A stretch of 55,008 nt of DNA from Bacteroidetes bacterium HGW-Bacteroidetes-8. GTDB taxonomy: Bacteria; Bacteroidota; Bacteroidia; Bacteroidales; UBA932. The stretch covers positions 1 through 55,008 of the forward strand of contig PHCZ01000010.1 of the NCBI GenBank assembly GCA_002840895.1, read 5' to 3'. Position 1 is the first letter of the stretch, and every line of letters begins with the position of its first letter. Below are positions 1 to 55,008 of this stretch, one piece after another. A program made the translations under genes and the position numbers. The notes under the pieces are model-generated. The model had not been told where the DNA came from. It worked only from the letters and a program-made list of their open reading frames with translations, and ran no database searches.

Positions 1-79
1 AGTTCTAAAAGTAAATTAAGGAATGAACTCAATTAATTATATTTGTAAAAATCGTGTCAACCTATTTCAGTACGAGACA
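1..79 (+). mobile_element. Right-hand end of an IS3-type insertion sequence (partial)
   Basis: Positions 54-79, read outward on the minus strand, begin TGTCTCGTACTG and end GTTGACAC. They match 54960-54985 at 23 of 26 positions. A TG...CA-bounded end carrying GTTGACAC resembles the terminal repeats of IS3/IS150-type elements. Plus-strand frame 1 is open from base 1 to a TAA at 34-36, which would suit the last codons of a transposase lying outside the window. The match between the two window edges is seen directly; the IS family is inferred from the look of the ends. Confidence 0.6.
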
Positions 80-906
80 TTCGCAGATGCAGTTACTGTA
101 ATACTAAAAATACCTCTTTCTGAACTCTTATCCTGTTGCTCGGTTACAGTATAATACTTGTCTATAACCTCCTGTGGTAGAACTATCTCGTTCTCTTTAC
201 AAACAGTTATGTTCTTGAATCCCTGCTTTTTGATTATCTCCAGATACTCCTCTTTGCGAACTGCTCCGGATACACAGCCGGCATACATCTCGGCATCTTC
301 CCGTAGCTCTGCAGGAAGCTCACCTTTAGTTACAACATCAGATACACAAAAGTGTCCGGTTGGTTTTAAAACTCTTTTGATCTGGGCAAATGCTCTCTCT
401 TTGTCCGGGACCAGGTTAAGAACGCAGTTAGAGATAACAACATCATAATAAGCGGTGGGTAGCGGCATATCTTCAATATCTCCCTTAACAAACTCTACAT
501 TTATGAATCCGCGTTTGTTGGCATTGCTGCGTGCCTTCTCTACCATTGCGTCTGTAAAATCGAGTCCTGTAGCCAGGCCGCTCTCTCCTACGATTCCTGC
601 GGCTATAAAGCAGTCGTTTCCTGCGCCCGAACCTAAATCCAGAACATAATCTCCCTTTTTGATATCTGCAAACATAGTAGGAATGCCGCATCCAAGACCA
701 AAATCTGCCTCAGGTACGTAACCCTCAAGGTGATCGTAATTTTCGCTGAATGTAGATAATTCGGGAGAGCAGCAGCTGCTCCCGGTGCCACAGCAACAAG
801 AGCCTGCCTCATCTTTTGATGGCACAACTACTCGTGTGTACTTCTCTTTGATTACCTGTTTAATCTCCTGAGGGCTCATAGCCCCTGTTCCTTTTGCCGG
901 TTCCAT
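67..906 (-). CDS. arsM: Arsenite S-adenosylmethionine methyltransferase (ArsM)
   Basis: This cytosolic enzyme methylates As(III) using SAM. The SAM-binding loop is visible as DLGSGAGND (residues 90-98), and GLDFT follows at about 114. Three of the cysteines known to bind As(III) in the family appear in context: C73 in LGCGIPT, C161 in SNCVLNL and C211 in MYAGCVSG. A Cys-rich stretch at 37-46 (CCC and CC) is a further metalloid-binding candidate seen in bacterial ArsM proteins. Length (279 aa) is normal. It is the last gene of the ars operon, 57 nt after acr3. Its final three codons and stop lie inside the IS-like end at 54-79, so the original C-terminus appears to have been replaced by an insertion, with little loss because the fold ends near GIFSITV. 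M10 is an alternative start. Confidence 0.93.
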   Translation of the reverse strand: MEPAKGTGAMSPQEIKQVIKEKYTRVVVPSKDEAGSCCCGTGSSCCSPELSTFSENYDHLEGYVPEADFGLGCGIPTMFADIKKGDYVLDLGSGAGNDCFIAAGIVGESGLATGLDFTDAMVEKARSNANKRGFINVEFVKGDIEDMPLPTAYYDVVISNCVLNLVPDKERAFAQIKRVLKPTGHFCVSDVVTKGELPAELREDAEMYAGCVSGAVRKEEYLEIIKKQGFKNITVCKENEIVLPQEVIDKYYTVTEQQDKSSERGIFSITVTASANVSY

Positions 907-963
907 TATTATATGATTTTGGGTTAAATTATTTAAAATTTATACTATTTGCAAATTTTGCGA

Positions 964-1995
964 TTAATACTTCCACCTTTTTGCCAGGGCAACCAGGGAG
1001 AGCATCACCGGAACCTCAACAAGCACACCAACTACTGTGACCAGAGCTGCCGGACTCTGCAGTCCAAAGAGTGCGATAGCAACTGCTACAGCCAGCTCAA
1101 AGAAATTACTTGCTCCTATCATTGCAGCAGGAGAGCAGATGGCGTATGGGAGTTTTATCTTTCTACCTGCAAACCAGGTTATAAAGAAGATAAAGTAGGT
1201 CTGGATCACCAATGGAATTGCTGCCAAAAGTATGATGAGAGGGTTCCCTAAAATGTTTGGTCCCTGAAATGCGAACAGAAGCAGCAGGGTTAAAAGAAGC
1301 GCAAATATGCTAAGTGGCTTCAGTTTTGGGAGGAAAATAGTTTTGAACCACTCCTCTCCGTGTGACTTTATGAGAACCTTACTGGTTATATATCCTGCAA
1401 TCAATGGAATAACCACATATATTACTACGCTGGAGACCAGAGTGTCATAAGGAATTGTAACATCTGTTATTCCCAGCAACAGCCCCACAATCGGAATAAA
1501 CGCTACCAGAATAATCAGGTCATTTACAGAGACCTGAACAAGAGTGTAGGTGGGGTCTCCATCTGAGAGGTAGGACCAGACAAAGACCATTGCAGTACAG
1601 GGGGCTGCCCCCAGAAGTATTGCTCCTGCAATATACTCTCCTGCAAGTTCGGGTGAGATAAATGCGGCATAAATCTTTGAGAAGAATATCCAGGCAAAAA
1701 ATGCCATAGTGAAGGGTTTGACCAGCCAGTTTATTACAACTGTCAATATTAACCCTTTGGGATTTCTCTTTACATTTTTAATGCTTGAGAAATCTATCTG
1801 CAGCATCATAGGATATATCATTAGCCAAATGAGAATTGCAACAGGAATATTAACCCTGAAGATCTCCATCTGACTTAATATCTGCACAGAGTCCCCGGCC
1901 AGGGTTCCAATTAAAATTCCACCCCCGATGCAAAGAGCAACCCAGAGGGTTAGGTATTTTTCAAATAAACCTATCTGTTTTTCTGACTTTTCCAT
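964..1995 (-). CDS. acr3: Arsenite efflux permease, ACR3 family
   Basis: This inner-membrane carrier of the BART superfamily expels As(OH)3 using the proton motive force. The protein has 343 residues and about ten hydrophobic segments. The family signature around the essential cysteine is present as GAAPCTAMVFVWSYL. The short charged N-terminus (MEKSEKQIGLFEKYLTLW) is typical. It lies 41 nt downstream of arsC and 57 nt upstream of arsM, so reduced arsenic can be either exported or methylated. The fold and the cysteine motif make the assignment firm; the ArsB family is unrelated and excluded. Confidence 0.95.
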   Translation of the reverse strand: MEKSEKQIGLFEKYLTLWVALCIGGGILIGTLAGDSVQILSQMEIFRVNIPVAILIWLMIYPMMLQIDFSSIKNVKRNPKGLILTVVINWLVKPFTMAFFAWIFFSKIYAAFISPELAGEYIAGAILLGAAPCTAMVFVWSYLSDGDPTYTLVQVSVNDLIILVAFIPIVGLLLGITDVTIPYDTLVSSVVIYVVIPLIAGYITSKVLIKSHGEEWFKTIFLPKLKPLSIFALLLTLLLLFAFQGPNILGNPLIILLAAIPLVIQTYFIFFITWFAGRKIKLPYAICSPAAMIGASNFFELAVAVAIALFGLQSPAALVTVVGVLVEVPVMLSLVALAKRWKY

Positions 1996-2036
1996 CTCCT
2001 TTAATATTTGGTAGTGTCACTTTATAGTTTAGTTAT

Positions 2037-2456
2037 CTATTTTTTAATTTGCTCTGTGTAAAGCTTATAAAACGCCTCCCCTATTTGGTCCCTAACCCGG
2101 CGAAACTCGCTCCAGATATATTCGTCGCTTCCGGTCACGTGAGAGGGGTCGTCAAAGCCGATATGGAGACGGGTTTTAACTTTTCCCATAAATGCCGGGC
2201 AAGCTTCATTAGCGCCACCGCATACGGTAATTACAAAATCCCACTCTTCTGCAAGATAGAGATCTACAGAGTCAGATGTGTGGTGACTTATATCAATTCC
2301 TATCTCGTTCATAACCGCAACTGCTTTTGGGTTTAGTTTCCCGGAAGCTTCGGTTCCGGCAGAGCGTACAATAAGCTCCTTATCAAAAGATTGCAAGAAG
2401 CCGTGCGCCATCTGGCTGCGGCAACTGTTTCCTGTACAGAGTATTAATATTTTCAT
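2037..2456 (-). CDS. arsC: Arsenate reductase, thioredoxin-coupled LMW-PTP type
   Basis: The enzyme reduces arsenate to arsenite through a three-cysteine relay, with thioredoxin as reductant. The phosphatase-like loop CTGNSCR (residues 7-13) sits at the very N-terminus. The two relay cysteines appear in VCGGANEAC, and the late DPS motif (FDDPSHVTG) carries the catalytic aspartate. I chose ATG at 2456 because it places the P-loop at residue 7 as in the family; an in-frame TTG three codons upstream is less likely. The protein is 139 aa, usual for this class. It is 17 nt downstream of the membrane thioredoxin gene, which could supply electrons only if its domain faced the cytoplasm; cytosolic thioredoxin is the known partner. 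Confidence 0.94.
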   Translation of the reverse strand: MKILILCTGNSCRSQMAHGFLQSFDKELIVRSAGTEASGKLNPKAVAVMNEIGIDISHHTSDSVDLYLAEEWDFVITVCGGANEACPAFMGKVKTRLHIGFDDPSHVTGSDEYIWSEFRRVRDQIGEAFYKLYTEQIKK

Positions 2457-2473
2457 CAATTTCAATTTTTGAG

Positions 2474-2965
2474 TTAGATATTTTTGTCGAATACTATTTT
2501 GAGATCTTCTGTAGAGTAAAATCCGTTATGGCGAAAGATCTCTTTACCATCCCTGCCCAGTATTACCTGGGTAGGGATAGAGACAATGCCATAGTACTTC
2601 ATTAAATCTTGACTCTCGGGCAACATAATATTTAGAAATACTACATTCACAACATTCTCGTAAAGGAGAGATACCTCTTTCATAACAACCTCCATCCTTT
2701 TGCAGGCAGAGCAGTTTTTCGCCCCGAATTCTAGAAATGTGAGCTTGTAATCCTTTTTATTTTCAATATAATTGAATTTAGATTCAATATTTGCAGATTC
2801 TCTCTTAACCAGGTTTGTATCTGCCTGACTGACCATAATTTGAGAGGCGAAATTATTGAGCTTATCCTTAAAGACAAATAGGGACAATAAAAATAATACC
2901 GCCACAACAATTATTAGCCAGGAAAAGAGCTCCTTAAACTTAGTAAACCAACTCTGCTTTTTCAT
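2474..2965 (-). CDS. Membrane-anchored thioredoxin-fold protein
   Basis: One transmembrane segment (about residues 14-32) is followed by a thioredoxin domain whose active site is CSAC (85-88), in the context FLEFGAKNCSACKRMEVV. The late cis-proline region reads VSIPTQVILG. The single N-terminal anchor with positive residues before it (MKKQSWFTKFK) predicts a periplasmic domain. ATG at 2965 gives a standard signal anchor; ATG at 2974 is also in frame. The 5' end overlaps the 3' end of the DGC gene by about 26-35 nt, which implies translational coupling. Such thioredoxins next to DGC proteins and ArsP-type permeases probably handle thiol redox of the permease or its cargo; this role is inferred. 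Confidence 0.8.
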   Translation of the reverse strand: MKKQSWFTKFKELFSWLIIVVAVLFLLSLFVFKDKLNNFASQIMVSQADTNLVKRESANIESKFNYIENKKDYKLTFLEFGAKNCSACKRMEVVMKEVSLLYENVVNVVFLNIMLPESQDLMKYYGIVSIPTQVILGRDGKEIFRHNGFYSTEDLKIVFDKNI

Positions 2966-3314
2966 AAACAGCATTTATAACATCTTCATTAACTGGCGTC
3001 TCTCCTTTTATGTATCCAAGATCTGTTACTCTAAGATAACAATACTCTTTAAACCCTGCTTTATCTAAAATTTTTTTTCCACAATCTACAGGACATCCAT
3101 CTAAAACCAAGATATTTTTAGTTTTAAAATCCTCAATTGATTTTTCTATTCCTGCGCCAATAACTGCAAGACAGTTCATTTTGCGCACTCCGTTATCTCT
3201 TAGCCTTCTGGCAACTTTGTCAGTAATTTCGCCAAGGTCGCAAGCTCCGGAACAGGCTACAACCATATACTCCGAAACCCCACACAGGCAAACCTTTTTT
3301 TGTAAATTTTCCAT
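2940..3314 (-). CDS. DGC-domain putative zinc-binding protein
   Basis: The protein has 124 residues and is cysteine-rich, with C9, C11, C21, C25, C48, C74 and C78. The name-giving motif appears as LDGCPVDCGKK (71-81), and VACSGACDLGEITD (19-32) forms the other conserved cysteine cluster. The DGC family is annotated as a probable zinc-binding domain from its conserved cysteines, and its biochemical function is not established. It starts 1 nt after the ArsP-type permease ends and overlaps the next thioredoxin gene, so it is certainly cotranscribed with them. A role as metalloid or thiol sensor or chaperone for the permease is inference from context only. Confidence 0.82.
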   Translation of the reverse strand: MENLQKKVCLCGVSEYMVVACSGACDLGEITDKVARRLRDNGVRKMNCLAVIGAGIEKSIEDFKTKNILVLDGCPVDCGKKILDKAGFKEYCYLRVTDLGYIKGETPVNEDVINAVYEKAELVY

Positions 3315-3315
3315 T

Positions 3316-4656
3316 TTAAATAGCTCCGTAAATCAATCCGGAAATAGTTGCCATTACAATTACAAGCACCACATAGACTATAGTTTTCTGGGTACCCATA
3401 ATACCTCTTATTACCAGCATATTAGGTAGTGAGAGTGATGGACCTGCAAGTAGTAGTGCCAATGCGGGGCCTTTGCCCATCCCGGCTGCAATAAGGCCTT
3501 GAAGAATTGGAACCTCTGTTAGGGTTGCAAAGTACATAAAAGCACCTACAATTGATGCAAATAAATTTGAGAAGAAAGAGTTGCCACCGACAAGTGCGTT
3601 AATCCATTCGTTAGGAATTACCCCGGCAATTGTCTGCCCATCGTGGGTAGAACCTAAAAGGAAACCGGCAGTCACAACACCTATTGCCAAAAGTGGAAGG
3701 ATCTGTTTAGCGAAACCCCAGGAAGAGATTGTCCACTCTTTATTGTCTTCGTCTCTCTTATCCAACAGGGTAATTGTAGCTAATGCTGCAATACCGACAA
3801 TCATAGGGACCAATGGGCTAAGTTTTGCGTTATCTATATAACTATCTGCAATTAGTGCAGATGCTGCAACAGCAATTGCTGAATATAGTACCCACTGCCA
3901 CTTTATCTTTAAAATCTTTATTAAAGAGTACCCAAGCAAGAGTGAGAATAGTGCAGTTATATACCACTTATAAGACCAGATGTAGTACCAGGCGCTCGAT
4001 GTATCTTCCGAAGATGGGCTTCCCCAGTTTGCAAAAACCAGAATCAAAACCAAAGTAAAGAAGTGGAAGGAGGTTTGCCACATTGGGCGTTTCTCCTGAG
4101 GTGGAACAAAGTTCATCTGATCTTCTCTCTTTTGTCTCTCCTCTTTACGATAAATAATTGACATTGCAGATCCTATAACAATACTAAAAACTACAGCTCC
4201 AATAGTTCTCGCCAGACCCATCTCAAAACCCAGTATACGCGCCGTAAGAATTATTGCAAGAATATTTATTGCCGGGCCGGAGTATAGAAAAGCAATTGCA
4301 GGGCCTAAACCTGCTCCCCGTTTGTGAATGCTTGAGAATAGGGGAAGAATTGTGCAGCTGCAAACAGCCAACACTGTCCCCGATACTGCAGCCACAGTAT
4401 ATGCAAGCCATTTCTTTGCATTGGCCCCAAAATACTTGAGTACAGATCCCTGACTCACAAATACAGATATAACACCGGCAATAAAAAATGCCGGTAGCAG
4501 GCAAAGAACAACGTGTTCTCTGGCATACCATTTAACTAAATCAAGTGTTGCCGCAATTGCTGTGTTGAACCTTGCACTCTCTATGGGGAGGAAGAAGGCT
4601 GCTCCGAATACCAGAGCTATCCAAAAAAGGATTTTAAACTCTTTTCTTATTTCCAT
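3316..4656 (-). CDS. ArsP-type permease (predicted permease family, DUF318)
   Basis: This is an inner-membrane permease of 446 residues with at least eight hydrophobic segments in two halves. The first half carries CSCTILPLFSSIHKRGAGLG and the matching second-half motif is FATLTEVPILQGLIAAGMG, the paired signature of this family. Some members (ArsP of Campylobacter) export trivalent organoarsenicals such as methylarsenite, which would suit an operon that also encodes ArsM. Others in arsenic operons have no proven cargo, so substrate is inferred. A charged linker (about 165-185, RKEERQKREDQ) separates the halves. It is 111 nt downstream of the ArsG-like gene and 1 nt upstream of the DGC gene. 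Confidence 0.85.
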   Translation of the reverse strand: MEIRKEFKILFWIALVFGAAFFLPIESARFNTAIAATLDLVKWYAREHVVLCLLPAFFIAGVISVFVSQGSVLKYFGANAKKWLAYTVAAVSGTVLAVCSCTILPLFSSIHKRGAGLGPAIAFLYSGPAINILAIILTARILGFEMGLARTIGAVVFSIVIGSAMSIIYRKEERQKREDQMNFVPPQEKRPMWQTSFHFFTLVLILVFANWGSPSSEDTSSAWYYIWSYKWYITALFSLLLGYSLIKILKIKWQWVLYSAIAVAASALIADSYIDNAKLSPLVPMIVGIAALATITLLDKRDEDNKEWTISSWGFAKQILPLLAIGVVTAGFLLGSTHDGQTIAGVIPNEWINALVGGNSFFSNLFASIVGAFMYFATLTEVPILQGLIAAGMGKGPALALLLAGPSLSLPNMLVIRGIMGTQKTIVYVVLVIVMATISGLIYGAI

Positions 4657-4731
4657 TATTGAAAAAATTATCTATTTCTATGTTTAGACTAAAAACTCAA
4701 TCTATTCATTTACCTCTTTTCTACTGTCTTA

Positions 4732-4753
4732 TATTTCGTTGAAAGACGAAATA
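4732..4753. repeat. Short perfect palindrome in the ArsG/permease gap
   Basis: TATTTCGT and ACGAAATA form a perfect 8-bp dyad around the 6-nt loop TGAAAG. There is no T-run after it on the minus strand, so it is a poor terminator. It may be a protein-binding site or an mRNA processing hairpin in the 111-nt gap between two ars genes. Confidence 0.35.
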
Positions 4754-4767
4754 ATAGAGCAAAAAAA

Positions 4768-5466
4768 CTAAAAGAATAGCTCAATTATAAAATATATACC
4801 TACCAGAATGAACAGAACAGCAACAACTCTTCTAAACCAAACCTCGAAGATTTTAATACGACTATACATTTTTCCAACGTTTCCTACAGCGTATGCCAGT
4901 AACCAGGCAAATATTATCACCGGAATTCCCGTTGCAATTGCGTATAGTATTGGAAGATATAAGCCGCCTGCACTGGAGATGGTTATTGGTATGAGCATTG
5001 CAAAGTATAATACACCACTGTAAGGGCAGAAAGCGAGTGCAAAGATCATCCCCAGAAGGAGAGTGCCCCAGTAACTCTTCTTGCTGCTCTCGCCAAGTTT
5101 CTCGGTGATGGAACTAAGACCGGCAAACTTGATCTTTATCACATCGAGCATAAAAAGGCCTATTAGAATAAGTACAGGACCAAGAACTTTCTCTCCCCAA
5201 CCCTGAAAAATTGAGGTTATATCTACCTGGTTTACTCCAAAAAAGAGGAGCACAGCCAGAGCGGTGTAGCTGATGGCACGACCTGCTGTGTAAACCAAAC
5301 CTTTTATGAATACCAGTTTGCGGTTTTCAATATCACGGCTGATGAATCCTATTGCAGATATATTTGTTGCCAGCGGGCAAGGGCTGATTGCTGTCATCAA
5401 CCCCAATATTATCGCTGTTATAAAAGAGTACTGGGAACTTTCCAGTATACCTTGCAGAAACTCCAT
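4768..5466 (-). CDS. arsG: CcdA/DsbD-like membrane protein, ArsG-type efflux family
   Basis: The protein has 232 residues and six hydrophobic segments. The conserved paired cysteine-proline motifs of the CcdA/DsbD transmembrane fold are seen as AISPCPLATN near residue 30 and ALAFCPYSGVLYF near 145. Family members in arsenic operons are named ArsG after the Shewanella putrefaciens arsEFG genes, which handle aromatic arsenicals. The alternative is a generic CcdA that carries electrons from cytosolic thioredoxin to the periplasm. The adjacent ArsF-like protein (24 nt upstream) and TM0996-type thioredoxin favour the ars-specific version; the cargo, arsenical or electrons, cannot be told from sequence. 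Confidence 0.75.
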   Translation of the reverse strand: MEFLQGILESSQYSFITAIILGLMTAISPCPLATNISAIGFISRDIENRKLVFIKGLVYTAGRAISYTALAVLLFFGVNQVDITSIFQGWGEKVLGPVLILIGLFMLDVIKIKFAGLSSITEKLGESSKKSYWGTLLLGMIFALAFCPYSGVLYFAMLIPITISSAGGLYLPILYAIATGIPVIIFAWLLAYAVGNVGKMYSRIKIFEVWFRRVVAVLFILVGIYFIIELFF

Positions 5467-5490
5467 ATTGCAATTATTTGATATAAATAA

Positions 5491-5946
5491 CTACTTGTTA
5501 GCTTGTGCTTTATCTACAGCTTTTTTTATCTCCTCTTTTATTTTGGAGAGATCCTTGGCGTTCATAAAGGCCTGTCCTGTAATATCTATAACCTTTCCAT
5601 TAGAGATAACAACAAGAGCCTGACCGCCAATTTTATGTTTATCGGCAACAGCTTTACCCTCTGCTTCGTCAAGGTTATAACTTTTAAATGATGCCTCACC
5701 GGTTTTTACTTTGTCTGCATAAAGTGAGTTTACCGCAAGTTTCGAATTCTCTTCAACAGTAGTGCAGGTAACACATCTGCGGGTAAAGTGAAAATAGATA
5801 ACTTCAATTAGTTGGCTTGATGAAATTACCGCTGCAGTAGATTTCATACTTGGTGCAGTTTGAGCTCCGGAAATAGTTTGTGCGTTTAGAGAGCAACCTA
5901 AAAAAGTCATCGCTAAAATGGTTGCGATTGCTAAAAAGTGTTTCAT
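5491..5946 (-). CDS. ArsF-like exported thioredoxin-fold protein
   Basis: A hydrophobic N-terminus (MKHFLAIATILAMTFLGCSL) gives either a lipoprotein anchored at C18 or cleavage after NAQ at residue 23. The mature part has a single cysteine pair, CVTC (58-61), within YFHFTRRCVTCTTVEEN. The rest (FKSYNLDEAEG, ALVVISNGKVID) follows a compact thioredoxin fold. Proteins of this size and motif beside ArsG-like permeases are annotated as ArsF family, reported as subunits of a nitroreductase for nitrophenyl arsenicals. No flavin motif is visible here, so a periplasmic thiol-disulfide role is equally possible. It is 24 nt upstream of the ArsG-like gene. Confidence 0.68.
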   Translation of the reverse strand: MKHFLAIATILAMTFLGCSLNAQTISGAQTAPSMKSTAAVISSSQLIEVIYFHFTRRCVTCTTVEENSKLAVNSLYADKVKTGEASFKSYNLDEAEGKAVADKHKIGGQALVVISNGKVIDITGQAFMNAKDLSKIKEEIKKAVDKAQANK

Positions 5947-6026
5947 TCTTAAAATTGTTAATTGTTATTACTGTTTTTAATTACTTGACTAATATCTTAG
6001 ACTATAAAAATTTCATTTAGTATAGT

Positions 6027-6269
6027 TTATCCCTGATATTTGCTTAGTACCTGCTTGATCTCATCTGCAGATGGGACTCTCCCCTTAATCTCAACCTTTT
6101 CATTCACAACCAATGCAGGTGTACTCAATATATTGTACTTCATTATATCCATAATATCTTCCACCTTGGTGATTGTTGCATCTATGTTGTTCTGCTCTAC
6201 AACTTCACGGGTTATTTTTTCAAGTGTCTTGCACTTTGGGCAACCTGTACCCAGAATTTTTATCTCCAT
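6027..6269 (-). CDS. Small thioredoxin, TM0996/MTH895 type
   Basis: This is a complete 80-residue glutaredoxin-like protein with the active site CPKC (residues 10-13) directly after the first strand (MEIKILGTG). The cis-proline motif LSTPALVVNEKVEIKG is the family hallmark. There is no signal peptide, so it acts in the cytosol. These mini-thioredoxins are commonly cotranscribed with ArsR-type regulators and CcdA/permease proteins in anaerobes. A plausible job is electron donation to ArsC or to the ArsG-like membrane protein. It is 80 nt upstream of the arsF-like gene and about 140 nt downstream of arsR. Confidence 0.88.
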   Translation of the reverse strand: MEIKILGTGCPKCKTLEKITREVVEQNNIDATITKVEDIMDIMKYNILSTPALVVNEKVEIKGRVPSADEIKQVLSKYQG

Positions 6270-6295
6270 TTTTATTGTTATTAACTGTTTTGTAT

Positions 6296-6332
6296 TTGCT
6301 GTTTGCTTCTTGCTGTTTACTTCTTGCTGTAT
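6296..6332. repeat. 14-bp tandem repeat, about 2.6 copies
   Basis: The unit TTGCTGTTTRCTTC occurs twice with one difference, followed by a partial TTGCTGTATT. It begins 27 nt upstream of the small thioredoxin start (minus strand), in its 5' untranslated region. Such short arrays can vary in copy number by slippage and so change spacing upstream of a start codon. Confidence 0.6.
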
Positions 6333-6385
6333 TTAATTAGTTGTTAGTCAAGCATTAGTGCTAAGTTGCACATAATGAGCAAAGC

Positions 6386-6406
6386 CCCAAAAGGCTTGGC
6401 AAGGTT
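6386..6406. repeat. Third, degenerate copy of the 29-bp repeat
   Basis: CCCAAAA, two differing bases, then CTTGGCAAGGTT match the arm at 8206-8234 in 19 of 21 positions. Weaker similarity continues for about 20 nt. The copy lies immediately 3' of the arsR stop codon, as another copy lies at the 3' end of the MFS gene, in the same sense relative to each gene. Confidence 0.6.
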
Positions 6407-6408
6407 AA

Positions 6409-6714
6409 CTACCGTGCTAAAAATTTTGCGATGAGGCTTTTTGCCTCCTCCCAATTCTCTCTGTTTATGCAATATTTTATGTAGGGTGCTGTAATCTCTC
6501 CCTGAATAAGTCCTGCTTTTTTTAACTCTTTGAGATGTTCCGATAGTGTTGAGCGTGCAATAGGGAGCTCCTCTGCCATATCTCCGCTGTAACAGCACTT
6601 ATCGAGGTTGTTGGCAAGGAAGTCGAGAATAAATACCCTTACCGGGTGCGAAAAGGCTTTGCCATATCTCGCAATCTTCTCCTGCTCCTCTGTGTAGTAT
6701 TTCATCTTCTTCAT
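6409..6714 (-). CDS. arsR: ArsR-family winged-helix repressor
   Basis: The protein has 101 residues with a winged helix-turn-helix. FSHPVRVFILDFL (21-33) is the usual first helix and ARSTLSEHLKELKKAGLI (53-70) is the recognition region. The canonical ELCVCDL metalloid site is absent. Instead C40-C41 (DKCCYSGDM) lie at the same helix and C82 is in the wing, so As(III) sensing by C40/C41 is probable but inferred. It heads the ars operon, and a promoter with good -33/-7 elements lies just upstream, as expected for an autoregulated repressor. M4 (6705) is an alternative start. Confidence 0.9.
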   Translation of the reverse strand: MKKMKYYTEEQEKIARYGKAFSHPVRVFILDFLANNLDKCCYSGDMAEELPIARSTLSEHLKELKKAGLIQGEITAPYIKYCINRENWEEAKSLIAKFLAR

Positions 6715-6742
6715 TTAAAAAATCATTTCGTAAAAACCCGAA

Positions 6743-6775
6743 CAAATATATTGAAAAAAAATTATTAATCGCAAA
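6743..6775 (-). promoter_or_regulatory. Bacteroidota-type promoter of the ars operon
   Basis: On the minus strand TTTG (6772-6775), a 21-nt spacer and TATATTTG (6743-6750) match the Bacteroidota -33/-7 consensus (TTTG, then TAnnTTTG). The predicted transcript starts near 6736, about 22 nt before arsR. The 8-mer AACCCGAA occurs at 6735-6742, over the presumed start site, and again at 6801-6808 in front of the divergent MFS gene; it is a candidate half-site for ArsR. Confidence 0.6.
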
Positions 6776-6857
6776 ATTTATTTTCACAACACTTTTTTTT
6801 AACCCGAAAAGTTATAGCATAAGTAAACAACCAAATGATTTTGGTGTTGTTTAGAGA

Positions 6858-8138
6858 ATGGAATCAAATAAAAACTGGAAACGTACATTTGCCTTTATCT
6901 GGACAGGGCAGCTCTTCTCTACAATGAGTAGCTCTGTGGTTAGTTTTGCAGTAATTTTTTGGTTGAGTGTCGAGACAAAATCTGCAGAGGTTCTTGCTCT
7001 TGCTACTATATCTTCACTTTTGCCACAGCTTGTTTTCGGCCTCTTTACAGGGGTTCTCATAGACAGATGGAACCGTAAACTGACAATGATTATTGCAGAT
7101 CTGTATATCGCATCCATCACTCTTGTTATGGCTATTCTATTCTATCTGGGAGATGTAGAGGTTGGTCTTATATATCTGCTTCTTGCACTGCGCTCTATGG
7201 GAAGTGCTTTCCACGTGCCTGCAATGGAGGCCTCAGTTCCACTTCTTGCGCCCGAGAGCGAGCTTATGAGAGTTGCAGGTGTGAATAATATGATCTTCTC
7301 TGTGAGTACTATTGGTGCACCTGCAATTGCTGCAATCTTTATAAGCACAATGGATATGACCTGGGTACTGATGTTTGATGTTGCCGGAGCCTTGATTGCC
7401 TGCATATCTTTGCTATTTGTAAAGATTCCAAACCCGTGGGATGGAATAGATAGAGTCAAAAATGCTGCCCAAACAGAGTTCAGAAGATTTATCCACGAAC
7501 TAAATGTAGGTTTGCAGGAGGTTATTAAAAGGCCGGGGCTTATGTGGATGTTCATCTTCACAGTTTTTGCCGCACTCGCAATGGTTCCTATCTCTACCCT
7601 TTTTCCTCTTATGACTTTAGACCATTTTGCGGGAGATACATTTAAGATGAGTATTGTTGAGATTGCCTGGGGGGTGGGGATGTTGGCAGGAGGAGGTTTG
7701 ATGAGTCTTCCAAAGTTCAAATTCAATAATGTGATGCTCATAAATGCAATGTATGTAATTCTTGGGCTCACTTTTGCCTTTTCCGGCATTCTGCCTGAAC
7801 AGGGATTCTACTTTTTTGTCGCTTTTACTCTAATCGGTGGAGTGGCTGGAGCAATTTTCTGGGGGACCTTTACGGTTCTTCTCCAGACAAACTTGCACTC
7901 ATCTGTTCTTGGCAGGGTCTTCTCTATCCATAATAGCCTTATAATGATACCGGCAATGTTTAGTCTTATGGCTACAGGATATATTGCAGATAATATCGGG
8001 ATTACAAATGCCTTTATCATATCCGGCTCTATGTTGATAGTAATAGGGCTGCTCTCACCACTTATACCCGCAATCCGAAAAATGGGTAACCTTGCCAAGG
8101 GTTTTGGGATGTTGTTTATAATGAGTATTTTTGTATAA
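6858..8138 (+). CDS. MFS efflux transporter
   Basis: The protein has 426 residues with about twelve membrane segments. The MFS loop 2-3 signature is visible as GVLIDRWNRKLTMIIADL near residues 60-80, and the N-terminus (RTFAFIWTGQLFSTMSSSVVSFAVIFW) is typical of the macrolide or siderophore exporter group (MFS_3). Substrate is unknown. It is divergent from arsR across a 143-nt spacer, but nothing ties it to arsenic. The last 16 residues (NLAKGFGMLFIMSIFV) are encoded by the left arm of a 29-bp inverted repeat, so the native C-terminus was probably altered by that repeat without harm to the transport core. Confidence 0.88.
   Translation: MESNKNWKRTFAFIWTGQLFSTMSSSVVSFAVIFWLSVETKSAEVLALATISSLLPQLVFGLFTGVLIDRWNRKLTMIIADLYIASITLVMAILFYLGDVEVGLIYLLLALRSMGSAFHVPAMEASVPLLAPESELMRVAGVNNMIFSVSTIGAPAIAAIFISTMDMTWVLMFDVAGALIACISLLFVKIPNPWDGIDRVKNAAQTEFRRFIHELNVGLQEVIKRPGLMWMFIFTVFAALAMVPISTLFPLMTLDHFAGDTFKMSIVEIAWGVGMLAGGGLMSLPKFKFNNVMLINAMYVILGLTFAFSGILPEQGFYFFVAFTLIGGVAGAIFWGTFTVLLQTNLHSSVLGRVFSIHNSLIMIPAMFSLMATGYIADNIGITNAFIISGSMLIVIGLLSPLIPAIRKMGNLAKGFGMLFIMSIFV
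8088..8116. repeat. Left arm of a perfect 29-bp inverted repeat
   Basis: It begins AACCTTGCCAAGG, ends GGGATGTTGTT, and is the exact reverse complement of 8206-8234. It lies inside the last codons of the MFS gene. The 89-nt spacer between the arms contains the MFS stop and the start codon of the nuclease gene. Wobble pairing could extend the stem by three base pairs. Confidence 0.9.
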
Positions 8139-8202
8139 ATGCCGAAAGAGATACGGCCTAGTTTCATAAAGAGATAATCGCAAAATAACTAATCACAATA
8201 AA

Positions 8203-9126
8203 ATGAACAACATCCCAAAACCCTTGGCAAGGTTCTACGTGCAAAAATCTACAGGCGAAACGGAGATCTTTTCTCAAGAGAAGCTTAAACAATCTTTAAT
8301 GCGCTCCGGAGCAGAGCCCGTAGTTATTGAGAGGATTGTAAGTGAGATTCTGGAATGGATGGAGGAGGAGACCAAAAGGTTGTCCGGTAACTCCGATAGT
8401 GTTAGATGGGGTCAGGCCGGAATGGATTCAGTTTTTGCAATACCCAGCAAAAAAATTTACACATTGGCCTTCTCTCTGCTTAGGAAGAGAACTACAAGTA
8501 ACGCTGCAAGATACAAACTAAAGAGCGCAATGATGGAGATGGGTCCAACCGGCCACCCCTTTGAGTATTTTGCCGGAGAGATATACAAGGCTTTAGGTTA
8601 CGATGTTGAGGTGGCAAAAACTCTTGACGGCTTTTGTGTTACTCACGAAGTTGATGTAATTGCAACCAAAAACGGAGAACAGAGATTTATTGAGTGTAAA
8701 TACTATCAGAGCACCGGTAAAAACGCAAATGTACAAGTACCTCTATATATCCGCTCCCGTGTAGATGATATAATTAAATTTCGTAAAACCAGAGCAGAGT
8801 ACGACGGCTTCGGATTTTCCGGAGGTGTTGTAACCAACACCCGCTTTACAGAGGATGCAGAAAAATACGGTGAGTGTAGCGGATTGCATCTGCTTAGCTG
8901 GGACTACCCTAAAGGGAATGGAATAAGGGAGATAATTGACAAATTCAGACTTTATCCTATTACCTCCCTTACATCACTCTCAAAATCTGATAAACAGATC
9001 CTTATGGATTACGGAGTTGTCACCTGCAGGCAGATTTCACAAGATCCGTCACTGCTCGATTACCTTAAAGCCCCCAACTCAAAGCTTGAAAAAATTAAGG
9101 CTGAGGTGAGGGATCTTGCGCTCTAA
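8203..9126 (+). CDS. ATP-cone domain plus Mrr-type restriction endonuclease-like protein
   Basis: An ATP-cone-like domain (about residues 12-105; KSTGETEIFSQEKLKQSL at 15-32) precedes a PD-(D/E)XK nuclease domain (about 116-225). The nuclease motif is complete: D151 in HEVDVIA, then E164 and K166 in FIECKYY. This architecture occurs as a stand-alone protein in many Bacteroidota and is presumed to cleave modified or foreign DNA in response to nucleotide levels; that role is inferred. Residues 2-11 (NNIPKPLARF) are encoded by the right arm of the 29-bp repeat, so the true ancestral start may be near Y12. Its stop overlaps the stop of the convergent TlpA gene by 4 nt. Confidence 0.82.
   Translation: MNNIPKPLARFYVQKSTGETEIFSQEKLKQSLMRSGAEPVVIERIVSEILEWMEEETKRLSGNSDSVRWGQAGMDSVFAIPSKKIYTLAFSLLRKRTTSNAARYKLKSAMMEMGPTGHPFEYFAGEIYKALGYDVEVAKTLDGFCVTHEVDVIATKNGEQRFIECKYYQSTGKNANVQVPLYIRSRVDDIIKFRKTRAEYDGFGFSGGVVTNTRFTEDAEKYGECSGLHLLSWDYPKGNGIREIIDKFRLYPITSLTSLSKSDKQILMDYGVVTCRQISQDPSLLDYLKAPNSKLEKIKAEVRDLAL
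8206..8234. repeat. Right arm of the 29-bp inverted repeat
   Basis: It begins AACAACATCCCAAAA, ends TTGGCAAGGTT, and starts directly after the ATG of the nuclease gene. If the MFS gene is transcribed through, the RNA would fold into a long hairpin that buries the nuclease start codon in the loop. Confidence 0.9.
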
Positions 9127-10913
9127 AGTATCTTTGTCATTGGGCTCGTTGGAAATTGAAGGCCGGCCTCTTTCAATAGTGCATCAATTTTTTCTGCCTC
9201 GTGAACAGGGTCACTATTTGGATTGATCCCGCTAAACCTGACGTCTCCTTTTGCATCAATAATTACAACGTGAGGGATTCCTGTTACCCCGTATGAAGAG
9301 GAAAATACATTATCTTTAGAAAAAGCAATATTCCAGGTGATATCCATATCTTTAATGAAAGAAGGCATATATGAAATCTCTTTATCGGGATCACCATTTG
9401 TATCAATTTTTTTATTGTTTTTTCTGTCGGTATGGCTACCCTGAATACTTGTTACTCCTATTATTGTTACCTGATAATCTTTATATCTCTCCTGTAGCTC
9501 CCTCATATTGCCAAAGCTTCTGACGCAAGGACCACACCAGGTTGCCCAGAAATCTATGATGGTAACCTTTCCCTTAGTATCTGATAGTCTCTTGATATGT
9601 GGGTTACTGCACCAAATAAATTCTATCTCCGGAGCAGGGTTATTTATGAACTCTCCTTTTGCAAAGCTACTGTTAAGAAATTCGTATGAACTCTTTATTT
9701 TAATAACTAACTTCTCATTTGTAGCATATTTTTCGGGATATAACTCAATTGAGTCGATCGCCTCTTTTGTTTTAGTACTTATAAGTTTCCTGAATGCCTC
9801 TACGCTATCTTTATTTAACCCTAAACTATTGGATGATATTACATTAAAAACATTTGCAACACCGCCGGACACATCGAAACTTCTATTGAATTTTAATGCA
9901 GAATAGATGTTGTCAAGCAGGTGTGTCTGCTTTATTGCACTGGTATTCAAAATTTGAAAAAATGAAAATATTGAAATTGCAAACTTGTTGTCTGCGGAAA
10001 CCAACTCGGCAAAGGCAGGGTGGTTGGTACACTCTTCATATAGATTTACCCTTTTAATTTCATTATCAAATCTCCCATTCTTTGATTCATCATATGGATA
10101 ATAACTCATTTTCAGATAGGCTGCTCTGGCACCGTTAACCGATCTCTCTTTTGATATTCTGTCTAAAGAGGGGTAGAAAATTAAACGTATAGTTTTGCTG
10201 TAATTGAAATCTTTGACTTTTGTAAATTGCAAATTATCAAAATCTTTCAGGGTAAATTGATGCTCATTGTACTTTTCGATAAGCTTTGTTTGTCTTTCCT
10301 GTGCCTCTTTTACGATATTCAATTTCACTATTTCGTTAGATTCATTTACCAGTTCAGATAATTCCTCTATTGAGATAGTTGAATTGTTTGGAGTAGAGTG
10401 GACATTGGTGGCTTTATATTTCGCAATAAGCTCTTTAATTACCTTTTCTGTGAGCTCATATCCCTGAAGCAATGGAAATCCCTCCCATCTTACCACTCCA
10501 CTGGGGTCAATCAAAACACAGTGAGGAATACCCTTTACTTCAAATGCAGTATATGTTCTACTTTTAGTATCAATGGCACTGCTATATTCAATTACAGGCT
10601 CTTTCATAGATGTAACCTTCTCTGCGCTCTCCTTTGACAGCCCAATAACAACAAGGTCATCGGTAAATAATTTGTAAAAAGTGTTTAACTCCGGAATCGC
10701 TTTACGGCAAGGTGCACACCAGGTGGCCCAAAAATCAATAAGTACAAACTTCCCCTCGGTTTCCGGTTTTGGTGTGATCCATTGTTCAACAATAAGTTCT
10801 GGGGCTTTTTGGTTGAGAAAAGATTTTGCCCACAATTTCTTCTCTCCGTTTGTCTCTTGTGCATTTGCTCCCAACCATATAACAGACAGGATCACTAGTA
10901 ACAGTTTTTTCAT
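9123..10913 (-). CDS. Secreted protein with two TlpA-type thioredoxin domains
   Basis: The protein has 596 residues with a signal peptide (MKKLLLVILSVIWLGANAQ). Thioredoxin domain 1 (about 35-170) has CAPC at 66-69 in FWATWCAPCRK. A helical middle region (about 190-420) follows, then thioredoxin domain 2 with CGPC at 460-463 and the cis-proline GIPHVVIID. The middle region and second domain are homologous over their length to the 438-aa protein at 28782-30098, so this gene gained an extra N-terminal thioredoxin domain. It acts in the periplasm on disulfides. ATG at 10913 was chosen because the upstream in-frame codons precede a clean signal peptide. It follows locus B behind a terminator-like hairpin. 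Confidence 0.87.
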   Translation of the reverse strand: MKKLLLVILSVIWLGANAQETNGEKKLWAKSFLNQKAPELIVEQWITPKPETEGKFVLIDFWATWCAPCRKAIPELNTFYKLFTDDLVVIGLSKESAEKVTSMKEPVIEYSSAIDTKSRTYTAFEVKGIPHCVLIDPSGVVRWEGFPLLQGYELTEKVIKELIAKYKATNVHSTPNNSTISIEELSELVNESNEIVKLNIVKEAQERQTKLIEKYNEHQFTLKDFDNLQFTKVKDFNYSKTIRLIFYPSLDRISKERSVNGARAAYLKMSYYPYDESKNGRFDNEIKRVNLYEECTNHPAFAELVSADNKFAISIFSFFQILNTSAIKQTHLLDNIYSALKFNRSFDVSGGVANVFNVISSNSLGLNKDSVEAFRKLISTKTKEAIDSIELYPEKYATNEKLVIKIKSSYEFLNSSFAKGEFINNPAPEIEFIWCSNPHIKRLSDTKGKVTIIDFWATWCGPCVRSFGNMRELQERYKDYQVTIIGVTSIQGSHTDRKNNKKIDTNGDPDKEISYMPSFIKDMDITWNIAFSKDNVFSSSYGVTGIPHVVIIDAKGDVRFSGINPNSDPVHEAEKIDALLKEAGLQFPTSPMTKIL

Positions 10914-10973
10914 TTTTAATCTGAATTTTGAATTTTTTGAATAATAAATCTGTAATTGATATAAATATAAAAA

Positions 10974-11006
10974 CATCTGAAACCTCTTTTATAGAGATTT
11001 CAGATG
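10974..11006 (-). terminator. Terminator-like hairpin between the locus B lipoprotein and TlpA genes
   Basis: On the minus strand CATCTGAAATCTC pairs with GAGGTTTCAGATG around a 7-nt loop (one G-U pair), followed by TTTTTAT. It should end most locus B transcripts. The thioredoxin gene downstream would then be expressed by readthrough or from its own weak promoter. Confidence 0.75.
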
Positions 11007-11023
11007 CAATTAACATTGAGTTG

Positions 11024-12544
11024 TTATCTCTTCCACGCAAAAGAGACAATCTCTCCTGAGAAATTCTTTTTACTCTCTAATAATGTCAGAGTGTTGTCAT
11101 TATTAATCTTGTAGATATAAATACTTCCATCATTTCCGTTTACGGCAGCCCCTTTTACCCCCACATAGAGTCTGAGGTGATCATAGTAGTCTTTGTTGGT
11201 AGTTGGATCTTTTTGTACGTGTTGTTCTACAAACATTGATGTAATCTCCTCATTTTCCGGAAGAGTTTCTCTCAAAACGGAGGATTTTACCTCTACGTCA
11301 AAACTATATATTTTGTTTTTGTCGGAGTAATAGAATGCAGGAGTAATAACACTGCACCCGAACTTTGTTTTTGAATCAATAGGAATATTCAGCTCATAAA
11401 TTTTTGAAGGGGCAAAATTAAGATTGGTAGTCAAGACTTCTACATAATAGTTTTTATTATTGTCTGTATCTTTCATTATATAGTAGATTCTCATATTTGA
11501 ACCAACGCTCAAACCCCAGTCTGCGTGGAGAACTTTTAGTTTCATCCCCATATTATGAGGGTCAAAAGGCACCCTTGGAGTTGTTGATTTTATTTTAACT
11601 TTAGTCAATCTATTAGAAGTTATACTTGTAGCTTCAAGAAATCGGCTGTTCTTCTCATCATATATAAAAACAGAAGGGCCATTATATGTACCAACAATAA
11701 AAGGAGAGGCAAAATATCCTAAATCATCCGGAGCCAGAAATGGAGCATCCATTCTTTGATTAGCACCATATGCATATCTTATATGAACTTTATTGTCGTT
11801 ACAAACATACTCTGCATAATTAGCACTGTAATAGGATGAGCCATAAACAGATGGCAAAGTCTTATATTGTGTCCAAACGTTTGTGTATGATTGAGGATTT
11901 ACTACAGTAAGAGGTATGTAAAAGAAATCTTTGAAATTATAAAACTTTGTAAGTGTTGTGGGATTGATAACAATTCCCCCCAAATTATCTTTACACATCA
12001 CGTGAACAAGTGGAACTGTGGATGCTCCCTTACGAACGTAATAGATATTTACCGGGTCAGTACCAATAAAGGAGGGATATTTGATTACTCTATTACTAGT
12101 GCTAAAGTAGGTTAGTGCTGCTTCATTACTCCCGCTCTTCTTACTTAGAACCATAAGCCCTTCGCCTATTGCACTTACGACTCTTATCGAAAAGCGTACC
12201 TTACTGTATAATCCGGTTTTTTTATCTATAACAAATAATATGGAATAATAATCTCCAGGTGGGATGTACAGCTCACAGTTAAATGATTTGTTTTTACATA
12301 ATGTATCCAGTCCGGCAGAGGTCTCTAATGTCCAAAAAAAGGATAAGTTTGACTCATCTTTTTCGATGGTTTGTGAAATAACCGGTGTGATATTCGGTAC
12401 AGTATATTGTTCTATTGTATAGAATGTTTTTATACTGTCAATTACAATTTTATTAACATCTGTATACTCATAATTGCCCAGCTCCTTCATACAGGACTGA
12501 AAAAAGAGAGCGATGGCTATTGTTAAAAAGAATATTTTTTTCAT
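11024..12544 (-). CDS. PKD-like family lipoprotein (locus B)
   Basis: The protein has 506 residues with the lipobox FFQSCMKELGNY (C18). The N-terminal part resembles the PKD-like beta-sandwich family found after SusCD genes (TPVISQTIEKDESNLSFFW). The remainder (about 130-506) looks like a repetitive beta structure, perhaps a propeller (SLVALYVGVKG-type strands, FIYDEKNSRF). It should sit on the cell surface beside the SusCD complex and help capture the ligand; the ligand is unknown. It is the last gene of locus B, 10 nt after DUF4843, and is a paralogue of the 19944-21443 protein, sharing the motifs CMKELGNY and VSFAWK at its two ends. Confidence 0.82.
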   Translation of the reverse strand: MKKIFFLTIAIALFFQSCMKELGNYEYTDVNKIVIDSIKTFYTIEQYTVPNITPVISQTIEKDESNLSFFWTLETSAGLDTLCKNKSFNCELYIPPGDYYSILFVIDKKTGLYSKVRFSIRVVSAIGEGLMVLSKKSGSNEAALTYFSTSNRVIKYPSFIGTDPVNIYYVRKGASTVPLVHVMCKDNLGGIVINPTTLTKFYNFKDFFYIPLTVVNPQSYTNVWTQYKTLPSVYGSSYYSANYAEYVCNDNKVHIRYAYGANQRMDAPFLAPDDLGYFASPFIVGTYNGPSVFIYDEKNSRFLEATSITSNRLTKVKIKSTTPRVPFDPHNMGMKLKVLHADWGLSVGSNMRIYYIMKDTDNNKNYYVEVLTTNLNFAPSKIYELNIPIDSKTKFGCSVITPAFYYSDKNKIYSFDVEVKSSVLRETLPENEEITSMFVEQHVQKDPTTNKDYYDHLRLYVGVKGAAVNGNDGSIYIYKINNDNTLTLLESKKNFSGEIVSFAWKR

Positions 12545-12554
12545 TTCTTATAAT

Positions 12555-13244
12555 TTACCAAGGTTGAATAATAATTCCATTTTCGTCATAAACAGGATAG
12601 TTATCAAGGAAATATCCCGATAGTGCTTTTGGAACAACCGATTGCCAATAATTCCTGTCGGCGTACCACTCTGTGATTGTAGGGAATGTTTTTCTGTTTG
12701 TAAGTTGCAGGAATATTATATATTTCACTTTACTGTATGGTTTTAAATAGAATGCAAAACCATCCCAAAGGATGGGTTTAACAATTTTATTTGAAAATTT
12801 GACAGAGCTTTTCTGTTTAAACTTATCTCCATTTGCGAAATCGTCTGTTTCCTCAATTTTTATTGTTAATACTAATTCCAGAGTATCCAGTTTCCCTGTT
12901 TTAAGAATTGTTACTGGTAGGTTGTATGAGAAGCTATCCTTTGGAAAGATGTACTCTTTTTGAATTGGTAAATAATCTACTCCACTGACAGCTGTACTCT
13001 CTTGGTTAACAACGGAAACTTTTATCTTTCTGTCACTTGCCGAAGGAAGTCCTGAGCAATTCACCGGAAAATGGATTACCATAGTTGATTCAAGGGTAGT
13101 TGAAAAACTCTCAACTTTTGCCCCCACCAGATTAAAATAGATAGATGACTTTGGTTCTGAGTATCCCAAAGGATCGGATTTTACACAAGAGGATAAAATT
13201 ACAATGGTGTAAAACAGTATATTGATTTTTGTTTTCATTTTCAT
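12555..13244 (-). CDS. DUF4843 lipoprotein (locus B)
   Basis: The protein has 229 residues with the lipobox VILSSCVKSDPLGY. The body is beta-rich (SIYFNLVGAKVESFSTTL, VSGVDYLPI) and ends NYPVYDENGIIIQPW. These features match the DUF4843 family, which occurs only next to SusCD pairs with PKD-like lipoproteins. It probably contributes an Ig-like surface domain to the uptake complex, which is inferred. The paralogue at 21455-22147 shares the core motifs KSDPxGY and SGIDFxPI and the QPW end. It lies 9 nt after the SusD gene. Confidence 0.8.
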   Translation of the reverse strand: MKMKTKINILFYTIVILSSCVKSDPLGYSEPKSSIYFNLVGAKVESFSTTLESTMVIHFPVNCSGLPSASDRKIKVSVVNQESTAVSGVDYLPIQKEYIFPKDSFSYNLPVTILKTGKLDTLELVLTIKIEETDDFANGDKFKQKSSVKFSNKIVKPILWDGFAFYLKPYSKVKYIIFLQLTNRKTFPTITEWYADRNYWQSVVPKALSGYFLDNYPVYDENGIIIQPW

Positions 13245-13253
13245 AATCTATTA

Positions 13254-14672
13254 TTAAAAGCTATAAACATTTTCAATACTTGGTATTGGGAGTACATATT
13301 GTTTGCTTCCCATCTCTTTTAACTCTCTTCCATTTATTCCTTTAAAAGAGGTATAACCTTTTCGTTTATAGTAGAAAAAGAGTTGACCTTCACCTACAAA
13401 CTCTTTGCGATACTCTTTGGTTATCTCCTCTTCAAGATTTGAGGAGGTGCTCAATGGATAGTTTCCCAACCCCCTAGTATTTCTAAGTCTGTTGATATAA
13501 ATCAGCGGGTCATCTCCATTTTCTGATGCTGTCTCGGCAAGTATCAGATCCATTTCAGATCTGCGTGCAATGACACAACAATATGAGGTATTAGTATATT
13601 TATTCAGATAAATTCCCGAACCACCATCTCTTGCATCGAAGTTTTTAAAGTTTCTTACATCAACAGTCTGGTAAATATTTGCTTCATAAAGAATGCTTCT
13701 CTCATTTTGAGGAATATCCAGTTTCCAATTAGTTGACCCATCTGAAAAGTGAGATAATGTGTTGTTATTATTTTCGGTATTACTTAACCAAAGTTTTGAG
13801 TATATACCGTCTAACCAATGATAGCTGCTTATATTCGTATAGTTACTGTATGTGTTGTCAGTCGCAATCTTGGCATATTTGTATGCATTTGCTTTATCGT
13901 TCTTATATAAATATGATCTTGCTAATAATGCTGTTACAACGTAGTAGTTCATTCTGGTACCTCTTGTACTTACATTACGGAAACCATTATCTGAATAACT
14001 TAACATAATTGAAGCATCGGAAGCTCCTCCGGTAAAAAGAGGATCGTTCTTGAGTAAAAGCTCTCTTGCAGTTGTCATATCTTCAATTACTTTAGTCATA
14101 AATTCACCAAATTTTATTTTTGGGAAGGCTGTTCTGCTGACTTTTGTTACATATGGGATGGCCATCTGATCTGAACCTAAAGATGGTAGAGGACCGAATA
14201 ATCTTAAGAGATTAAAATGAATAAATGCTCTTATTGCAAGTACCTCTCCCTTTAGCAGTTCGTAATTGCTTGAATACTCTTTTGAAAAGAGCTCCTCTTT
14301 ACCCTCCATATTTTCTAAAATGCTATTGCAATTAGCAATAATTGAATATGAGAGACTCCATATTTGGTTTAAGGTAGTTTGTACTGAATAATCTTCATAT
14401 TCATAATTTTGAAGGTTATAGAGATATGAATACTGACTAACGACATATGTGTTGGCAATTACATCAATAAATGAATAGCTAAGAGTTCTACCGTATAAAC
14501 TCGCATTAGTCATTTTAATGTAAATCCCTGTCAATGCCTGGTAAAAGCCCACCTCTTTAGAAAAGAGCTCTTCTGCCTTAACTTCTGTAGGCGGTGTTAT
14601 GTCAAATATCTTACTGCAGGATGTTGTGTACAGTAATATTATTAGAAATACTATTTTATATAATTTTTTCAT
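13254..14672 (-). CDS. SusD/RagB substrate-binding lipoprotein (locus B)
   Basis: The protein has 472 residues and is anchored through the lipobox LYTTSCSKIFD. The SusD fold is shown by the TPR-rich N-terminal half (ELLKGEVLAIRAFIHFNLLRLFG) and by the family end motif RKEFVGEGQLFFYYKRKG. It forms the lid over the SusC barrel on the cell surface and binds the ligand. It lies 14 nt downstream of the SusC gene. Its ligand loops (around 190-300) differ strongly from the locus A paralogue while the TPR scaffold is shared, as expected if the duplicates have moved to different ligands. Confidence 0.93.
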   Translation of the reverse strand: MKKLYKIVFLIILLYTTSCSKIFDITPPTEVKAEELFSKEVGFYQALTGIYIKMTNASLYGRTLSYSFIDVIANTYVVSQYSYLYNLQNYEYEDYSVQTTLNQIWSLSYSIIANCNSILENMEGKEELFSKEYSSNYELLKGEVLAIRAFIHFNLLRLFGPLPSLGSDQMAIPYVTKVSRTAFPKIKFGEFMTKVIEDMTTARELLLKNDPLFTGGASDASIMLSYSDNGFRNVSTRGTRMNYYVVTALLARSYLYKNDKANAYKYAKIATDNTYSNYTNISSYHWLDGIYSKLWLSNTENNNNTLSHFSDGSTNWKLDIPQNERSILYEANIYQTVDVRNFKNFDARDGGSGIYLNKYTNTSYCCVIARRSEMDLILAETASENGDDPLIYINRLRNTRGLGNYPLSTSSNLEEEITKEYRKEFVGEGQLFFYYKRKGYTSFKGINGRELKEMGSKQYVLPIPSIENVYSF

Positions 14673-14686
14673 CGTTATCTTAGGTA

Positions 14687-17600
14687 TTAAAAGCTTGCTT
14701 GAATATTAAAATTTAATGTTCTTGCAAATGGATATGAAATTCCCCTTTCAATCTGAATTGAAGAGATTCTTGCAAGATCATTTGTTGTAAAGCCAAAGCT
14801 GAGCGATTTGAAATATTTTAATTTTGACAGACTCTCTTTTGAGAACATATAGGAGATGTTAATTGAAGACAAATCTAAATAGTTGTTTTTCTGAACAAAT
14901 CTCGAAGTTGGCTTTGTTGCACTTCTATCGTTAACATCTTTGAACAAAGTGACATCACCCGGTTTTCTCCATCTCTCTGTAAATACTCTTCTGTCACAGT
15001 TCTTTTTGTAATCTACACTCTCAACTCTTGTGACCAGTGTTTGATTATACAGCATCCCGCCAAAGCTGTATGCCGAATAAAAATTGAAGGATAGACCTTT
15101 CCAGGTTAAACTCAGCCCAAGTGAACCTCTAAGCTTAGGGTCAGATGTAGCATAAGGTATCTGATCATTTGAATCCCATATATAGGTTCTGTTTCCGTTT
15201 ATATCCAGAAACATCTCCTTACCATTTGCGGGGTCAATACCAAGCGATTTAACTACCCAGATTGTCGAGAGTGATTGCCCCTCTATATAACGAACTTTCG
15301 GTAACACTTTTGTAATATCTGTTCCCGCTCCCTGAGTCTCAGTATCGACATTCGAATTCCAGGCTAACAATGAATTAGAGATCTTAGACAAGCGATTAAT
15401 ATTATGATTACCATTAGCGCTCAGAGTTAACGTAAAGTCTTTATTCTTAAATAAAATTCCTCTTATCGAGAAATCGTAACCTTTGTTTTCTGACTCACCC
15501 AGATTCTCCATATATGAGGAGAAACCTAGTGATGGTGCCAATCTTATTGATGTTAAGAGATCTTTGGAGTTACTTTTATAAATATCGGCCGAGATTGATA
15601 ATCTATTTTTAAAGAAAGAGAGATCAATACCAATATTTGACTTCAATGTCTTCTGCCACTTCAAGTCAGGATTTCCTATCTCATCCATATAGGCTCCAAC
15701 AGAGTATGAATTATAAAAATTATTGCTGTTAAACTCATATTTTGACATAGCTTGATATGGATCAAAATTCTGACTTCCTGTCACACCATACGAGCCACGT
15801 ATTTTTAATGTGTTTATAAACTCTACCGATTTCATAAATTTTTCTCTATGGATATTGTATCCGATACCCAATGACCAGAATGGTGCAATTCTGCTATCTT
15901 TACCAAACTTAGATGAGATATCTCCTCTAAAGGAGAAGTCAGCAAAGTATATATTATTTAAAGAGTAATTTGCATTTATAAAAAGTCCGGCGTTTCTGCT
16001 TTTGCTGCTTATTCCGGATGGTCTTTCAGTTTCGTGATATGAAGCTGCGAATGATGGGAATGACAAAAAATCAGCAACATAGCCTTGAGTAGAGAAACCG
16101 TGCTGTTTTGCATCCATATCGTAAAAACTAAGGCCTGAGTTAATAGTAAAGAATTGGTTATTAATATTTTTAAAATAGGATAATACTATATTGCTTTGCC
16201 AGCTGGTAGAATATGAGTTATTCATTCTGTAGAGACCTCTTTTTGAAAAGTCGTTTTGAGATCGGAACAATGTATGCATTGCCGAATAAAAGACCTCACT
16301 TTCGCTATTTCTAATATTAAATGATGCACTCCCGACAGCTCTGAAATTAGGTGAAATATCCCATTTTATTTCAAAATTTTCGGTCATTAAATTATATTTG
16401 GTACTATTCTTCTCTTCTAGAGTTGTATTCCAGAGGGGATTCATAACCCCAGACTCAAGTTCAAAAATATATTTTCCATCTGCATCGGTAATCTTCAGAT
16501 AGGGGTTGAGCAGACCATATTGTTGGAAACTTCCAAACGGAGAGTTCTCCGATTTTGTCAAATCATAGTTCAGAGAATTAGAAAATGTCAAATTCTTATA
16601 CCTGTACTGCAACCTGCTGCCTATTGAAGTCCTGTTTCTTCCGGAACCTATCATAATACCTGATGAGGGGTTTGCAGAGAGAGTTAAAGAGTATGTTAAA
16701 AATTGATCTCCTCCGCTTACAGAAAAATTCTGATAGAGGTCGTTGCTTACTTTTAAAGGTTTATTTAGCCAGTAGGTGTCATAACCCATCAGGACATTCA
16801 TCAATCTTTGATTATATTTATCCGTAAACATCTCTACTTCTCCGGTTATCACCTCCAGTTCGAGTTTCTCCTTAGCATTTAAGATATTGTAAGAGGTTAA
16901 ATCGGGACCGGTAAAAACATATCTTGCATTATAACTAAATCTAAGCTTACCCTGAGTAGGTTTAATTAGTTCAATTACAACAATACCGTTTGCCCCTTTT
17001 GAACCGTAGATAGCGGTTGCAGAGGCATCCTTTAATATTGTAACGCTCTCTATCCTTAAAGGATCAAGGTCAAACACCTTCTCGACACCCATTTCGAAAC
17101 CATCTACTATGAAAAGTGGCATATTGGGGTCCCCTTCAAATTCATTTCTCAAAGTTGTAACACTGTTTGACCCCCTAATCTGGAATTCCGGCATAACATT
17201 GGGGTTTGACCCTGCTTGAGTGTTCTCAACGACTTTAAATGACGGATCAATACTTTGAAGTACTGTAAATAGATTTGTAGTGCTTATATTCTGAATATCT
17301 GCTTTTGATATTGTTGTAGCTGATCCTGTATATGTAGCTTTATTTGCATTGTAATAACCGGTAACAACCACATCCTCAAGAATCGCAGCATCTTCCTCCA
17401 TAACTATATTCCAGTTTGTAATGGAAGAGACATTCAGCACTTTAGTTTTCAAGCCAATAAAACGGAACTCCAAAACGGATGTCGATTTATCATCGACAGA
17501 AATTTCAAATGCCCCTTTATCATCAGATACAACTCCTTTCTGAGTTCCTCTGAGCATAATTGCAACTCCGGGTAGAGCTTGTCTGTTGTTATCCAGTACA

Positions 17601-17980
17601 ATCCCCTTTACAATCTCCTTTTTTTGGGGAGTTTTCTTTACCTGAGTACTCTTAAAAATACTAATTGTATTTCCTTCAATAGAATACTTCATTTCTGTAC
17701 CCTTAAGGCAAAGATTGATAACCTCCTCTACCTGTTCGTTTGAAACATTAACATTAACATTTTTTACCTCTTTAATTTCATTTACATCGTAAATAAAAAA
17801 ACAACCTGTCTGTTTTTTTATGATTCCGATAACAGATTCAAGAGTTGCCCCTTTAACATCCAGAGTGATACTCTTTTTGATTTGTTTAGACCCGAACGAA
17901 GTCCCGGGCAGCAGCAATAATCCAAGTAAAAGAAAGAGGGGCAAATATCTCTTCCTATTTAAGTTAATTAATTGTAACAT
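14687..17980 (-). CDS. SusC/RagA TonB-dependent transporter with signalling domain (locus B)
   Basis: The outer-membrane active transporter has 1097 residues. Its parts in order are: signal peptide (1-30), STN secretin-type signalling domain (about 37-110, TLESVIGIIKKQTGCFFIY), carboxypeptidase-regulatory-like domain (about 124-210), plug with VVVTGYY and the IYGSKGANGIVVI motif, and a 22-strand barrel ending in aromatic F. The STN domain is what contacts FecR in ECF-controlled loci. I chose ATG at 17980; the in-frame ATG at 17998 is not conserved in the otherwise matching upstream bases of the locus A copy. DNA identity with locus A appears highest in the STN and plug segments and lower in the barrel. 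Confidence 0.94.
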   Translation of the reverse strand: MLQLINLNRKRYLPLFLLLGLLLLPGTSFGSKQIKKSITLDVKGATLESVIGIIKKQTGCFFIYDVNEIKEVKNVNVNVSNEQVEEVINLCLKGTEMKYSIEGNTISIFKSTQVKKTPQKKEIVKGIVLDNNRQALPGVAIMLRGTQKGVVSDDKGAFEISVDDKSTSVLEFRFIGLKTKVLNVSSITNWNIVMEEDAAILEDVVVTGYYNANKATYTGSATTISKADIQNISTTNLFTVLQSIDPSFKVVENTQAGSNPNVMPEFQIRGSNSVTTLRNEFEGDPNMPLFIVDGFEMGVEKVFDLDPLRIESVTILKDASATAIYGSKGANGIVVIELIKPTQGKLRFSYNARYVFTGPDLTSYNILNAKEKLELEVITGEVEMFTDKYNQRLMNVLMGYDTYWLNKPLKVSNDLYQNFSVSGGDQFLTYSLTLSANPSSGIMIGSGRNRTSIGSRLQYRYKNLTFSNSLNYDLTKSENSPFGSFQQYGLLNPYLKITDADGKYIFELESGVMNPLWNTTLEEKNSTKYNLMTENFEIKWDISPNFRAVGSASFNIRNSESEVFYSAMHTLFRSQNDFSKRGLYRMNNSYSTSWQSNIVLSYFKNINNQFFTINSGLSFYDMDAKQHGFSTQGYVADFLSFPSFAASYHETERPSGISSKSRNAGLFINANYSLNNIYFADFSFRGDISSKFGKDSRIAPFWSLGIGYNIHREKFMKSVEFINTLKIRGSYGVTGSQNFDPYQAMSKYEFNSNNFYNSYSVGAYMDEIGNPDLKWQKTLKSNIGIDLSFFKNRLSISADIYKSNSKDLLTSIRLAPSLGFSSYMENLGESENKGYDFSIRGILFKNKDFTLTLSANGNHNINRLSKISNSLLAWNSNVDTETQGAGTDITKVLPKVRYIEGQSLSTIWVVKSLGIDPANGKEMFLDINGNRTYIWDSNDQIPYATSDPKLRGSLGLSLTWKGLSFNFYSAYSFGGMLYNQTLVTRVESVDYKKNCDRRVFTERWRKPGDVTLFKDVNDRSATKPTSRFVQKNNYLDLSSINISYMFSKESLSKLKYFKSLSFGFTTNDLARISSIQIERGISYPFARTLNFNIQASF

Positions 17981-18023
17981 AAAAAATTGTTTTGTCATTA
18001 TTATAGTTTTAGTTTAGAATTTT

Positions 18024-19157
18024 CTACTCCTCACTTGTAAGAATACTTACTTTCCCATTTTCAATTTTGTAAGTAAATTTCACTGTCCTCTCCAATTTCT
18101 GCATCACTGTGTCTATAGTTTGAAATTTCTTAACGACTGCATATATTATTTTATTTTGGAGATTATAATCATCAATGGCAAAATCTATACTATACCACAT
18201 TGACAATTCTCTTAGAATTTCTTTAAAAGAGACATTGTCAAATACAAAAAATCCATCTTTCCAAAGAGTATACATTTGACTATCTACCTCTTTTATGACA
18301 ACTGTTTTGTTATAATTGGAATATGTTAGTTGTTCGCCGGACGAAATATTATTAATCAATTTGTTACACTCAACCATAAGCGAACCTGATTCAAGTGTGA
18401 CTGATGCATCTTCTCCTACCCTGTCGTTTACATTAAATTTTGTACCAAGAACTGTAATCTTTGAGAGTCTTGTTTTTACTGTGAAGGATCTGTTCATCTC
18501 CTTTGATACGTCAAAGAAGCACTCTCCATCTATGTTTACTTCTCTATTATATTTTCTCTCTTCTGTTGCAAAATTTATGGAGCTATTGTAGTTTAGCCAC
18601 ACAGCACTACCATCGGGAAGAATTATTTTAAATATCTTATTTGATGGAGTATAGACAGATATAGGATAAATTGATTGCCCTATTGAAGATGATACTATTA
18701 AGCTATCTTTAGTTATTATGAAATTTTGATCAATGTTATTAATATTTCTATTGGCCAGCTCTGAGGTTCCGTCAGAAAATTCTATAACAACATCTTTACC
18801 CGAAATAGCTCTCTGTTTACTGTTAATTGAAGTGACACTCAAGTTATCGCTGTTTTGAATAAAAAAAGCTATTGTGACAATTAGGACAATAGCAGCAGCA
18901 TACCCTAATCCATTTTTTATGAGCCCAAAAACTCTCCTTTTTTTGCTCCTGAAAATTATTATATCACGGTTAGGTTTCCTGTTATTTATGTATTTAATAG
19001 ATGCTAATTCATCCATCTCATTCAAGGCTTTATCCAGACTTTCTCTTAAAGAGGGATTCTTTTTGCTCCACTCTTCAAGAATTGATTGTTTTATTGGATC
19101 AAGTCTGTTCTCTCTTGAATCTATTATTAGTTCAATTATATAAGTTTCATCAAGCAT
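18024..19157 (-). CDS. FecR-type anti-sigma factor (locus B)
   Basis: The protein has 377 residues: a cytosolic N-terminus (1-82) that should bind the sigma factor, a membrane segment (about 83-101), the FecR domain (about 165-265, with IILPDGSAVWLN and LGTKFNV) and a C-terminal DUF4974 domain (about 300-375). In known systems ligand binding at SusC is passed through the STN domain to the periplasmic part of FecR, which frees the sigma factor. It lies 22 nt after the sigma gene and 43 nt before susC. The locus A copy is the same length. Confidence 0.93.
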   Translation of the reverse strand: MLDETYIIELIIDSRENRLDPIKQSILEEWSKKNPSLRESLDKALNEMDELASIKYINNRKPNRDIIIFRSKKRRVFGLIKNGLGYAAAIVLIVTIAFFIQNSDNLSVTSINSKQRAISGKDVVIEFSDGTSELANRNINNIDQNFIITKDSLIVSSSIGQSIYPISVYTPSNKIFKIILPDGSAVWLNYNSSINFATEERKYNREVNIDGECFFDVSKEMNRSFTVKTRLSKITVLGTKFNVNDRVGEDASVTLESGSLMVECNKLINNISSGEQLTYSNYNKTVVIKEVDSQMYTLWKDGFFVFDNVSFKEILRELSMWYSIDFAIDDYNLQNKIIYAVVKKFQTIDTVMQKLERTVKFTYKIENGKVSILTSEE

Positions 19158-19179
19158 TAGCTCTAAATTTTAATATTCT

Positions 19180-19716
19180 TTAAAAAGATTTGTTCCAGGT
19201 TATAACCAGAAATAATATGATAGATGAAAAACTGTTCATCCGCTTTTTAATGGTAGAGAACGCAATGTTCATTTGAGATTTAACAGTGTGAAAAGAGAGG
19301 TTCATCTCTTTTGCAGCATCGGCATACTTCATTTTTTCAAAATAGATTTTCATTAAAACTTCTCTGCACTTTGGAGGTAATTCAGAGATTATAACTCTTA
19401 ATCTCCTCTCTCTCTCTTCTATTTCGGCCAGATCGCTCATAGATTCAACCAGGAGATCATCTATCGAATTATCGTTGATAATATTTTTATTTTTTTTTGA
19501 CGAGATATAATTTATTGCAGAATTTTTAAGGCATACATAAACAAAACCTGTATTAATCATATTAACAGCAGGTTTTGTTAAGAGTTTCACAAAGAGATCC
19601 TGAACAATATCTTCAGCTATTGATGTAGTCTTTACTATTTTTTTTGCATAAATAACCATCTGACAATAGTGATTGTCATAAATGGACATTAAAGCATTTT
19701 CATAATTTTGACTCAT
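19180..19716 (-). CDS. ECF sigma-70 factor (locus B)
   Basis: The protein has 178 residues. Region 2 is recognised by IAEDIVQDLFVKLL and region 4 by ELPPKCREVLMKIYFEKMKY followed by an HTH (LSFHTVKSQMNIAFSTIKKRM). It has the short hydrophobic tail common in Bacteroidota ECF factors (SSIILFLVITW). ATG at 19716 matches the start of the locus A copy; upstream in-frame codons overlap the leader hairpin. It should transcribe its own SusCD operon once released by FecR. The lack of a strong housekeeping promoter upstream suits a self-activating factor. Confidence 0.92.
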   Translation of the reverse strand: MSQNYENALMSIYDNHYCQMVIYAKKIVKTTSIAEDIVQDLFVKLLTKPAVNMINTGFVYVCLKNSAINYISSKKNKNIINDNSIDDLLVESMSDLAEIEERERRLRVIISELPPKCREVLMKIYFEKMKYADAAKEMNLSFHTVKSQMNIAFSTIKKRMNSFSSIILFLVITWNKSF

Positions 19717-19732
19717 ATAAAAAATATTAAAA

Positions 19733-19808
19733 GCCGGTAGAAGCAAAAAACTTAACTTAACTAACTAACCTAATTTGAATTTCACGATGAAAAAACTACT
19801 CTACCGGC
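19733..19808 (-). promoter_or_regulatory. Leader hairpin before the locus B sigma gene
   Basis: On the minus strand GCCGGTAGA (19800-19808) pairs perfectly with TCTACCGGC (19733-19741) across a 58-nt loop that contains TTAGTTAGTTAAGTTAAG. The 3' arm is followed at once by TTTT and another T-run, ending 16 nt before the start codon. The same arrangement with different stem bases occurs at 28648-28736. Confidence 0.6.
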
Positions 19809-19888
19809 ATTCTATAGACATAACAATATTTATTACTTCTTTACCTAAGTAATTTTATATTTTTAAAAAAAATGAATCAACCAAAAGA

Positions 19889-19927
19889 AAAAGAGGTGCC
19901 GGAAATTTCTTTCTGACACCCTCTTTA
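19889..19927 (-). terminator. Terminator of locus A
   Basis: On the minus strand AAAGAGG (bulged G) TGTC pairs with GGCA CCTCTTT, giving about 11 base pairs, followed by TTTTTCTTTT. It lies 16 nt after the stop of the locus A PKD-like gene and separates the two duplicated loci. Confidence 0.75.
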
Positions 19928-19943
19928 AAATGAAATTGAGATG

Positions 19944-21443
19944 TTATTTCTTCCAGGCAAAAGAGACAATCTCTGCTGCAATATTTTTATACGATTCTAT
20001 TAGTGTAAGAGTGTTGTCGGCATTCATTTTTAAAATATAGACACTGCCAACATTTCCGTTTACGGCAGTACCTTTTGTCCCTACATACAATCTGATATGA
20101 TCAAAGTAATACTGGTTCTTGTCATTCTTTGGAGAAAAATATTCCGACTTCATACAAGTGATCTCTTCATTTTCAGGTAAAGAGTATCTTAATTGAGAAG
20201 TCTGTACTTCTACGTCAAAGTTGTGAATTTTATTGTTTTCTGAGTAAAAGAAACAAGGTGTAACATAACTTACTCCAAACTTAGTTTTTGAGTTAATAGG
20301 AATATTTAGTTTGAATTTTTTTGCAGGGGTAAAATTTCCGTAATAGTGGATTGCTTCAAGAAAATGTTTTTGTCCTAAACTATCAAAAATCATATACATT
20401 TTTGCATTCCCACTAAGACTTGGTCCAAAATCACCAAAAATCAATTGCATATTTGCACCAAGATTATCGGGATCGAACGGCTTCCTGATTGTTGTAGTCT
20501 TTATCTTTATGGGGTACATTTTTGTGCTATATGTCCCCTGGGTTTCAATAAAACGGCTGTTTTTTTCATCAAAGACCATACAAGTTGGTCCGTAATTAGA
20601 TCCAAATATATGAGGTGATGCTTTGTATCCTTTATCATCGGGTGAGACCATTGGAGCATCCATTTTTAAATTTGCGCCATAGGCGTATCTCATATGTATT
20701 TTATTATCATTACATATATATTCTGTATATAAATTCCCATTATAAGTACTTCCGTAGTTAGGCAAAGATTTATAATAGTCTTGAGAACGTGTGTATGATT
20801 GGGGATTCATTATTTTAGGTGGTATATAGAAAAAGTTTGATAGATTAAACTTTTTAGTCAACGATGCCGGGTCAAGCATTACTCCTCCAATTCCATCGTT
20901 ACACATCACACTTATATAATCAGGTGAATTATAAGCTTTTGTGTGATAATTTACAGCAACACCATTCTTTCCTAAATAGTCGGGATATTGAATTATAGAA
21001 CCATTTCCGTGAATATATGTAAGCTTTGCATTACCATCTTTGTTGCTAAGAACTAATAACCCTTCACCTAAAGCACTTTGTACATTCATTTGAAATTTAG
21101 CAATCGAAAAGATACCTGTATTATTGTCAATTACATAATAATTACAGCTATAAGTTCCAGGCGCATAAACAATCTCTTTATTCAGATTTCTCTCTTTACT
21201 CAAAGTATCTATCACTGCATCTACTGTGCAGAGCCATAAATAACTAAGATTTGACTCATTATTATCTGAAGTTTGAGAAATCTGAGGAACAATATTGAGA
21301 GGGGAGTATTGCAGAGCGTTATAAATTGTATTTACGCTGTCAATCTTAATTTCATTAACTTCTTTATAATCATAGTTTCCTAACTCTTTCATACAAGATG
21401 AAAGTAAAATTGGTACTATTATATATATTAAAAACTTTTTCAT
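19944..21443 (-). CDS. PKD-like family lipoprotein (locus A)
   Basis: The protein has 499 residues with the lipobox ILLSSCMKELGNY. It shares the N-terminal PKD-like segment (ISQTSDNNESNLSYLW) and the C-terminal strand pattern (YFDHIRLYVGTKGTAVNG, VSFAWKK) with the locus B protein, so the two are paralogues. ATG at 21443 was preferred over the in-frame TTG/ATG codons upstream because it gives a normal signal peptide and leaves an 11-nt gap to DUF4843, close to the 10-nt gap in locus B. Function: surface accessory to SusCD, ligand unknown. Confidence 0.82.
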   Translation of the reverse strand: MKKFLIYIIVPILLSSCMKELGNYDYKEVNEIKIDSVNTIYNALQYSPLNIVPQISQTSDNNESNLSYLWLCTVDAVIDTLSKERNLNKEIVYAPGTYSCNYYVIDNNTGIFSIAKFQMNVQSALGEGLLVLSNKDGNAKLTYIHGNGSIIQYPDYLGKNGVAVNYHTKAYNSPDYISVMCNDGIGGVMLDPASLTKKFNLSNFFYIPPKIMNPQSYTRSQDYYKSLPNYGSTYNGNLYTEYICNDNKIHMRYAYGANLKMDAPMVSPDDKGYKASPHIFGSNYGPTCMVFDEKNSRFIETQGTYSTKMYPIKIKTTTIRKPFDPDNLGANMQLIFGDFGPSLSGNAKMYMIFDSLGQKHFLEAIHYYGNFTPAKKFKLNIPINSKTKFGVSYVTPCFFYSENNKIHNFDVEVQTSQLRYSLPENEEITCMKSEYFSPKNDKNQYYFDHIRLYVGTKGTAVNGNVGSVYILKMNADNTLTLIESYKNIAAEIVSFAWKK

Positions 21444-21454
21444 CATAAATTTAA

Positions 21455-22147
21455 TTACCAAGGTTGAATAATATTTCCTTTTTCATCATATACCGGATAG
21501 TTGTCAAACAGATATCCCGACAGTGCTCTTGGGAGAACTATTTGCCAATATTGATAATTTGCACTCCACTCTGCCTGAGTAGGAAAGGTTGTTCGGTTTG
21601 TCAGTTGTAAAATTATAATATACTTAACTTTGCTCCAGTCTTTTAAATAGTAGTTATATTTATCCCAAATAACAGGTTTAACAATCTCATTAGAAAATTT
21701 TACAGATGCCTTTTGTCTGAATTTCTCTCCAATGCTAAAATTTTCATTTTCTTCAAGTTTTATAGTAAGCTTTAAAGTAACACTATCAAGAACAGGTGTC
21801 TTTTTTAGCGTTATTGGAACTACTGCATTATATGAATTTTTTGGGAATACGTATTCAGAAGAGATTGGGATAAAATCAATACCGCTGGTTGTTGTAGACT
21901 CTTCTTCTAAAACAGAAATCTTGAATTTCCTGTCGGTATCTGAGGCAAGGCCGGAGCACTTAACGGGTATATCAACAACAATAAAAGAATCCAAAGTTGT
22001 TGAAAATGATTTAGGTATTGAGTTAATATAAGTTATCTCATCTAAATCAAAGTATATAGAGGGTTTGGCTTCTATATAACCAACGGGATCGGATTTAGTA
22101 CACGATCCAATTATCAGAATAATAAATATATAAAAAATGTTTTTCAT
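21455..22147 (-). CDS. DUF4843 lipoprotein (locus A)
   Basis: The protein has 230 residues with the lipobox IIGSCTKSDPVGY. It shares with its locus B paralogue the segments DRKFKISVLEEEST, FSNEIVKPVIWDKY and the terminal NYPVYDEKGNIIQPW. It follows the SusD gene by 15 nt. Nothing catalytic is visible; a beta-sandwich surface domain accompanying SusD is the likeliest role. Confidence 0.8.
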   Translation of the reverse strand: MKNIFYIFIILIIGSCTKSDPVGYIEAKPSIYFDLDEITYINSIPKSFSTTLDSFIVVDIPVKCSGLASDTDRKFKISVLEEESTTTSGIDFIPISSEYVFPKNSYNAVVPITLKKTPVLDSVTLKLTIKLEENENFSIGEKFRQKASVKFSNEIVKPVIWDKYNYYLKDWSKVKYIIILQLTNRTTFPTQAEWSANYQYWQIVLPRALSGYLFDNYPVYDEKGNIIQPW

Positions 22148-22162
22148 ACTATCTAACTGTTA

Positions 22163-23593
22163 TTAATTATTTCCATAAGTTAATTCGGAATCCGGAATTG
22201 GGAAAATATATTTAGAAGGACCCATATCTGTTATAATCCTGCCGTTTATACCTGTATAACTTGTAAAACCTTTTCTTTTATAATAGTAGAAAAGCTGTCC
22301 TTCGGCAATAAACTCTTTACAATACTCCTTGGTTATCTCATTTTCAAAAATCGAATTCTCCGGAGATAGTGGGAATTGTTCAAGTCCTCTTGAAGCCCTG
22401 AGTTTGTTCAGATAATAGTATGGATCGTCTCCGTTTGCCTCAGCAGTCTCTGCGAGTATCAAGTCAATTTCGGATCTTTTAATAAACGGATAGCCGAATG
22501 TACTATTGTAATATTTAATAGGATAAATTTCAACATTATTGTCTTTATTCCCGAAGTTTTTAATGTTTCGAACGTCAATTGTCTGATATAATTGCGATTC
22601 GTATAGTTTAACTCTTGCATCATTATTAATGATAAGTTTGTTGTTCTCGGCAGCATCCGAGAAGACTGCATCGGTATATAACTTGTTAGTTGCAGAGCCT
22701 AACCACAAACTGCCCAGGATGTCATTCAAATAGTGATATGTATTTATTGTTGAATAAACTCGAAAGTTACTCTGTTCAACTATTTTGGCATATTTATATG
22801 CGTTTGTCATATCTCCTTTGTATAAATATGCTCTGGAGAGTAGTCCGGTTACTACGTAATAGTTCAATTTAAAATTTCTATCCCGACGAAATCCATTGTC
22901 AGATGATATATAATAAAGGACAGAGGATCCGGAGTAATCGGTAGGTGAAGGGGAAAACAGTGGATCATTTAATTTTAGCAGTTCGTGAGCCTCCTTTAGG
23001 TCGGTGATAACTTTGTCAAGAAACTCACCCATTTTCAATTTTGGAAAAGGAGTAATACTTACTTTATCTACATACGGAATGCTCATTTGATTCATTCCCA
23101 TACTAGGCATAGGCCCGAATAATCTCAATAGATCAAAATGGTAAAACGCTCTGAAAGCCAACAGTTCTGCTTTAAGGACATCGAAATTGCTTGAATATTC
23201 GTTTGAAAATAGCGACTCTTTACCCTCTAAATTTTTTAAAATATTGTTAGTGTTTGCAATGAGGTAATACGACTTATTCCATATTTTGTCAATTATAGAT
23301 ATGATGCTTGCGTTTTCGTAATCTAAATTTTGAAAATCTGAATAGGACGAAGCCGGAGAAATATTGTACATATTGGCAATGATATCAATAAATGAGTACG
23401 TTAATGTTCTTCCGTAAAGATCTGTATCATTCGATTTTATATAGATACCCATAAGAGCGTGGTAAAAGCCTATCTCTTTTGAGAAAATCTCCTCCTCTTT
23501 AAGTTCTGTAGGCGGGTTGATATCAAACATTTTACTACAGGATGAAAAAAGTAGTATAATGAGTATTAATATTGATAAAATTCTATTTTTCAT
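22163..23593 (-). CDS. SusD/RagB substrate-binding lipoprotein (locus A)
   Basis: The protein has 476 residues with the lipobox LLFSSCSKMFDINPP. The TPR core (LLAFRAFYHFDLLRLFGPMPS) and the end motif EFIAEGQLFYYYKRKG are shared with the locus B copy. The segment around 200-320 is more divergent, including the PSPTDYSGSS insertion. It lies 18 nt after its SusC gene and caps the transporter at the cell surface. Confidence 0.93.
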   Translation of the reverse strand: MKNRILSILILIILLFSSCSKMFDINPPTELKEEEIFSKEIGFYHALMGIYIKSNDTDLYGRTLTYSFIDIIANMYNISPASSYSDFQNLDYENASIISIIDKIWNKSYYLIANTNNILKNLEGKESLFSNEYSSNFDVLKAELLAFRAFYHFDLLRLFGPMPSMGMNQMSIPYVDKVSITPFPKLKMGEFLDKVITDLKEAHELLKLNDPLFSPSPTDYSGSSVLYYISSDNGFRRDRNFKLNYYVVTGLLSRAYLYKGDMTNAYKYAKIVEQSNFRVYSTINTYHYLNDILGSLWLGSATNKLYTDAVFSDAAENNKLIINNDARVKLYESQLYQTIDVRNIKNFGNKDNNVEIYPIKYYNSTFGYPFIKRSEIDLILAETAEANGDDPYYYLNKLRASRGLEQFPLSPENSIFENEITKEYCKEFIAEGQLFYYYKRKGFTSYTGINGRIITDMGPSKYIFPIPDSELTYGNN

Positions 23594-23611
23594 ATATAAT
23601 AATTATTCAGG

Positions 23612-26600
23612 TTAGAAACTTGCTTGCAGTGATAAATTGAAAGTTCTTGCAAAAGGATATGAAAGCCCTCTCTCAATTTGAATGGAAGAGAATCTGTGTA
23701 AATCGTTTGTAGTAAAGCCTAAACGTAGCGATTTAAAGTACTTTAAACTCTTTAGGTTCTCTTTGGTAAACATATACGAAATGTTAATCGAAGAAAATTC
23801 CAAATAGTCATTTTTCTGAACAAATCTTGAAGTTGGTTTTGTTGCACTTTTATCTTTAACATCCTTGAAAAGAGTAATATCACCGGGATTTCTCCATCTT
23901 TCCGAAAAGACTCTTTTATCACAGTTAAACTTATAATCTACACTCTCTACTCTATCTACAAGGGTTTGGTTGTAAAGATTTCCTCCAAAACTATATCTTG
24001 AACTGAGGTTAAATGTAAGCCCTTTCCAGGTAAAATTCAGGCCAAGTGATCCTGTAAGTTTTGGATCAGTTGTAGCATACGGGACTTGGTCTTCGGCCGA
24101 CCAGACATATGTTTTGTTCCCCTCTTTATCAAGAAAGATCTCTTTTCCGTTTGCAGGATCAATTCCAAGAGAGCGGACAACCCAAATTGTACTCATCGAT
24201 TGTCCCTCAATAAATCTAACCTTTGGGTATACCTTAGAGATATCTGTACCCGCTCCAGAAGTCTCTTTATCTACCTGTTCATTCCAGGCAACCAACGTAT
24301 TTGAAATTTTGGTTAATCTATTTATGTTGTGATTACCGTTTCCACTGATTGAAAGCATTATATCTTTGGATTTGATCAAAACAGCTCTTATTGAGAAATC
24401 GTATCCATTGTTTTGTGACTCTCCAAGATTCTCCATATATGATGAGAAACCAAGAGATGGTGCTAAAGCTACTGACGTAAGCAGGTCCTTGGATTTACTT
24501 TGATATATATCTGCAGAGATTAAAATTTTGTTATCCAGAAATGCCATATCTATCCCCAAGTTGGATTTATTTGTTTTTTGCCATTTTAGATTGGGGTTTC
24601 CCATACCCATCATAAGCGCACCAACCGCATAAAAACCATAAAACTGACTACTGATATATTCGTATTTCGACATTGATTGGTATGGATCAAATGATTGACT
24701 TCCGGTTACTCCTATTGATCCTCTTAGTTTTAATTGGTTTATGAACTCAACCGATTTCATAAACTTCTCTCTGTGAATGTTGTATCCGGCACCGATTGAC
24801 CAGAATGGAGCCCATCTGCTATCTTTACCAAACTTGGAAGAGATATCTGCTCTTAATGACACATCAACAAAGTAGATATTATTGTAGGAGTAGTTAGAGT
24901 TCAAAAATACTCCGGCACTCCTGCTTTTGCTGCTTAACCCTCTCGGCTTCTCAGTTTCGTGATAAGAATTTGCAAAGGAGGGATAGCTAAGAAATTCAGC
25001 AACGAATCCTTGTGCCGTAAATCCATCTTCTTCTGCATCCATATCGGAATAGCTTATTCCTGAATTGAGTGTTAAAAAATTACTTTTTATATTGGTTGAG
25101 TAGGACATAAGAAAATTCCCTTGCATTGTGATCTGCTTGGAATTTAAACTTCTGTATATACCCCTTTTAGATATATCTATCGATGTTCCGAACATTGTGT
25201 GAAGTGAAGAGAAGAACTGTTCAGTCTTTCCATTTCTAATGTTGATTGAACCATTTCCTGTCAATCTGAATTTTGGTGTGACATTCCATTTAACTTCAAA
25301 ATTCTCTGAAAAGAGGTTGTAATCACTTATGTTCTTTTCATTTAGCGTTGTGTTCCACAATGGATTGCTTACACTTCCTGCTGTACTTGATCCTGTTTTT
25401 AGCATCAATAAATAGTTTCCATCTTCGTCCGTTATGTTGTAATATGGATTTAGTCTACCGTATTGACTGAAACTTCCATATGGAGAGTTAACTGAATGAA
25501 CATTATCGTAGTTGATTGAATTGGAGAATATCAGATTGTTATACCTATATGTGAGGCGTGAACCAACAGAGTACCTATCCCTGCCGGAACCCTTCATAAT
25601 CCCTGAAGAGGGATTTAGTGCCGCTGTAAGTGAATAGGTCAAAGATTTATCACCACCACTAACAGATAGGTTGTGGTTGAGATCGTGGCTTACACTTAAG
25701 GGTTTATTAAGCCAATAAGTATCATACCCCCTCTCAACATTTTTGAGTTTTTCATTATACTCTTCTGAATATCTTTGTACAGTTCCGGTAATAAGCTCTA
25801 ATTCTAGCTTTTCTCTTGAATTTAAAATGTCATAAGAGGTAAGATCGGGAGCAGTAAATACATATTTAGCACTATAATCGAATCTTAACTGCCCCTGAAC
25901 CGGCTTTATAAGTTCAAGAACAACAATGCCGTTCGCTGCTTTTGATCCATAAATAGCAGTCGCAGAGGCATCCTTCAATATTGTAACGCTCTCTATCCTT
26001 AAAGGGTCAAGGTCAAACACCTTCTCTACACCCATTTCAAAACCATCTACTATAAAAAGCGGCATATTGGGGTCCCCTTCAAAAGCATTTCTCAAAGTTG
26101 TTACGCTATTTGCACCCCTGACCTGAAACTCGGGCATAGCATTTGGATTTGAACCGGCGCTGTTATTCTCAACTATCTTAAATGATGGATCAATACTTTG
26201 AAGTACAGTAAAGAGATTTGTGGTACTAATATTCTGGATATCTGCTTTTGTAATTGTTGTTGCAGACCCTGTATAGGTCGATTTATTTGCATTGTAGTAA
26301 CCGGTAACAACCACATCACTCAGAATTGCAGCATCCTCCTCCATAATTATATTCCAGTTTGTGTTGTTTGAGGAATTAATAACCTTTGTCTTCATACCAA
26401 CAAAGCGGAACTCAAGAACCGAGGTTATTTTATCTTCGGTCTCAATCTCAAATGCCCCTTTTTCATCTGTAACGACCCCCTTGCGAGTTCCCCTCAACAG
26501 AATTGCTACACCTGGCAGAGGTTGGTTGTTGTTATCAAACACAAACCCCTTAATACTCTCTCTCTTTTGTGTAGGTTTAGTCACCGGAGTACTTTTTAAA

Positions 26601-26923
26601 ATAGTTACAGTATTTCCGTCAATTGAGTACTTTAGAGCGGTACCCTTAAGGCATAGATCTAATGCCTCTCCAATTTGTCCGTCTGAAACCTTTATAGTAA
26701 GGTTTTTAACCTCACTGATGACATTGACATCATAGATAAAAAAACAGCCTGTCTGTTTTTTTATTAACCCGATAACAGATTCAAGAGTTGCCCCTTTAAC
26801 ATCCAGAGTGATACTCTTTTTCACTTGTTTAAACCCGAATGAAGTGTAGGGCAGAAGCAGTAATCCAAGTAAAAGAAAGAGAGGTAAATATCTCTTTCGA
26901 TTTAAGTTAATTAATTGAAACAT
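23612..26923 (-). CDS. SusC/RagA TonB-dependent transporter with signalling domain (locus A)
   Basis: The protein has 1103 residues and the same plan as the locus B transporter: signal peptide with LLLGLLLLPYTSFG, STN domain (TLESVIGLIKKQTGCFFIY), regulatory-like beta domain, plug (VVVTGYYNANKSTYTGS; IYGSKAANGIVVL) and barrel. The upstream bases equivalent to the locus B ATG at 17998 read CCA here, which fixes the start at the internal methionine in both. Insertions such as MLKTGSSTAGSV and the variable loops near 720-760 set the barrel apart from locus B and point to a different ligand. Confidence 0.94.
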   Translation of the reverse strand: MFQLINLNRKRYLPLFLLLGLLLLPYTSFGFKQVKKSITLDVKGATLESVIGLIKKQTGCFFIYDVNVISEVKNLTIKVSDGQIGEALDLCLKGTALKYSIDGNTVTILKSTPVTKPTQKRESIKGFVFDNNNQPLPGVAILLRGTRKGVVTDEKGAFEIETEDKITSVLEFRFVGMKTKVINSSNNTNWNIIMEEDAAILSDVVVTGYYNANKSTYTGSATTITKADIQNISTTNLFTVLQSIDPSFKIVENNSAGSNPNAMPEFQVRGANSVTTLRNAFEGDPNMPLFIVDGFEMGVEKVFDLDPLRIESVTILKDASATAIYGSKAANGIVVLELIKPVQGQLRFDYSAKYVFTAPDLTSYDILNSREKLELELITGTVQRYSEEYNEKLKNVERGYDTYWLNKPLSVSHDLNHNLSVSGGDKSLTYSLTAALNPSSGIMKGSGRDRYSVGSRLTYRYNNLIFSNSINYDNVHSVNSPYGSFSQYGRLNPYYNITDEDGNYLLMLKTGSSTAGSVSNPLWNTTLNEKNISDYNLFSENFEVKWNVTPKFRLTGNGSINIRNGKTEQFFSSLHTMFGTSIDISKRGIYRSLNSKQITMQGNFLMSYSTNIKSNFLTLNSGISYSDMDAEEDGFTAQGFVAEFLSYPSFANSYHETEKPRGLSSKSRSAGVFLNSNYSYNNIYFVDVSLRADISSKFGKDSRWAPFWSIGAGYNIHREKFMKSVEFINQLKLRGSIGVTGSQSFDPYQSMSKYEYISSQFYGFYAVGALMMGMGNPNLKWQKTNKSNLGIDMAFLDNKILISADIYQSKSKDLLTSVALAPSLGFSSYMENLGESQNNGYDFSIRAVLIKSKDIMLSISGNGNHNINRLTKISNTLVAWNEQVDKETSGAGTDISKVYPKVRFIEGQSMSTIWVVRSLGIDPANGKEIFLDKEGNKTYVWSAEDQVPYATTDPKLTGSLGLNFTWKGLTFNLSSRYSFGGNLYNQTLVDRVESVDYKFNCDKRVFSERWRNPGDITLFKDVKDKSATKPTSRFVQKNDYLEFSSINISYMFTKENLKSLKYFKSLRLGFTTNDLHRFSSIQIERGLSYPFARTFNLSLQASF

Positions 26924-26967
26924 AAAAAATTGTTTTGGAATTATTATAGTTTAAGTTTTAAAATTTT

Positions 26968-28101
26968 CTACTCCTCAATAGAAAGAATACTTACCCTTTC
27001 ATTTTCAAATTTGAAATTAAATCTTCCTGCTCCCGCCAATTTCTGTAACACAGAATCTATTGATTGAAATTTCTTAACAACAGCATACATTTTCCTGTTT
27101 TGGAGATTAAAATCATCTATGGTATAGTTTACACCATACCAATCTGATAGTTCTCCTAAAATATCTTTAAGAGTAACATTGTCAAATACAAAAAAGCCAT
27201 CTTTCCAAAGAGTATATATCTGTGTATCTACCTCTTTTATTGTTATGGTCTTGCTTTCATATGAGTAGCTTAGTTGTTCGCCGGGCGAGATTTTATTAAT
27301 ATGTTCTCCGCACTCTACCATTAGTGAACCTGACTCAAGAGTGATTGATGCATCTTCTCCTGTCTTGTCATTGACATTAAATTTTGTTCCAAGAACAGTA
27401 ACTTTAGAGAGTTTTGTTTTTACCGTGAAGGGTCTCTCCATCTCCTTTGAAACATCAAAGAAACACTCTCCGTCGATGGTTACATCTCTATTGTATTTTC
27501 TCTCTTTAGATGCAAAATTTATTGAGCTATTGGAGTTTATCCACACTCTACTACCATCCGGTAAAATTATTCTATACATCTTATTCGATGGAGTATAGAC
27601 AGATATAGGGTAAATTGATTGTCCCTTGGATGATGATAGTTTCAGGCTCTCTTTAGTTATAATGAAATTTTGATCAAGATTATTAATGTTCTTATTAGCA
27701 AGCTCTGAGGTTCCGTCAGAAAATTCAATAATAACATCATTACCTGAGATTGCTCTCTGTTTACTGGTAATTGAAGTGATACTCAAATTATCACTATTTT
27801 GAATGAAAACAGCTATTGCGACTAATAGGAGAATAACAGCAGCATACTTCAATCCGATTTTTGTCATATCCAGTAATCTTCTCTTTCTGCTCCTGAAAAA
27901 TATTGTATCCCAATGAGGCTTTCTGTTTTTTATGAATTTAAGAGATGTCAACTCATCCATCTCATTCAATGCGCTATCCAGTTTTTCTCTTAATGCAGGA
28001 TTTTCGTTACTCCAATCCTCAAGAATTGATTTTTTTATAGGATCAAGTCTGTTCTCTCTTGATTCAATAATTAGTTCTATTATATACTCTTCATTTAACA
28101 T
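26968..28101 (-). CDS. FecR-type anti-sigma factor (locus A)
   Basis: The protein has 377 residues, identical in length and layout to the locus B copy: cytosolic N-terminus, membrane segment about 83-101 (KYAAVILLLVAIAVFIQ), FecR domain with IILPDGSRVWIN and LGTKFNV, and DUF4974 (MYAVVKKFQSIDSVLQKL). The cytosolic segment LDPIKKSILEDWSNENPAL differs from locus B at only a few positions, so cross-binding between the two sigma factors is possible. Confidence 0.93.
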   Translation of the reverse strand: MLNEEYIIELIIESRENRLDPIKKSILEDWSNENPALREKLDSALNEMDELTSLKFIKNRKPHWDTIFFRSRKRRLLDMTKIGLKYAAVILLLVAIAVFIQNSDNLSITSITSKQRAISGNDVIIEFSDGTSELANKNINNLDQNFIITKESLKLSSSKGQSIYPISVYTPSNKMYRIILPDGSRVWINSNSSINFASKERKYNRDVTIDGECFFDVSKEMERPFTVKTKLSKVTVLGTKFNVNDKTGEDASITLESGSLMVECGEHINKISPGEQLSYSYESKTITIKEVDTQIYTLWKDGFFVFDNVTLKDILGELSDWYGVNYTIDDFNLQNRKMYAVVKKFQSIDSVLQKLAGAGRFNFKFENERVSILSIEE

Positions 28102-28124
28102 CGGATCATTATTTTACAATTCGT

Positions 28125-28637
28125 TTAAAATAGAACTAAGATTGATGGCAAGCTGCTCATCCTCTTTTTAATGGTAGAGAATGCGATATTCATATGAGAT
28201 TTTACAGTGTGAAAAGAGAGATTCATCTCTTTTGCCACCTCGGCGTATTTCATTCTTTCGAAATAAATTTTTCTTAATACCTCTTTACATTTTGGCGTCA
28301 GATCTGAGATTACTCTCCTAAGTTTCTCTTCTCTTTCAGCTAATTCAACAATGTCGGTTACTTCATCTGCCGGGTGATAATTGAATGTATCCACACGAAC
28401 TTCACTTTTATACTTTTTTGTCGAGACGTAATTCAGAGCTGAGTTTTTTAGACAGACATATAAAAACCCAATATTGATATTATTTATTGCAGGATTGGAA
28501 AGAAGTTTAACAAAGAGATCCTGAACAATATCTTCTGCTGTAGATGTAGATTTTACGATCTGTTTAACATAGAAAACCATCTGACAATAGTGATTATCAT
28601 AAATGGCTCTCAATGATATGTTATTTTTATTATTCAT
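28125..28637 (-). CDS. ECF sigma-70 factor (locus A)
   Basis: The protein has 170 residues. Region 2 (TAEDIVQDLFVKLL) and region 4 (DLTPKCKEVLRKIYFERMKY; LSFHTVKSHMNIAFSTIKKRM) closely match the locus B factor. The recognition helix differs by a single residue (KSH versus KSQ) over the visible HTH, so the two probably read the same or very similar promoters. The start codon lies 10 nt after the 3' arm of a leader hairpin. Confidence 0.92.
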   Translation of the reverse strand: MNNKNNISLRAIYDNHYCQMVFYVKQIVKSTSTAEDIVQDLFVKLLSNPAINNINIGFLYVCLKNSALNYVSTKKYKSEVRVDTFNYHPADEVTDIVELAEREEKLRRVISDLTPKCKEVLRKIYFERMKYAEVAKEMNLSFHTVKSHMNIAFSTIKKRMSSLPSILVLF

Positions 28638-28647
28638 TTTTTAAAAA

Positions 28648-28736
28648 GCCGGAAGTAATACAGTTCTTAACCCAACTAACCAATTAAACTAGCTAACTAT
28701 AAAACTTTTTATACAGTTTATGGCATTACCTCCGGC
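28648..28736 (-). promoter_or_regulatory. Leader hairpin before the locus A sigma gene
   Basis: On the minus strand GCCGGAGGTAAT pairs with ATTACTTCCGGC over 12 base pairs with one G-U, followed by TTTTT and the start codon 10 nt later. Compared with locus B the outer GCCGG is conserved while the inner pairs have changed on both sides, so the pairing is kept by compensating substitutions. The loop again contains TTGGTTAGTT-like repeats. Confidence 0.6.
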
Positions 28737-28781
28737 GTTCGTTACTTAACAATTATATATATAACAAAACCGGGCGATTTT

Positions 28782-30098
28782 TTACCTAGTAGAAATAGGA
28801 TCTACCGGATAAGGGAGACCTGCCTCCTTTAACAGCGCATCAATTTTTTCGGCCTCGTGAGCAGGGTCATCGTATGGTCTGAGTTCATTATATCTTACAA
28901 TACCTTTAGTATCAATGATTGCAACGTGAGGGATACCTCTTACTCCATATAGTGGATTGAATACACTTGTTTTTGAAAATGCTACCTCCCAGGTGATCTC
29001 CATATCTTTCATAAAAGATGGCATATAGGAGATCTCCTTTTCGGGATTATCTTTTGTATCATACCTGGCTCTGTTTTTTCTGTCCATATGGTATCCCTGA
29101 GGGCTTGTAATTCCAATAATTATAACCGGATACTCTTTGTATCTCTCTTGTAACATTCTGACATTAGGAAAACTGCCGACACAAGGAGAACACCAGGTTG
29201 CCCAAAAATCAATTATCACAACTTTGCCTTTTGTGTCGGACAATTTTGTTATTTCCGGGTTGCTGCACCACAGAAATTCTATCTCCGGAGCTTTGCTGTT
29301 TATTAATTTCCCCTTAGAATAATCACTATTTATGTATTCATATGAATTTTTAAAATGATCCACTGTCCTTTTATCTGCCGGGTATTTTAAAGGGAGAGTC
29401 TCTATTGAATCAATCACATCTTTAGTTTTCTGACTTATGAGCTCTCTGAATACCTGAATGCTATCCTGAGGCAGATTGATCTTTTCCGAAGCAATTACTT
29501 TAAACATTGTGATTGCTGCCGATGAGACTTTGTAGCTGGTATTTAATTTTAATGATGAATATATTCCATCAAGAAGGTGTGTCTCCTTAATTGCCTCAGG
29601 CAAAAGAAATTGAAGTCGGGAGAAAATTTCGGCTGCCTGGTAATCCCTACCCTTAACAAATTGAGCAAGAGCAGGGTGCTTTGTAAACTCCTCATATACT
29701 TTTGCCCACTTAACCTGGTCGTTTAATTCCGTTGATAATGCATCGGGATAGTACAACATCTTTAGACAAGATGCTTTTGCTCCGTTAACACTTTGATCTT
29801 TTGACATTCTGACAAATGACGGATAGAAAATAACTCTTAATGTTCTGTTTTTATAGATATCTGCATCTTTTGGAAGATTTGCAAAATCATCTAAGGAGAA
29901 TTGAACATCTTTATATTTAGTAAGCAGATTGTTCTGTTTTTCTGCTGCTGCTTTACTCTCTGTTTTAAATAATAGCTCAATCTCTTGTGATTCTTTTACA
30001 AGCTCATATAATGATTCTTTGGTAATATTCTGACTCCAGAGATTTGAACTGAATGTAAAAGAGATTAGCAATAAAATTAATAATGTTTTGATTTTCAT
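28782..30098 (-). CDS. Secreted TlpA-type thioredoxin (after locus C)
   Basis: The protein has 438 residues with a signal peptide (MKIKTLLILLLISFTFSSNLWSQ in full; cleavage expected after about 22). A helical region (about 25-265) is homologous to the middle of the 596-aa protein at 9123-10913. It is followed by a TlpA/AhpC-type thioredoxin domain with CSPC at 303-306 and GIPHVAIID near 400. It should reduce or isomerise disulfides in the periplasm or at the outer membrane. It lies downstream of locus C across a terminator-like hairpin. It also sits directly upstream of the locus A leader, so it may belong to either unit. Confidence 0.87.
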   Translation of the reverse strand: MKIKTLLILLLISFTFSSNLWSQNITKESLYELVKESQEIELLFKTESKAAAEKQNNLLTKYKDVQFSLDDFANLPKDADIYKNRTLRVIFYPSFVRMSKDQSVNGAKASCLKMLYYPDALSTELNDQVKWAKVYEEFTKHPALAQFVKGRDYQAAEIFSRLQFLLPEAIKETHLLDGIYSSLKLNTSYKVSSAAITMFKVIASEKINLPQDSIQVFRELISQKTKDVIDSIETLPLKYPADKRTVDHFKNSYEYINSDYSKGKLINSKAPEIEFLWCSNPEITKLSDTKGKVVIIDFWATWCSPCVGSFPNVRMLQERYKEYPVIIIGITSPQGYHMDRKNRARYDTKDNPEKEISYMPSFMKDMEITWEVAFSKTSVFNPLYGVRGIPHVAIIDTKGIVRYNELRPYDDPAHEAEKIDALLKEAGLPYPVDPISTR

Positions 30099-30116
30099 AT
30101 ATAGTAATTTAAAAAA

Positions 30117-30141
30117 GAATCCCGGCTGTTAACCGGGATTC
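30117..30141 (-). terminator. Terminator of locus C
   Basis: On the minus strand GAATCCCGG and CCGGGATTC form a perfect 9-bp stem with a 7-nt loop, followed by TTTTTT. It lies between the last locus C lipoprotein and the TlpA gene, matching the placement of the hairpin after locus B. Confidence 0.85.
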
Positions 30142-30160
30142 CTAAAGTTTTATAATTATA

Positions 30161-30886
30161 TTAAATAGCAGGGGTTTTTACAACAATCTCGCTCGAATAC
30201 GCGTAATTTACTTTTCGCGCTCCTGTTGATGTCTTACCTCTGTAGTAAGATACGTAGGCCACAATTTTGTACTCTGTATTTGCGGTCAGACCTGAAGTTA
30301 TAGTAGTTGTATAGTCATTCAGAGTCCAGGGATCGGATGCAGTTGTGATATTTTTTGTAGTCCCCGAAACAGTTACATCTCTTGTATCACTCTTCTTAAG
30401 ATATTTAAATCCACGTGAAATTACAGTAGAATAACCGTGATTTACTAATGCCTTAAGCTGTATTGATGTTTTTGTAACAGCTAAAACAGATGTCACCGGA
30501 TCAATGGTTACTACAGGAATCTGAGTTGGCTTAATTAAAATATCCGGGACAATTGTATTGTTAGGGTCTGTTACATCAACAAAAATCTGGGTTGGGCAAT
30601 ATAAAGAGTCGTTAGTTGGTACTACCGAATACTTACCGGTAGCAAGATGTGAAACAGTGAAACTACCATCTTCTTTACTGTATGTCAGATACATAGACTT
30701 ACTGATCGTGTCAGTAACTATAATATAGATATCCTTGGCCGGCTGGTTTGAAGATTCAAATTTTAAAACCCCGCTTAATCTACCCGATGGAAGACCTGGA
30801 CCAAAGATATCATCCTTCTTACACGAACTAAATAGTGTAAGGGTTGATATTAATACTATTAATATTTTTAAATATTTTCTATTCAT
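30161..30886 (-). CDS. SusD-associated lipoprotein with regulatory-like and FN3-like domains (locus C)
   Basis: The protein has 241 residues with the lipobox LFSSCKKDDIFG. Residues about 35-115 resemble a carboxypeptidase-regulatory-like or DUF3823 beta-sandwich (LSGVLKFESSNQPAKDIYI, SKEDGSFTVSHLATGKYSV). Residues about 125-240 resemble a fibronectin-like domain (TKTSIQLKALVNHGYSTVI, SGLTANTEYKIVAYVSY). It lies 26 nt after SusD and takes the place occupied by DUF4843 and PKD-like proteins in loci A and B. It is probably a surface spacer or binding module; no catalytic residues are visible. Confidence 0.72.
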   Translation of the reverse strand: MNRKYLKILIVLISTLTLFSSCKKDDIFGPGLPSGRLSGVLKFESSNQPAKDIYIIVTDTISKSMYLTYSKEDGSFTVSHLATGKYSVVPTNDSLYCPTQIFVDVTDPNNTIVPDILIKPTQIPVVTIDPVTSVLAVTKTSIQLKALVNHGYSTVISRGFKYLKKSDTRDVTVSGTTKNITTASDPWTLNDYTTTITSGLTANTEYKIVAYVSYYRGKTSTGARKVNYAYSSEIVVKTPAI

Positions 30887-30911
30887 AACTTTTTAATATT
30901 ACTTTTTGATA

Positions 30912-32375
30912 TTAATAACCAGGATTTTGTTTGCATAGCTCATTAACTACTATCTCGTTGACGTGAATTGGTTTGACGCATTTCTTAATATCGTCTATAG
31001 TAGAGAGATTTTGCTTTTGTCCAATGATTTTTGGCAAACCGTTTGAATCTTTGAACCTGAGACTTGCTTCGTAATCAATTCCGCTTTCAAGGGCTAACTC
31101 TTTTAATAACACCAGGTATACAAAGTCCAACAATTCTTCGTTTCCTGCGATTTGCTGCTCGGTGAACGGGGTATCTTTTGCTCTTACAAGTAACGGATTA
31201 AGTATGTTCAAAACGTCTGTAACACTACCTGTTGTTCTTGCAATTGCTTCAGCTTTTAATACTTGCATCTCGCCAAGTCGTAAGTATATGAAAGCAGAAT
31301 TTGCAACAAGTTCGGCATCGGATAATCCATATGTTGCAATTTTACCTGCTGATCCATAATTTTTAGAATATACATTAGTACTAGGTGTATAAGTATCAAT
31401 TGTATCGTTAATAGCTTTATTGTATTGAGTACCTATATTTGAAAGGCTCTTTAAAAAATCGGTTGCTCTATAATAACCTGACCACCTGCAACGTACTGTT
31501 CCAAGATTGGATGCTACTGTATTAGAAGATATAAACAAACTAAATATCACCTCTTTAGAAGCATTTCTCTTCTTGAAAATTGAGTAGTGGTCACTCTCCA
31601 TAGCAAACTTACCGGAAGAGATTACATCATTGGTCAAAGTAACAACTTCACTCCAGTCTGCCGCACTACCTCTCATTGCAAGAAGTTTAGCTTTAAAAGC
31701 TTTTGCCGTTTGTTTAGAAGCTCTGTAAACAGTAGTGAAATCCGGCCCGTTTGCAATGCAATAGTCAAGATCTTCTATGAGTTTATCATAACTATCTTTC
31801 ACATTTAATCTGGCAACTCTGAAATTAGTTAAATTGACCGGTTCGTCTCTGTATAACAATCCGAATTCGGAATCTATATCAAAGAAGTAACAGTAATTTC
31901 TGAACAAAAAGAAGTTTGCAAAGAATCTCATAAATCTTGTCTCGGCAATTATCTCCTTTTTCTTATCTGCGGTAAAGAGTGATTCGTCTACATCTTCAAT
32001 CAGTTCTAAAACCCAGTTAGCAGCATTGATCATTCTGTATGCTCCTTGCCACTTTGCACTATATGAACCATCGGCTCTCATTGTGTTGAAAATGAGTTCT
32101 CCCTCATAACCTGCCTCCAGACCTCCGGCAGAGCTTCCCGAGCCTCGTGTTGTACCACAAAGATGGCTAAAGTCAAGACCATAGTGCCACTCCCATTGGT
32201 AACCTCCGGCAAGATATGAGTAGACACCAACCAAAGCTGTCTCAGCAGTCTTCTGGTCTGAGATTACATTGTAGTCCACATTTTTATGAGCAGGAACCTG
32301 TTCGTCCAGTATCTTATTACATGAGGATACTGACAAACCAATTATCGTAATTATAAAAAATAATTTTTTCATCAT
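30912..32375 (-). CDS. SusD/RagB substrate-binding lipoprotein (locus C)
   Basis: The protein has 487 residues with the lipobox LSVSSCNKILDEQVP. TPR-type helices (IIAETRFMRFFANFFLFRNY) and the SusD middle region are clear. The end ELCKQNPGY is the common SusD terminus, unlike the shortened ends in loci A and B. It is not a close relative of the A/B pair. It lies 9 nt after the SusC gene. A second ATG one codon in is equally good as a start. Confidence 0.93.
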   Translation of the reverse strand: MMKKLFFIITIIGLSVSSCNKILDEQVPAHKNVDYNVISDQKTAETALVGVYSYLAGGYQWEWHYGLDFSHLCGTTRGSGSSAGGLEAGYEGELIFNTMRADGSYSAKWQGAYRMINAANWVLELIEDVDESLFTADKKKEIIAETRFMRFFANFFLFRNYCYFFDIDSEFGLLYRDEPVNLTNFRVARLNVKDSYDKLIEDLDYCIANGPDFTTVYRASKQTAKAFKAKLLAMRGSAADWSEVVTLTNDVISSGKFAMESDHYSIFKKRNASKEVIFSLFISSNTVASNLGTVRCRWSGYYRATDFLKSLSNIGTQYNKAINDTIDTYTPSTNVYSKNYGSAGKIATYGLSDAELVANSAFIYLRLGEMQVLKAEAIARTTGSVTDVLNILNPLLVRAKDTPFTEQQIAGNEELLDFVYLVLLKELALESGIDYEASLRFKDSNGLPKIIGQKQNLSTIDDIKKCVKPIHVNEIVVNELCKQNPGY

Positions 32376-32383
32376 ATAATTTT

Positions 32384-35300
32384 TTATCTGAACATGAATT
32401 TTAATCCTAAAGTGAATGTCCTCGATAGAGGATATACCGTATAATCCTGTGCTCCACCACTAATTGTTGCAGTAGTAGATGCCTCTACATTAGTTCCCGG
32501 GTAAGAAGTAAATGTAATTACATTATTAACAGCACCGTATATATTTACGCTGCTTAATCCCATTTTTGTTACAAAATTTGATGGAAGATCGTAACCTATG
32601 GTTAGATCGGTAATTTTCAGGTACGATGCATCAAAAATATAGTTGTCAGCTACACCCTTCTCCCATCCGGCTCCAAATCTTTGCAAATTAGTATTTGGGT
32701 AAGATGGAGTCCATCCATACAGAGCGTATTCAAGAGTATTGGAAGGGTTGTACAAATTAGAGTGAAACTGATCTGCCATTCCTGACCAGTGCTTTTGAGC
32801 ACCGTATGAGAATTTACCCATCATTCTGGCAGTTAATCTTTTGTAACGGAAATCTATATTGAACCCTCCGTAGAAATCTGGTTGTGTCTTTCCAATAACC
32901 TCTCTGTCATAGAGAGCATCAATTTTGCCATCTTCATTTAAATCTTTATAGTAGTATCTACCATATCCGGCATAGTTTCCTACCTCTTTCTGACTGATTA
33001 ACAAGGCCTCTTTCGGATCACTCATAATTCCTGCTATTCTGTATCCGTATATAAGGCCGACAGGTTCACCTATTTTTAGAACTGTAGAACCCAGAGATGT
33101 GCCCCCAAATGCGCTTCCTACAATCTCCTTATCCATATCCAGAACCTTACCTCTGTTTGCCGAAATGTTAAATCCAACATTTAAACCCCATTTGGTATCC
33201 TCCAAAAGTTGAGCTCTAATGTCAAACTCAATACCCTTATTCTCAATCTTTGCCATATTGGTATTAACACTTGTAACACCGGCACTTAATGGAAGGGTAA
33301 AACCGAATAACAGTCCATCGGTAATTTTATTATAGACTCCAAGAGTACCTGTAATCCTGTTTTTCCAGAATCCATAGTCAAGAGCTATGTCTATCTGTCT
33401 TGTCTCTTCCCATTTTATAAGATTGTTACCGATTGAGATAGGTATCGATCCCGGTAAATCAAAATAGTTAGAGGTATCAAACATTGTTCTCCAGGAATAA
33501 CGTCCAATACGGTTGTTTCCGGTAACACCCCAACCGGCTCTTAACTTAAGAAACGTAAGTTCTATAGAGTTACTTTTAAGAAATTTCTCTTCGGACATTA
33601 CCCAGGCAACAGCAAAAGAGGGGAAAGTACCCGCTCTATATGCAGGTGCAAACTTTGAAGAGGCATCTCTTCTTACAGTTCCTGTAACGATGTATTTCTC
33701 TTTGTATTTATAGTTTAACCTGCTATAGAATGAGTAATAGGCCGATGCGTCATCTGAACCATTTGAGTAGTTCCACTTTGTAGCGTTATAAATTGCGTTC
33801 TGTATATAGTCATCCGGAAAATTTTGATAATTCTGACTCACATAACCATCTGTATCTCTGTTGAAACTGGATCCAACCATAAATGCAAGCTCCTGGTTTT
33901 TAAAGTCTTTAGTATAGTTCAGAGAGTTATCGTAGGTCTCCTGAGTTGTATATCCGTTATTAACATCTAAAATTCCGTTTACTCCTCTGTAATAGCCACC
34001 GGAACCCGCATATGTATAACTGCCTTGATAATTTGATGACTCATATCTGCTTTCTGCAAATGAGTAGGTAAACTGGTACCTTAGGTTCTTCGAGAAGTTA
34101 ATTCTTGCATACCCATCAATATTGTATCTGAATTCTCTCTTTTTAGTTGGAGCCTCTTTTGCCATCTGAACAGGATTATCCAGGTATCTGTTATGACCGG
34201 TACTCCAAAACCGATAATAATTTCCTGCCTCATCATAAGCTGGAATATCGGGTCTCATCTGATATACCTGACTCATACTCAATGCAGTTAGAGTATTGGT
34301 GTTAGTTCCGTTTACTCTAAAACCGATATCCAAAAATTTAGATGGTCTAAGATCCAGTTTGAAGTTTCCTGTTATTCTTTTATTTTCGTTTCCAATTATT
34401 TTACCTGTGTTTTTTGTAAGTCCGAAAGATGCATAATAGGAGGCAGTTTTTGTTCCTCCACGAATACCTACTGTATTATTCGTATTAATTGGAGTTCTGG
34501 TAAGTACATCTGTCCAGTCAGTATCTGCATTCCCAAAATAGTTAGATACAGCTACAACACCCCACTCGGTTGCAGTTCTGATATCTTTATTAACATTAGG
34601 ATTGATTTGCTTTTGATATTCATAGTTATAAAGAATACTTGAGGCTACCAGCTGTTTATAGTCCTCGGCAGTAAGTCCTTTGATCTTTTGAATATACTGG
34701 TCTGTAGAGACATTTCCGTTATAAAAGACCTCGAAACTATCCTCTTTACCTCTTTTGGTAGTAATAAGAATTACACCGGCACTTCCTTTTGAACCGTATA
34801 TTGCGGCAGCCGATGCTCCCTTTAACACATCAATACTTTGAATATCATTCGGATTGATGAGATTAATATCATAGTCGTCCGGCATCGGAATTTCATCAAT
34901 AACAATGAGGGGTGAAGACTCTCCCTGCAGTGATGTCTCTCCTCTGATTCGGATCTTTACTTGATCGCCCGGTCTACCGTTTCCGCTAATAATCTCCATC
35001 CCAGAAACCTGACCCTGAATAATTCTTCCAATATCTGTAAAGCTTGTATTCTCAATGCTCTTTTCAGTTATTCTTACAACCGAACCTGTAAGGTCCTTCT
35101 TTTTTACCGATCCGTACCCGATTACAACTGCATCTTCCAGCTGGTTCTCTTCCGGGAAGAGGGTAATGTTTGCCACAGATTGGTTTCTAACCTTCATCTC
35201 CTGTGTTTGGAATCCAATGTAAGAGACGACAAGAGTTATCTCCCCACCACCATATTTTATTTGGTAGTTTCCATTATTGTCCGAAACAACAGCCACATTA

Positions 35301-35749
35301 GAGTCTTTAACCTTGATATAGGCTCCCGGTAAGGGCATATCCTTATCATCGGTAATCTTTCCTTTAATTTCAGTAGCGGTTTGATTTTTAACAACATTTT
35401 GCTGTGGCGTACTCTCCTTTCTCTCCTTGAGTGGTGCAAGAATAATCTGCTTTCCAACAAAAGAGAATTCGCAATTTATCTCTTTGCACAGATTTTTCAG
35501 GACATCTTCAAGTCTTTCATTACTGACTTTCAATGATGTAATCTTACCGGAGTTTATTGTGCTTCCGGAGAAAACGAAGGTAAAAGTACACTGTTTCTCA
35601 ATCTCTTTGAGAATAGCTCTTGCCGGGCTTGATTTAATATCCAACGTAATTTTCTCGTTTTGAGCAAAAAGGGAAACCGAGAAGATCATAGTGAATAAAA
35701 ACAAACACCAGCTTCTACAAAAATTTTTCATAGATAAAGTTTTTAACAT
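32384..35749 (-). CDS. SusC/RagA TonB-dependent transporter with signalling domain (locus C)
   Basis: The protein has 1121 residues. Its order is signal peptide (to about 30, SVSLFAQ), STN domain (about 33-110, ILKEIEKQCTFTFVF), regulatory-like domain (about 128-210, KITDDKDMPLPGAYIKV), plug (VVIGYGSVKKKDLTGSV; IYGSKGSAGVILITT) and barrel ending LKFMFR. M7 (35731) is an alternative start with a good signal peptide. The plug motif VVIGYGSVKKKDLTG is the standard Bacteroidota form, unlike the unusual VVVTGYYNANK in loci A and B. Confidence 0.95.
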   Translation of the reverse strand: MLKTLSMKNFCRSWCLFLFTMIFSVSLFAQNEKITLDIKSSPARAILKEIEKQCTFTFVFSGSTINSGKITSLKVSNERLEDVLKNLCKEINCEFSFVGKQIILAPLKERKESTPQQNVVKNQTATEIKGKITDDKDMPLPGAYIKVKDSNVAVVSDNNGNYQIKYGGGEITLVVSYIGFQTQEMKVRNQSVANITLFPEENQLEDAVVIGYGSVKKKDLTGSVVRITEKSIENTSFTDIGRIIQGQVSGMEIISGNGRPGDQVKIRIRGETSLQGESSPLIVIDEIPMPDDYDINLINPNDIQSIDVLKGASAAAIYGSKGSAGVILITTKRGKEDSFEVFYNGNVSTDQYIQKIKGLTAEDYKQLVASSILYNYEYQKQINPNVNKDIRTATEWGVVAVSNYFGNADTDWTDVLTRTPINTNNTVGIRGGTKTASYYASFGLTKNTGKIIGNENKRITGNFKLDLRPSKFLDIGFRVNGTNTNTLTALSMSQVYQMRPDIPAYDEAGNYYRFWSTGHNRYLDNPVQMAKEAPTKKREFRYNIDGYARINFSKNLRYQFTYSFAESRYESSNYQGSYTYAGSGGYYRGVNGILDVNNGYTTQETYDNSLNYTKDFKNQELAFMVGSSFNRDTDGYVSQNYQNFPDDYIQNAIYNATKWNYSNGSDDASAYYSFYSRLNYKYKEKYIVTGTVRRDASSKFAPAYRAGTFPSFAVAWVMSEEKFLKSNSIELTFLKLRAGWGVTGNNRIGRYSWRTMFDTSNYFDLPGSIPISIGNNLIKWEETRQIDIALDYGFWKNRITGTLGVYNKITDGLLFGFTLPLSAGVTSVNTNMAKIENKGIEFDIRAQLLEDTKWGLNVGFNISANRGKVLDMDKEIVGSAFGGTSLGSTVLKIGEPVGLIYGYRIAGIMSDPKEALLISQKEVGNYAGYGRYYYKDLNEDGKIDALYDREVIGKTQPDFYGGFNIDFRYKRLTARMMGKFSYGAQKHWSGMADQFHSNLYNPSNTLEYALYGWTPSYPNTNLQRFGAGWEKGVADNYIFDASYLKITDLTIGYDLPSNFVTKMGLSSVNIYGAVNNVITFTSYPGTNVEASTTATISGGAQDYTVYPLSRTFTLGLKFMFR

Positions 35750-35817
35750 AGTTTTGTTTTTAGGGTTTGAATTATTGTGTCACTATTTTAAACACAATTT
35801 TTTATCTATACCCTAAG

Positions 35818-36852
35818 CTACCTTGAAAAAAAAGATGAGATAGTTGCTGTGCTGTCTTTTATTGTGTAGTCTATGAGTGATATTCTATGCATCAACTCAA
35901 GTACCTGAGAGAGTGACTCCTCCCTGAATTTTGCAGTAAGTGTTTTGGTCATAACTGAGCTGTCTTTTACAACTACATTTACACCATACCATCTCTCGAG
36001 CCTCTTTAGAATATCCGGCATAGATGTCTCATCAAAGATGAGCCACCCCTTTTTCCAGCCAACAGTGGGTTGAATGTCCTCCGGGCGGATAATAGATATC
36101 TTACTAGTCGTTTTGTCCAGTAGAAGTTTCTGCTTGGGAAGTAGCTTCACAAGCTCATTACTCTTGCTATCAAGCATAGATACGCTTCCGGAAATCAGAA
36201 GTAAAGAGAGTGATTTATCGTTCTCGTATGAGCTGAGGTTAAATGTTGTTCCCTTAACATATACAGACATTCCGTTCTTGAGTAAGATCTTCATCGGGAA
36301 GGCAGAGTTCTCCTTCACCTCAAAATAGCCCTCTCCTGAAAATTCAACCTCTCTGTTCTCTCCAAGGAATTTTGAAGGATAATATATTGAACTCCCGGAA
36401 TTGAGATATACCACAGAGCTATCCGGTAGTATAACCTTACCTTTAACGCCATATGGAGTTGAATTTTCGTGATAAGATAGCTGCTGGGAGGCTATAAAAA
36501 CAAGCTGATTGTTTAGATTTTTGTTTTTATTACTAAAGACTGAAAGTGAAATTGACAAAATTATAAGTGCTACCGCTGCTACAGATGCGACAGCGATAAA
36601 CCATCCTCTTAAATAATTTGGTTTAGTAATATTAATCTGTAATTTTTTGTCGTGCTCTCTCAGTAGATTAATAAAAGCATCTGCCTCGCTATCAGATGCC
36701 TCAATATCCGGCATCATAGTGACAACACGGAGATTCTTCTCTTTTACAAAGATCTCCATATTTTCATCTGACTCAAGAGCCCACTCTCTCACCCTTTTTG
36801 CCTCTTCTGCTGTGACCTCTCCCGCGAAGTACTTAATAATTAATTTTTCCAT
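35818..36852 (-). CDS. FecR-type anti-sigma factor (locus C)
   Basis: The protein has 344 residues: cytosolic part with the usual YFAGEVTAEEAKRVREW start, membrane segment about 85-106, FecR domain (VILPDSSVVYLNSGSSI, VKGTTFNLSSYEND) and DUF4974 domain (LKRLERWYGVNVVV). It lies 67 nt after the sigma gene and about 70-85 nt before susC. Confidence 0.94.
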   Translation of the reverse strand: MEKLIIKYFAGEVTAEEAKRVREWALESDENMEIFVKEKNLRVVTMMPDIEASDSEADAFINLLREHDKKLQINITKPNYLRGWFIAVASVAAVALIILSISLSVFSNKNKNLNNQLVFIASQQLSYHENSTPYGVKGKVILPDSSVVYLNSGSSIYYPSKFLGENREVEFSGEGYFEVKENSAFPMKILLKNGMSVYVKGTTFNLSSYENDKSLSLLLISGSVSMLDSKSNELVKLLPKQKLLLDKTTSKISIIRPEDIQPTVGWKKGWLIFDETSMPDILKRLERWYGVNVVVKDSSVMTKTLTAKFREESLSQVLELMHRISLIDYTIKDSTATISSFFSR

Positions 36853-36919
36853 ACTATATATATAACACCAAAACTCTCTTTTCCCCTAACCTTGACAAGC
36901 ATATTGGGGTAATGTTCAT

Positions 36920-37468
36920 TTACAGCCATTCAGCTAAATTTTTTCGTAACATCGCCAATGCTTTGCTTATTCTATACTCTACTGTCTTAATGGATACTCC
37001 CTCTTTGGCTGCTATTTGTGGATAGGTGAGTTCCAAATCTCTATTCATTATAAAAACATCCCTCATTTTCTCGGGCATATTTTCTAATGTTCTCTTTATC
37101 TGTAAACTTAACTCTTTGTTCTCAATTAGAGAGGATGTGTTATCCAACAGGGATCTTTGGTTGAGAATCAAATCTGTCTGTTTCTGTGAGTCTACGTTCT
37201 GAAGTTTATTAATATTGTCTCTTAATTCGTTAAGACACTTGTTTTTAATTGTTTTGATAAGGTATGCCCCAATATTCTGGTTAAAATCCAAAACCTCCCT
37301 CCGCTCCCACAGAGTGAGAAATGCCTCTTGGACAATCTCCTTAGAGGCTTCATAATCATTTAAATATTGGTTAGCGTAATAGACTGCCTTATGGAAATAC
37401 TCCTTATATAGACCTCTAAAGAAGAGCTCGTCACTGGTATAATCAACTCTGGAGATATTGCCTGACAT
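36920..37468 (-). CDS. ECF sigma-70 factor (locus C)
   Basis: The protein has 182 residues. Region 2 (ASKEIVQEAFLTLWERR) and region 4 (NMPEKMRDVFIMNRDLELTY; VSIKTVEYRISKALAMLRK) are typical of the Bacteroidota FecR-partner ECF family. I chose ATG at 37468, since in-frame codons further upstream run into the terminator of the preceding operon. A TATATTTG box ends only 4 nt before this ATG, so the message may be leaderless. Confidence 0.92.
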   Translation of the reverse strand: MSGNISRVDYTSDELFFRGLYKEYFHKAVYYANQYLNDYEASKEIVQEAFLTLWERREVLDFNQNIGAYLIKTIKNKCLNELRDNINKLQNVDSQKQTDLILNQRSLLDNTSSLIENKELSLQIKRTLENMPEKMRDVFIMNRDLELTYPQIAAKEGVSIKTVEYRISKALAMLRKNLAEWL

Positions 37469-37472
37469 TCGG

Positions 37473-37505
37473 CAAATATATGAAAAAGAAAAATAACCCT
37501 GCAAT
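37473..37505 (-). promoter_or_regulatory. Possible promoter of locus C sigma gene
   Basis: On the minus strand ATTG (37502-37505), a 21-nt spacer and TATATTTG (37473-37480) fit the -33/-7 pattern. The implied transcript start falls at or next to the ATG at 37466-37468. Confidence 0.45.
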
Positions 37506-37528
37506 TGAGAGCTTCTCACTGCAGGGTT
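37495..37528 (-). terminator. Terminator of the mrp/MinD operon
   Basis: On the minus strand AACCCTGCA and TGCAGGGTT form a perfect 9-bp stem, with a small inner GAGA/TCTC pairing. It is followed by TTATTTTTCTTTTT. It begins 4 nt after the mrp stop codon. Confidence 0.88.
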
Positions 37529-37532
37529 GGTT

Positions 37533-38339
37533 CTACCTGGTACAAGAGTTAACTATACTGTCGGTTAGCTTAACATATGCCTCTTTAATGGCTGCATCCA
37601 TAAAAAGATCATTCATTCTCCCTGAATCACAGCTGTTACAAACTTCTTCATTAATAGGTATCTGTGCAATAAGCGGAATTTTATACTTTTTAGATAACCT
37701 CTCTCCGCCACCTTTACCAAAGATGTAATATTTCTCTTGAGGATGGTTAACAGGTGTAAACCAGGACATATTCTCCACAATACCCATTACAGGAATCCCA
37801 ATATGATTATCTCTGTACATATTGATAGCTTTTTTAACATCCGAAAGGGCCATCTCCTGTGGTGTAGTTACAATTATTACTCCTGTTGGGAGGAAGCTTT
37901 GAAGAAGTGTTATATGTACATCTCCGGTTCCCGGAGGGGTATCAATTATAAGATAGTCAAGTTCACCCCAAAGTGTATCTTTTAGTAGCTGAGTAAGTCC
38001 GCTGGATGCACGGGGTCCACGCCATATTATAGCCTCATTGGGATCTATAAAAAACCCGATAGACATCACTTTAACTCCAAAACTTACAAATGGTACAACA
38101 TAATTTTTACCATCTATCGTCTCCACATCTGGATATGTACTAATTAAGTTAAATAGCCCCGGTGCAGATGGTCCGTAGATGTCGGCATCGAGAAGTCCTG
38201 TAGAATACCCCTCAAGTGCCAGTGAGAGAGCAAGTCCTGCCGCAACAGTAGATTTACCGACTCCCCCTTTTCCGGATGCAACCAAAATTATGTTCTTTAT
38301 ATTAGGAAGCTCAGTTTTTTGAATTGTATTGTTATCCAT
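37533..38339 (-). CDS. mrp: Mrp/NBP35-type iron-sulfur carrier ATPase
   Basis: The protein has 268 residues. The deviant Walker A is VASGKGGVGKST near residue 22, followed by LLDADIYGPSAP, DTPPGTGDVH and the C-terminal CNSC pair that binds a bridging Fe-S cluster. Mrp proteins assemble or carry Fe-S clusters in the cytosol. It is the last gene of the six-gene DUF134/NifX/MinD operon, 20 nt after the MinD-ferredoxin gene. In this setting it corresponds to the Mrp partner of the anaerobe-specific ORP complex, rather than a stand-alone housekeeping Mrp, which usually carries an N-terminal DUF59 domain that is missing here. Confidence 0.9.
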   Translation of the reverse strand: MDNNTIQKTELPNIKNIILVASGKGGVGKSTVAAGLALSLALEGYSTGLLDADIYGPSAPGLFNLISTYPDVETIDGKNYVVPFVSFGVKVMSIGFFIDPNEAIIWRGPRASSGLTQLLKDTLWGELDYLIIDTPPGTGDVHITLLQSFLPTGVIIVTTPQEMALSDVKKAINMYRDNHIGIPVMGIVENMSWFTPVNHPQEKYYIFGKGGGERLSKKYKIPLIAQIPINEEVCNSCDSGRMNDLFMDAAIKEAYVKLTDSIVNSCTR

Positions 38340-38359
38340 TTTATTGATATTTATAATAT

Positions 38360-39247
38360 TTATTTATAATGAGTTATCTTTTCCCATATTTGTGAGATCT
38401 CTTTGCTTATAGCAGAGTCCGGAGCATACTCTATTACGCTTTTACAGTTGACCATTGCCTCCACTACTCGTGCATCAAAGCTTAGTTTCCCTGCAAACAG
38501 TATCTTATTTTGTGAGCAATACTCCTCAATTCGGTCTGAGATCTCTCGATTGAGATCAAATTTGTTTATCAAAACCCAGGTTGTTGAGTTGAAACCACAC
38601 GTAAGTTCAATCGTTCTTCTAAGATCGTGAAGTCCGGAGATTGTGGGCTCGGTTACAACTACAATGATATCTGTTCCTGTAATTGAAGATATAACTGAGC
38701 ACCCGATTCCCGGAGGACCGTCAATAATAGTTATATCAATTTTATATTCATCTGCTATCTTTTTTGCCCTATCCCTTACTATATTAACAAGTTTACCCGA
38801 GTTCTCCTCTCCCGGAGCTAGCCGACCGTAAACCATATATCCTTTGCGGAATGTACCGGAGTACATACGGCTTTTGTCGTTATCTGTCATTATTATTGCG
38901 TTTGCCGGGCAGACTCTGGTGCAGAGTTTGCAACCGTCACACGAAATCTCATCTATTGTTACTCTCTTAAGAGCAGAAGTCGGCCCTGTGGCTTTTAAGT
39001 GGATTGCATCAAAAGAGCAATAGTCAATGCAAAGAGCGCAGTTTGTACAAAGGTTATAATCTATAGAGGCTTTTTGACCTGCAATATAAACCTGCTCATT
39101 ATCATTTACAGGGTCAAATATTAAATAGAGATTTGCTGCATCAACATCACAATCTGCAAGAACTACTCTCTCTTGCAGAGTGGCAAAGGCTGCACTTATG
39201 CTGCTCTTTCCTGTCCCCCCTTTACCGCTGATTACTGCTATTTCCAT
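38360..39247 (-). CDS. MinD-family ATPase with inserted two-cluster ferredoxin domain (second copy)
   Basis: The protein has 295 residues. Walker A SGKGGTGKSS is at about 7-16 and ADCDVDAANLYL follows. A ferredoxin insert (about 63-115) has CTNCALCIDYC and CDGCKLCTRVCP, able to bind two 4Fe-4S clusters. DGPPGIGC is the switch II region. Such proteins occur in pairs in anaerobes, next to NifX-like proteins. The start overlaps the preceding MinD-ferredoxin gene by 26 nt, which implies coupled translation and likely heterodimerisation. Confidence 0.92.
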   Translation of the reverse strand: MEIAVISGKGGTGKSSISAAFATLQERVVLADCDVDAANLYLIFDPVNDNEQVYIAGQKASIDYNLCTNCALCIDYCSFDAIHLKATGPTSALKRVTIDEISCDGCKLCTRVCPANAIIMTDNDKSRMYSGTFRKGYMVYGRLAPGEENSGKLVNIVRDRAKKIADEYKIDITIIDGPPGIGCSVISSITGTDIIVVVTEPTISGLHDLRRTIELTCGFNSTTWVLINKFDLNREISDRIEEYCSQNKILFAGKLSFDARVVEAMVNCKSVIEYAPDSAISKEISQIWEKITHYK

Positions 39248-40154
39248 ATCTGTGAATTGAGTAAATTGTATTGTACATCTCCATAAAAATGGCTCTCCAC
39301 TCCGGTTTGTGTTTTACCAATAGTTCTCCTTTTGAGTAGAGAGATGCAATCTCTCTGTCAAATGGGATCTCTAAAAGAAGAGGGATCTTTTGCTGAGTCA
39401 GATATGAGTATATTTTATCATCTCCCATACCTGCTCTGTTTATAATCACACCGTAATTCTTGTTCATCGTTTTCAAAGTCTCAACAGATTGTATGAGATC
39501 ACTCAACCCGAATGGTGTAGGTTCGGTAACTAAGATTACAAAATCGGCTATAGCAACTGTCTGGATAAAAGGACAAGAGGTCCCGGGGGGAGAATCCAGA
39601 ATTATAATACCATCATCTCCTGCGGCTTTAACTGCTGCTTTTATTACCGGAACTGGAGAGTAAACCCCTACTTTGCCCCTGGCTTCGATAATTGAAGAGT
39701 TGGTACCTGTAACAAATCTGCTTATCACCCCCAAAGATCTCTCTTTTGTAGTTATAGCATCCGATTGACAAGCGTACGAACAGGCTCCGCAACAGTGGCA
39801 AAGATCTTCAATTACCCTAATTGTTTTAATCCCTTCCAACAAGAAAATTGCATTATAGGAGCAGTACTCCCTGCATCTGCCGCAATAGATACAGTTACTC
39901 TCATCTATTACAGGAACGCTCTGCTTTACATCATAGATCTCTTTACCACCGAATTGTTCGTTGAAATTTGCCGCAGATGCATCTTTATAAAAGAGCAAAT
40001 CATCGGGCTCCTCTGCATCACAATCTACCAGAACAAGTGCCTCATCGAGTTGATAAAGAGTATGAAAAAGATTTGTCGATATTAGAGTCTTCCCTGTCCC
40101 GCCTTTTCCGCTTGCAACTGCAATTTTGATCTTTTGACTAATGGTCGCAGGCAT
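39222..40154 (-). CDS. MinD-family ATPase with inserted two-cluster ferredoxin domain (first copy)
   Basis: The protein has 310 residues. Walker A is SGKGGTGKTL near 15-24. The ferredoxin insert has CIYCGRCREYC and CHCCGACSYAC, and switch II is DSPPGTSCPF. The second cluster motif has CHCC where the common form is C-x2-C with a non-cysteine second position, so an extra cysteine is present. The start overlaps the NifX-domain gene by 17 nt. In Desulfovibrio, equivalent proteins associate with the orange protein and influence cell division; that role here is inferred from gene content only. Confidence 0.92.
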   Translation of the reverse strand: MPATISQKIKIAVASGKGGTGKTLISTNLFHTLYQLDEALVLVDCDAEEPDDLLFYKDASAANFNEQFGGKEIYDVKQSVPVIDESNCIYCGRCREYCSYNAIFLLEGIKTIRVIEDLCHCCGACSYACQSDAITTKERSLGVISRFVTGTNSSIIEARGKVGVYSPVPVIKAAVKAAGDDGIIILDSPPGTSCPFIQTVAIADFVILVTEPTPFGLSDLIQSVETLKTMNKNYGVIINRAGMGDDKIYSYLTQQKIPLLLEIPFDREIASLYSKGELLVKHKPEWRAIFMEMYNTIYSIHRYGNSSNQR

Positions 40155-40476
40155 TAGCTCCGGTAATAAGTGAGTTAGTGATGCAATCCGAGACCAGATC
40201 CTTAGGGCTTTTTGGTTGTGCTCCCATATTTACTTTTATATTACTGGTCTGGAAAAGAGTTATTGCTCTCTGTCCGATACCTCCGGCAATAATTTCGGTT
40301 ACACCCTGCTCTGCCAACCAGGCAGGTAAAAGTCCCGGTTCGTGTGGCGGAGGAGTTATTAGTTTTTCTGAGGTTATAACATTGTCATCTACGTCAATAA
40401 TCGCAAATTGCTGGCAATGGCCAAAATGAGAACAGAGAACTCCGTTTTCCAACGGAATGGCAAATTTATTTTTCAT
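40138..40476 (-). CDS. NifX/NifB C-terminal-domain protein (ORP-like), second copy
   Basis: The protein has 112 residues of the dinitrogenase iron-molybdenum-cofactor-binding fold: CSHFGHCQQFAIIDVDD near 14-30, IAGGIGQRAITLF near 64-76, and a C-terminal tail with HEPGLLPAWL inserted before it. No nif genes occur nearby, so nitrogen fixation is not implied. The family also contains the Mo-Cu orange protein. The tail ends ANACDH, a possible metal ligand. It overlaps the next gene by 17 nt. Confidence 0.88.
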   Translation of the reverse strand: MKNKFAIPLENGVLCSHFGHCQQFAIIDVDDNVITSEKLITPPPHEPGLLPAWLAEQGVTEIIAGGIGQRAITLFQTSNIKVNMGAQPKSPKDLVSDCITNSLITGANACDH

Positions 40477-40487
40477 TTTATTATCTT

Positions 40488-40805
40488 TTAGTGATTTAAC
40501 ATATTTATAATCTCAGTAATTGTCTTGTCTGTATCTTTTAACGCAATAAGCTGGATTTGAAGAGCATCAAAGATAGATTTCACTTTTGCTCCAAACTCTC
40601 CTGACACTACCTGTTTAACCCCTTTAGAGGCTACGGTATTAACAGAAGCAGGGCCTGCTCCCTCTATGTTATCTTTATTAGTGTTGGGAACAAACTCAAT
40701 TGATTTTGTCTCTGTATCGTAAATCACAAAATGTGAACAACGGCCAAAACGGCTATCCAGTTTTGAATCAGGACTATTTCCTGTAGATGTTATTGCAACT
40801 TTCAT
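40488..40805 (-). CDS. NifX/NifB C-terminal-domain protein (ORP-like), first copy
   Basis: The protein has 105 residues with the same fold (SRFGRCSHFVIYD at about 18-30; VSGEFGAKVKSIF near 68-80). It lies 11 nt upstream of its paralogue and 11 nt downstream of the DUF134 gene. It is the closer of the two to the canonical form in length and motifs and could bind a small metal-sulfur cluster. Confidence 0.88.
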   Translation of the reverse strand: MKVAITSTGNSPDSKLDSRFGRCSHFVIYDTETKSIEFVPNTNKDNIEGAGPASVNTVASKGVKQVVSGEFGAKVKSIFDALQIQLIALKDTDKTITEIINMLNH

Positions 40806-40816
40806 ATTATTATTAG

Positions 40817-41224
40817 TTATTTATCTCTATTTTGTTCAAACCTGTTAGAACCACAGAGTGGACACTCTTCAAGTCTCTGCTCTTTTTGAGGGTGGTTAAA
40901 AAAGCACCCGCAACAGCTGCAGGTGTACCATTCACTATCAAAGTAGACCTTGCCCCCTTCGAAAACAATTGTCTTGCCCAAAACAAATGCCTGAGCAATT
41001 TTTCTTCGGGCACTTTCGTAGATTCTAGTGTAAGTTGGTCTTGAAACATTCATAAACGCAGAAGCCTGGACGTGACCCAGAAGTTCATAATCGCTTAATC
41101 TTATCGCTTCATACTCTTCGTAATTTAAAAGTACCGGATGAGTTTCATCCGTAATACCTATCGGCCTGTATCCCTTAAAATGGGGTGGATTATTCATCCT
41201 TCTTCTTCTCTTTGGTCTTGGCAT
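40817..41224 (-). CDS. DUF134 DNA-binding protein, likely operon regulator
   Basis: The protein has 135 residues. It starts MPRPKRRRRM, then GYRPIGITDETHPVLLNYEEYEAIRL, an N-terminal family signature. A sigma-4-like helix-turn-helix (DYELLGHVQASAFMNVSRPTYTRIY) and a C-terminal zinc ribbon (CSCCGCFF, CPLCGSN) follow. It is the first gene of the ORP-like operon. DUF134 proteins commonly accompany NifX/MinD-ferredoxin genes in anaerobes and are presumed regulators. The dyad covering the -7 element suggests that it represses its own operon, possibly sensing metal or redox state through the ribbon. Confidence 0.88.
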   Translation of the reverse strand: MPRPKRRRRMNNPPHFKGYRPIGITDETHPVLLNYEEYEAIRLSDYELLGHVQASAFMNVSRPTYTRIYESARRKIAQAFVLGKTIVFEGGKVYFDSEWYTCSCCGCFFNHPQKEQRLEECPLCGSNRFEQNRDK

Positions 41225-41236
41225 ATTATGAGCATT

Positions 41237-41276
41237 TGTTCACTACAAAAGTAATGAACATTTGTCAGTATCCAAT
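41237..41276 (-). promoter_or_regulatory. Promoter and operator-like dyad of the DUF134 operon
   Basis: TGTTCACTAC and GTAATGAACA (plus strand 41237-41260) form a dyad around AAAA. The -7 box TACTTTTG (minus, 41246-41253) lies inside it, with ATTG at 41273-41276 as a weak -33 element 19 nt away. ATGAGCATTTGT and ATGAACATTTGT also form a direct repeat 25 nt apart over the same stretch. The predicted leader is about 15 nt. Confidence 0.6.
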
Positions 41277-41387
41277 TTTTTTCGGAGATAAAAAAACCTG
41301 TCTAATCCGGAGTTCCTCTTCTTACAGTATAATATTTAAGAATTTACCATCATATTATGCTGTTTGAATTCTGTTTTTTAAATCTGT

Positions 41388-41433
41388 CTGCCCGTTTTTA
41401 TAGTGTAAATATAAAACTGCAGGCAGTTTTTTT
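41388..41433 (+). terminator. Hairpin with T-run upstream of manC
   Basis: CTGCC pairs with GGCAG, and inside it TTTTATA pairs with TATAAAA around a 7-nt loop; TTTTTTT follows. It lies 48 nt before the manC start on the same strand. It could be an attenuator, or a stop for antisense or upstream transcripts. The 256-nt spacer between the divergent operons holds nothing else recognisable beyond this and the DUF134 promoter. Confidence 0.5.
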
Positions 41434-41480
41434 ATTATCTTCGTCACCGATATCGGAAATTGCTCCTTAGATTTATATTT

Positions 41481-42584
41481 ATGAACAACGCTTCAAACTG
41501 TACAGTCCTGATTATGGCTGGTGGATCAGGAGAGAGGTTCTGGCCACTATCGACAAAAGAGAGACCCAAACAGCTGCTTAAACTAATCGATGCGGACAGA
41601 AGTCTTATAAAGATGACTGTAGAGAGAGTTACCCCACTGATTCCTGCTGAGAGAATTTTCATAGCTACAAATGCAATACAGGCACCGGCTGTAAAAGAGG
41701 AACTACCGGAGATTCCGCATCATAACATAATTCTGGAACCTGCCTTTAAAGATACTGCGGCAGCTATAGGATACTCATCAATTATTATCAATGGTATATA
41801 TCCGGGCTCTGTAATGATTGTTCTTGCATCGGACCACCTGATTAAAGATGAGGAGAGTTTCAGGGGTGCACTATCTACTGCTATTGAGGTTGCAGACAGA
41901 GACGATGCAATTGTTACACTGGGAATCAAGCCCACATCCCCCGAAACCGGTTACGGCTACCTTCAGGTGAGAGCATTTGAAGATGATGATAATGATGTTA
42001 CAGATTTAAGGATAGGCTCCGGAATAAGGATAGGGGTGCCTGCAAAAGTAGAGGCATTCCGGGAGAAGCCTACCCATCTTCTTGCATATAAATATGTTTC
42101 AGACGGGAAACACTTGTGGAACAGCGGAATGTTTATTTTCAAAATTCCGGTTATGCTGGATGCTTTCAAACGTTTTATGCCAAACCACTACTCTACTTTA
42201 ATGAAGATATCTTCACTTGGAGATGAGATGAGAGATATTCACAGCGCCTCACTTAAAGAGCTTTTCAACACATTTGAGAAGATATCAATAGATTTTGGAA
42301 TTATGGAGAAGTTTGAAAAAATCTCTGTTATTCCTGTGGAGTTTGGATGGAGTGATATTGGAAGTTACCCGGCGCTTGAAGAGGTATTTGAGCCAAATAA
42401 AAATGCTACAATTGCTAAGGGAGCCCAAACAAAAGAGGTGGATTCATCCCGAAACATAATAATCAGCACAACCGGAAAGAAAATATCCCTACTTGGAGTT
42501 GAGGATATGGTTATAGTAGATACTCCGGATAACATATTGATCTGCAGTAAAAAAGAGGCTCAGAACATAAAAAAATTGCTATAG
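41481..42584 (+). CDS. manC: Mannose-1-phosphate guanylyltransferase
   Basis: The enzyme makes GDP-mannose from mannose-1-phosphate and GTP for polysaccharide and glycan synthesis in the cytosol. The nucleotidyltransferase signature is LIMAGGSGERFWPLSTKERP near residue 12, followed by KQ. FGWSDIGSYPAL near 290 is the family sugar-binding motif. At 367 residues it lacks the C-terminal isomerase domain of bifunctional forms. ATG at 41481 was chosen over an in-frame TTG 21 nt upstream. It is 15 nt upstream of the locus D sigma gene, so the two may share a transcript although their functions seem unrelated. Confidence 0.94.
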   Translation: MNNASNCTVLIMAGGSGERFWPLSTKERPKQLLKLIDADRSLIKMTVERVTPLIPAERIFIATNAIQAPAVKEELPEIPHHNIILEPAFKDTAAAIGYSSIIINGIYPGSVMIVLASDHLIKDEESFRGALSTAIEVADRDDAIVTLGIKPTSPETGYGYLQVRAFEDDDNDVTDLRIGSGIRIGVPAKVEAFREKPTHLLAYKYVSDGKHLWNSGMFIFKIPVMLDAFKRFMPNHYSTLMKISSLGDEMRDIHSASLKELFNTFEKISIDFGIMEKFEKISVIPVEFGWSDIGSYPALEEVFEPNKNATIAKGAQTKEVDSSRNIIISTTGKKISLLGVEDMVIVDTPDNILICSKKEAQNIKKLL

Positions 42585-42599
42585 GTCATACCAGACTTT

Positions 42600-43184
42600 A
42601 TGATTGAAGAACCTTCAGATATTCAGTATAAGCTTGTTTTCGAAGAGATTTATGCCTTGCATCTGCATAAAGTGCAGTTCTTTGCCTATAATTATGTTCA
42701 GGACTGGGATAATGCAAAGTCTATTTCAAACGAGGTATTCACCTCTATCTGGAATAATCGTTCAAAAATTGATTTCAACAGGGAGATGCTCCCCTATCTA
42801 CTGGTTGTAACCCGCAACAAATGCCTCAATGTAATTAAGAAACAGAAAACCGAAAGAGAGTTTCTCAAATACTCGGGGAATCGAATTACCGAAAGTGAAC
42901 TCAACTACCTCACACTGGATAACCCATCTTCAACTATCTTATACTCTAAAGAGATTAAGAGAATCTTTGGGGAGTCATTGCAATTGATGAATGATAAAAT
43001 TAAGAATACTTTTTGTCTTAATCGATTTGGGAACCTTAGTTATGAGGAGATTGCAAAGCTGGATGGTGTGACTGTAAAGACAGTAGAGTACAGAATATCT
43101 GTAGCACTTAGAGTGTTAAGAATAAAGTTTAAAGATTATTTACCTTTTTTTTTAGGGTATTTAACTGTATTATTGTGCTTATAA
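42600..43184 (+). CDS. ECF sigma-70 factor (locus D)
   Basis: The protein has 194 residues. Region 2 is seen in NAKSISNEVFTSIWNNR and region 4 in MNDKIKNTFCLNRFGNLSYEEIA followed by the HTH DGVTVKTVEYRISVALRVL. The hydrophobic tail (YLPFFLGYLTVLLCL) is read through a run of nine T at about 43144-43152, so a slip there would change only the tail. It starts 15 nt after manC. Confidence 0.9.
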   Translation: MIEEPSDIQYKLVFEEIYALHLHKVQFFAYNYVQDWDNAKSISNEVFTSIWNNRSKIDFNREMLPYLLVVTRNKCLNVIKKQKTEREFLKYSGNRITESELNYLTLDNPSSTILYSKEIKRIFGESLQLMNDKIKNTFCLNRFGNLSYEEIAKLDGVTVKTVEYRISVALRVLRIKFKDYLPFFLGYLTVLLCL

Positions 43185-43199
43185 TGAGAATATATTGAT

Positions 43200-44282
43200 A
43201 TGACAAAGAATCTTCTATTAAAATTCATAACCGGAGCTGCTCAGGAGAGCGAAAAGAGGGCAGTTTTGGAGTGGATTAGTAAAAATCCAAACAATCTGCG
43301 GTATTTTACCGGTCTAAAGAATCTTTGGGTGTATAATAATATGCCTCAGAGCCTTGCCACTCTTGAAGAGATGAAGGCGGCCTCATTGATAACCGATAAA
43401 TATTCTCGTAATAGTAGGTATTCTCGTGACAAAACAGATCTTATTGACTTAAAAGGTGGAGTTAAAATCAAAAAGTCTCCATTTATCAGATATGCTATTT
43501 TGGCTGCTGCATCTGTAGCAATTCTATTAACAGTAAACATATTGCAGTTCTTAAAAAACAGGTCTCTCACTATAGAGGCTCAGGTGCCTGTAATAGCCTT
43601 AAGCGAGATACCTTTTGAGCATAAGCATACTCTCTATACCAACAATGGAGTAAAGGGGTTTGTTGAACTGCCGGACGGCTCTAAGGTATGGCTTAACTCT
43701 GCAACCAGACTCACATACCCGGATAAGTTTCAAGGGGCTACCCGTGAAGTGATGGTAGCCGGAGAGGCCCTTTTTGAGGTTGTAAAAGACTCTCTTAAAC
43801 CAATGATTGTAAACACCAACCGTGACTTTAAGATTGAGGTTCTTGGTACTAAGTTTAATGTCAGGACCTATGAAAACGACTATGAGGCCCAGACGACACT
43901 TATTTCCGGTTCAATAAATCTAATTCGGGAGATAAAAAAGGGGGAGAGGGAGATTATTGCCCATCTGAAACCAAAAGAGTCATTCGTTATAAGAGATAAA
44001 AATGCTCCTGTACTTATTAAGCAGGTAGATACATCCAAACAGATTGCCTGGAAACAGGGGCTGCTTATTTTTGAGTCAACTCCTATGGATGAGGTTATTA
44101 AAAAACTTGAGAGGTGGCACGGTACTCAGTTTATAATAGAAGATTACGATATTCTCAAAACTCGGCTTACCGCCAATTTCAGATCGGAATCCATTGTTCA
44201 GATAATGGAGATGATTAAATTTTGTACTCCAATTGAGTACACAATAAAAGAGAACATAGTTACACTCAACAAAAAATCATAA
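43200..44282 (+). CDS. FecR-type anti-sigma factor (locus D)
   Basis: The protein has 360 residues: cytosolic part (LLLKFITGAAQESEKRAVL), membrane segment about 97-117, FecR domain (VELPDGSKVWLNSATRLTY; VLGTKFNVRTYEND) and DUF4974 domain (VIKKLERWHGTQFII). It lies 15 nt after its sigma gene and 63 nt before the thioredoxin gene. Confidence 0.94.
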   Translation: MTKNLLLKFITGAAQESEKRAVLEWISKNPNNLRYFTGLKNLWVYNNMPQSLATLEEMKAASLITDKYSRNSRYSRDKTDLIDLKGGVKIKKSPFIRYAILAAASVAILLTVNILQFLKNRSLTIEAQVPVIALSEIPFEHKHTLYTNNGVKGFVELPDGSKVWLNSATRLTYPDKFQGATREVMVAGEALFEVVKDSLKPMIVNTNRDFKIEVLGTKFNVRTYENDYEAQTTLISGSINLIREIKKGEREIIAHLKPKESFVIRDKNAPVLIKQVDTSKQIAWKQGLLIFESTPMDEVIKKLERWHGTQFIIEDYDILKTRLTANFRSESIVQIMEMIKFCTPIEYTIKENIVTLNKKS

Positions 44283-44345
44283 AAAATTAGGGTATTCTCC
44301 ATTTAAGTTGTGTATTACTTGTTAACCTAAAAACAATAATAGACA

Positions 44346-45431
44346 ATGAAAAAATTTGGAACCATCTTCCTGTGTCTTGTTATGGCTATCCCTGTGCTGG
44401 CTCAAAACAAGGTACAAAGCCCCGGTGTTCTCTTCGAAGAGGGAACTTTTGCCCAAGCTTTGGCTAAAGCAAAAAACAACAAAAAAGGGCCAAAAATTAT
44501 CTTTCTGGATTGTTACACTACCTGGTGCGGTCCGTGCAAAGTGATGTCCGAAAAAATCTTTCCGCAGGAGCACGTCGGTAAGTTCTTTAATGCCAATTTT
44601 GTCAATGTGAAAATTGATATGGAAAAAGGCGAAGGGATAGATCTCGCGAAAAAATACGGGATTAGAGCTTACCCTACATTTTTGATTCTCGATGCAGATG
44701 GCAACGAAATTAACCGAGTTGTGGGAAGCGGAGAGGCAGACCCTTTTATTGAAAGGGTAAAAAAAGCTATGGATCCTGCCAACAGTCCTAAGTCAAAAAG
44801 AGCAGCGTTCGATGCCTCAAAAACAACAGAAAATGCAATTGCATATCTGGAGACTCTTCAATCTTCATATATGAATAAAGAGGCCGGCGAATTTATCGAG
44901 GAGATCTTCCCTACCCTTAATCCTAGGGAGAGATACTCAGATAAAATGTGGCCTTTTGTTTCACAATCGCTACAGAATCCAAACTCAAAGATTTTCAGTT
45001 TAGTTATGGAAGAGAAACCACTTGCAGACAGATTCGTCTCTAAAGAGAGGGTTGATGCTGTTATATGCGGTGGATTGAAAAATTTTGCAAGCACCTATGT
45101 TTCGGGAAGAGCTGCAAATGCAAACCCTGCAGATGTATTGGCAAAGATTGAGTATCTCAACTTACTTTCAAACAGAGATGAGACGGTATCATATTTTATA
45201 AAGACCGTGAAGCTATATGGAGAGAATAATATAGCTGCAATTGCAGATATGCTCAAGGTTAATGAGATTATGAGAATGAACGAGGGTGACAGAGTTACTC
45301 TTGAGAGGTTCATAATGGGTGTGAAGGGTATGCCTAAAGAGAGACAACTTGAGTATCTTAAAGCTAAGCAGGAGTATCTGAAAAAACAGGCAGATATGCT
45401 CAATGCTAATATAGAGAGGCTTTCTAAGTAA
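44346..45431 (+). CDS. Secreted thioredoxin-fold protein (locus D)
   Basis: The protein has 361 residues with a signal peptide MKKFGTIFLCLVMAIPVLAQ. The thioredoxin domain (about 30-140) has CGPC at 61-64 in CYTTWCGPCKVM and the cis-proline IRAYPTFLILDADG. A helical C-terminal half (about 150-361) has no recognised motif. It sits between FecR and SusC, an unusual place, and is 32 nt upstream of susC, so it must be produced with the transporter. It is not related to the TlpA pair of loci B and C outside the thioredoxin fold. Confidence 0.88.
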   Translation: MKKFGTIFLCLVMAIPVLAQNKVQSPGVLFEEGTFAQALAKAKNNKKGPKIIFLDCYTTWCGPCKVMSEKIFPQEHVGKFFNANFVNVKIDMEKGEGIDLAKKYGIRAYPTFLILDADGNEINRVVGSGEADPFIERVKKAMDPANSPKSKRAAFDASKTTENAIAYLETLQSSYMNKEAGEFIEEIFPTLNPRERYSDKMWPFVSQSLQNPNSKIFSLVMEEKPLADRFVSKERVDAVICGGLKNFASTYVSGRAANANPADVLAKIEYLNLLSNRDETVSYFIKTVKLYGENNIAAIADMLKVNEIMRMNEGDRVTLERFIMGVKGMPKERQLEYLKAKQEYLKKQADMLNANIERLSK

Positions 45432-45463
45432 AGAATTAATTCCTATAAACCAAAGCTTAAATT

Positions 45464-48400
45464 ATGAATGTAAAACAAACTCTAAAGCGACTTAAATACC
45501 TCGCATCCTTTGCTGTGGTATTTATGTCAATGATTGCGACTCTTTATGCGCAACAGCTTAATTTTGATTTTAAGGATACCCAGTTAAAGGTTGTCCTTAA
45601 AAAGGTAACTGAGCAGACGGGTTATGATTTTGTCTATTCGGACGCACTTAAAGCTATAGACAGCAAGGTGAGTGTTTCGACAAAAAGTGAAACTCCTGAG
45701 CAATTCTTCTCCAGGTTTTTCCCGACAATAAACGTAACTTATAAAGTTCAGGGCAAACAGGTGGTATTAAGCCCAAAAGAGGTGGCCTCAAAAGAGGCAA
45801 CATCTACAGCGACAAGCTCAACCACCCAAAACGATAAGTTTCAGATTAAAGGGAAGGTTACCGAGCAGACAGGACTTCCGCTTCCGGGAGTATCTATCCA
45901 GAATCTGAGTGACAAGACAGGTGCCTATTCAGATTATGAGGGCAACTATACACTTAATGTAAAGACCGGAGACAGACTGCTGTTCTCTTATATCGGCTTT
46001 AAGAAGAGAGAGCAGGTTATCGGCAATATGTTCAGCTCAAGGAACAATGTTCTCAATGTTGCTCTTGATGAAGATGCAATTGCTCTTGAGAGCGTAGCGG
46101 TTATCGGTTATGGTAACACCCAAAAAATCAAGGACGTTACAGGTTCAATCGCCCATATGGGTAAGAAAGAGCTTGAGACAGCACCTATGGGATCTACTGT
46201 TCAGTCTATGCTTCAAGGTAGAGCTGCAGGGGTTAATGTGCAGATCCAATCTGCTTCGCCAACCTCTCCAATTTCGGTTATCATCCGCGGTCAATCTTCG
46301 TTGAGTGGTAATAACCAGCCTCTGTGGGTAATTGATGGAATTCCTGAATACAATTCAGGTGTTTCTGGTAGTATCTCAAATGTACTTTACTCACTTAATC
46401 TTAATGATGTTGAGAGTATTGACATTCTCAAAGACGCTTCATCAACTGCTATCTACGGATCAAGAGCTGCTAACGGAGTAATCGTGGTAACAACCAAGAG
46501 CGGTAAAGAGGGTATGAAACCAACTTTAGAGCTCACTTCTCGCTGGGGATATCAATTGATGAACTTTAACGGTTATGACTATTTCACTGCAGAGGACTAT
46601 TTCCGTTTTACAAAGGCTGCTACAAGACACGAGCTATACAACAGAGGTACCTTTGACTATTTTACAAGATTATACCTGAGCGAGGCCGAGTTCTGGAAAC
46701 TCAACACCAGCGAGTTGGATGTTCGTAAGATTGTTGAACTTCCTAATGCTTATTATGACAGCGACACATACTGGATGGGTGAGATGACTCAAAACCCGCT
46801 CCAGCAGCAGTACGACCTTACACTAAAAGGTGGAACAAAAGAGGTTAGCTACCTTGCAGCATTAAACTATACAGGGATGCAGGGTGTTGTAAAGACAGGT
46901 TTCAGCAAAAACTACGGTGGAAAAATAAGGCTCGAGGCAAGAATTAATAAAGATCTTAAATTAAGAATGAATGCCAACGGTTCAACCCGTAACGCCTCCG
47001 ATAAGGACTATATGTTGGATGTTTTGAAGAAGGTTCGTCCCGATATTCCAGTTTACAATGCCGACGGATCTCTCTTTACTAGAGATGCCTATACAGAGAA
47101 TCCATATACAACTCTAAAGAACACCGCATATGGTACAGGTGAAAACATTACAGCATCGGCCGAGTTGGAGTGGACAATTCTTAAAGGTTTAATCTTTACT
47201 ACAAGAGGTAGTGTTAACTACTCAAATACAGAGAGTTTAACTTATAAAAGAAGGGGCTCTACATTCAACTATGATGGTAGCAGAAGCTGGAGTCGCTCAA
47301 AATCTGATACCAAGATTTTTGACAACACACTGGTTTATGCCAACACTCACGGGAAACACGACATTAGTGCCAGTTTAACTGCATCTGTTGAGAGGTTCCA
47401 GTCATTGGTTTATGGAATGGCTGCCAGCAACTTCCCTGACGATGATGTGCTCAACAGCTTTGCAAATGCTGCAACCAAGGGTAACCTCTCTGAGGCATAT
47501 CAGATGAGCTCAATGGTTTCACAGATTGGACGTGCACAATATAAATACAACGATAAATATCTTGCTACATTCACAATAAGACACGATGGTTCATCAAAAT
47601 TCGGTCCCGATAGAAGATGGGGTTGGTTTCCTTCGGGAGGTATTGGATGGATAGTGAGCAACGAAGAGTTTATGAAGGTAGGATGGCTTGCAGATAATCT
47701 TTCACATATGAAGATTCGCGCCAGCTACGGTAAATCGGGTTCCCAAAACCTTTCAAACTACCAATGGATGACAATGGTGGGCTCAGTTAACTATGGCGAA
47801 CAGCCCGGTATCTACCCAAGTAATATTGGAAATCTTGCGCTTCAGTGGGAGGAGACTCTTATGACAGATATAGCTCTGGAGTTGGAGTTTTGGGATTCAA
47901 GGATAAGAACAACATTGGGTTATTACAATAAAAAATCTGAGAATCTTATCTATAGCCAGACCCTTGCACCAAGTTCTGCATTCTCTTCTATGAGTGCAAA
48001 CATCGCCTCAACAGCTGCTAATGGTTATGAATTTTCGGTTGACGTAGATGTTCTCAAGAGTGCAAAATGGCAGTTAACTTTGAATGCAAATGGTTCATCG
48101 AATAAATCCAAAGTTTTGACATTCAACAATACTACTAAAGAAATTGTCTCGACTTACACTAAGATTGTAGCCGGAGAACCAATTGGACAGTGGTTCGGGC
48201 TTCCTACTTACAAAAGACTTTTCGGAACCTCAGAAGAGGCTGCAGCGTTAAAAACCAGAACAGCTACAGGTGGTATAACAATGTTCAGAAATAACCTGGA
48301 GCGTGCAGGTGATATCTACTACAGAGATACAGATGGTAATGGTACCATTAACAATGATGACCGTATTTATCTAGGGACAGCTCTTCCAAAACTGTTTGGC

Positions 48401-48910
48401 GGTTTTGGACTTCAGCTCTATATCGGGAACTCTTTCAATGTCGGTGCAACCTTCACTTATGCATATGGTAATAAGAGACTTTGGGATATTGCTAGAGCAG
48501 ACGTCGGCTATACAGGAAACTACAATCAGTCGAATAAAATAGCCGGTATGAGTGCAATACTAAAATCTCCATTTGAGAAGACAACAATGCCAAATGCTAC
48601 TCCATATGGTGATGGAGGTAATGGTACCTTCAGCGATTATTGGTTGTATGATGCATCCTTCATAAGATTAAATGCCCTAAATATGAGTTATCGTCTGGAT
48701 AAACACTACTTCAGAAATACATTAATCGATAATGTTGAGATTACATTCCAGGCAACTAACCTGTTTACATTAACCAAATATCCCGGTTTTGACCCACAGG
48801 GTAACTTCTCTACATCAACAGGAATGGCTTCAACCACACAAGGTGTGGACTACAGCTACTACCCGGATGCCAAGACATTTAATCTGGGATTTAAGTTCAC
48901 CTTTAAATAG
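45464..48910 (+). CDS. SusC/RagA TonB-dependent transporter with signalling domain (locus D)
   Basis: The protein has 1148 residues: signal peptide (to ATLYAQ, 30), STN domain (about 31-105, LKVVLKKVTEQTGYDFVY), regulatory-like domain (about 127-205, KGKVTEQTGLPLPGVSIQ), plug (VAVIGYGNTQKIKDVTGSI; IYGSRAANGVIVVTTKSG) and barrel ending LGFKFTFK. The complete length and intact motifs show a functional transporter. It lies 9 nt before the SusD gene. Confidence 0.95.
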   Translation: MNVKQTLKRLKYLASFAVVFMSMIATLYAQQLNFDFKDTQLKVVLKKVTEQTGYDFVYSDALKAIDSKVSVSTKSETPEQFFSRFFPTINVTYKVQGKQVVLSPKEVASKEATSTATSSTTQNDKFQIKGKVTEQTGLPLPGVSIQNLSDKTGAYSDYEGNYTLNVKTGDRLLFSYIGFKKREQVIGNMFSSRNNVLNVALDEDAIALESVAVIGYGNTQKIKDVTGSIAHMGKKELETAPMGSTVQSMLQGRAAGVNVQIQSASPTSPISVIIRGQSSLSGNNQPLWVIDGIPEYNSGVSGSISNVLYSLNLNDVESIDILKDASSTAIYGSRAANGVIVVTTKSGKEGMKPTLELTSRWGYQLMNFNGYDYFTAEDYFRFTKAATRHELYNRGTFDYFTRLYLSEAEFWKLNTSELDVRKIVELPNAYYDSDTYWMGEMTQNPLQQQYDLTLKGGTKEVSYLAALNYTGMQGVVKTGFSKNYGGKIRLEARINKDLKLRMNANGSTRNASDKDYMLDVLKKVRPDIPVYNADGSLFTRDAYTENPYTTLKNTAYGTGENITASAELEWTILKGLIFTTRGSVNYSNTESLTYKRRGSTFNYDGSRSWSRSKSDTKIFDNTLVYANTHGKHDISASLTASVERFQSLVYGMAASNFPDDDVLNSFANAATKGNLSEAYQMSSMVSQIGRAQYKYNDKYLATFTIRHDGSSKFGPDRRWGWFPSGGIGWIVSNEEFMKVGWLADNLSHMKIRASYGKSGSQNLSNYQWMTMVGSVNYGEQPGIYPSNIGNLALQWEETLMTDIALELEFWDSRIRTTLGYYNKKSENLIYSQTLAPSSAFSSMSANIASTAANGYEFSVDVDVLKSAKWQLTLNANGSSNKSKVLTFNNTTKEIVSTYTKIVAGEPIGQWFGLPTYKRLFGTSEEAAALKTRTATGGITMFRNNLERAGDIYYRDTDGNGTINNDDRIYLGTALPKLFGGFGLQLYIGNSFNVGATFTYAYGNKRLWDIARADVGYTGNYNQSNKIAGMSAILKSPFEKTTMPNATPYGDGGNGTFSDYWLYDASFIRLNALNMSYRLDKHYFRNTLIDNVEITFQATNLFTLTKYPGFDPQGNFSTSTGMASTTQGVDYSYYPDAKTFNLGFKFTFK

Positions 48911-48919
48911 ATCTGAGAT

Positions 48920-50431
48920 ATGAAAAATATAAAAATAATAATACTTTCTGTTTTAATGCCTCTGTTTTTGGTCTCTTGTGAGGATTTCCTTAATAACGTT
49001 CCAAGGAATCAATGGCCGGTTGAGGAGGCAATGAAAACATATGATAAGGCTAAGCAATCCGTTAACGGAATCTACGGTCGTTTTATGACAGGAGATAATG
49101 CAAATCAGGATTTCTACTGCCGGCTTACAACCCGCTCGGGTCTTATTCAGGTGACCGGATTGATGGACTTTAGCGAGACTCAAGCGAATAGTCCAATAAA
49201 CTTCTGGACTACAGCCTATTATGCGATAAATGCTGCAAATCTTGCAATAAACGGCATACCGGGCGTTCCGGACAGTGCATTTCCTACAACAACAGCTAAG
49301 AACGAGCTTCTCGGTGAAGCCAGATTCTTAAGAGGTTATTTCAACTCTCTGCTTCTATTGCACTACAGCTGCTGGTGGGATACCGATGACAGCAAATTCG
49401 GTATAGTCTACAGAGATGCAACATCCGATGTAAGTAATGTAAATATGCCAAGAATCACAGTGGGAGAGAGCTGGACAAAGGTGATGGAGGATATAGATTT
49501 TGCTATAGCCAATATGCCAAATACATTTACAACTGCAAAAAAGGTTTCAAAGACATTTGCAAAGGCTTGGAAGGCAAAACTACTGCTTATCAGAGGCACA
49601 ATGAGAAACACAGCTAAAGATCTTACCGATGCCAAAACATTGATAGATGATGCGATAGCTACTCTTCCTGCTGCAATTAAGATGGAGAGTGATATGAATC
49701 AGACCTTCCTAAAGGCTTGGGACTCTCAGGAGCATATCTTTGTAAGATACGTAGAAGATGTCGCCAACAGAACCTCACTTTCCGGATACTGGTCTACATA
49801 CGGATTCTCATACACTGCTTTTACAGCCTACCTAAACGCTTCCCAGCAACCTACTCTTCAGAGTGATGCAATTTGTGGCGTTAGATATGGGCTTGACTGG
49901 ATTAGAACCGATCCTCGCTGGTTTGTTCACACAGGTAGATCCAGAGCTGCAGAAACCTGGGACACATCTGAGAGATGGGTATGGAAAAAGATCTACCGTT
50001 TAGGCTCATATGGCGGAGCAAACGCCTCTCCAAAGGATGAGAAATATGCAGTTTACCATATGCGTCTTCCGGAGCTCTATATTATGCAGGCAGAGCTTAT
50101 AGCCCGCACCGGTGGGTCCAACGCACAGGCAATTGCCCCTATAAACCTAATGAGATCAAAGAGAACCACTCCTGCCCTGGCACAACTTACAGTACCGGCA
50201 ACTAAAGAGGAGCTTATGGATATAATCTTTAAAGAGTATATCAATGAACTTATTCTGGAGAACGGATCGGAATTTTATGCATCTTTCAGGTTTGATAAAG
50301 AGGGAAAAACCTATATGGAGGTTATGAAAGCAGGAAGCTTTGTTTTCGACAAGACAAAACTCCAGTGGCCTATCCCTAATAATGAGATGTTAAACAATCC
50401 TTTAATTGAACAAAACCCTGGTCAAAAGTAA
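48920..50431 (+). CDS. SusD/RagB substrate-binding lipoprotein (locus D)
   Basis: The protein has 503 residues with the lipobox PLFLVSCEDFLNN. TPR helices (LLGEARFLRGYFNSLLLLHY), the RMPELYIMQAELIAR-type motif (here MRLPELYIMQAELIART) and the end PLIEQNPGQK are canonical. It follows susC by 9 nt and is 4 nt upstream of the DUF4465-like gene. Confidence 0.95.
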   Translation: MKNIKIIILSVLMPLFLVSCEDFLNNVPRNQWPVEEAMKTYDKAKQSVNGIYGRFMTGDNANQDFYCRLTTRSGLIQVTGLMDFSETQANSPINFWTTAYYAINAANLAINGIPGVPDSAFPTTTAKNELLGEARFLRGYFNSLLLLHYSCWWDTDDSKFGIVYRDATSDVSNVNMPRITVGESWTKVMEDIDFAIANMPNTFTTAKKVSKTFAKAWKAKLLLIRGTMRNTAKDLTDAKTLIDDAIATLPAAIKMESDMNQTFLKAWDSQEHIFVRYVEDVANRTSLSGYWSTYGFSYTAFTAYLNASQQPTLQSDAICGVRYGLDWIRTDPRWFVHTGRSRAAETWDTSERWVWKKIYRLGSYGGANASPKDEKYAVYHMRLPELYIMQAELIARTGGSNAQAIAPINLMRSKRTTPALAQLTVPATKEELMDIIFKEYINELILENGSEFYASFRFDKEGKTYMEVMKAGSFVFDKTKLQWPIPNNEMLNNPLIEQNPGQK

Positions 50432-50435
50432 GATT

Positions 50436-51527
50436 ATGAAAAAGTTAAAAAAATATTTTACAATAACGCTATTATTTGCAGGGGCTCTTTTCATCTACTC
50501 CTGTACCGATGAGGTTAAAGAGAAAGAGATAGATTTCCCTAATGATATTACCTTCAATGAAGGACAAGGTATCAGCATAAATGTTCCTTGGCTTACTTTC
50601 GTGGTTCCGGATGCTCCCTATAAGGCTACCGCATATCACTATGGCGAAGTAACGATGAATGTTAAGAAGAATGCCAACGGTACTCACACAGGGTTTGCAC
50701 TTTCAAGCAAGAACTACCGCTCTTATCCGTGGCTCACAAGAAAACCTATCACCATTACCCCTTCTGCCTCTCAAATTAAAGAGGCTGTAGATAGCTCTAT
50801 CTACTCAGTCTACTCGGGAACATATCCAAACCAGTTGGGTACATTTACAGTTGTTAGGGTAGAGGGAGATGATGCATTCTTTTCAATCGACCAGCCGAGA
50901 GTTGTAGAGCACGTGATTGTAGCAAATACAAACTACAACTTCCAGCTTTTGAACTACGGCTCCAGGTACTCATCTAAACTTAATGCGACAACTCAGGTGT
51001 ACGATGAGTACAGCAGCGGAACAACTTTTGCAACTGTAAGAAATCCAAACATCCCGGATGCAAATACAACAAAATATGCTGTATGGTATCTCCCGGATAT
51101 CTACAATTTTGGTGGTGGTCAGGATTACATAAGACTTGCTGGTCAGCAGATTCTTCACAAGATCGCTGCAGGAAGAGCAGCAGGAACAGCTGCCAGATTA
51201 GCCGGCAAAACAAAGACTGAGGCGACAGCAGACTCTACAGCTGCATATACTGCAGCGGTCAAAGGTTATGTTAAGCTCATTGCAAAAGGTTATCTCAACT
51301 CAACCCTAACCGGAACATCTGAGTACTATATTGCACTCTTCCCTGGTGTTGCCCCTGCTCCACTTGATCTTTGGAACACTATCCAGGGTGCCTGGGCAAA
51401 GTGGGACCTAAGTTCATTAGGGCTGGTTAATAAAGTTGTATTCAATATGGATTCATCCGATAAAGATGGAACCGGAAAGATGAGAACTCCTCCATACTTC
51501 TGCCTGGATGGCATTAGGTTGAAATAG
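50436..51527 (+). CDS. DUF4465-like surface lipoprotein with Ala-rich insertion (locus D)
   Basis: The protein has 363 residues with the lipobox LFIYSCTDEVKEK. The C-terminal segment WAKWDLSSLGLVNKVVFNMD, then PPYFCLDGIRLK, matches the DUF4465 end pattern, and THTGFALSSKNYRSYPW fits the early part. Between them an Ala/Thr/Lys-rich helical stretch of about 45 residues (GRAAGTAARLAGKTKTEAT onward) looks inserted into the beta scaffold. DUF4465 proteins are surface ligand-binding proteins in Bacteroidota; the ligand here is unknown. ATG at 50436, 4 nt after the SusD stop, gives the best signal peptide. Confidence 0.7.
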   Translation: MKKLKKYFTITLLFAGALFIYSCTDEVKEKEIDFPNDITFNEGQGISINVPWLTFVVPDAPYKATAYHYGEVTMNVKKNANGTHTGFALSSKNYRSYPWLTRKPITITPSASQIKEAVDSSIYSVYSGTYPNQLGTFTVVRVEGDDAFFSIDQPRVVEHVIVANTNYNFQLLNYGSRYSSKLNATTQVYDEYSSGTTFATVRNPNIPDANTTKYAVWYLPDIYNFGGGQDYIRLAGQQILHKIAAGRAAGTAARLAGKTKTEATADSTAAYTAAVKGYVKLIAKGYLNSTLTGTSEYYIALFPGVAPAPLDLWNTIQGAWAKWDLSSLGLVNKVVFNMDSSDKDGTGKMRTPPYFCLDGIRLK

Positions 51528-51534
51528 TTATTAA

Positions 51535-51568
51535 AAAGAGGGTGATCAAATTAAAGGTCACCCTCTTT
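51535..51568 (+). terminator. Terminator of locus D core operon
   Basis: AAAGAGGGTGATC and GGTCACCCTCTTT pair over 13 positions (one G-U) around AAATTAAA. It starts 8 nt after the DUF4465-like stop. The following T content (CTCAAATTTTG) is moderate. Confidence 0.85.
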
Positions 51569-51590
51569 CTCAAATTTTGTAGACAATGAC

Positions 51591-51694
51591 AACTGATGTC
51601 GGTATCAGCTCGGAAAATCCTCCCTAACTGCGTTGGGTCCCCTCCCTCTTCTGGAGCCAATGTTTTCCTCAGCTGACACCGTAATCAGTTTTTT
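51591..51694 (+). ncRNA. Highly structured element, candidate sRNA or 5' leader, unknown family
   Basis: Pairing is layered. AACTGAT (51591-51597) pairs with ATCAGTT (51684-51690), CGGT with ACCG, TCAGCT with AGCTGA, and GGAAAA with TTTTCC, about 23 base pairs with small interruptions. An inner hairpin pairs TTGGGTCC (51633-51640) with GGAGCCAA (51653-51660) with one mismatch. CCTAAC-TGC-GTTGGG offers a competing stem. TTTTTT directly follows the outer 3' arm. The T-run fits the plus strand only. It lies in a 257-nt gap upstream of the FG-GAP gene and matches no riboswitch consensus I can recall. Confidence 0.55.
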
Positions 51695-51784
51695 ACAGTA
51701 TTATAACAAAATTTTTCGCCTTGACTTATGCGGTCAATTATGTTCATCCTCTTTTGATAAAAATTTTTAAATAAAAAAACAGTT

Positions 51785-52918
51785 ATGAAAAAATCGTTCA
51801 TTTTTGCAGCAATGGTAGTTGCGATTACTTCGCTCACATCCAATGTCTGCTTTTCACAGCTTCCCCAACTTGAGAAACCGTTTAGGGTTGAGGCTGCAGG
51901 TAAGGTGATTGATCTTACGGGTTCAGGTCATGCCGCTCCATATGTTTTTGACTTTAACGGGGATGGTAAAAAAGATATTATTATTGGTGAATTTAGCGCA
52001 CCTATGTCAAAAGAGTTGCAGGCAAAATATGATGCAATGAGCGAAGAGCAGAAAAAGGCATTTGTAAAACCATTTGGAGGTAAAGCCAGAATATACATCA
52101 ATAGTGGCAGCGATAAATCGCCGGTATTCGGTGATTATACATATCTGCAGGCCGGCGGTACGGATGCGGGTGTTCTTCCTTCGTGTTGTATAGGTTTTGA
52201 CCCCTTTTTTATGGACCTTGACGGCGATGGCACAAGAGATGTAACTTCGGGTGAATACTTTGGTGGGTTTATCCATTTTTACAAGGGAATAAAGGGGAAA
52301 CCGTTTGAATTTGAGGCTCCTGTTGATATTGCTCAGCCGGATACAATCCTCCTTTCAAAAAGAGGGATGAATAAGCTGATGCGTACTGCCAACTTTATAG
52401 ACTTTGATAAGGATGGCGACTATGATATGGTTTGGGGTAATGTTATGGGAGAGGTCTACTACTCACAAAACCTTGGAGATAAAAAGAGATATGAGTTTAG
52501 CAATTCCTCTCCGGTTACTATCAATGGGTTACCTCTATATACAGACGGGAAATCTGACCCACTCCCGGTAGATTGGGATGGCGACGGGATAGTGGACTTG
52601 CTGGTTGGAACTGAGGCTGCAGATATTATTTTTTACAAAGGCAAAGCTAAAGGTAGTATAGATTTCGAACAAGGTATATCCATATGGACATCAAGAGCAT
52701 ACCCGGGAGGTGCAAAACCATCCTATCTAAAGATCAAAGAGAGTATGGATGCCCTTGGAGCAAACAGACCGTATCCCGGCTACAGAGTTCGCCTTGGTGT
52801 AGTTGACTGGAATAACGACAACAAACTGGATCTGCTTGTAGGAAACACATTTGTAGTTGACGAGAAGGGTAAGAACAGCGATATTTCCGGAAATGTGTAT
52901 GTTTTTTTACGTAAATAA
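51785..52918 (+). CDS. Secreted FG-GAP/VCBS repeat protein
   Basis: The protein has 377 residues with a signal peptide ending NVCFSQ (about 25). Five calcium-binding FG-GAP-type motifs occur at about 56 (DFNGDGKKD), 144 (DLDGDGTRD), 207 (DFDKDGDYD), 263 (DWDGDGIVD) and 341 (DWNNDNKLD), predicting a beta-propeller. C134-C135 (PSCCIGFDP) lie in one loop. There is no lipobox, so it is periplasmic or released. It follows locus D after a terminator and the structured element. Propellers of this type bind proteins, glycans or metals; no enzyme motif is visible. Confidence 0.85.
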   Translation: MKKSFIFAAMVVAITSLTSNVCFSQLPQLEKPFRVEAAGKVIDLTGSGHAAPYVFDFNGDGKKDIIIGEFSAPMSKELQAKYDAMSEEQKKAFVKPFGGKARIYINSGSDKSPVFGDYTYLQAGGTDAGVLPSCCIGFDPFFMDLDGDGTRDVTSGEYFGGFIHFYKGIKGKPFEFEAPVDIAQPDTILLSKRGMNKLMRTANFIDFDKDGDYDMVWGNVMGEVYYSQNLGDKKRYEFSNSSPVTINGLPLYTDGKSDPLPVDWDGDGIVDLLVGTEAADIIFYKGKAKGSIDFEQGISIWTSRAYPGGAKPSYLKIKESMDALGANRPYPGYRVRLGVVDWNNDNKLDLLVGNTFVVDEKGKNSDISGNVYVFLRK

Positions 52919-53070
52919 AATATGCTTAATATTAGGGTAAACACTATCTAAGGTGTTATAATCTAAGATAGCTAAACTAGCTTATTAGCGGTTTTAACAA
53001 CCTATGATATTTTGATCTCCCATGTAAAACAAATTTGAATCTTCAAATTAATCCAAATAAAACGTTAGTT

Positions 53071-54855
53071 ATGAATAACATTTACTCAAAACCACTGGTA
53101 TTACTTCTGACTCTTCTCGTATCTTTCAGTTTCCTCTCTGCGCAAAACAGATCTGCAGTGAAGAGAGAGAGTCTAAAAGTTCTATTTGTAGGAGGTAGTG
53201 CAGATATCTCTCCATACGGATCAAATAAGCCAACTCCCGAAGAGAAGGAGGCCTCTGTTCAAAAGAGGATGAAATCATTTGAAAATCTGCTTAAAACATA
53301 TTTTAGCGATGTGACCTCTTTAAAGAATAGAGATTTTACAGAGGAGATTGCAAATGGTTATGATGTAATTATTCTTGACGGAGTTCCCCCGGAGAGGGTA
53401 CCTCTCTATACTGAGAAAGATGATAAAGGTAACTATACGGTTTATAAAAATGCAGGATTCCTGAGTGGAGATTATAACAAACCGACTCTTACAATTGCAG
53501 ATATCTCGGATAGGGTTGGTCGCAGAATCGGTTTGAAGCTGGATTGGTACTGCCTCTGCCTTGATGCTCACGCATACAATATTGACAAATCTCACTCCAT
53601 TTTCAAAGGACCATTTAAAGTAAATCTTACAATGGAGGAGCTGCCTACTCCAAAGGATGCTCTTAGTTTTCAAAAATATTACAAGGAGATAATACCTCCA
53701 ACACAGCAGATGTGGAGAGTGCAGACTCAGGGTTATATGACCTCTCCCGATTTTCGAGTGGGGATGGTTTGCCGTCCCTGGGGTTTTACCGACTCTCCAG
53801 ATAATGAGGTAATCTCAGGTGGAGTAAGTCTTAAATCTCCGGATGCTATTGCAATTGGACGACACGGAAATTTCTTCCACTGGGGTTTTGCTGCTTCACC
53901 GGACTATATGACAGACGAGGCAAAGGTGGTCTTTGCCAATGCTGTTCACTATACTGCCAAACTTAAAGGCGAAAAGGTTATTGCCCGTAAGTATGACGAC
54001 AGAAAGAGTACCCGAAATGAGATGTTCTTCGTCTACTCAAGATCTCCAAAAGACTCTGCTCTAATGAGTGAGGAACTACCCTATCTCTATATGGATAAGG
54101 GGAGCAGAGCAGGCTTGAAGGTTGACGAAGATGCAAAATCACTGGGAGTTGCTACAAACAACCACCTGATACTTGACAAAGCAATATCTATGCTTGAAAA
54201 AGGGGAGAGTGCAGATGTTGCCCAAAGAGTCCTGGACCGCTATACTCTTGTTACATTCTGTTCTCCTAAAGGTTACAGAGATTGGTATGAAAAACATAAA
54301 GCTGACCTATTCTTCACAGAGTCCGGCGGCTTCTACTTTCTTGTTAATCCAAAATCTAAGTCAAACTCCACAACCGACAAGTCAAACTCTGCAACCGACA
54401 AGTCTCAGCCAATATACGGCAATGACTACTCACTTATGCAGATTGAGAGAGCTGCAAGGGGTATCAAGGTGGGTGAAACAGATAATCTAAACCCTGTTAA
54501 TGCAGCAATCACCCTCGTAAGATTAGATAACGGCGAGATTGCAGCTGTTGTCAGGGTAAAAATAGAGGATGGCTTTCATATCTACGCTAAGGTCTCCGAA
54601 AGAGAGCCATATATCGAAACTGTGGCCGATTTTGTAGCCCCCGAGGGGCACAAGCCTTACGGGGAGAGAAACACCCCTGCAAGTGTCAAATATGGCGAAA
54701 ACGGTACATTTATATACGAAGGCGAATTTATCTTCTTTCAAAAATTTGTTGGTAAAGGCACCGGCGAATTCAAATTCAAATTTGCCTACCAATGTTGTGA
54801 CGACCAAGTATGTATGCCACCGGTAGAGAAAGAACTTTGCCAGAGTTTGATGTAA
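53071..54855 (+). CDS. ThuA-like domain fused to a DsbD-alpha-like domain, secreted
   Basis: The protein has 594 residues with a signal peptide ending SFLSAQ (about 25). The N-terminal region (about 35-300) has LKVLFVGGSADISP, VIILDGVPPERV and AIGRHGNFFHWGFA, resembling a glutamine-amidotransferase or ThuA fold without an obvious catalytic Cys-His pair. After a linker with the repeat SNSTTDK/SNSATDK (about 430-445), residues about 465-590 match the periplasmic DsbD N-terminal domain. They end YQCCDDQVCMPP, whose C575 and C581 reproduce the C-x5-C redox pair of DsbD-alpha. No DsbD membrane part follows. ATG at 53071 was chosen over a TTG 36 nt upstream. It likely exchanges electrons in the periplasm. 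Confidence 0.72.
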   Translation: MNNIYSKPLVLLLTLLVSFSFLSAQNRSAVKRESLKVLFVGGSADISPYGSNKPTPEEKEASVQKRMKSFENLLKTYFSDVTSLKNRDFTEEIANGYDVIILDGVPPERVPLYTEKDDKGNYTVYKNAGFLSGDYNKPTLTIADISDRVGRRIGLKLDWYCLCLDAHAYNIDKSHSIFKGPFKVNLTMEELPTPKDALSFQKYYKEIIPPTQQMWRVQTQGYMTSPDFRVGMVCRPWGFTDSPDNEVISGGVSLKSPDAIAIGRHGNFFHWGFAASPDYMTDEAKVVFANAVHYTAKLKGEKVIARKYDDRKSTRNEMFFVYSRSPKDSALMSEELPYLYMDKGSRAGLKVDEDAKSLGVATNNHLILDKAISMLEKGESADVAQRVLDRYTLVTFCSPKGYRDWYEKHKADLFFTESGGFYFLVNPKSKSNSTTDKSNSATDKSQPIYGNDYSLMQIERAARGIKVGETDNLNPVNAAITLVRLDNGEIAAVVRVKIEDGFHIYAKVSEREPYIETVADFVAPEGHKPYGERNTPASVKYGENGTFIYEGEFIFFQKFVGKGTGEFKFKFAYQCCDDQVCMPPVEKELCQSLM

Positions 54856-54876
54856 TTACTTATTTAACTGATAATT

Positions 54877-54916
54877 ACAAAACCCAGTTTTCCAATAATG
54901 GAAAACTGGGTTTTGT
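54877..54916 (+). terminator. Strong terminator at the end of the plus-strand block
   Basis: ACAAAACCCAGTTTTCC and its exact reverse complement form a 17-bp stem around AATAAT, ending in a TTTTGT tract. The A/T-flanked symmetric form would serve both strands. Confidence 0.9.
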
Positions 54917-54959
54917 ATATAATTGAATAATAGCGAGATACATCAAACACTGGCAAAGT

Positions 54960-55008
54960 TGTCTTGTACTGAAAAAAGTTGACACAAAAACCGTGTTAAT
55001 TTATGAAA
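54960..55008 (+). mobile_element. Left-hand end of an IS3-type insertion sequence (partial)
   Basis: It starts TGTCTTGTACTG and continues to GTTGACAC at 54985, matching the reverse complement of 54-79 in 23 of 26 positions. An ATG AAA at 55003-55008, about 45 nt inside, fits the start of a transposase orfA that runs off the window. The two end fragments would then belong to elements in the same orientation. Confidence 0.6.

Follow-up and report, generated by a model that had tools for sequence, protein, structure and literature searches.

REPs and REPINs are the described systems that come closest to the element reported here. As set out in the portions of the literature cited, REPINs have a conserved REP at each end, with the spacer between them less conserved (PMC3116915), REPs bear a GTAG or CGTC tag at one of their ends (PMC3733652), and REP palindromes are targeted by IS110 elements (PMC11208160). 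For the Bacteroidales, Rfam holds a candidate structured RNA, Bacteroidales-1 (RF01693), as presented in the cited part of PMC2864571. How such palindromes change in place has been addressed in work on template switching, which between inverted repeats is reported to lead to arm homogenisation and spacer inversion (PMC8604942) and in RNA genes to multiple compensatory changes and loop inversions (PMC8794818). In the sections of these two papers drawn on here, the inversions concern spacers of a few bases, and a compensatory change together with a loop inversion is described as extremely rare (PMC8794818).

Here we describe the T-hairpin repeat, a copy of which lies in a 55,008-nucleotide stretch of a Bacteroidales draft genome (the window; the draft comprises 2.9 Mb in 22 contigs). 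Like REPs and REPINs, it is a short dispersed hairpin palindrome with compensatory changes, lies mostly between convergent genes and serves as the target of an IS110-type element. It differs from them in that its centre is conserved, where REPINs conserve two ends (PMC3116915, in the portion cited), in that it carries no GTAG or CGTC tag, and in that no copy lies in 20 fetched RAYT-like loci. In being structured and restricted within the order, it resembles candidates of the Bacteroidales-1 (RF01693) type; unlike the Bacteroidales RNAs in Rfam, the window copy matches no Rfam family at the gathering threshold. Our verdict is that the T-hairpin repeat belongs with the dispersed palindromes of the REP/MITE kind, as an inside-out variant.

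Results

A structured segment that is one copy of a dispersed repeat

The segment at 51591–51694 had been proposed, in a sequence-only reading, as an undescribed structured RNA-like element with a long interrupted outer stem, positioned ahead of an FG-GAP gene. Folded as RNA it reaches -39.5 kcal/mol, compared with -19.9 ± 3.0 for 200 shuffled sequences (z -6.4), which bears out the structure, and the outer stem is present. The minus strand of the same segment folds as RNA at -41.5 (z -5.5), and as DNA it likewise gives z -5.5. A search of the segment against Rfam returned no family at or above the gathering score, and a known RNA family was therefore rejected; the three sub-threshold scores for a short stretch (19.7, 16.9 and 10.9 bits, where 45, 48 and 45 would be needed) appear to be chance matches. 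With no such match and with strong base-pair covariation, the reading as a structured element outside Rfam is supported, and no published description of the T-hairpin repeat was found among the listed titles and abstract openings of CC-licensed PMC papers.

When a 161-base query around the segment was searched against its own draft genome, 21 matches were obtained (E ≤ 0.001, itself included). Nine of them are near-complete copies; the others are fragments and, at contig ends, several half copies. The segment is therefore a dispersed repeat and not a unique regulator; a match to a repeat was among the outcomes that the sequence-only reading had named as speaking against its proposal. In all, the segment is a copy of a palindromic repeat that is dispersed and, in the samples searched, confined to one family of Bacteroidales.

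Three sets of copies were used to characterise the repeat. Alignment A1 holds 38 genus copies found with blastn (9 from the own genome and 29 from relatives), and alignment A3 holds 44 diverse copies. The family-wide set was collected with a core pattern allowing two substitutions (233 matches, 226 loci, 163 unique copies) and, as deduced from locus numbers, took in 38 stretches beyond the 80 listed. The 163 unique copies supplied 156 for arm pairing, 161 for the H1 loop, 113 for placement, and 148 for T-runs and tags. Because this pattern is biased towards conserved cores and prescribes part of the H2 loop, statements about the H2 loop are based on A1.

Conserved centre, free arms

The folded strand is a T, with a long stem of free sequence capped by two small hairpins, H1 and H2 (Table 1). 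The core kept across genera is about 45 nt and runs TCCTCCCC-H1-GGGTCCCCTCCC-H2-GGGAGCCAA.G. The outer stem is 20–30 bp long, and its sequence varies among copies with complementarity kept. Within a copy, the arms share a median of 27 paired bases, and at least 15 are paired in 149 of 156 copies; between arms drawn from different copies the median is 6, and 15 or more pair in 82 of 1000 combinations.

Table 1 Features of the window copy of the T-hairpin repeat, in window coordinates.
Feature	Position	Strand	Remarks
Conserved core, ~45 nt (linker, H1, linker, H2, linker)	51618..51662	minus	From alignments A1 and A3; loops and wobble pairs
H1 hairpin	51623..51637	minus	C-GNA-G triloop (GCA in the window copy); the "competing" stem of the sequence-only reading
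H2 hairpin	51642..51656	minus	GAANA loop (GAAGA here); innermost pair mismatched in the window copy
Left arm of outer stem, copy-specific sequence	51591..51617		Pairs with right arm
Right arm of outer stem, copy-specific sequence	51663..51690		Pairs with left arm
IS110-type split point in other copies, at edge of H2 loop	51651..51653		Window copy unsplit
Segment absent at the orthologous place in G016	51569..51735 (approximate)		Insertion here or loss there

The structure is paired in 91.0% of A1 cells, with 121 double-changed cells compared with 41.3 ± 4.8 after shuffling, a value reached in 0 of 500 shuffles. The diverse alignment gave the same picture (245 against 81.0 ± 8.3, reached in 0 of 500), while 75 of the 500 shuffles reached its number of pair types (53 versus 49.7). 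In A3, each of the 13 modelled arm pairs shows double-sided changes, and 11 of the 13 include all four Watson-Crick types. For H1 and H2 together, 24 double-changed cells were counted in the 38 copies of A1 versus 5.9 ± 1.8 shuffled, and the number of pairs with a double-sided change, two, is not above shuffles. One H1 pair is C-G in 21 copies, A-U in 12 and U-A in 5, and the innermost H2 pair is C-G in 30, A-U in 7 and other in 1.

These alignments also bear on the switch that had been read into the element, in which an inner TTGGGTCC/GGAGCCAA hairpin and a competing CCTAAC/GTTGGG stem were taken to exclude each other. The TTGGGTCC/GGAGCCAA hairpin is part of the minimum-energy fold of the window copy, yet no double-sided change was seen in it across the 38 copies, and its outer two pairs are unpaired in 26 and 15 of them, respectively. 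Because the middle of this stem consists of invariant or nearly invariant bases, it may still form in single copies. The CCTAAC/GTTGGG stem can pair; it is H1, which is conserved with compensation, and H2, a hairpin that had not been named, is conserved with compensation alongside it. In the aligned copies, the conserved fold is H1 plus H2. The idea of two mutually exclusive inner stems thus leans on a stem without covariation in 38 copies, where a riboswitch would be expected to have a conserved alternative stem.

Gain, loss and flips at orthologous loci

The relative G016 (84–87% identity at the window locus) has no element there; the missing segment, about 170 bp, is bounded by an imperfect 10–11 bp direct repeat, CA[CT]CCTCTTT. 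G016 also lacks the element at L006, where a similar AAAAAGAG/AAAAAGGAGAG pair could be made out by eye. At L004 the element is absent in both G008 and G016, and no direct-repeat pair was visible by eye. The empty L004 site keeps the GTTATTGAC motif, a half-arm motif that several copies have in their outer arms, and loss is for this reason as possible there as insertion. Flank comparison gave no clean empty site at L005, L008, L009 or L010.

Where flanks are orthologous, the core can differ in orientation. Over 42 pairs from 18 locus groups, 32 had the same orientation and 10 were flipped, with flips in 5 of the 18 groups; the 42 pairs are non-independent, and tandem copies occur in one group (L179/L261/L299). 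At L035/L065 the stem positions agree at 66.7%, and here two independent insertions could account for the difference instead of a flip. In 39 of the 42 pairs, 1096 stem positions were compared: 943 were identical, 103 had double-sided changes that preserve pairing, and 50 differed on one side, comprising 26 minus-strand G-U, 10 plus-strand G-U and 14 other changes. The element has been retained at L163/L230 and L170/L190, where flanks are 71–77% identical, which hints at retained function.

That the arms differ between copies yet stay paired, and that the core flips, can be put down to one process, template switching, of which core flips and mostly double-sided stem changes would be the two signatures. 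The flip seen here, at 45 nt, exceeds the few-base spacers of the template-switch cases in the cited sections of PMC8604942 and PMC8794818. Arm copying alone does not predict a wobble bias towards the minus strand, and this bias suggests additional selection on one strand.

Loops and wobble pairs favour the minus strand

Loop motifs and wobble pairs both favour the window minus strand, and the strand of the core was set to minus on these grounds. Read on that strand, the H1 loop is GNA in 89 and GNNA in 21 of 161 copies (110/161), whereas on the plus strand either form occurs in 1 of 161; the H2 loop is GAANA in 36 of the 38 A1 copies. GNA loops form very stable DNA mini-hairpins, and GNRNA-type pentaloops are found in RNA. 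Over all copies (4,484 stem pairs), G-U pairs would form only on the minus strand in 74 cases and only on the plus strand in 39, and when similar arms were collapsed, the minus-to-plus ratio lay between 1.5 and 2.6 to 1 over 15 samplings. The A1 count is 37 minus against 18 plus, with 15 of the 37 coming from one H1 pair; without that pair it is 22 against 18. These data favour the minus strand as the one under selection, whether as RNA or as single-stranded DNA.

Placement among genes

By a crude ORF call, 15 of 113 flanked copies lie inside a long open frame, and one further copy has a gene on one side only; the other 97 were placed. Convergent genes surround 60 of these 97, and 2 of 97 sit in divergent gaps, compared with 12 convergent, 27 divergent and 35 tandem among the other gaps of 100–600 nt in the same loci. 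Orientation in tandem gaps shows no preference (20 << versus 15 >>). Within the genus set, 19 of 38 copies are convergent, and the tandem counts are reversed (5 << versus 8 >>). The 25 largest clusters of neighbouring proteins comprise at most 8 loci each and are largely orthologous; inspection of these clusters by eye found no gene family recurring beside non-orthologous cores and no transposase or mobile-looking gene.

Runs of at least five T in 8 positions follow the right arm on the plus strand in 16 of 148 copies. A control position lying 40 nt beyond that has them in 18 of 148, and the minus-strand counts are 17 after the arm and 22 at the control. A terminator family was rejected on this evidence, as the T-run that would follow the GC-rich hairpin of an intrinsic terminator is enriched on neither strand across the 148 copies, and the T6 ending that had been taken for one in the window copy does not extend to the family. 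A local effect of the hairpin on the 3' ends of converging transcripts is possible as a side effect.

Around the window copy itself, the gene before the element (50439–51527) encodes a DUF4465 protein and follows a SusD-like gene, and the gene after it (51785–52918) carries FG-GAP repeats. A terminator scan of 51400–51900 gave no terminator-like site; its loop limit of 8 leaves out the operon hairpin at about 51536–51568, which by eye appears to be the upstream operon's own.

Taxonomic spread

With a split copy from the own genome as query, DNA similarity was found in 17 of 25 genus genomes and in none of 35 others. A covariance model built from genus copies (R1) matched 36 of 149 family genomes in 9 of 25 genera (E ≤ 0.01), and one built from diverse copies (R2) matched 43 of 199 family genomes in 8 of 25 genera (E ≤ 0.001). 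Order-wide sampling added 4 matching genomes of 393, all four within the host family, and phylum-wide sampling 1 of 395, the own genome. No match outside the host family was thus obtained in these order and phylum samples, in searches whose filters lose weak matches. The copies show covariation, and their neighbours are varied.

A pattern scan of public genomes recovered at least 118 stretches, and the core expression matched 78 of 80 among the matches listed. The titles among those listed name Bacteroidales, Bacteroidetes, Bacteroidia, Bacteroidaceae, Rikenellaceae or Candidatus genera, the last being Coprenecus, Cacconaster, Cryptobacteroides and Egerieousia, which we take to be members of the GTDB family UBA932. 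A plasmid or phage element was rejected: the window copy had no blastn match at E ≤ 0.01 in plasmid and phage collections, and the exact pattern had none in viral contigs.

An IS110-type element targets the repeat

Several contigs of the own genome end inside a copy of the repeat. These junctions split the copies at one place, with three left ends (C4, C20, C10) and four right ends (C17, C9, C20, C8), and an unsplit orthologue of one split copy is present in G008 (L106). Relatives contain an element with similar ends that encodes a 333-aa protein (DEDD_Tnp_IS110, Transposase_20) and lies at other targets. An IS110-type element is thus inserted in at least three or four own-genome copies at one fixed position, its ends alone being seen, at contig ends. 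The target of this element seems to differ between species, and the insertions into the repeat are possibly a natural bridge-RNA target system. As these ends reflect insertion into copies and not the repeat itself, an IS remnant was rejected.

The contig ends with split copies are L011, L012, L013, L016, L017, L021 and L027. The related IS110-family elements at other targets, in species of the same genus, are L054:1640-3180 (G010), L060:1-1560 (G006) and the ends of L057 and L058 (G017).

Discussion

In the most likely reading, the T-hairpin repeat is a mobile palindrome that is non-autonomous and resembles REPs, with the difference that its conserved part is the centre. We consider it reasonably probable that the overall picture is that of a family-restricted palindromic repeat which spreads non-autonomously and whose arms co-evolve by template switching. 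Under this picture the repeat would be mobilised in trans as a non-autonomous unit, by an enzyme that would read the hairpin shape and the core on the window minus strand and not an end sequence. After insertion, template switching between the arms during replication would copy changes from arm to arm and would occasionally flip the core. Three null results count against this picture, namely that by eye no mobiliser candidate was seen beside non-orthologous cores among the 25 largest neighbour clusters, that 20 fetched Y1/RAYT-like loci contained no copy, and that no clean target-site duplication was found at the window site or at L004. We also propose, tentatively, that the element is specified by shape, in that an enzyme or an RNA-binding protein may recognise the strand-specific T-hairpin, of which the two-hairpin centre alone is fixed and the stem can be any pairing sequence.

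The strand-specific loops and the minus-strand G-U excess would also be expected of a functional structured RNA family read from the minus strand, which would have spread by copying to numerous places and be maintained by selection for pairing in the RNA; it might, for example, act as a 3'-UTR element bound by a protein at its GNA and GAANA loops. The rarity of divergent gaps (2/97), as expected if transcription is needed, and the long retention at some orthologous loci fit such a family as well. The tandem gaps, with neither the 20-to-15 split nor the 5-to-8 split of the genus set giving a consistent orientation, argue against it, as do core flips at orthologous loci, gain or loss of copies between related species, and the low number of G-U pairs overall (39 + 74 among 4,484 stem pairs). 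We therefore regard a functional RNA as rather unlikely, if the strongest of the competitors to a mobile palindrome.

A further possibility is that the repeat is a REP or REPIN moved by the RAYT-like Y1 transposases of these genomes. Y1_Tnp matches occur in 22 of 25 genus genomes, two of them in the own genome, and by presence the RAYT-like genes of the genus are candidate mobilisers. Of the two own Y1/RAYT-like genes, the one at C14:31444 lies about 4.6 kb and the one at C4:38725 about 8.1 kb away from a copy, and neither is beside one. Compensatory changes are common in REPIN spacers (PMC3116915), and the splitting of copies by an IS110-type element parallels the insertion of IS621 in REPs (PMC11208160), in the parts of these sources cited. 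Against this stands the layout, which with its conserved centre and variable arms reverses that of REPINs as given in the cited portion of PMC3116915: 13 of 13 arm pairs vary, and the conserved part is the centre. In the 10 nt flanking the arms on the outside, 148 copies show no enrichment of tags (GTAG 6, CTAC 4, CGTC 2, GACG 10, with 7, 7, 11 and 13 at the control position), and copies do not flank RAYT genes, the core being present in 0 of 20 fetched Y1/RAYT-like loci (1.9–3.4 kb each; 20 of 50 listed, one own gene among them). In genomes of one contig, the nearest Y1-to-copy distance is about 83 kb (G010) and about 19 kb (G011), and G020, a genome 82% complete, has copies and no Y1 match. 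With this balance of evidence, we find mobilisation as a REP or REPIN by these transposases improbable.

Less probable still is an ordinary MITE, bounded by terminal inverted repeats and moved by a DDE transposase. MITEs and ERIC-like palindromes are non-coding dispersed palindromes of about 100 nt that are present or absent between species. In favour of this class are the inverted repeats around the core, the presence or absence of the T-hairpin repeat between related species, and the direct repeats at the window site, which are imperfect and about 10 bp long. Against it, neither a constant terminal inverted repeat nor a defined target duplication was found, and the arms evolve freely in place; the arm sequences differ between copies, where a MITE would keep ends in common with an autonomous element, and by eye no parent element with the same ends was seen beside the copies in the 25 largest neighbour clusters. 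The strong fold and the T-run of the window copy notwithstanding, control of the FG-GAP gene by a riboswitch, an attenuator or a terminator-borne sRNA can be dismissed with near certainty, as the element is a dispersed repeat with varied neighbours and flipping cores, is absent at the orthologous FG-GAP locus of G016, has no T-run enrichment across copies and no covariation in the proposed switch stem, and does not occupy the fixed 5' leader of a conserved gene set (60/97 convergent, 2/97 divergent); the repeat probably has no specific regulatory role for that gene.

Two further classes offer comparisons of form. Integron attC sites were considered and set aside; with conserved ends and a variable centre, they are the reverse of the T-hairpin repeat. 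Parvoviral ITRs are T-shaped terminal hairpins with flip and flop forms, which the repeat resembles in shape only, through its long stem around two small hairpins and an inner part found in both orientations; unlike them, it is embedded between chromosomal genes.

If the reading as a mobile palindrome is true and the repeat does move by a shape rule, it would stand for mobile DNA of a class that lacks fixed ends and stays palindromic through template switching, and the question raised is what moves an element without conserved ends. The 163 distinct copies form a sizeable natural data set on palindrome evolution, in which arms co-evolve in place and spacers of about 45 nt flip between species, both as template-switch models predict. 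The case is also a warning that strong covariation alone is not proof of a regulatory RNA.

Further repeats and tandem copies were seen at some loci. Tandem pairs lie 119 bp apart at L261 and 121 bp apart at L205, and three weak copies in a row at G976:C5:68416, 68603 and 68789 are spaced by 186–187 bp. G119 has 18 copies with model R2, and a search for constant ends among these copies revealed none. The intergenic regions near them (L191–L195, L327–L331) hold further short repeats, such as CAGGTGAACCG motifs, and also a CCACAACGGCA...TGCCGTTGTGG hairpin. Finally, the ends of G000:C12 and G000:C11 (L014, L015) are near-identical over about 100 bases and show the right half of the repeat within a different inverted repeat (AGCTGCTCA); this shared end is perhaps the end of another multi-copy element.
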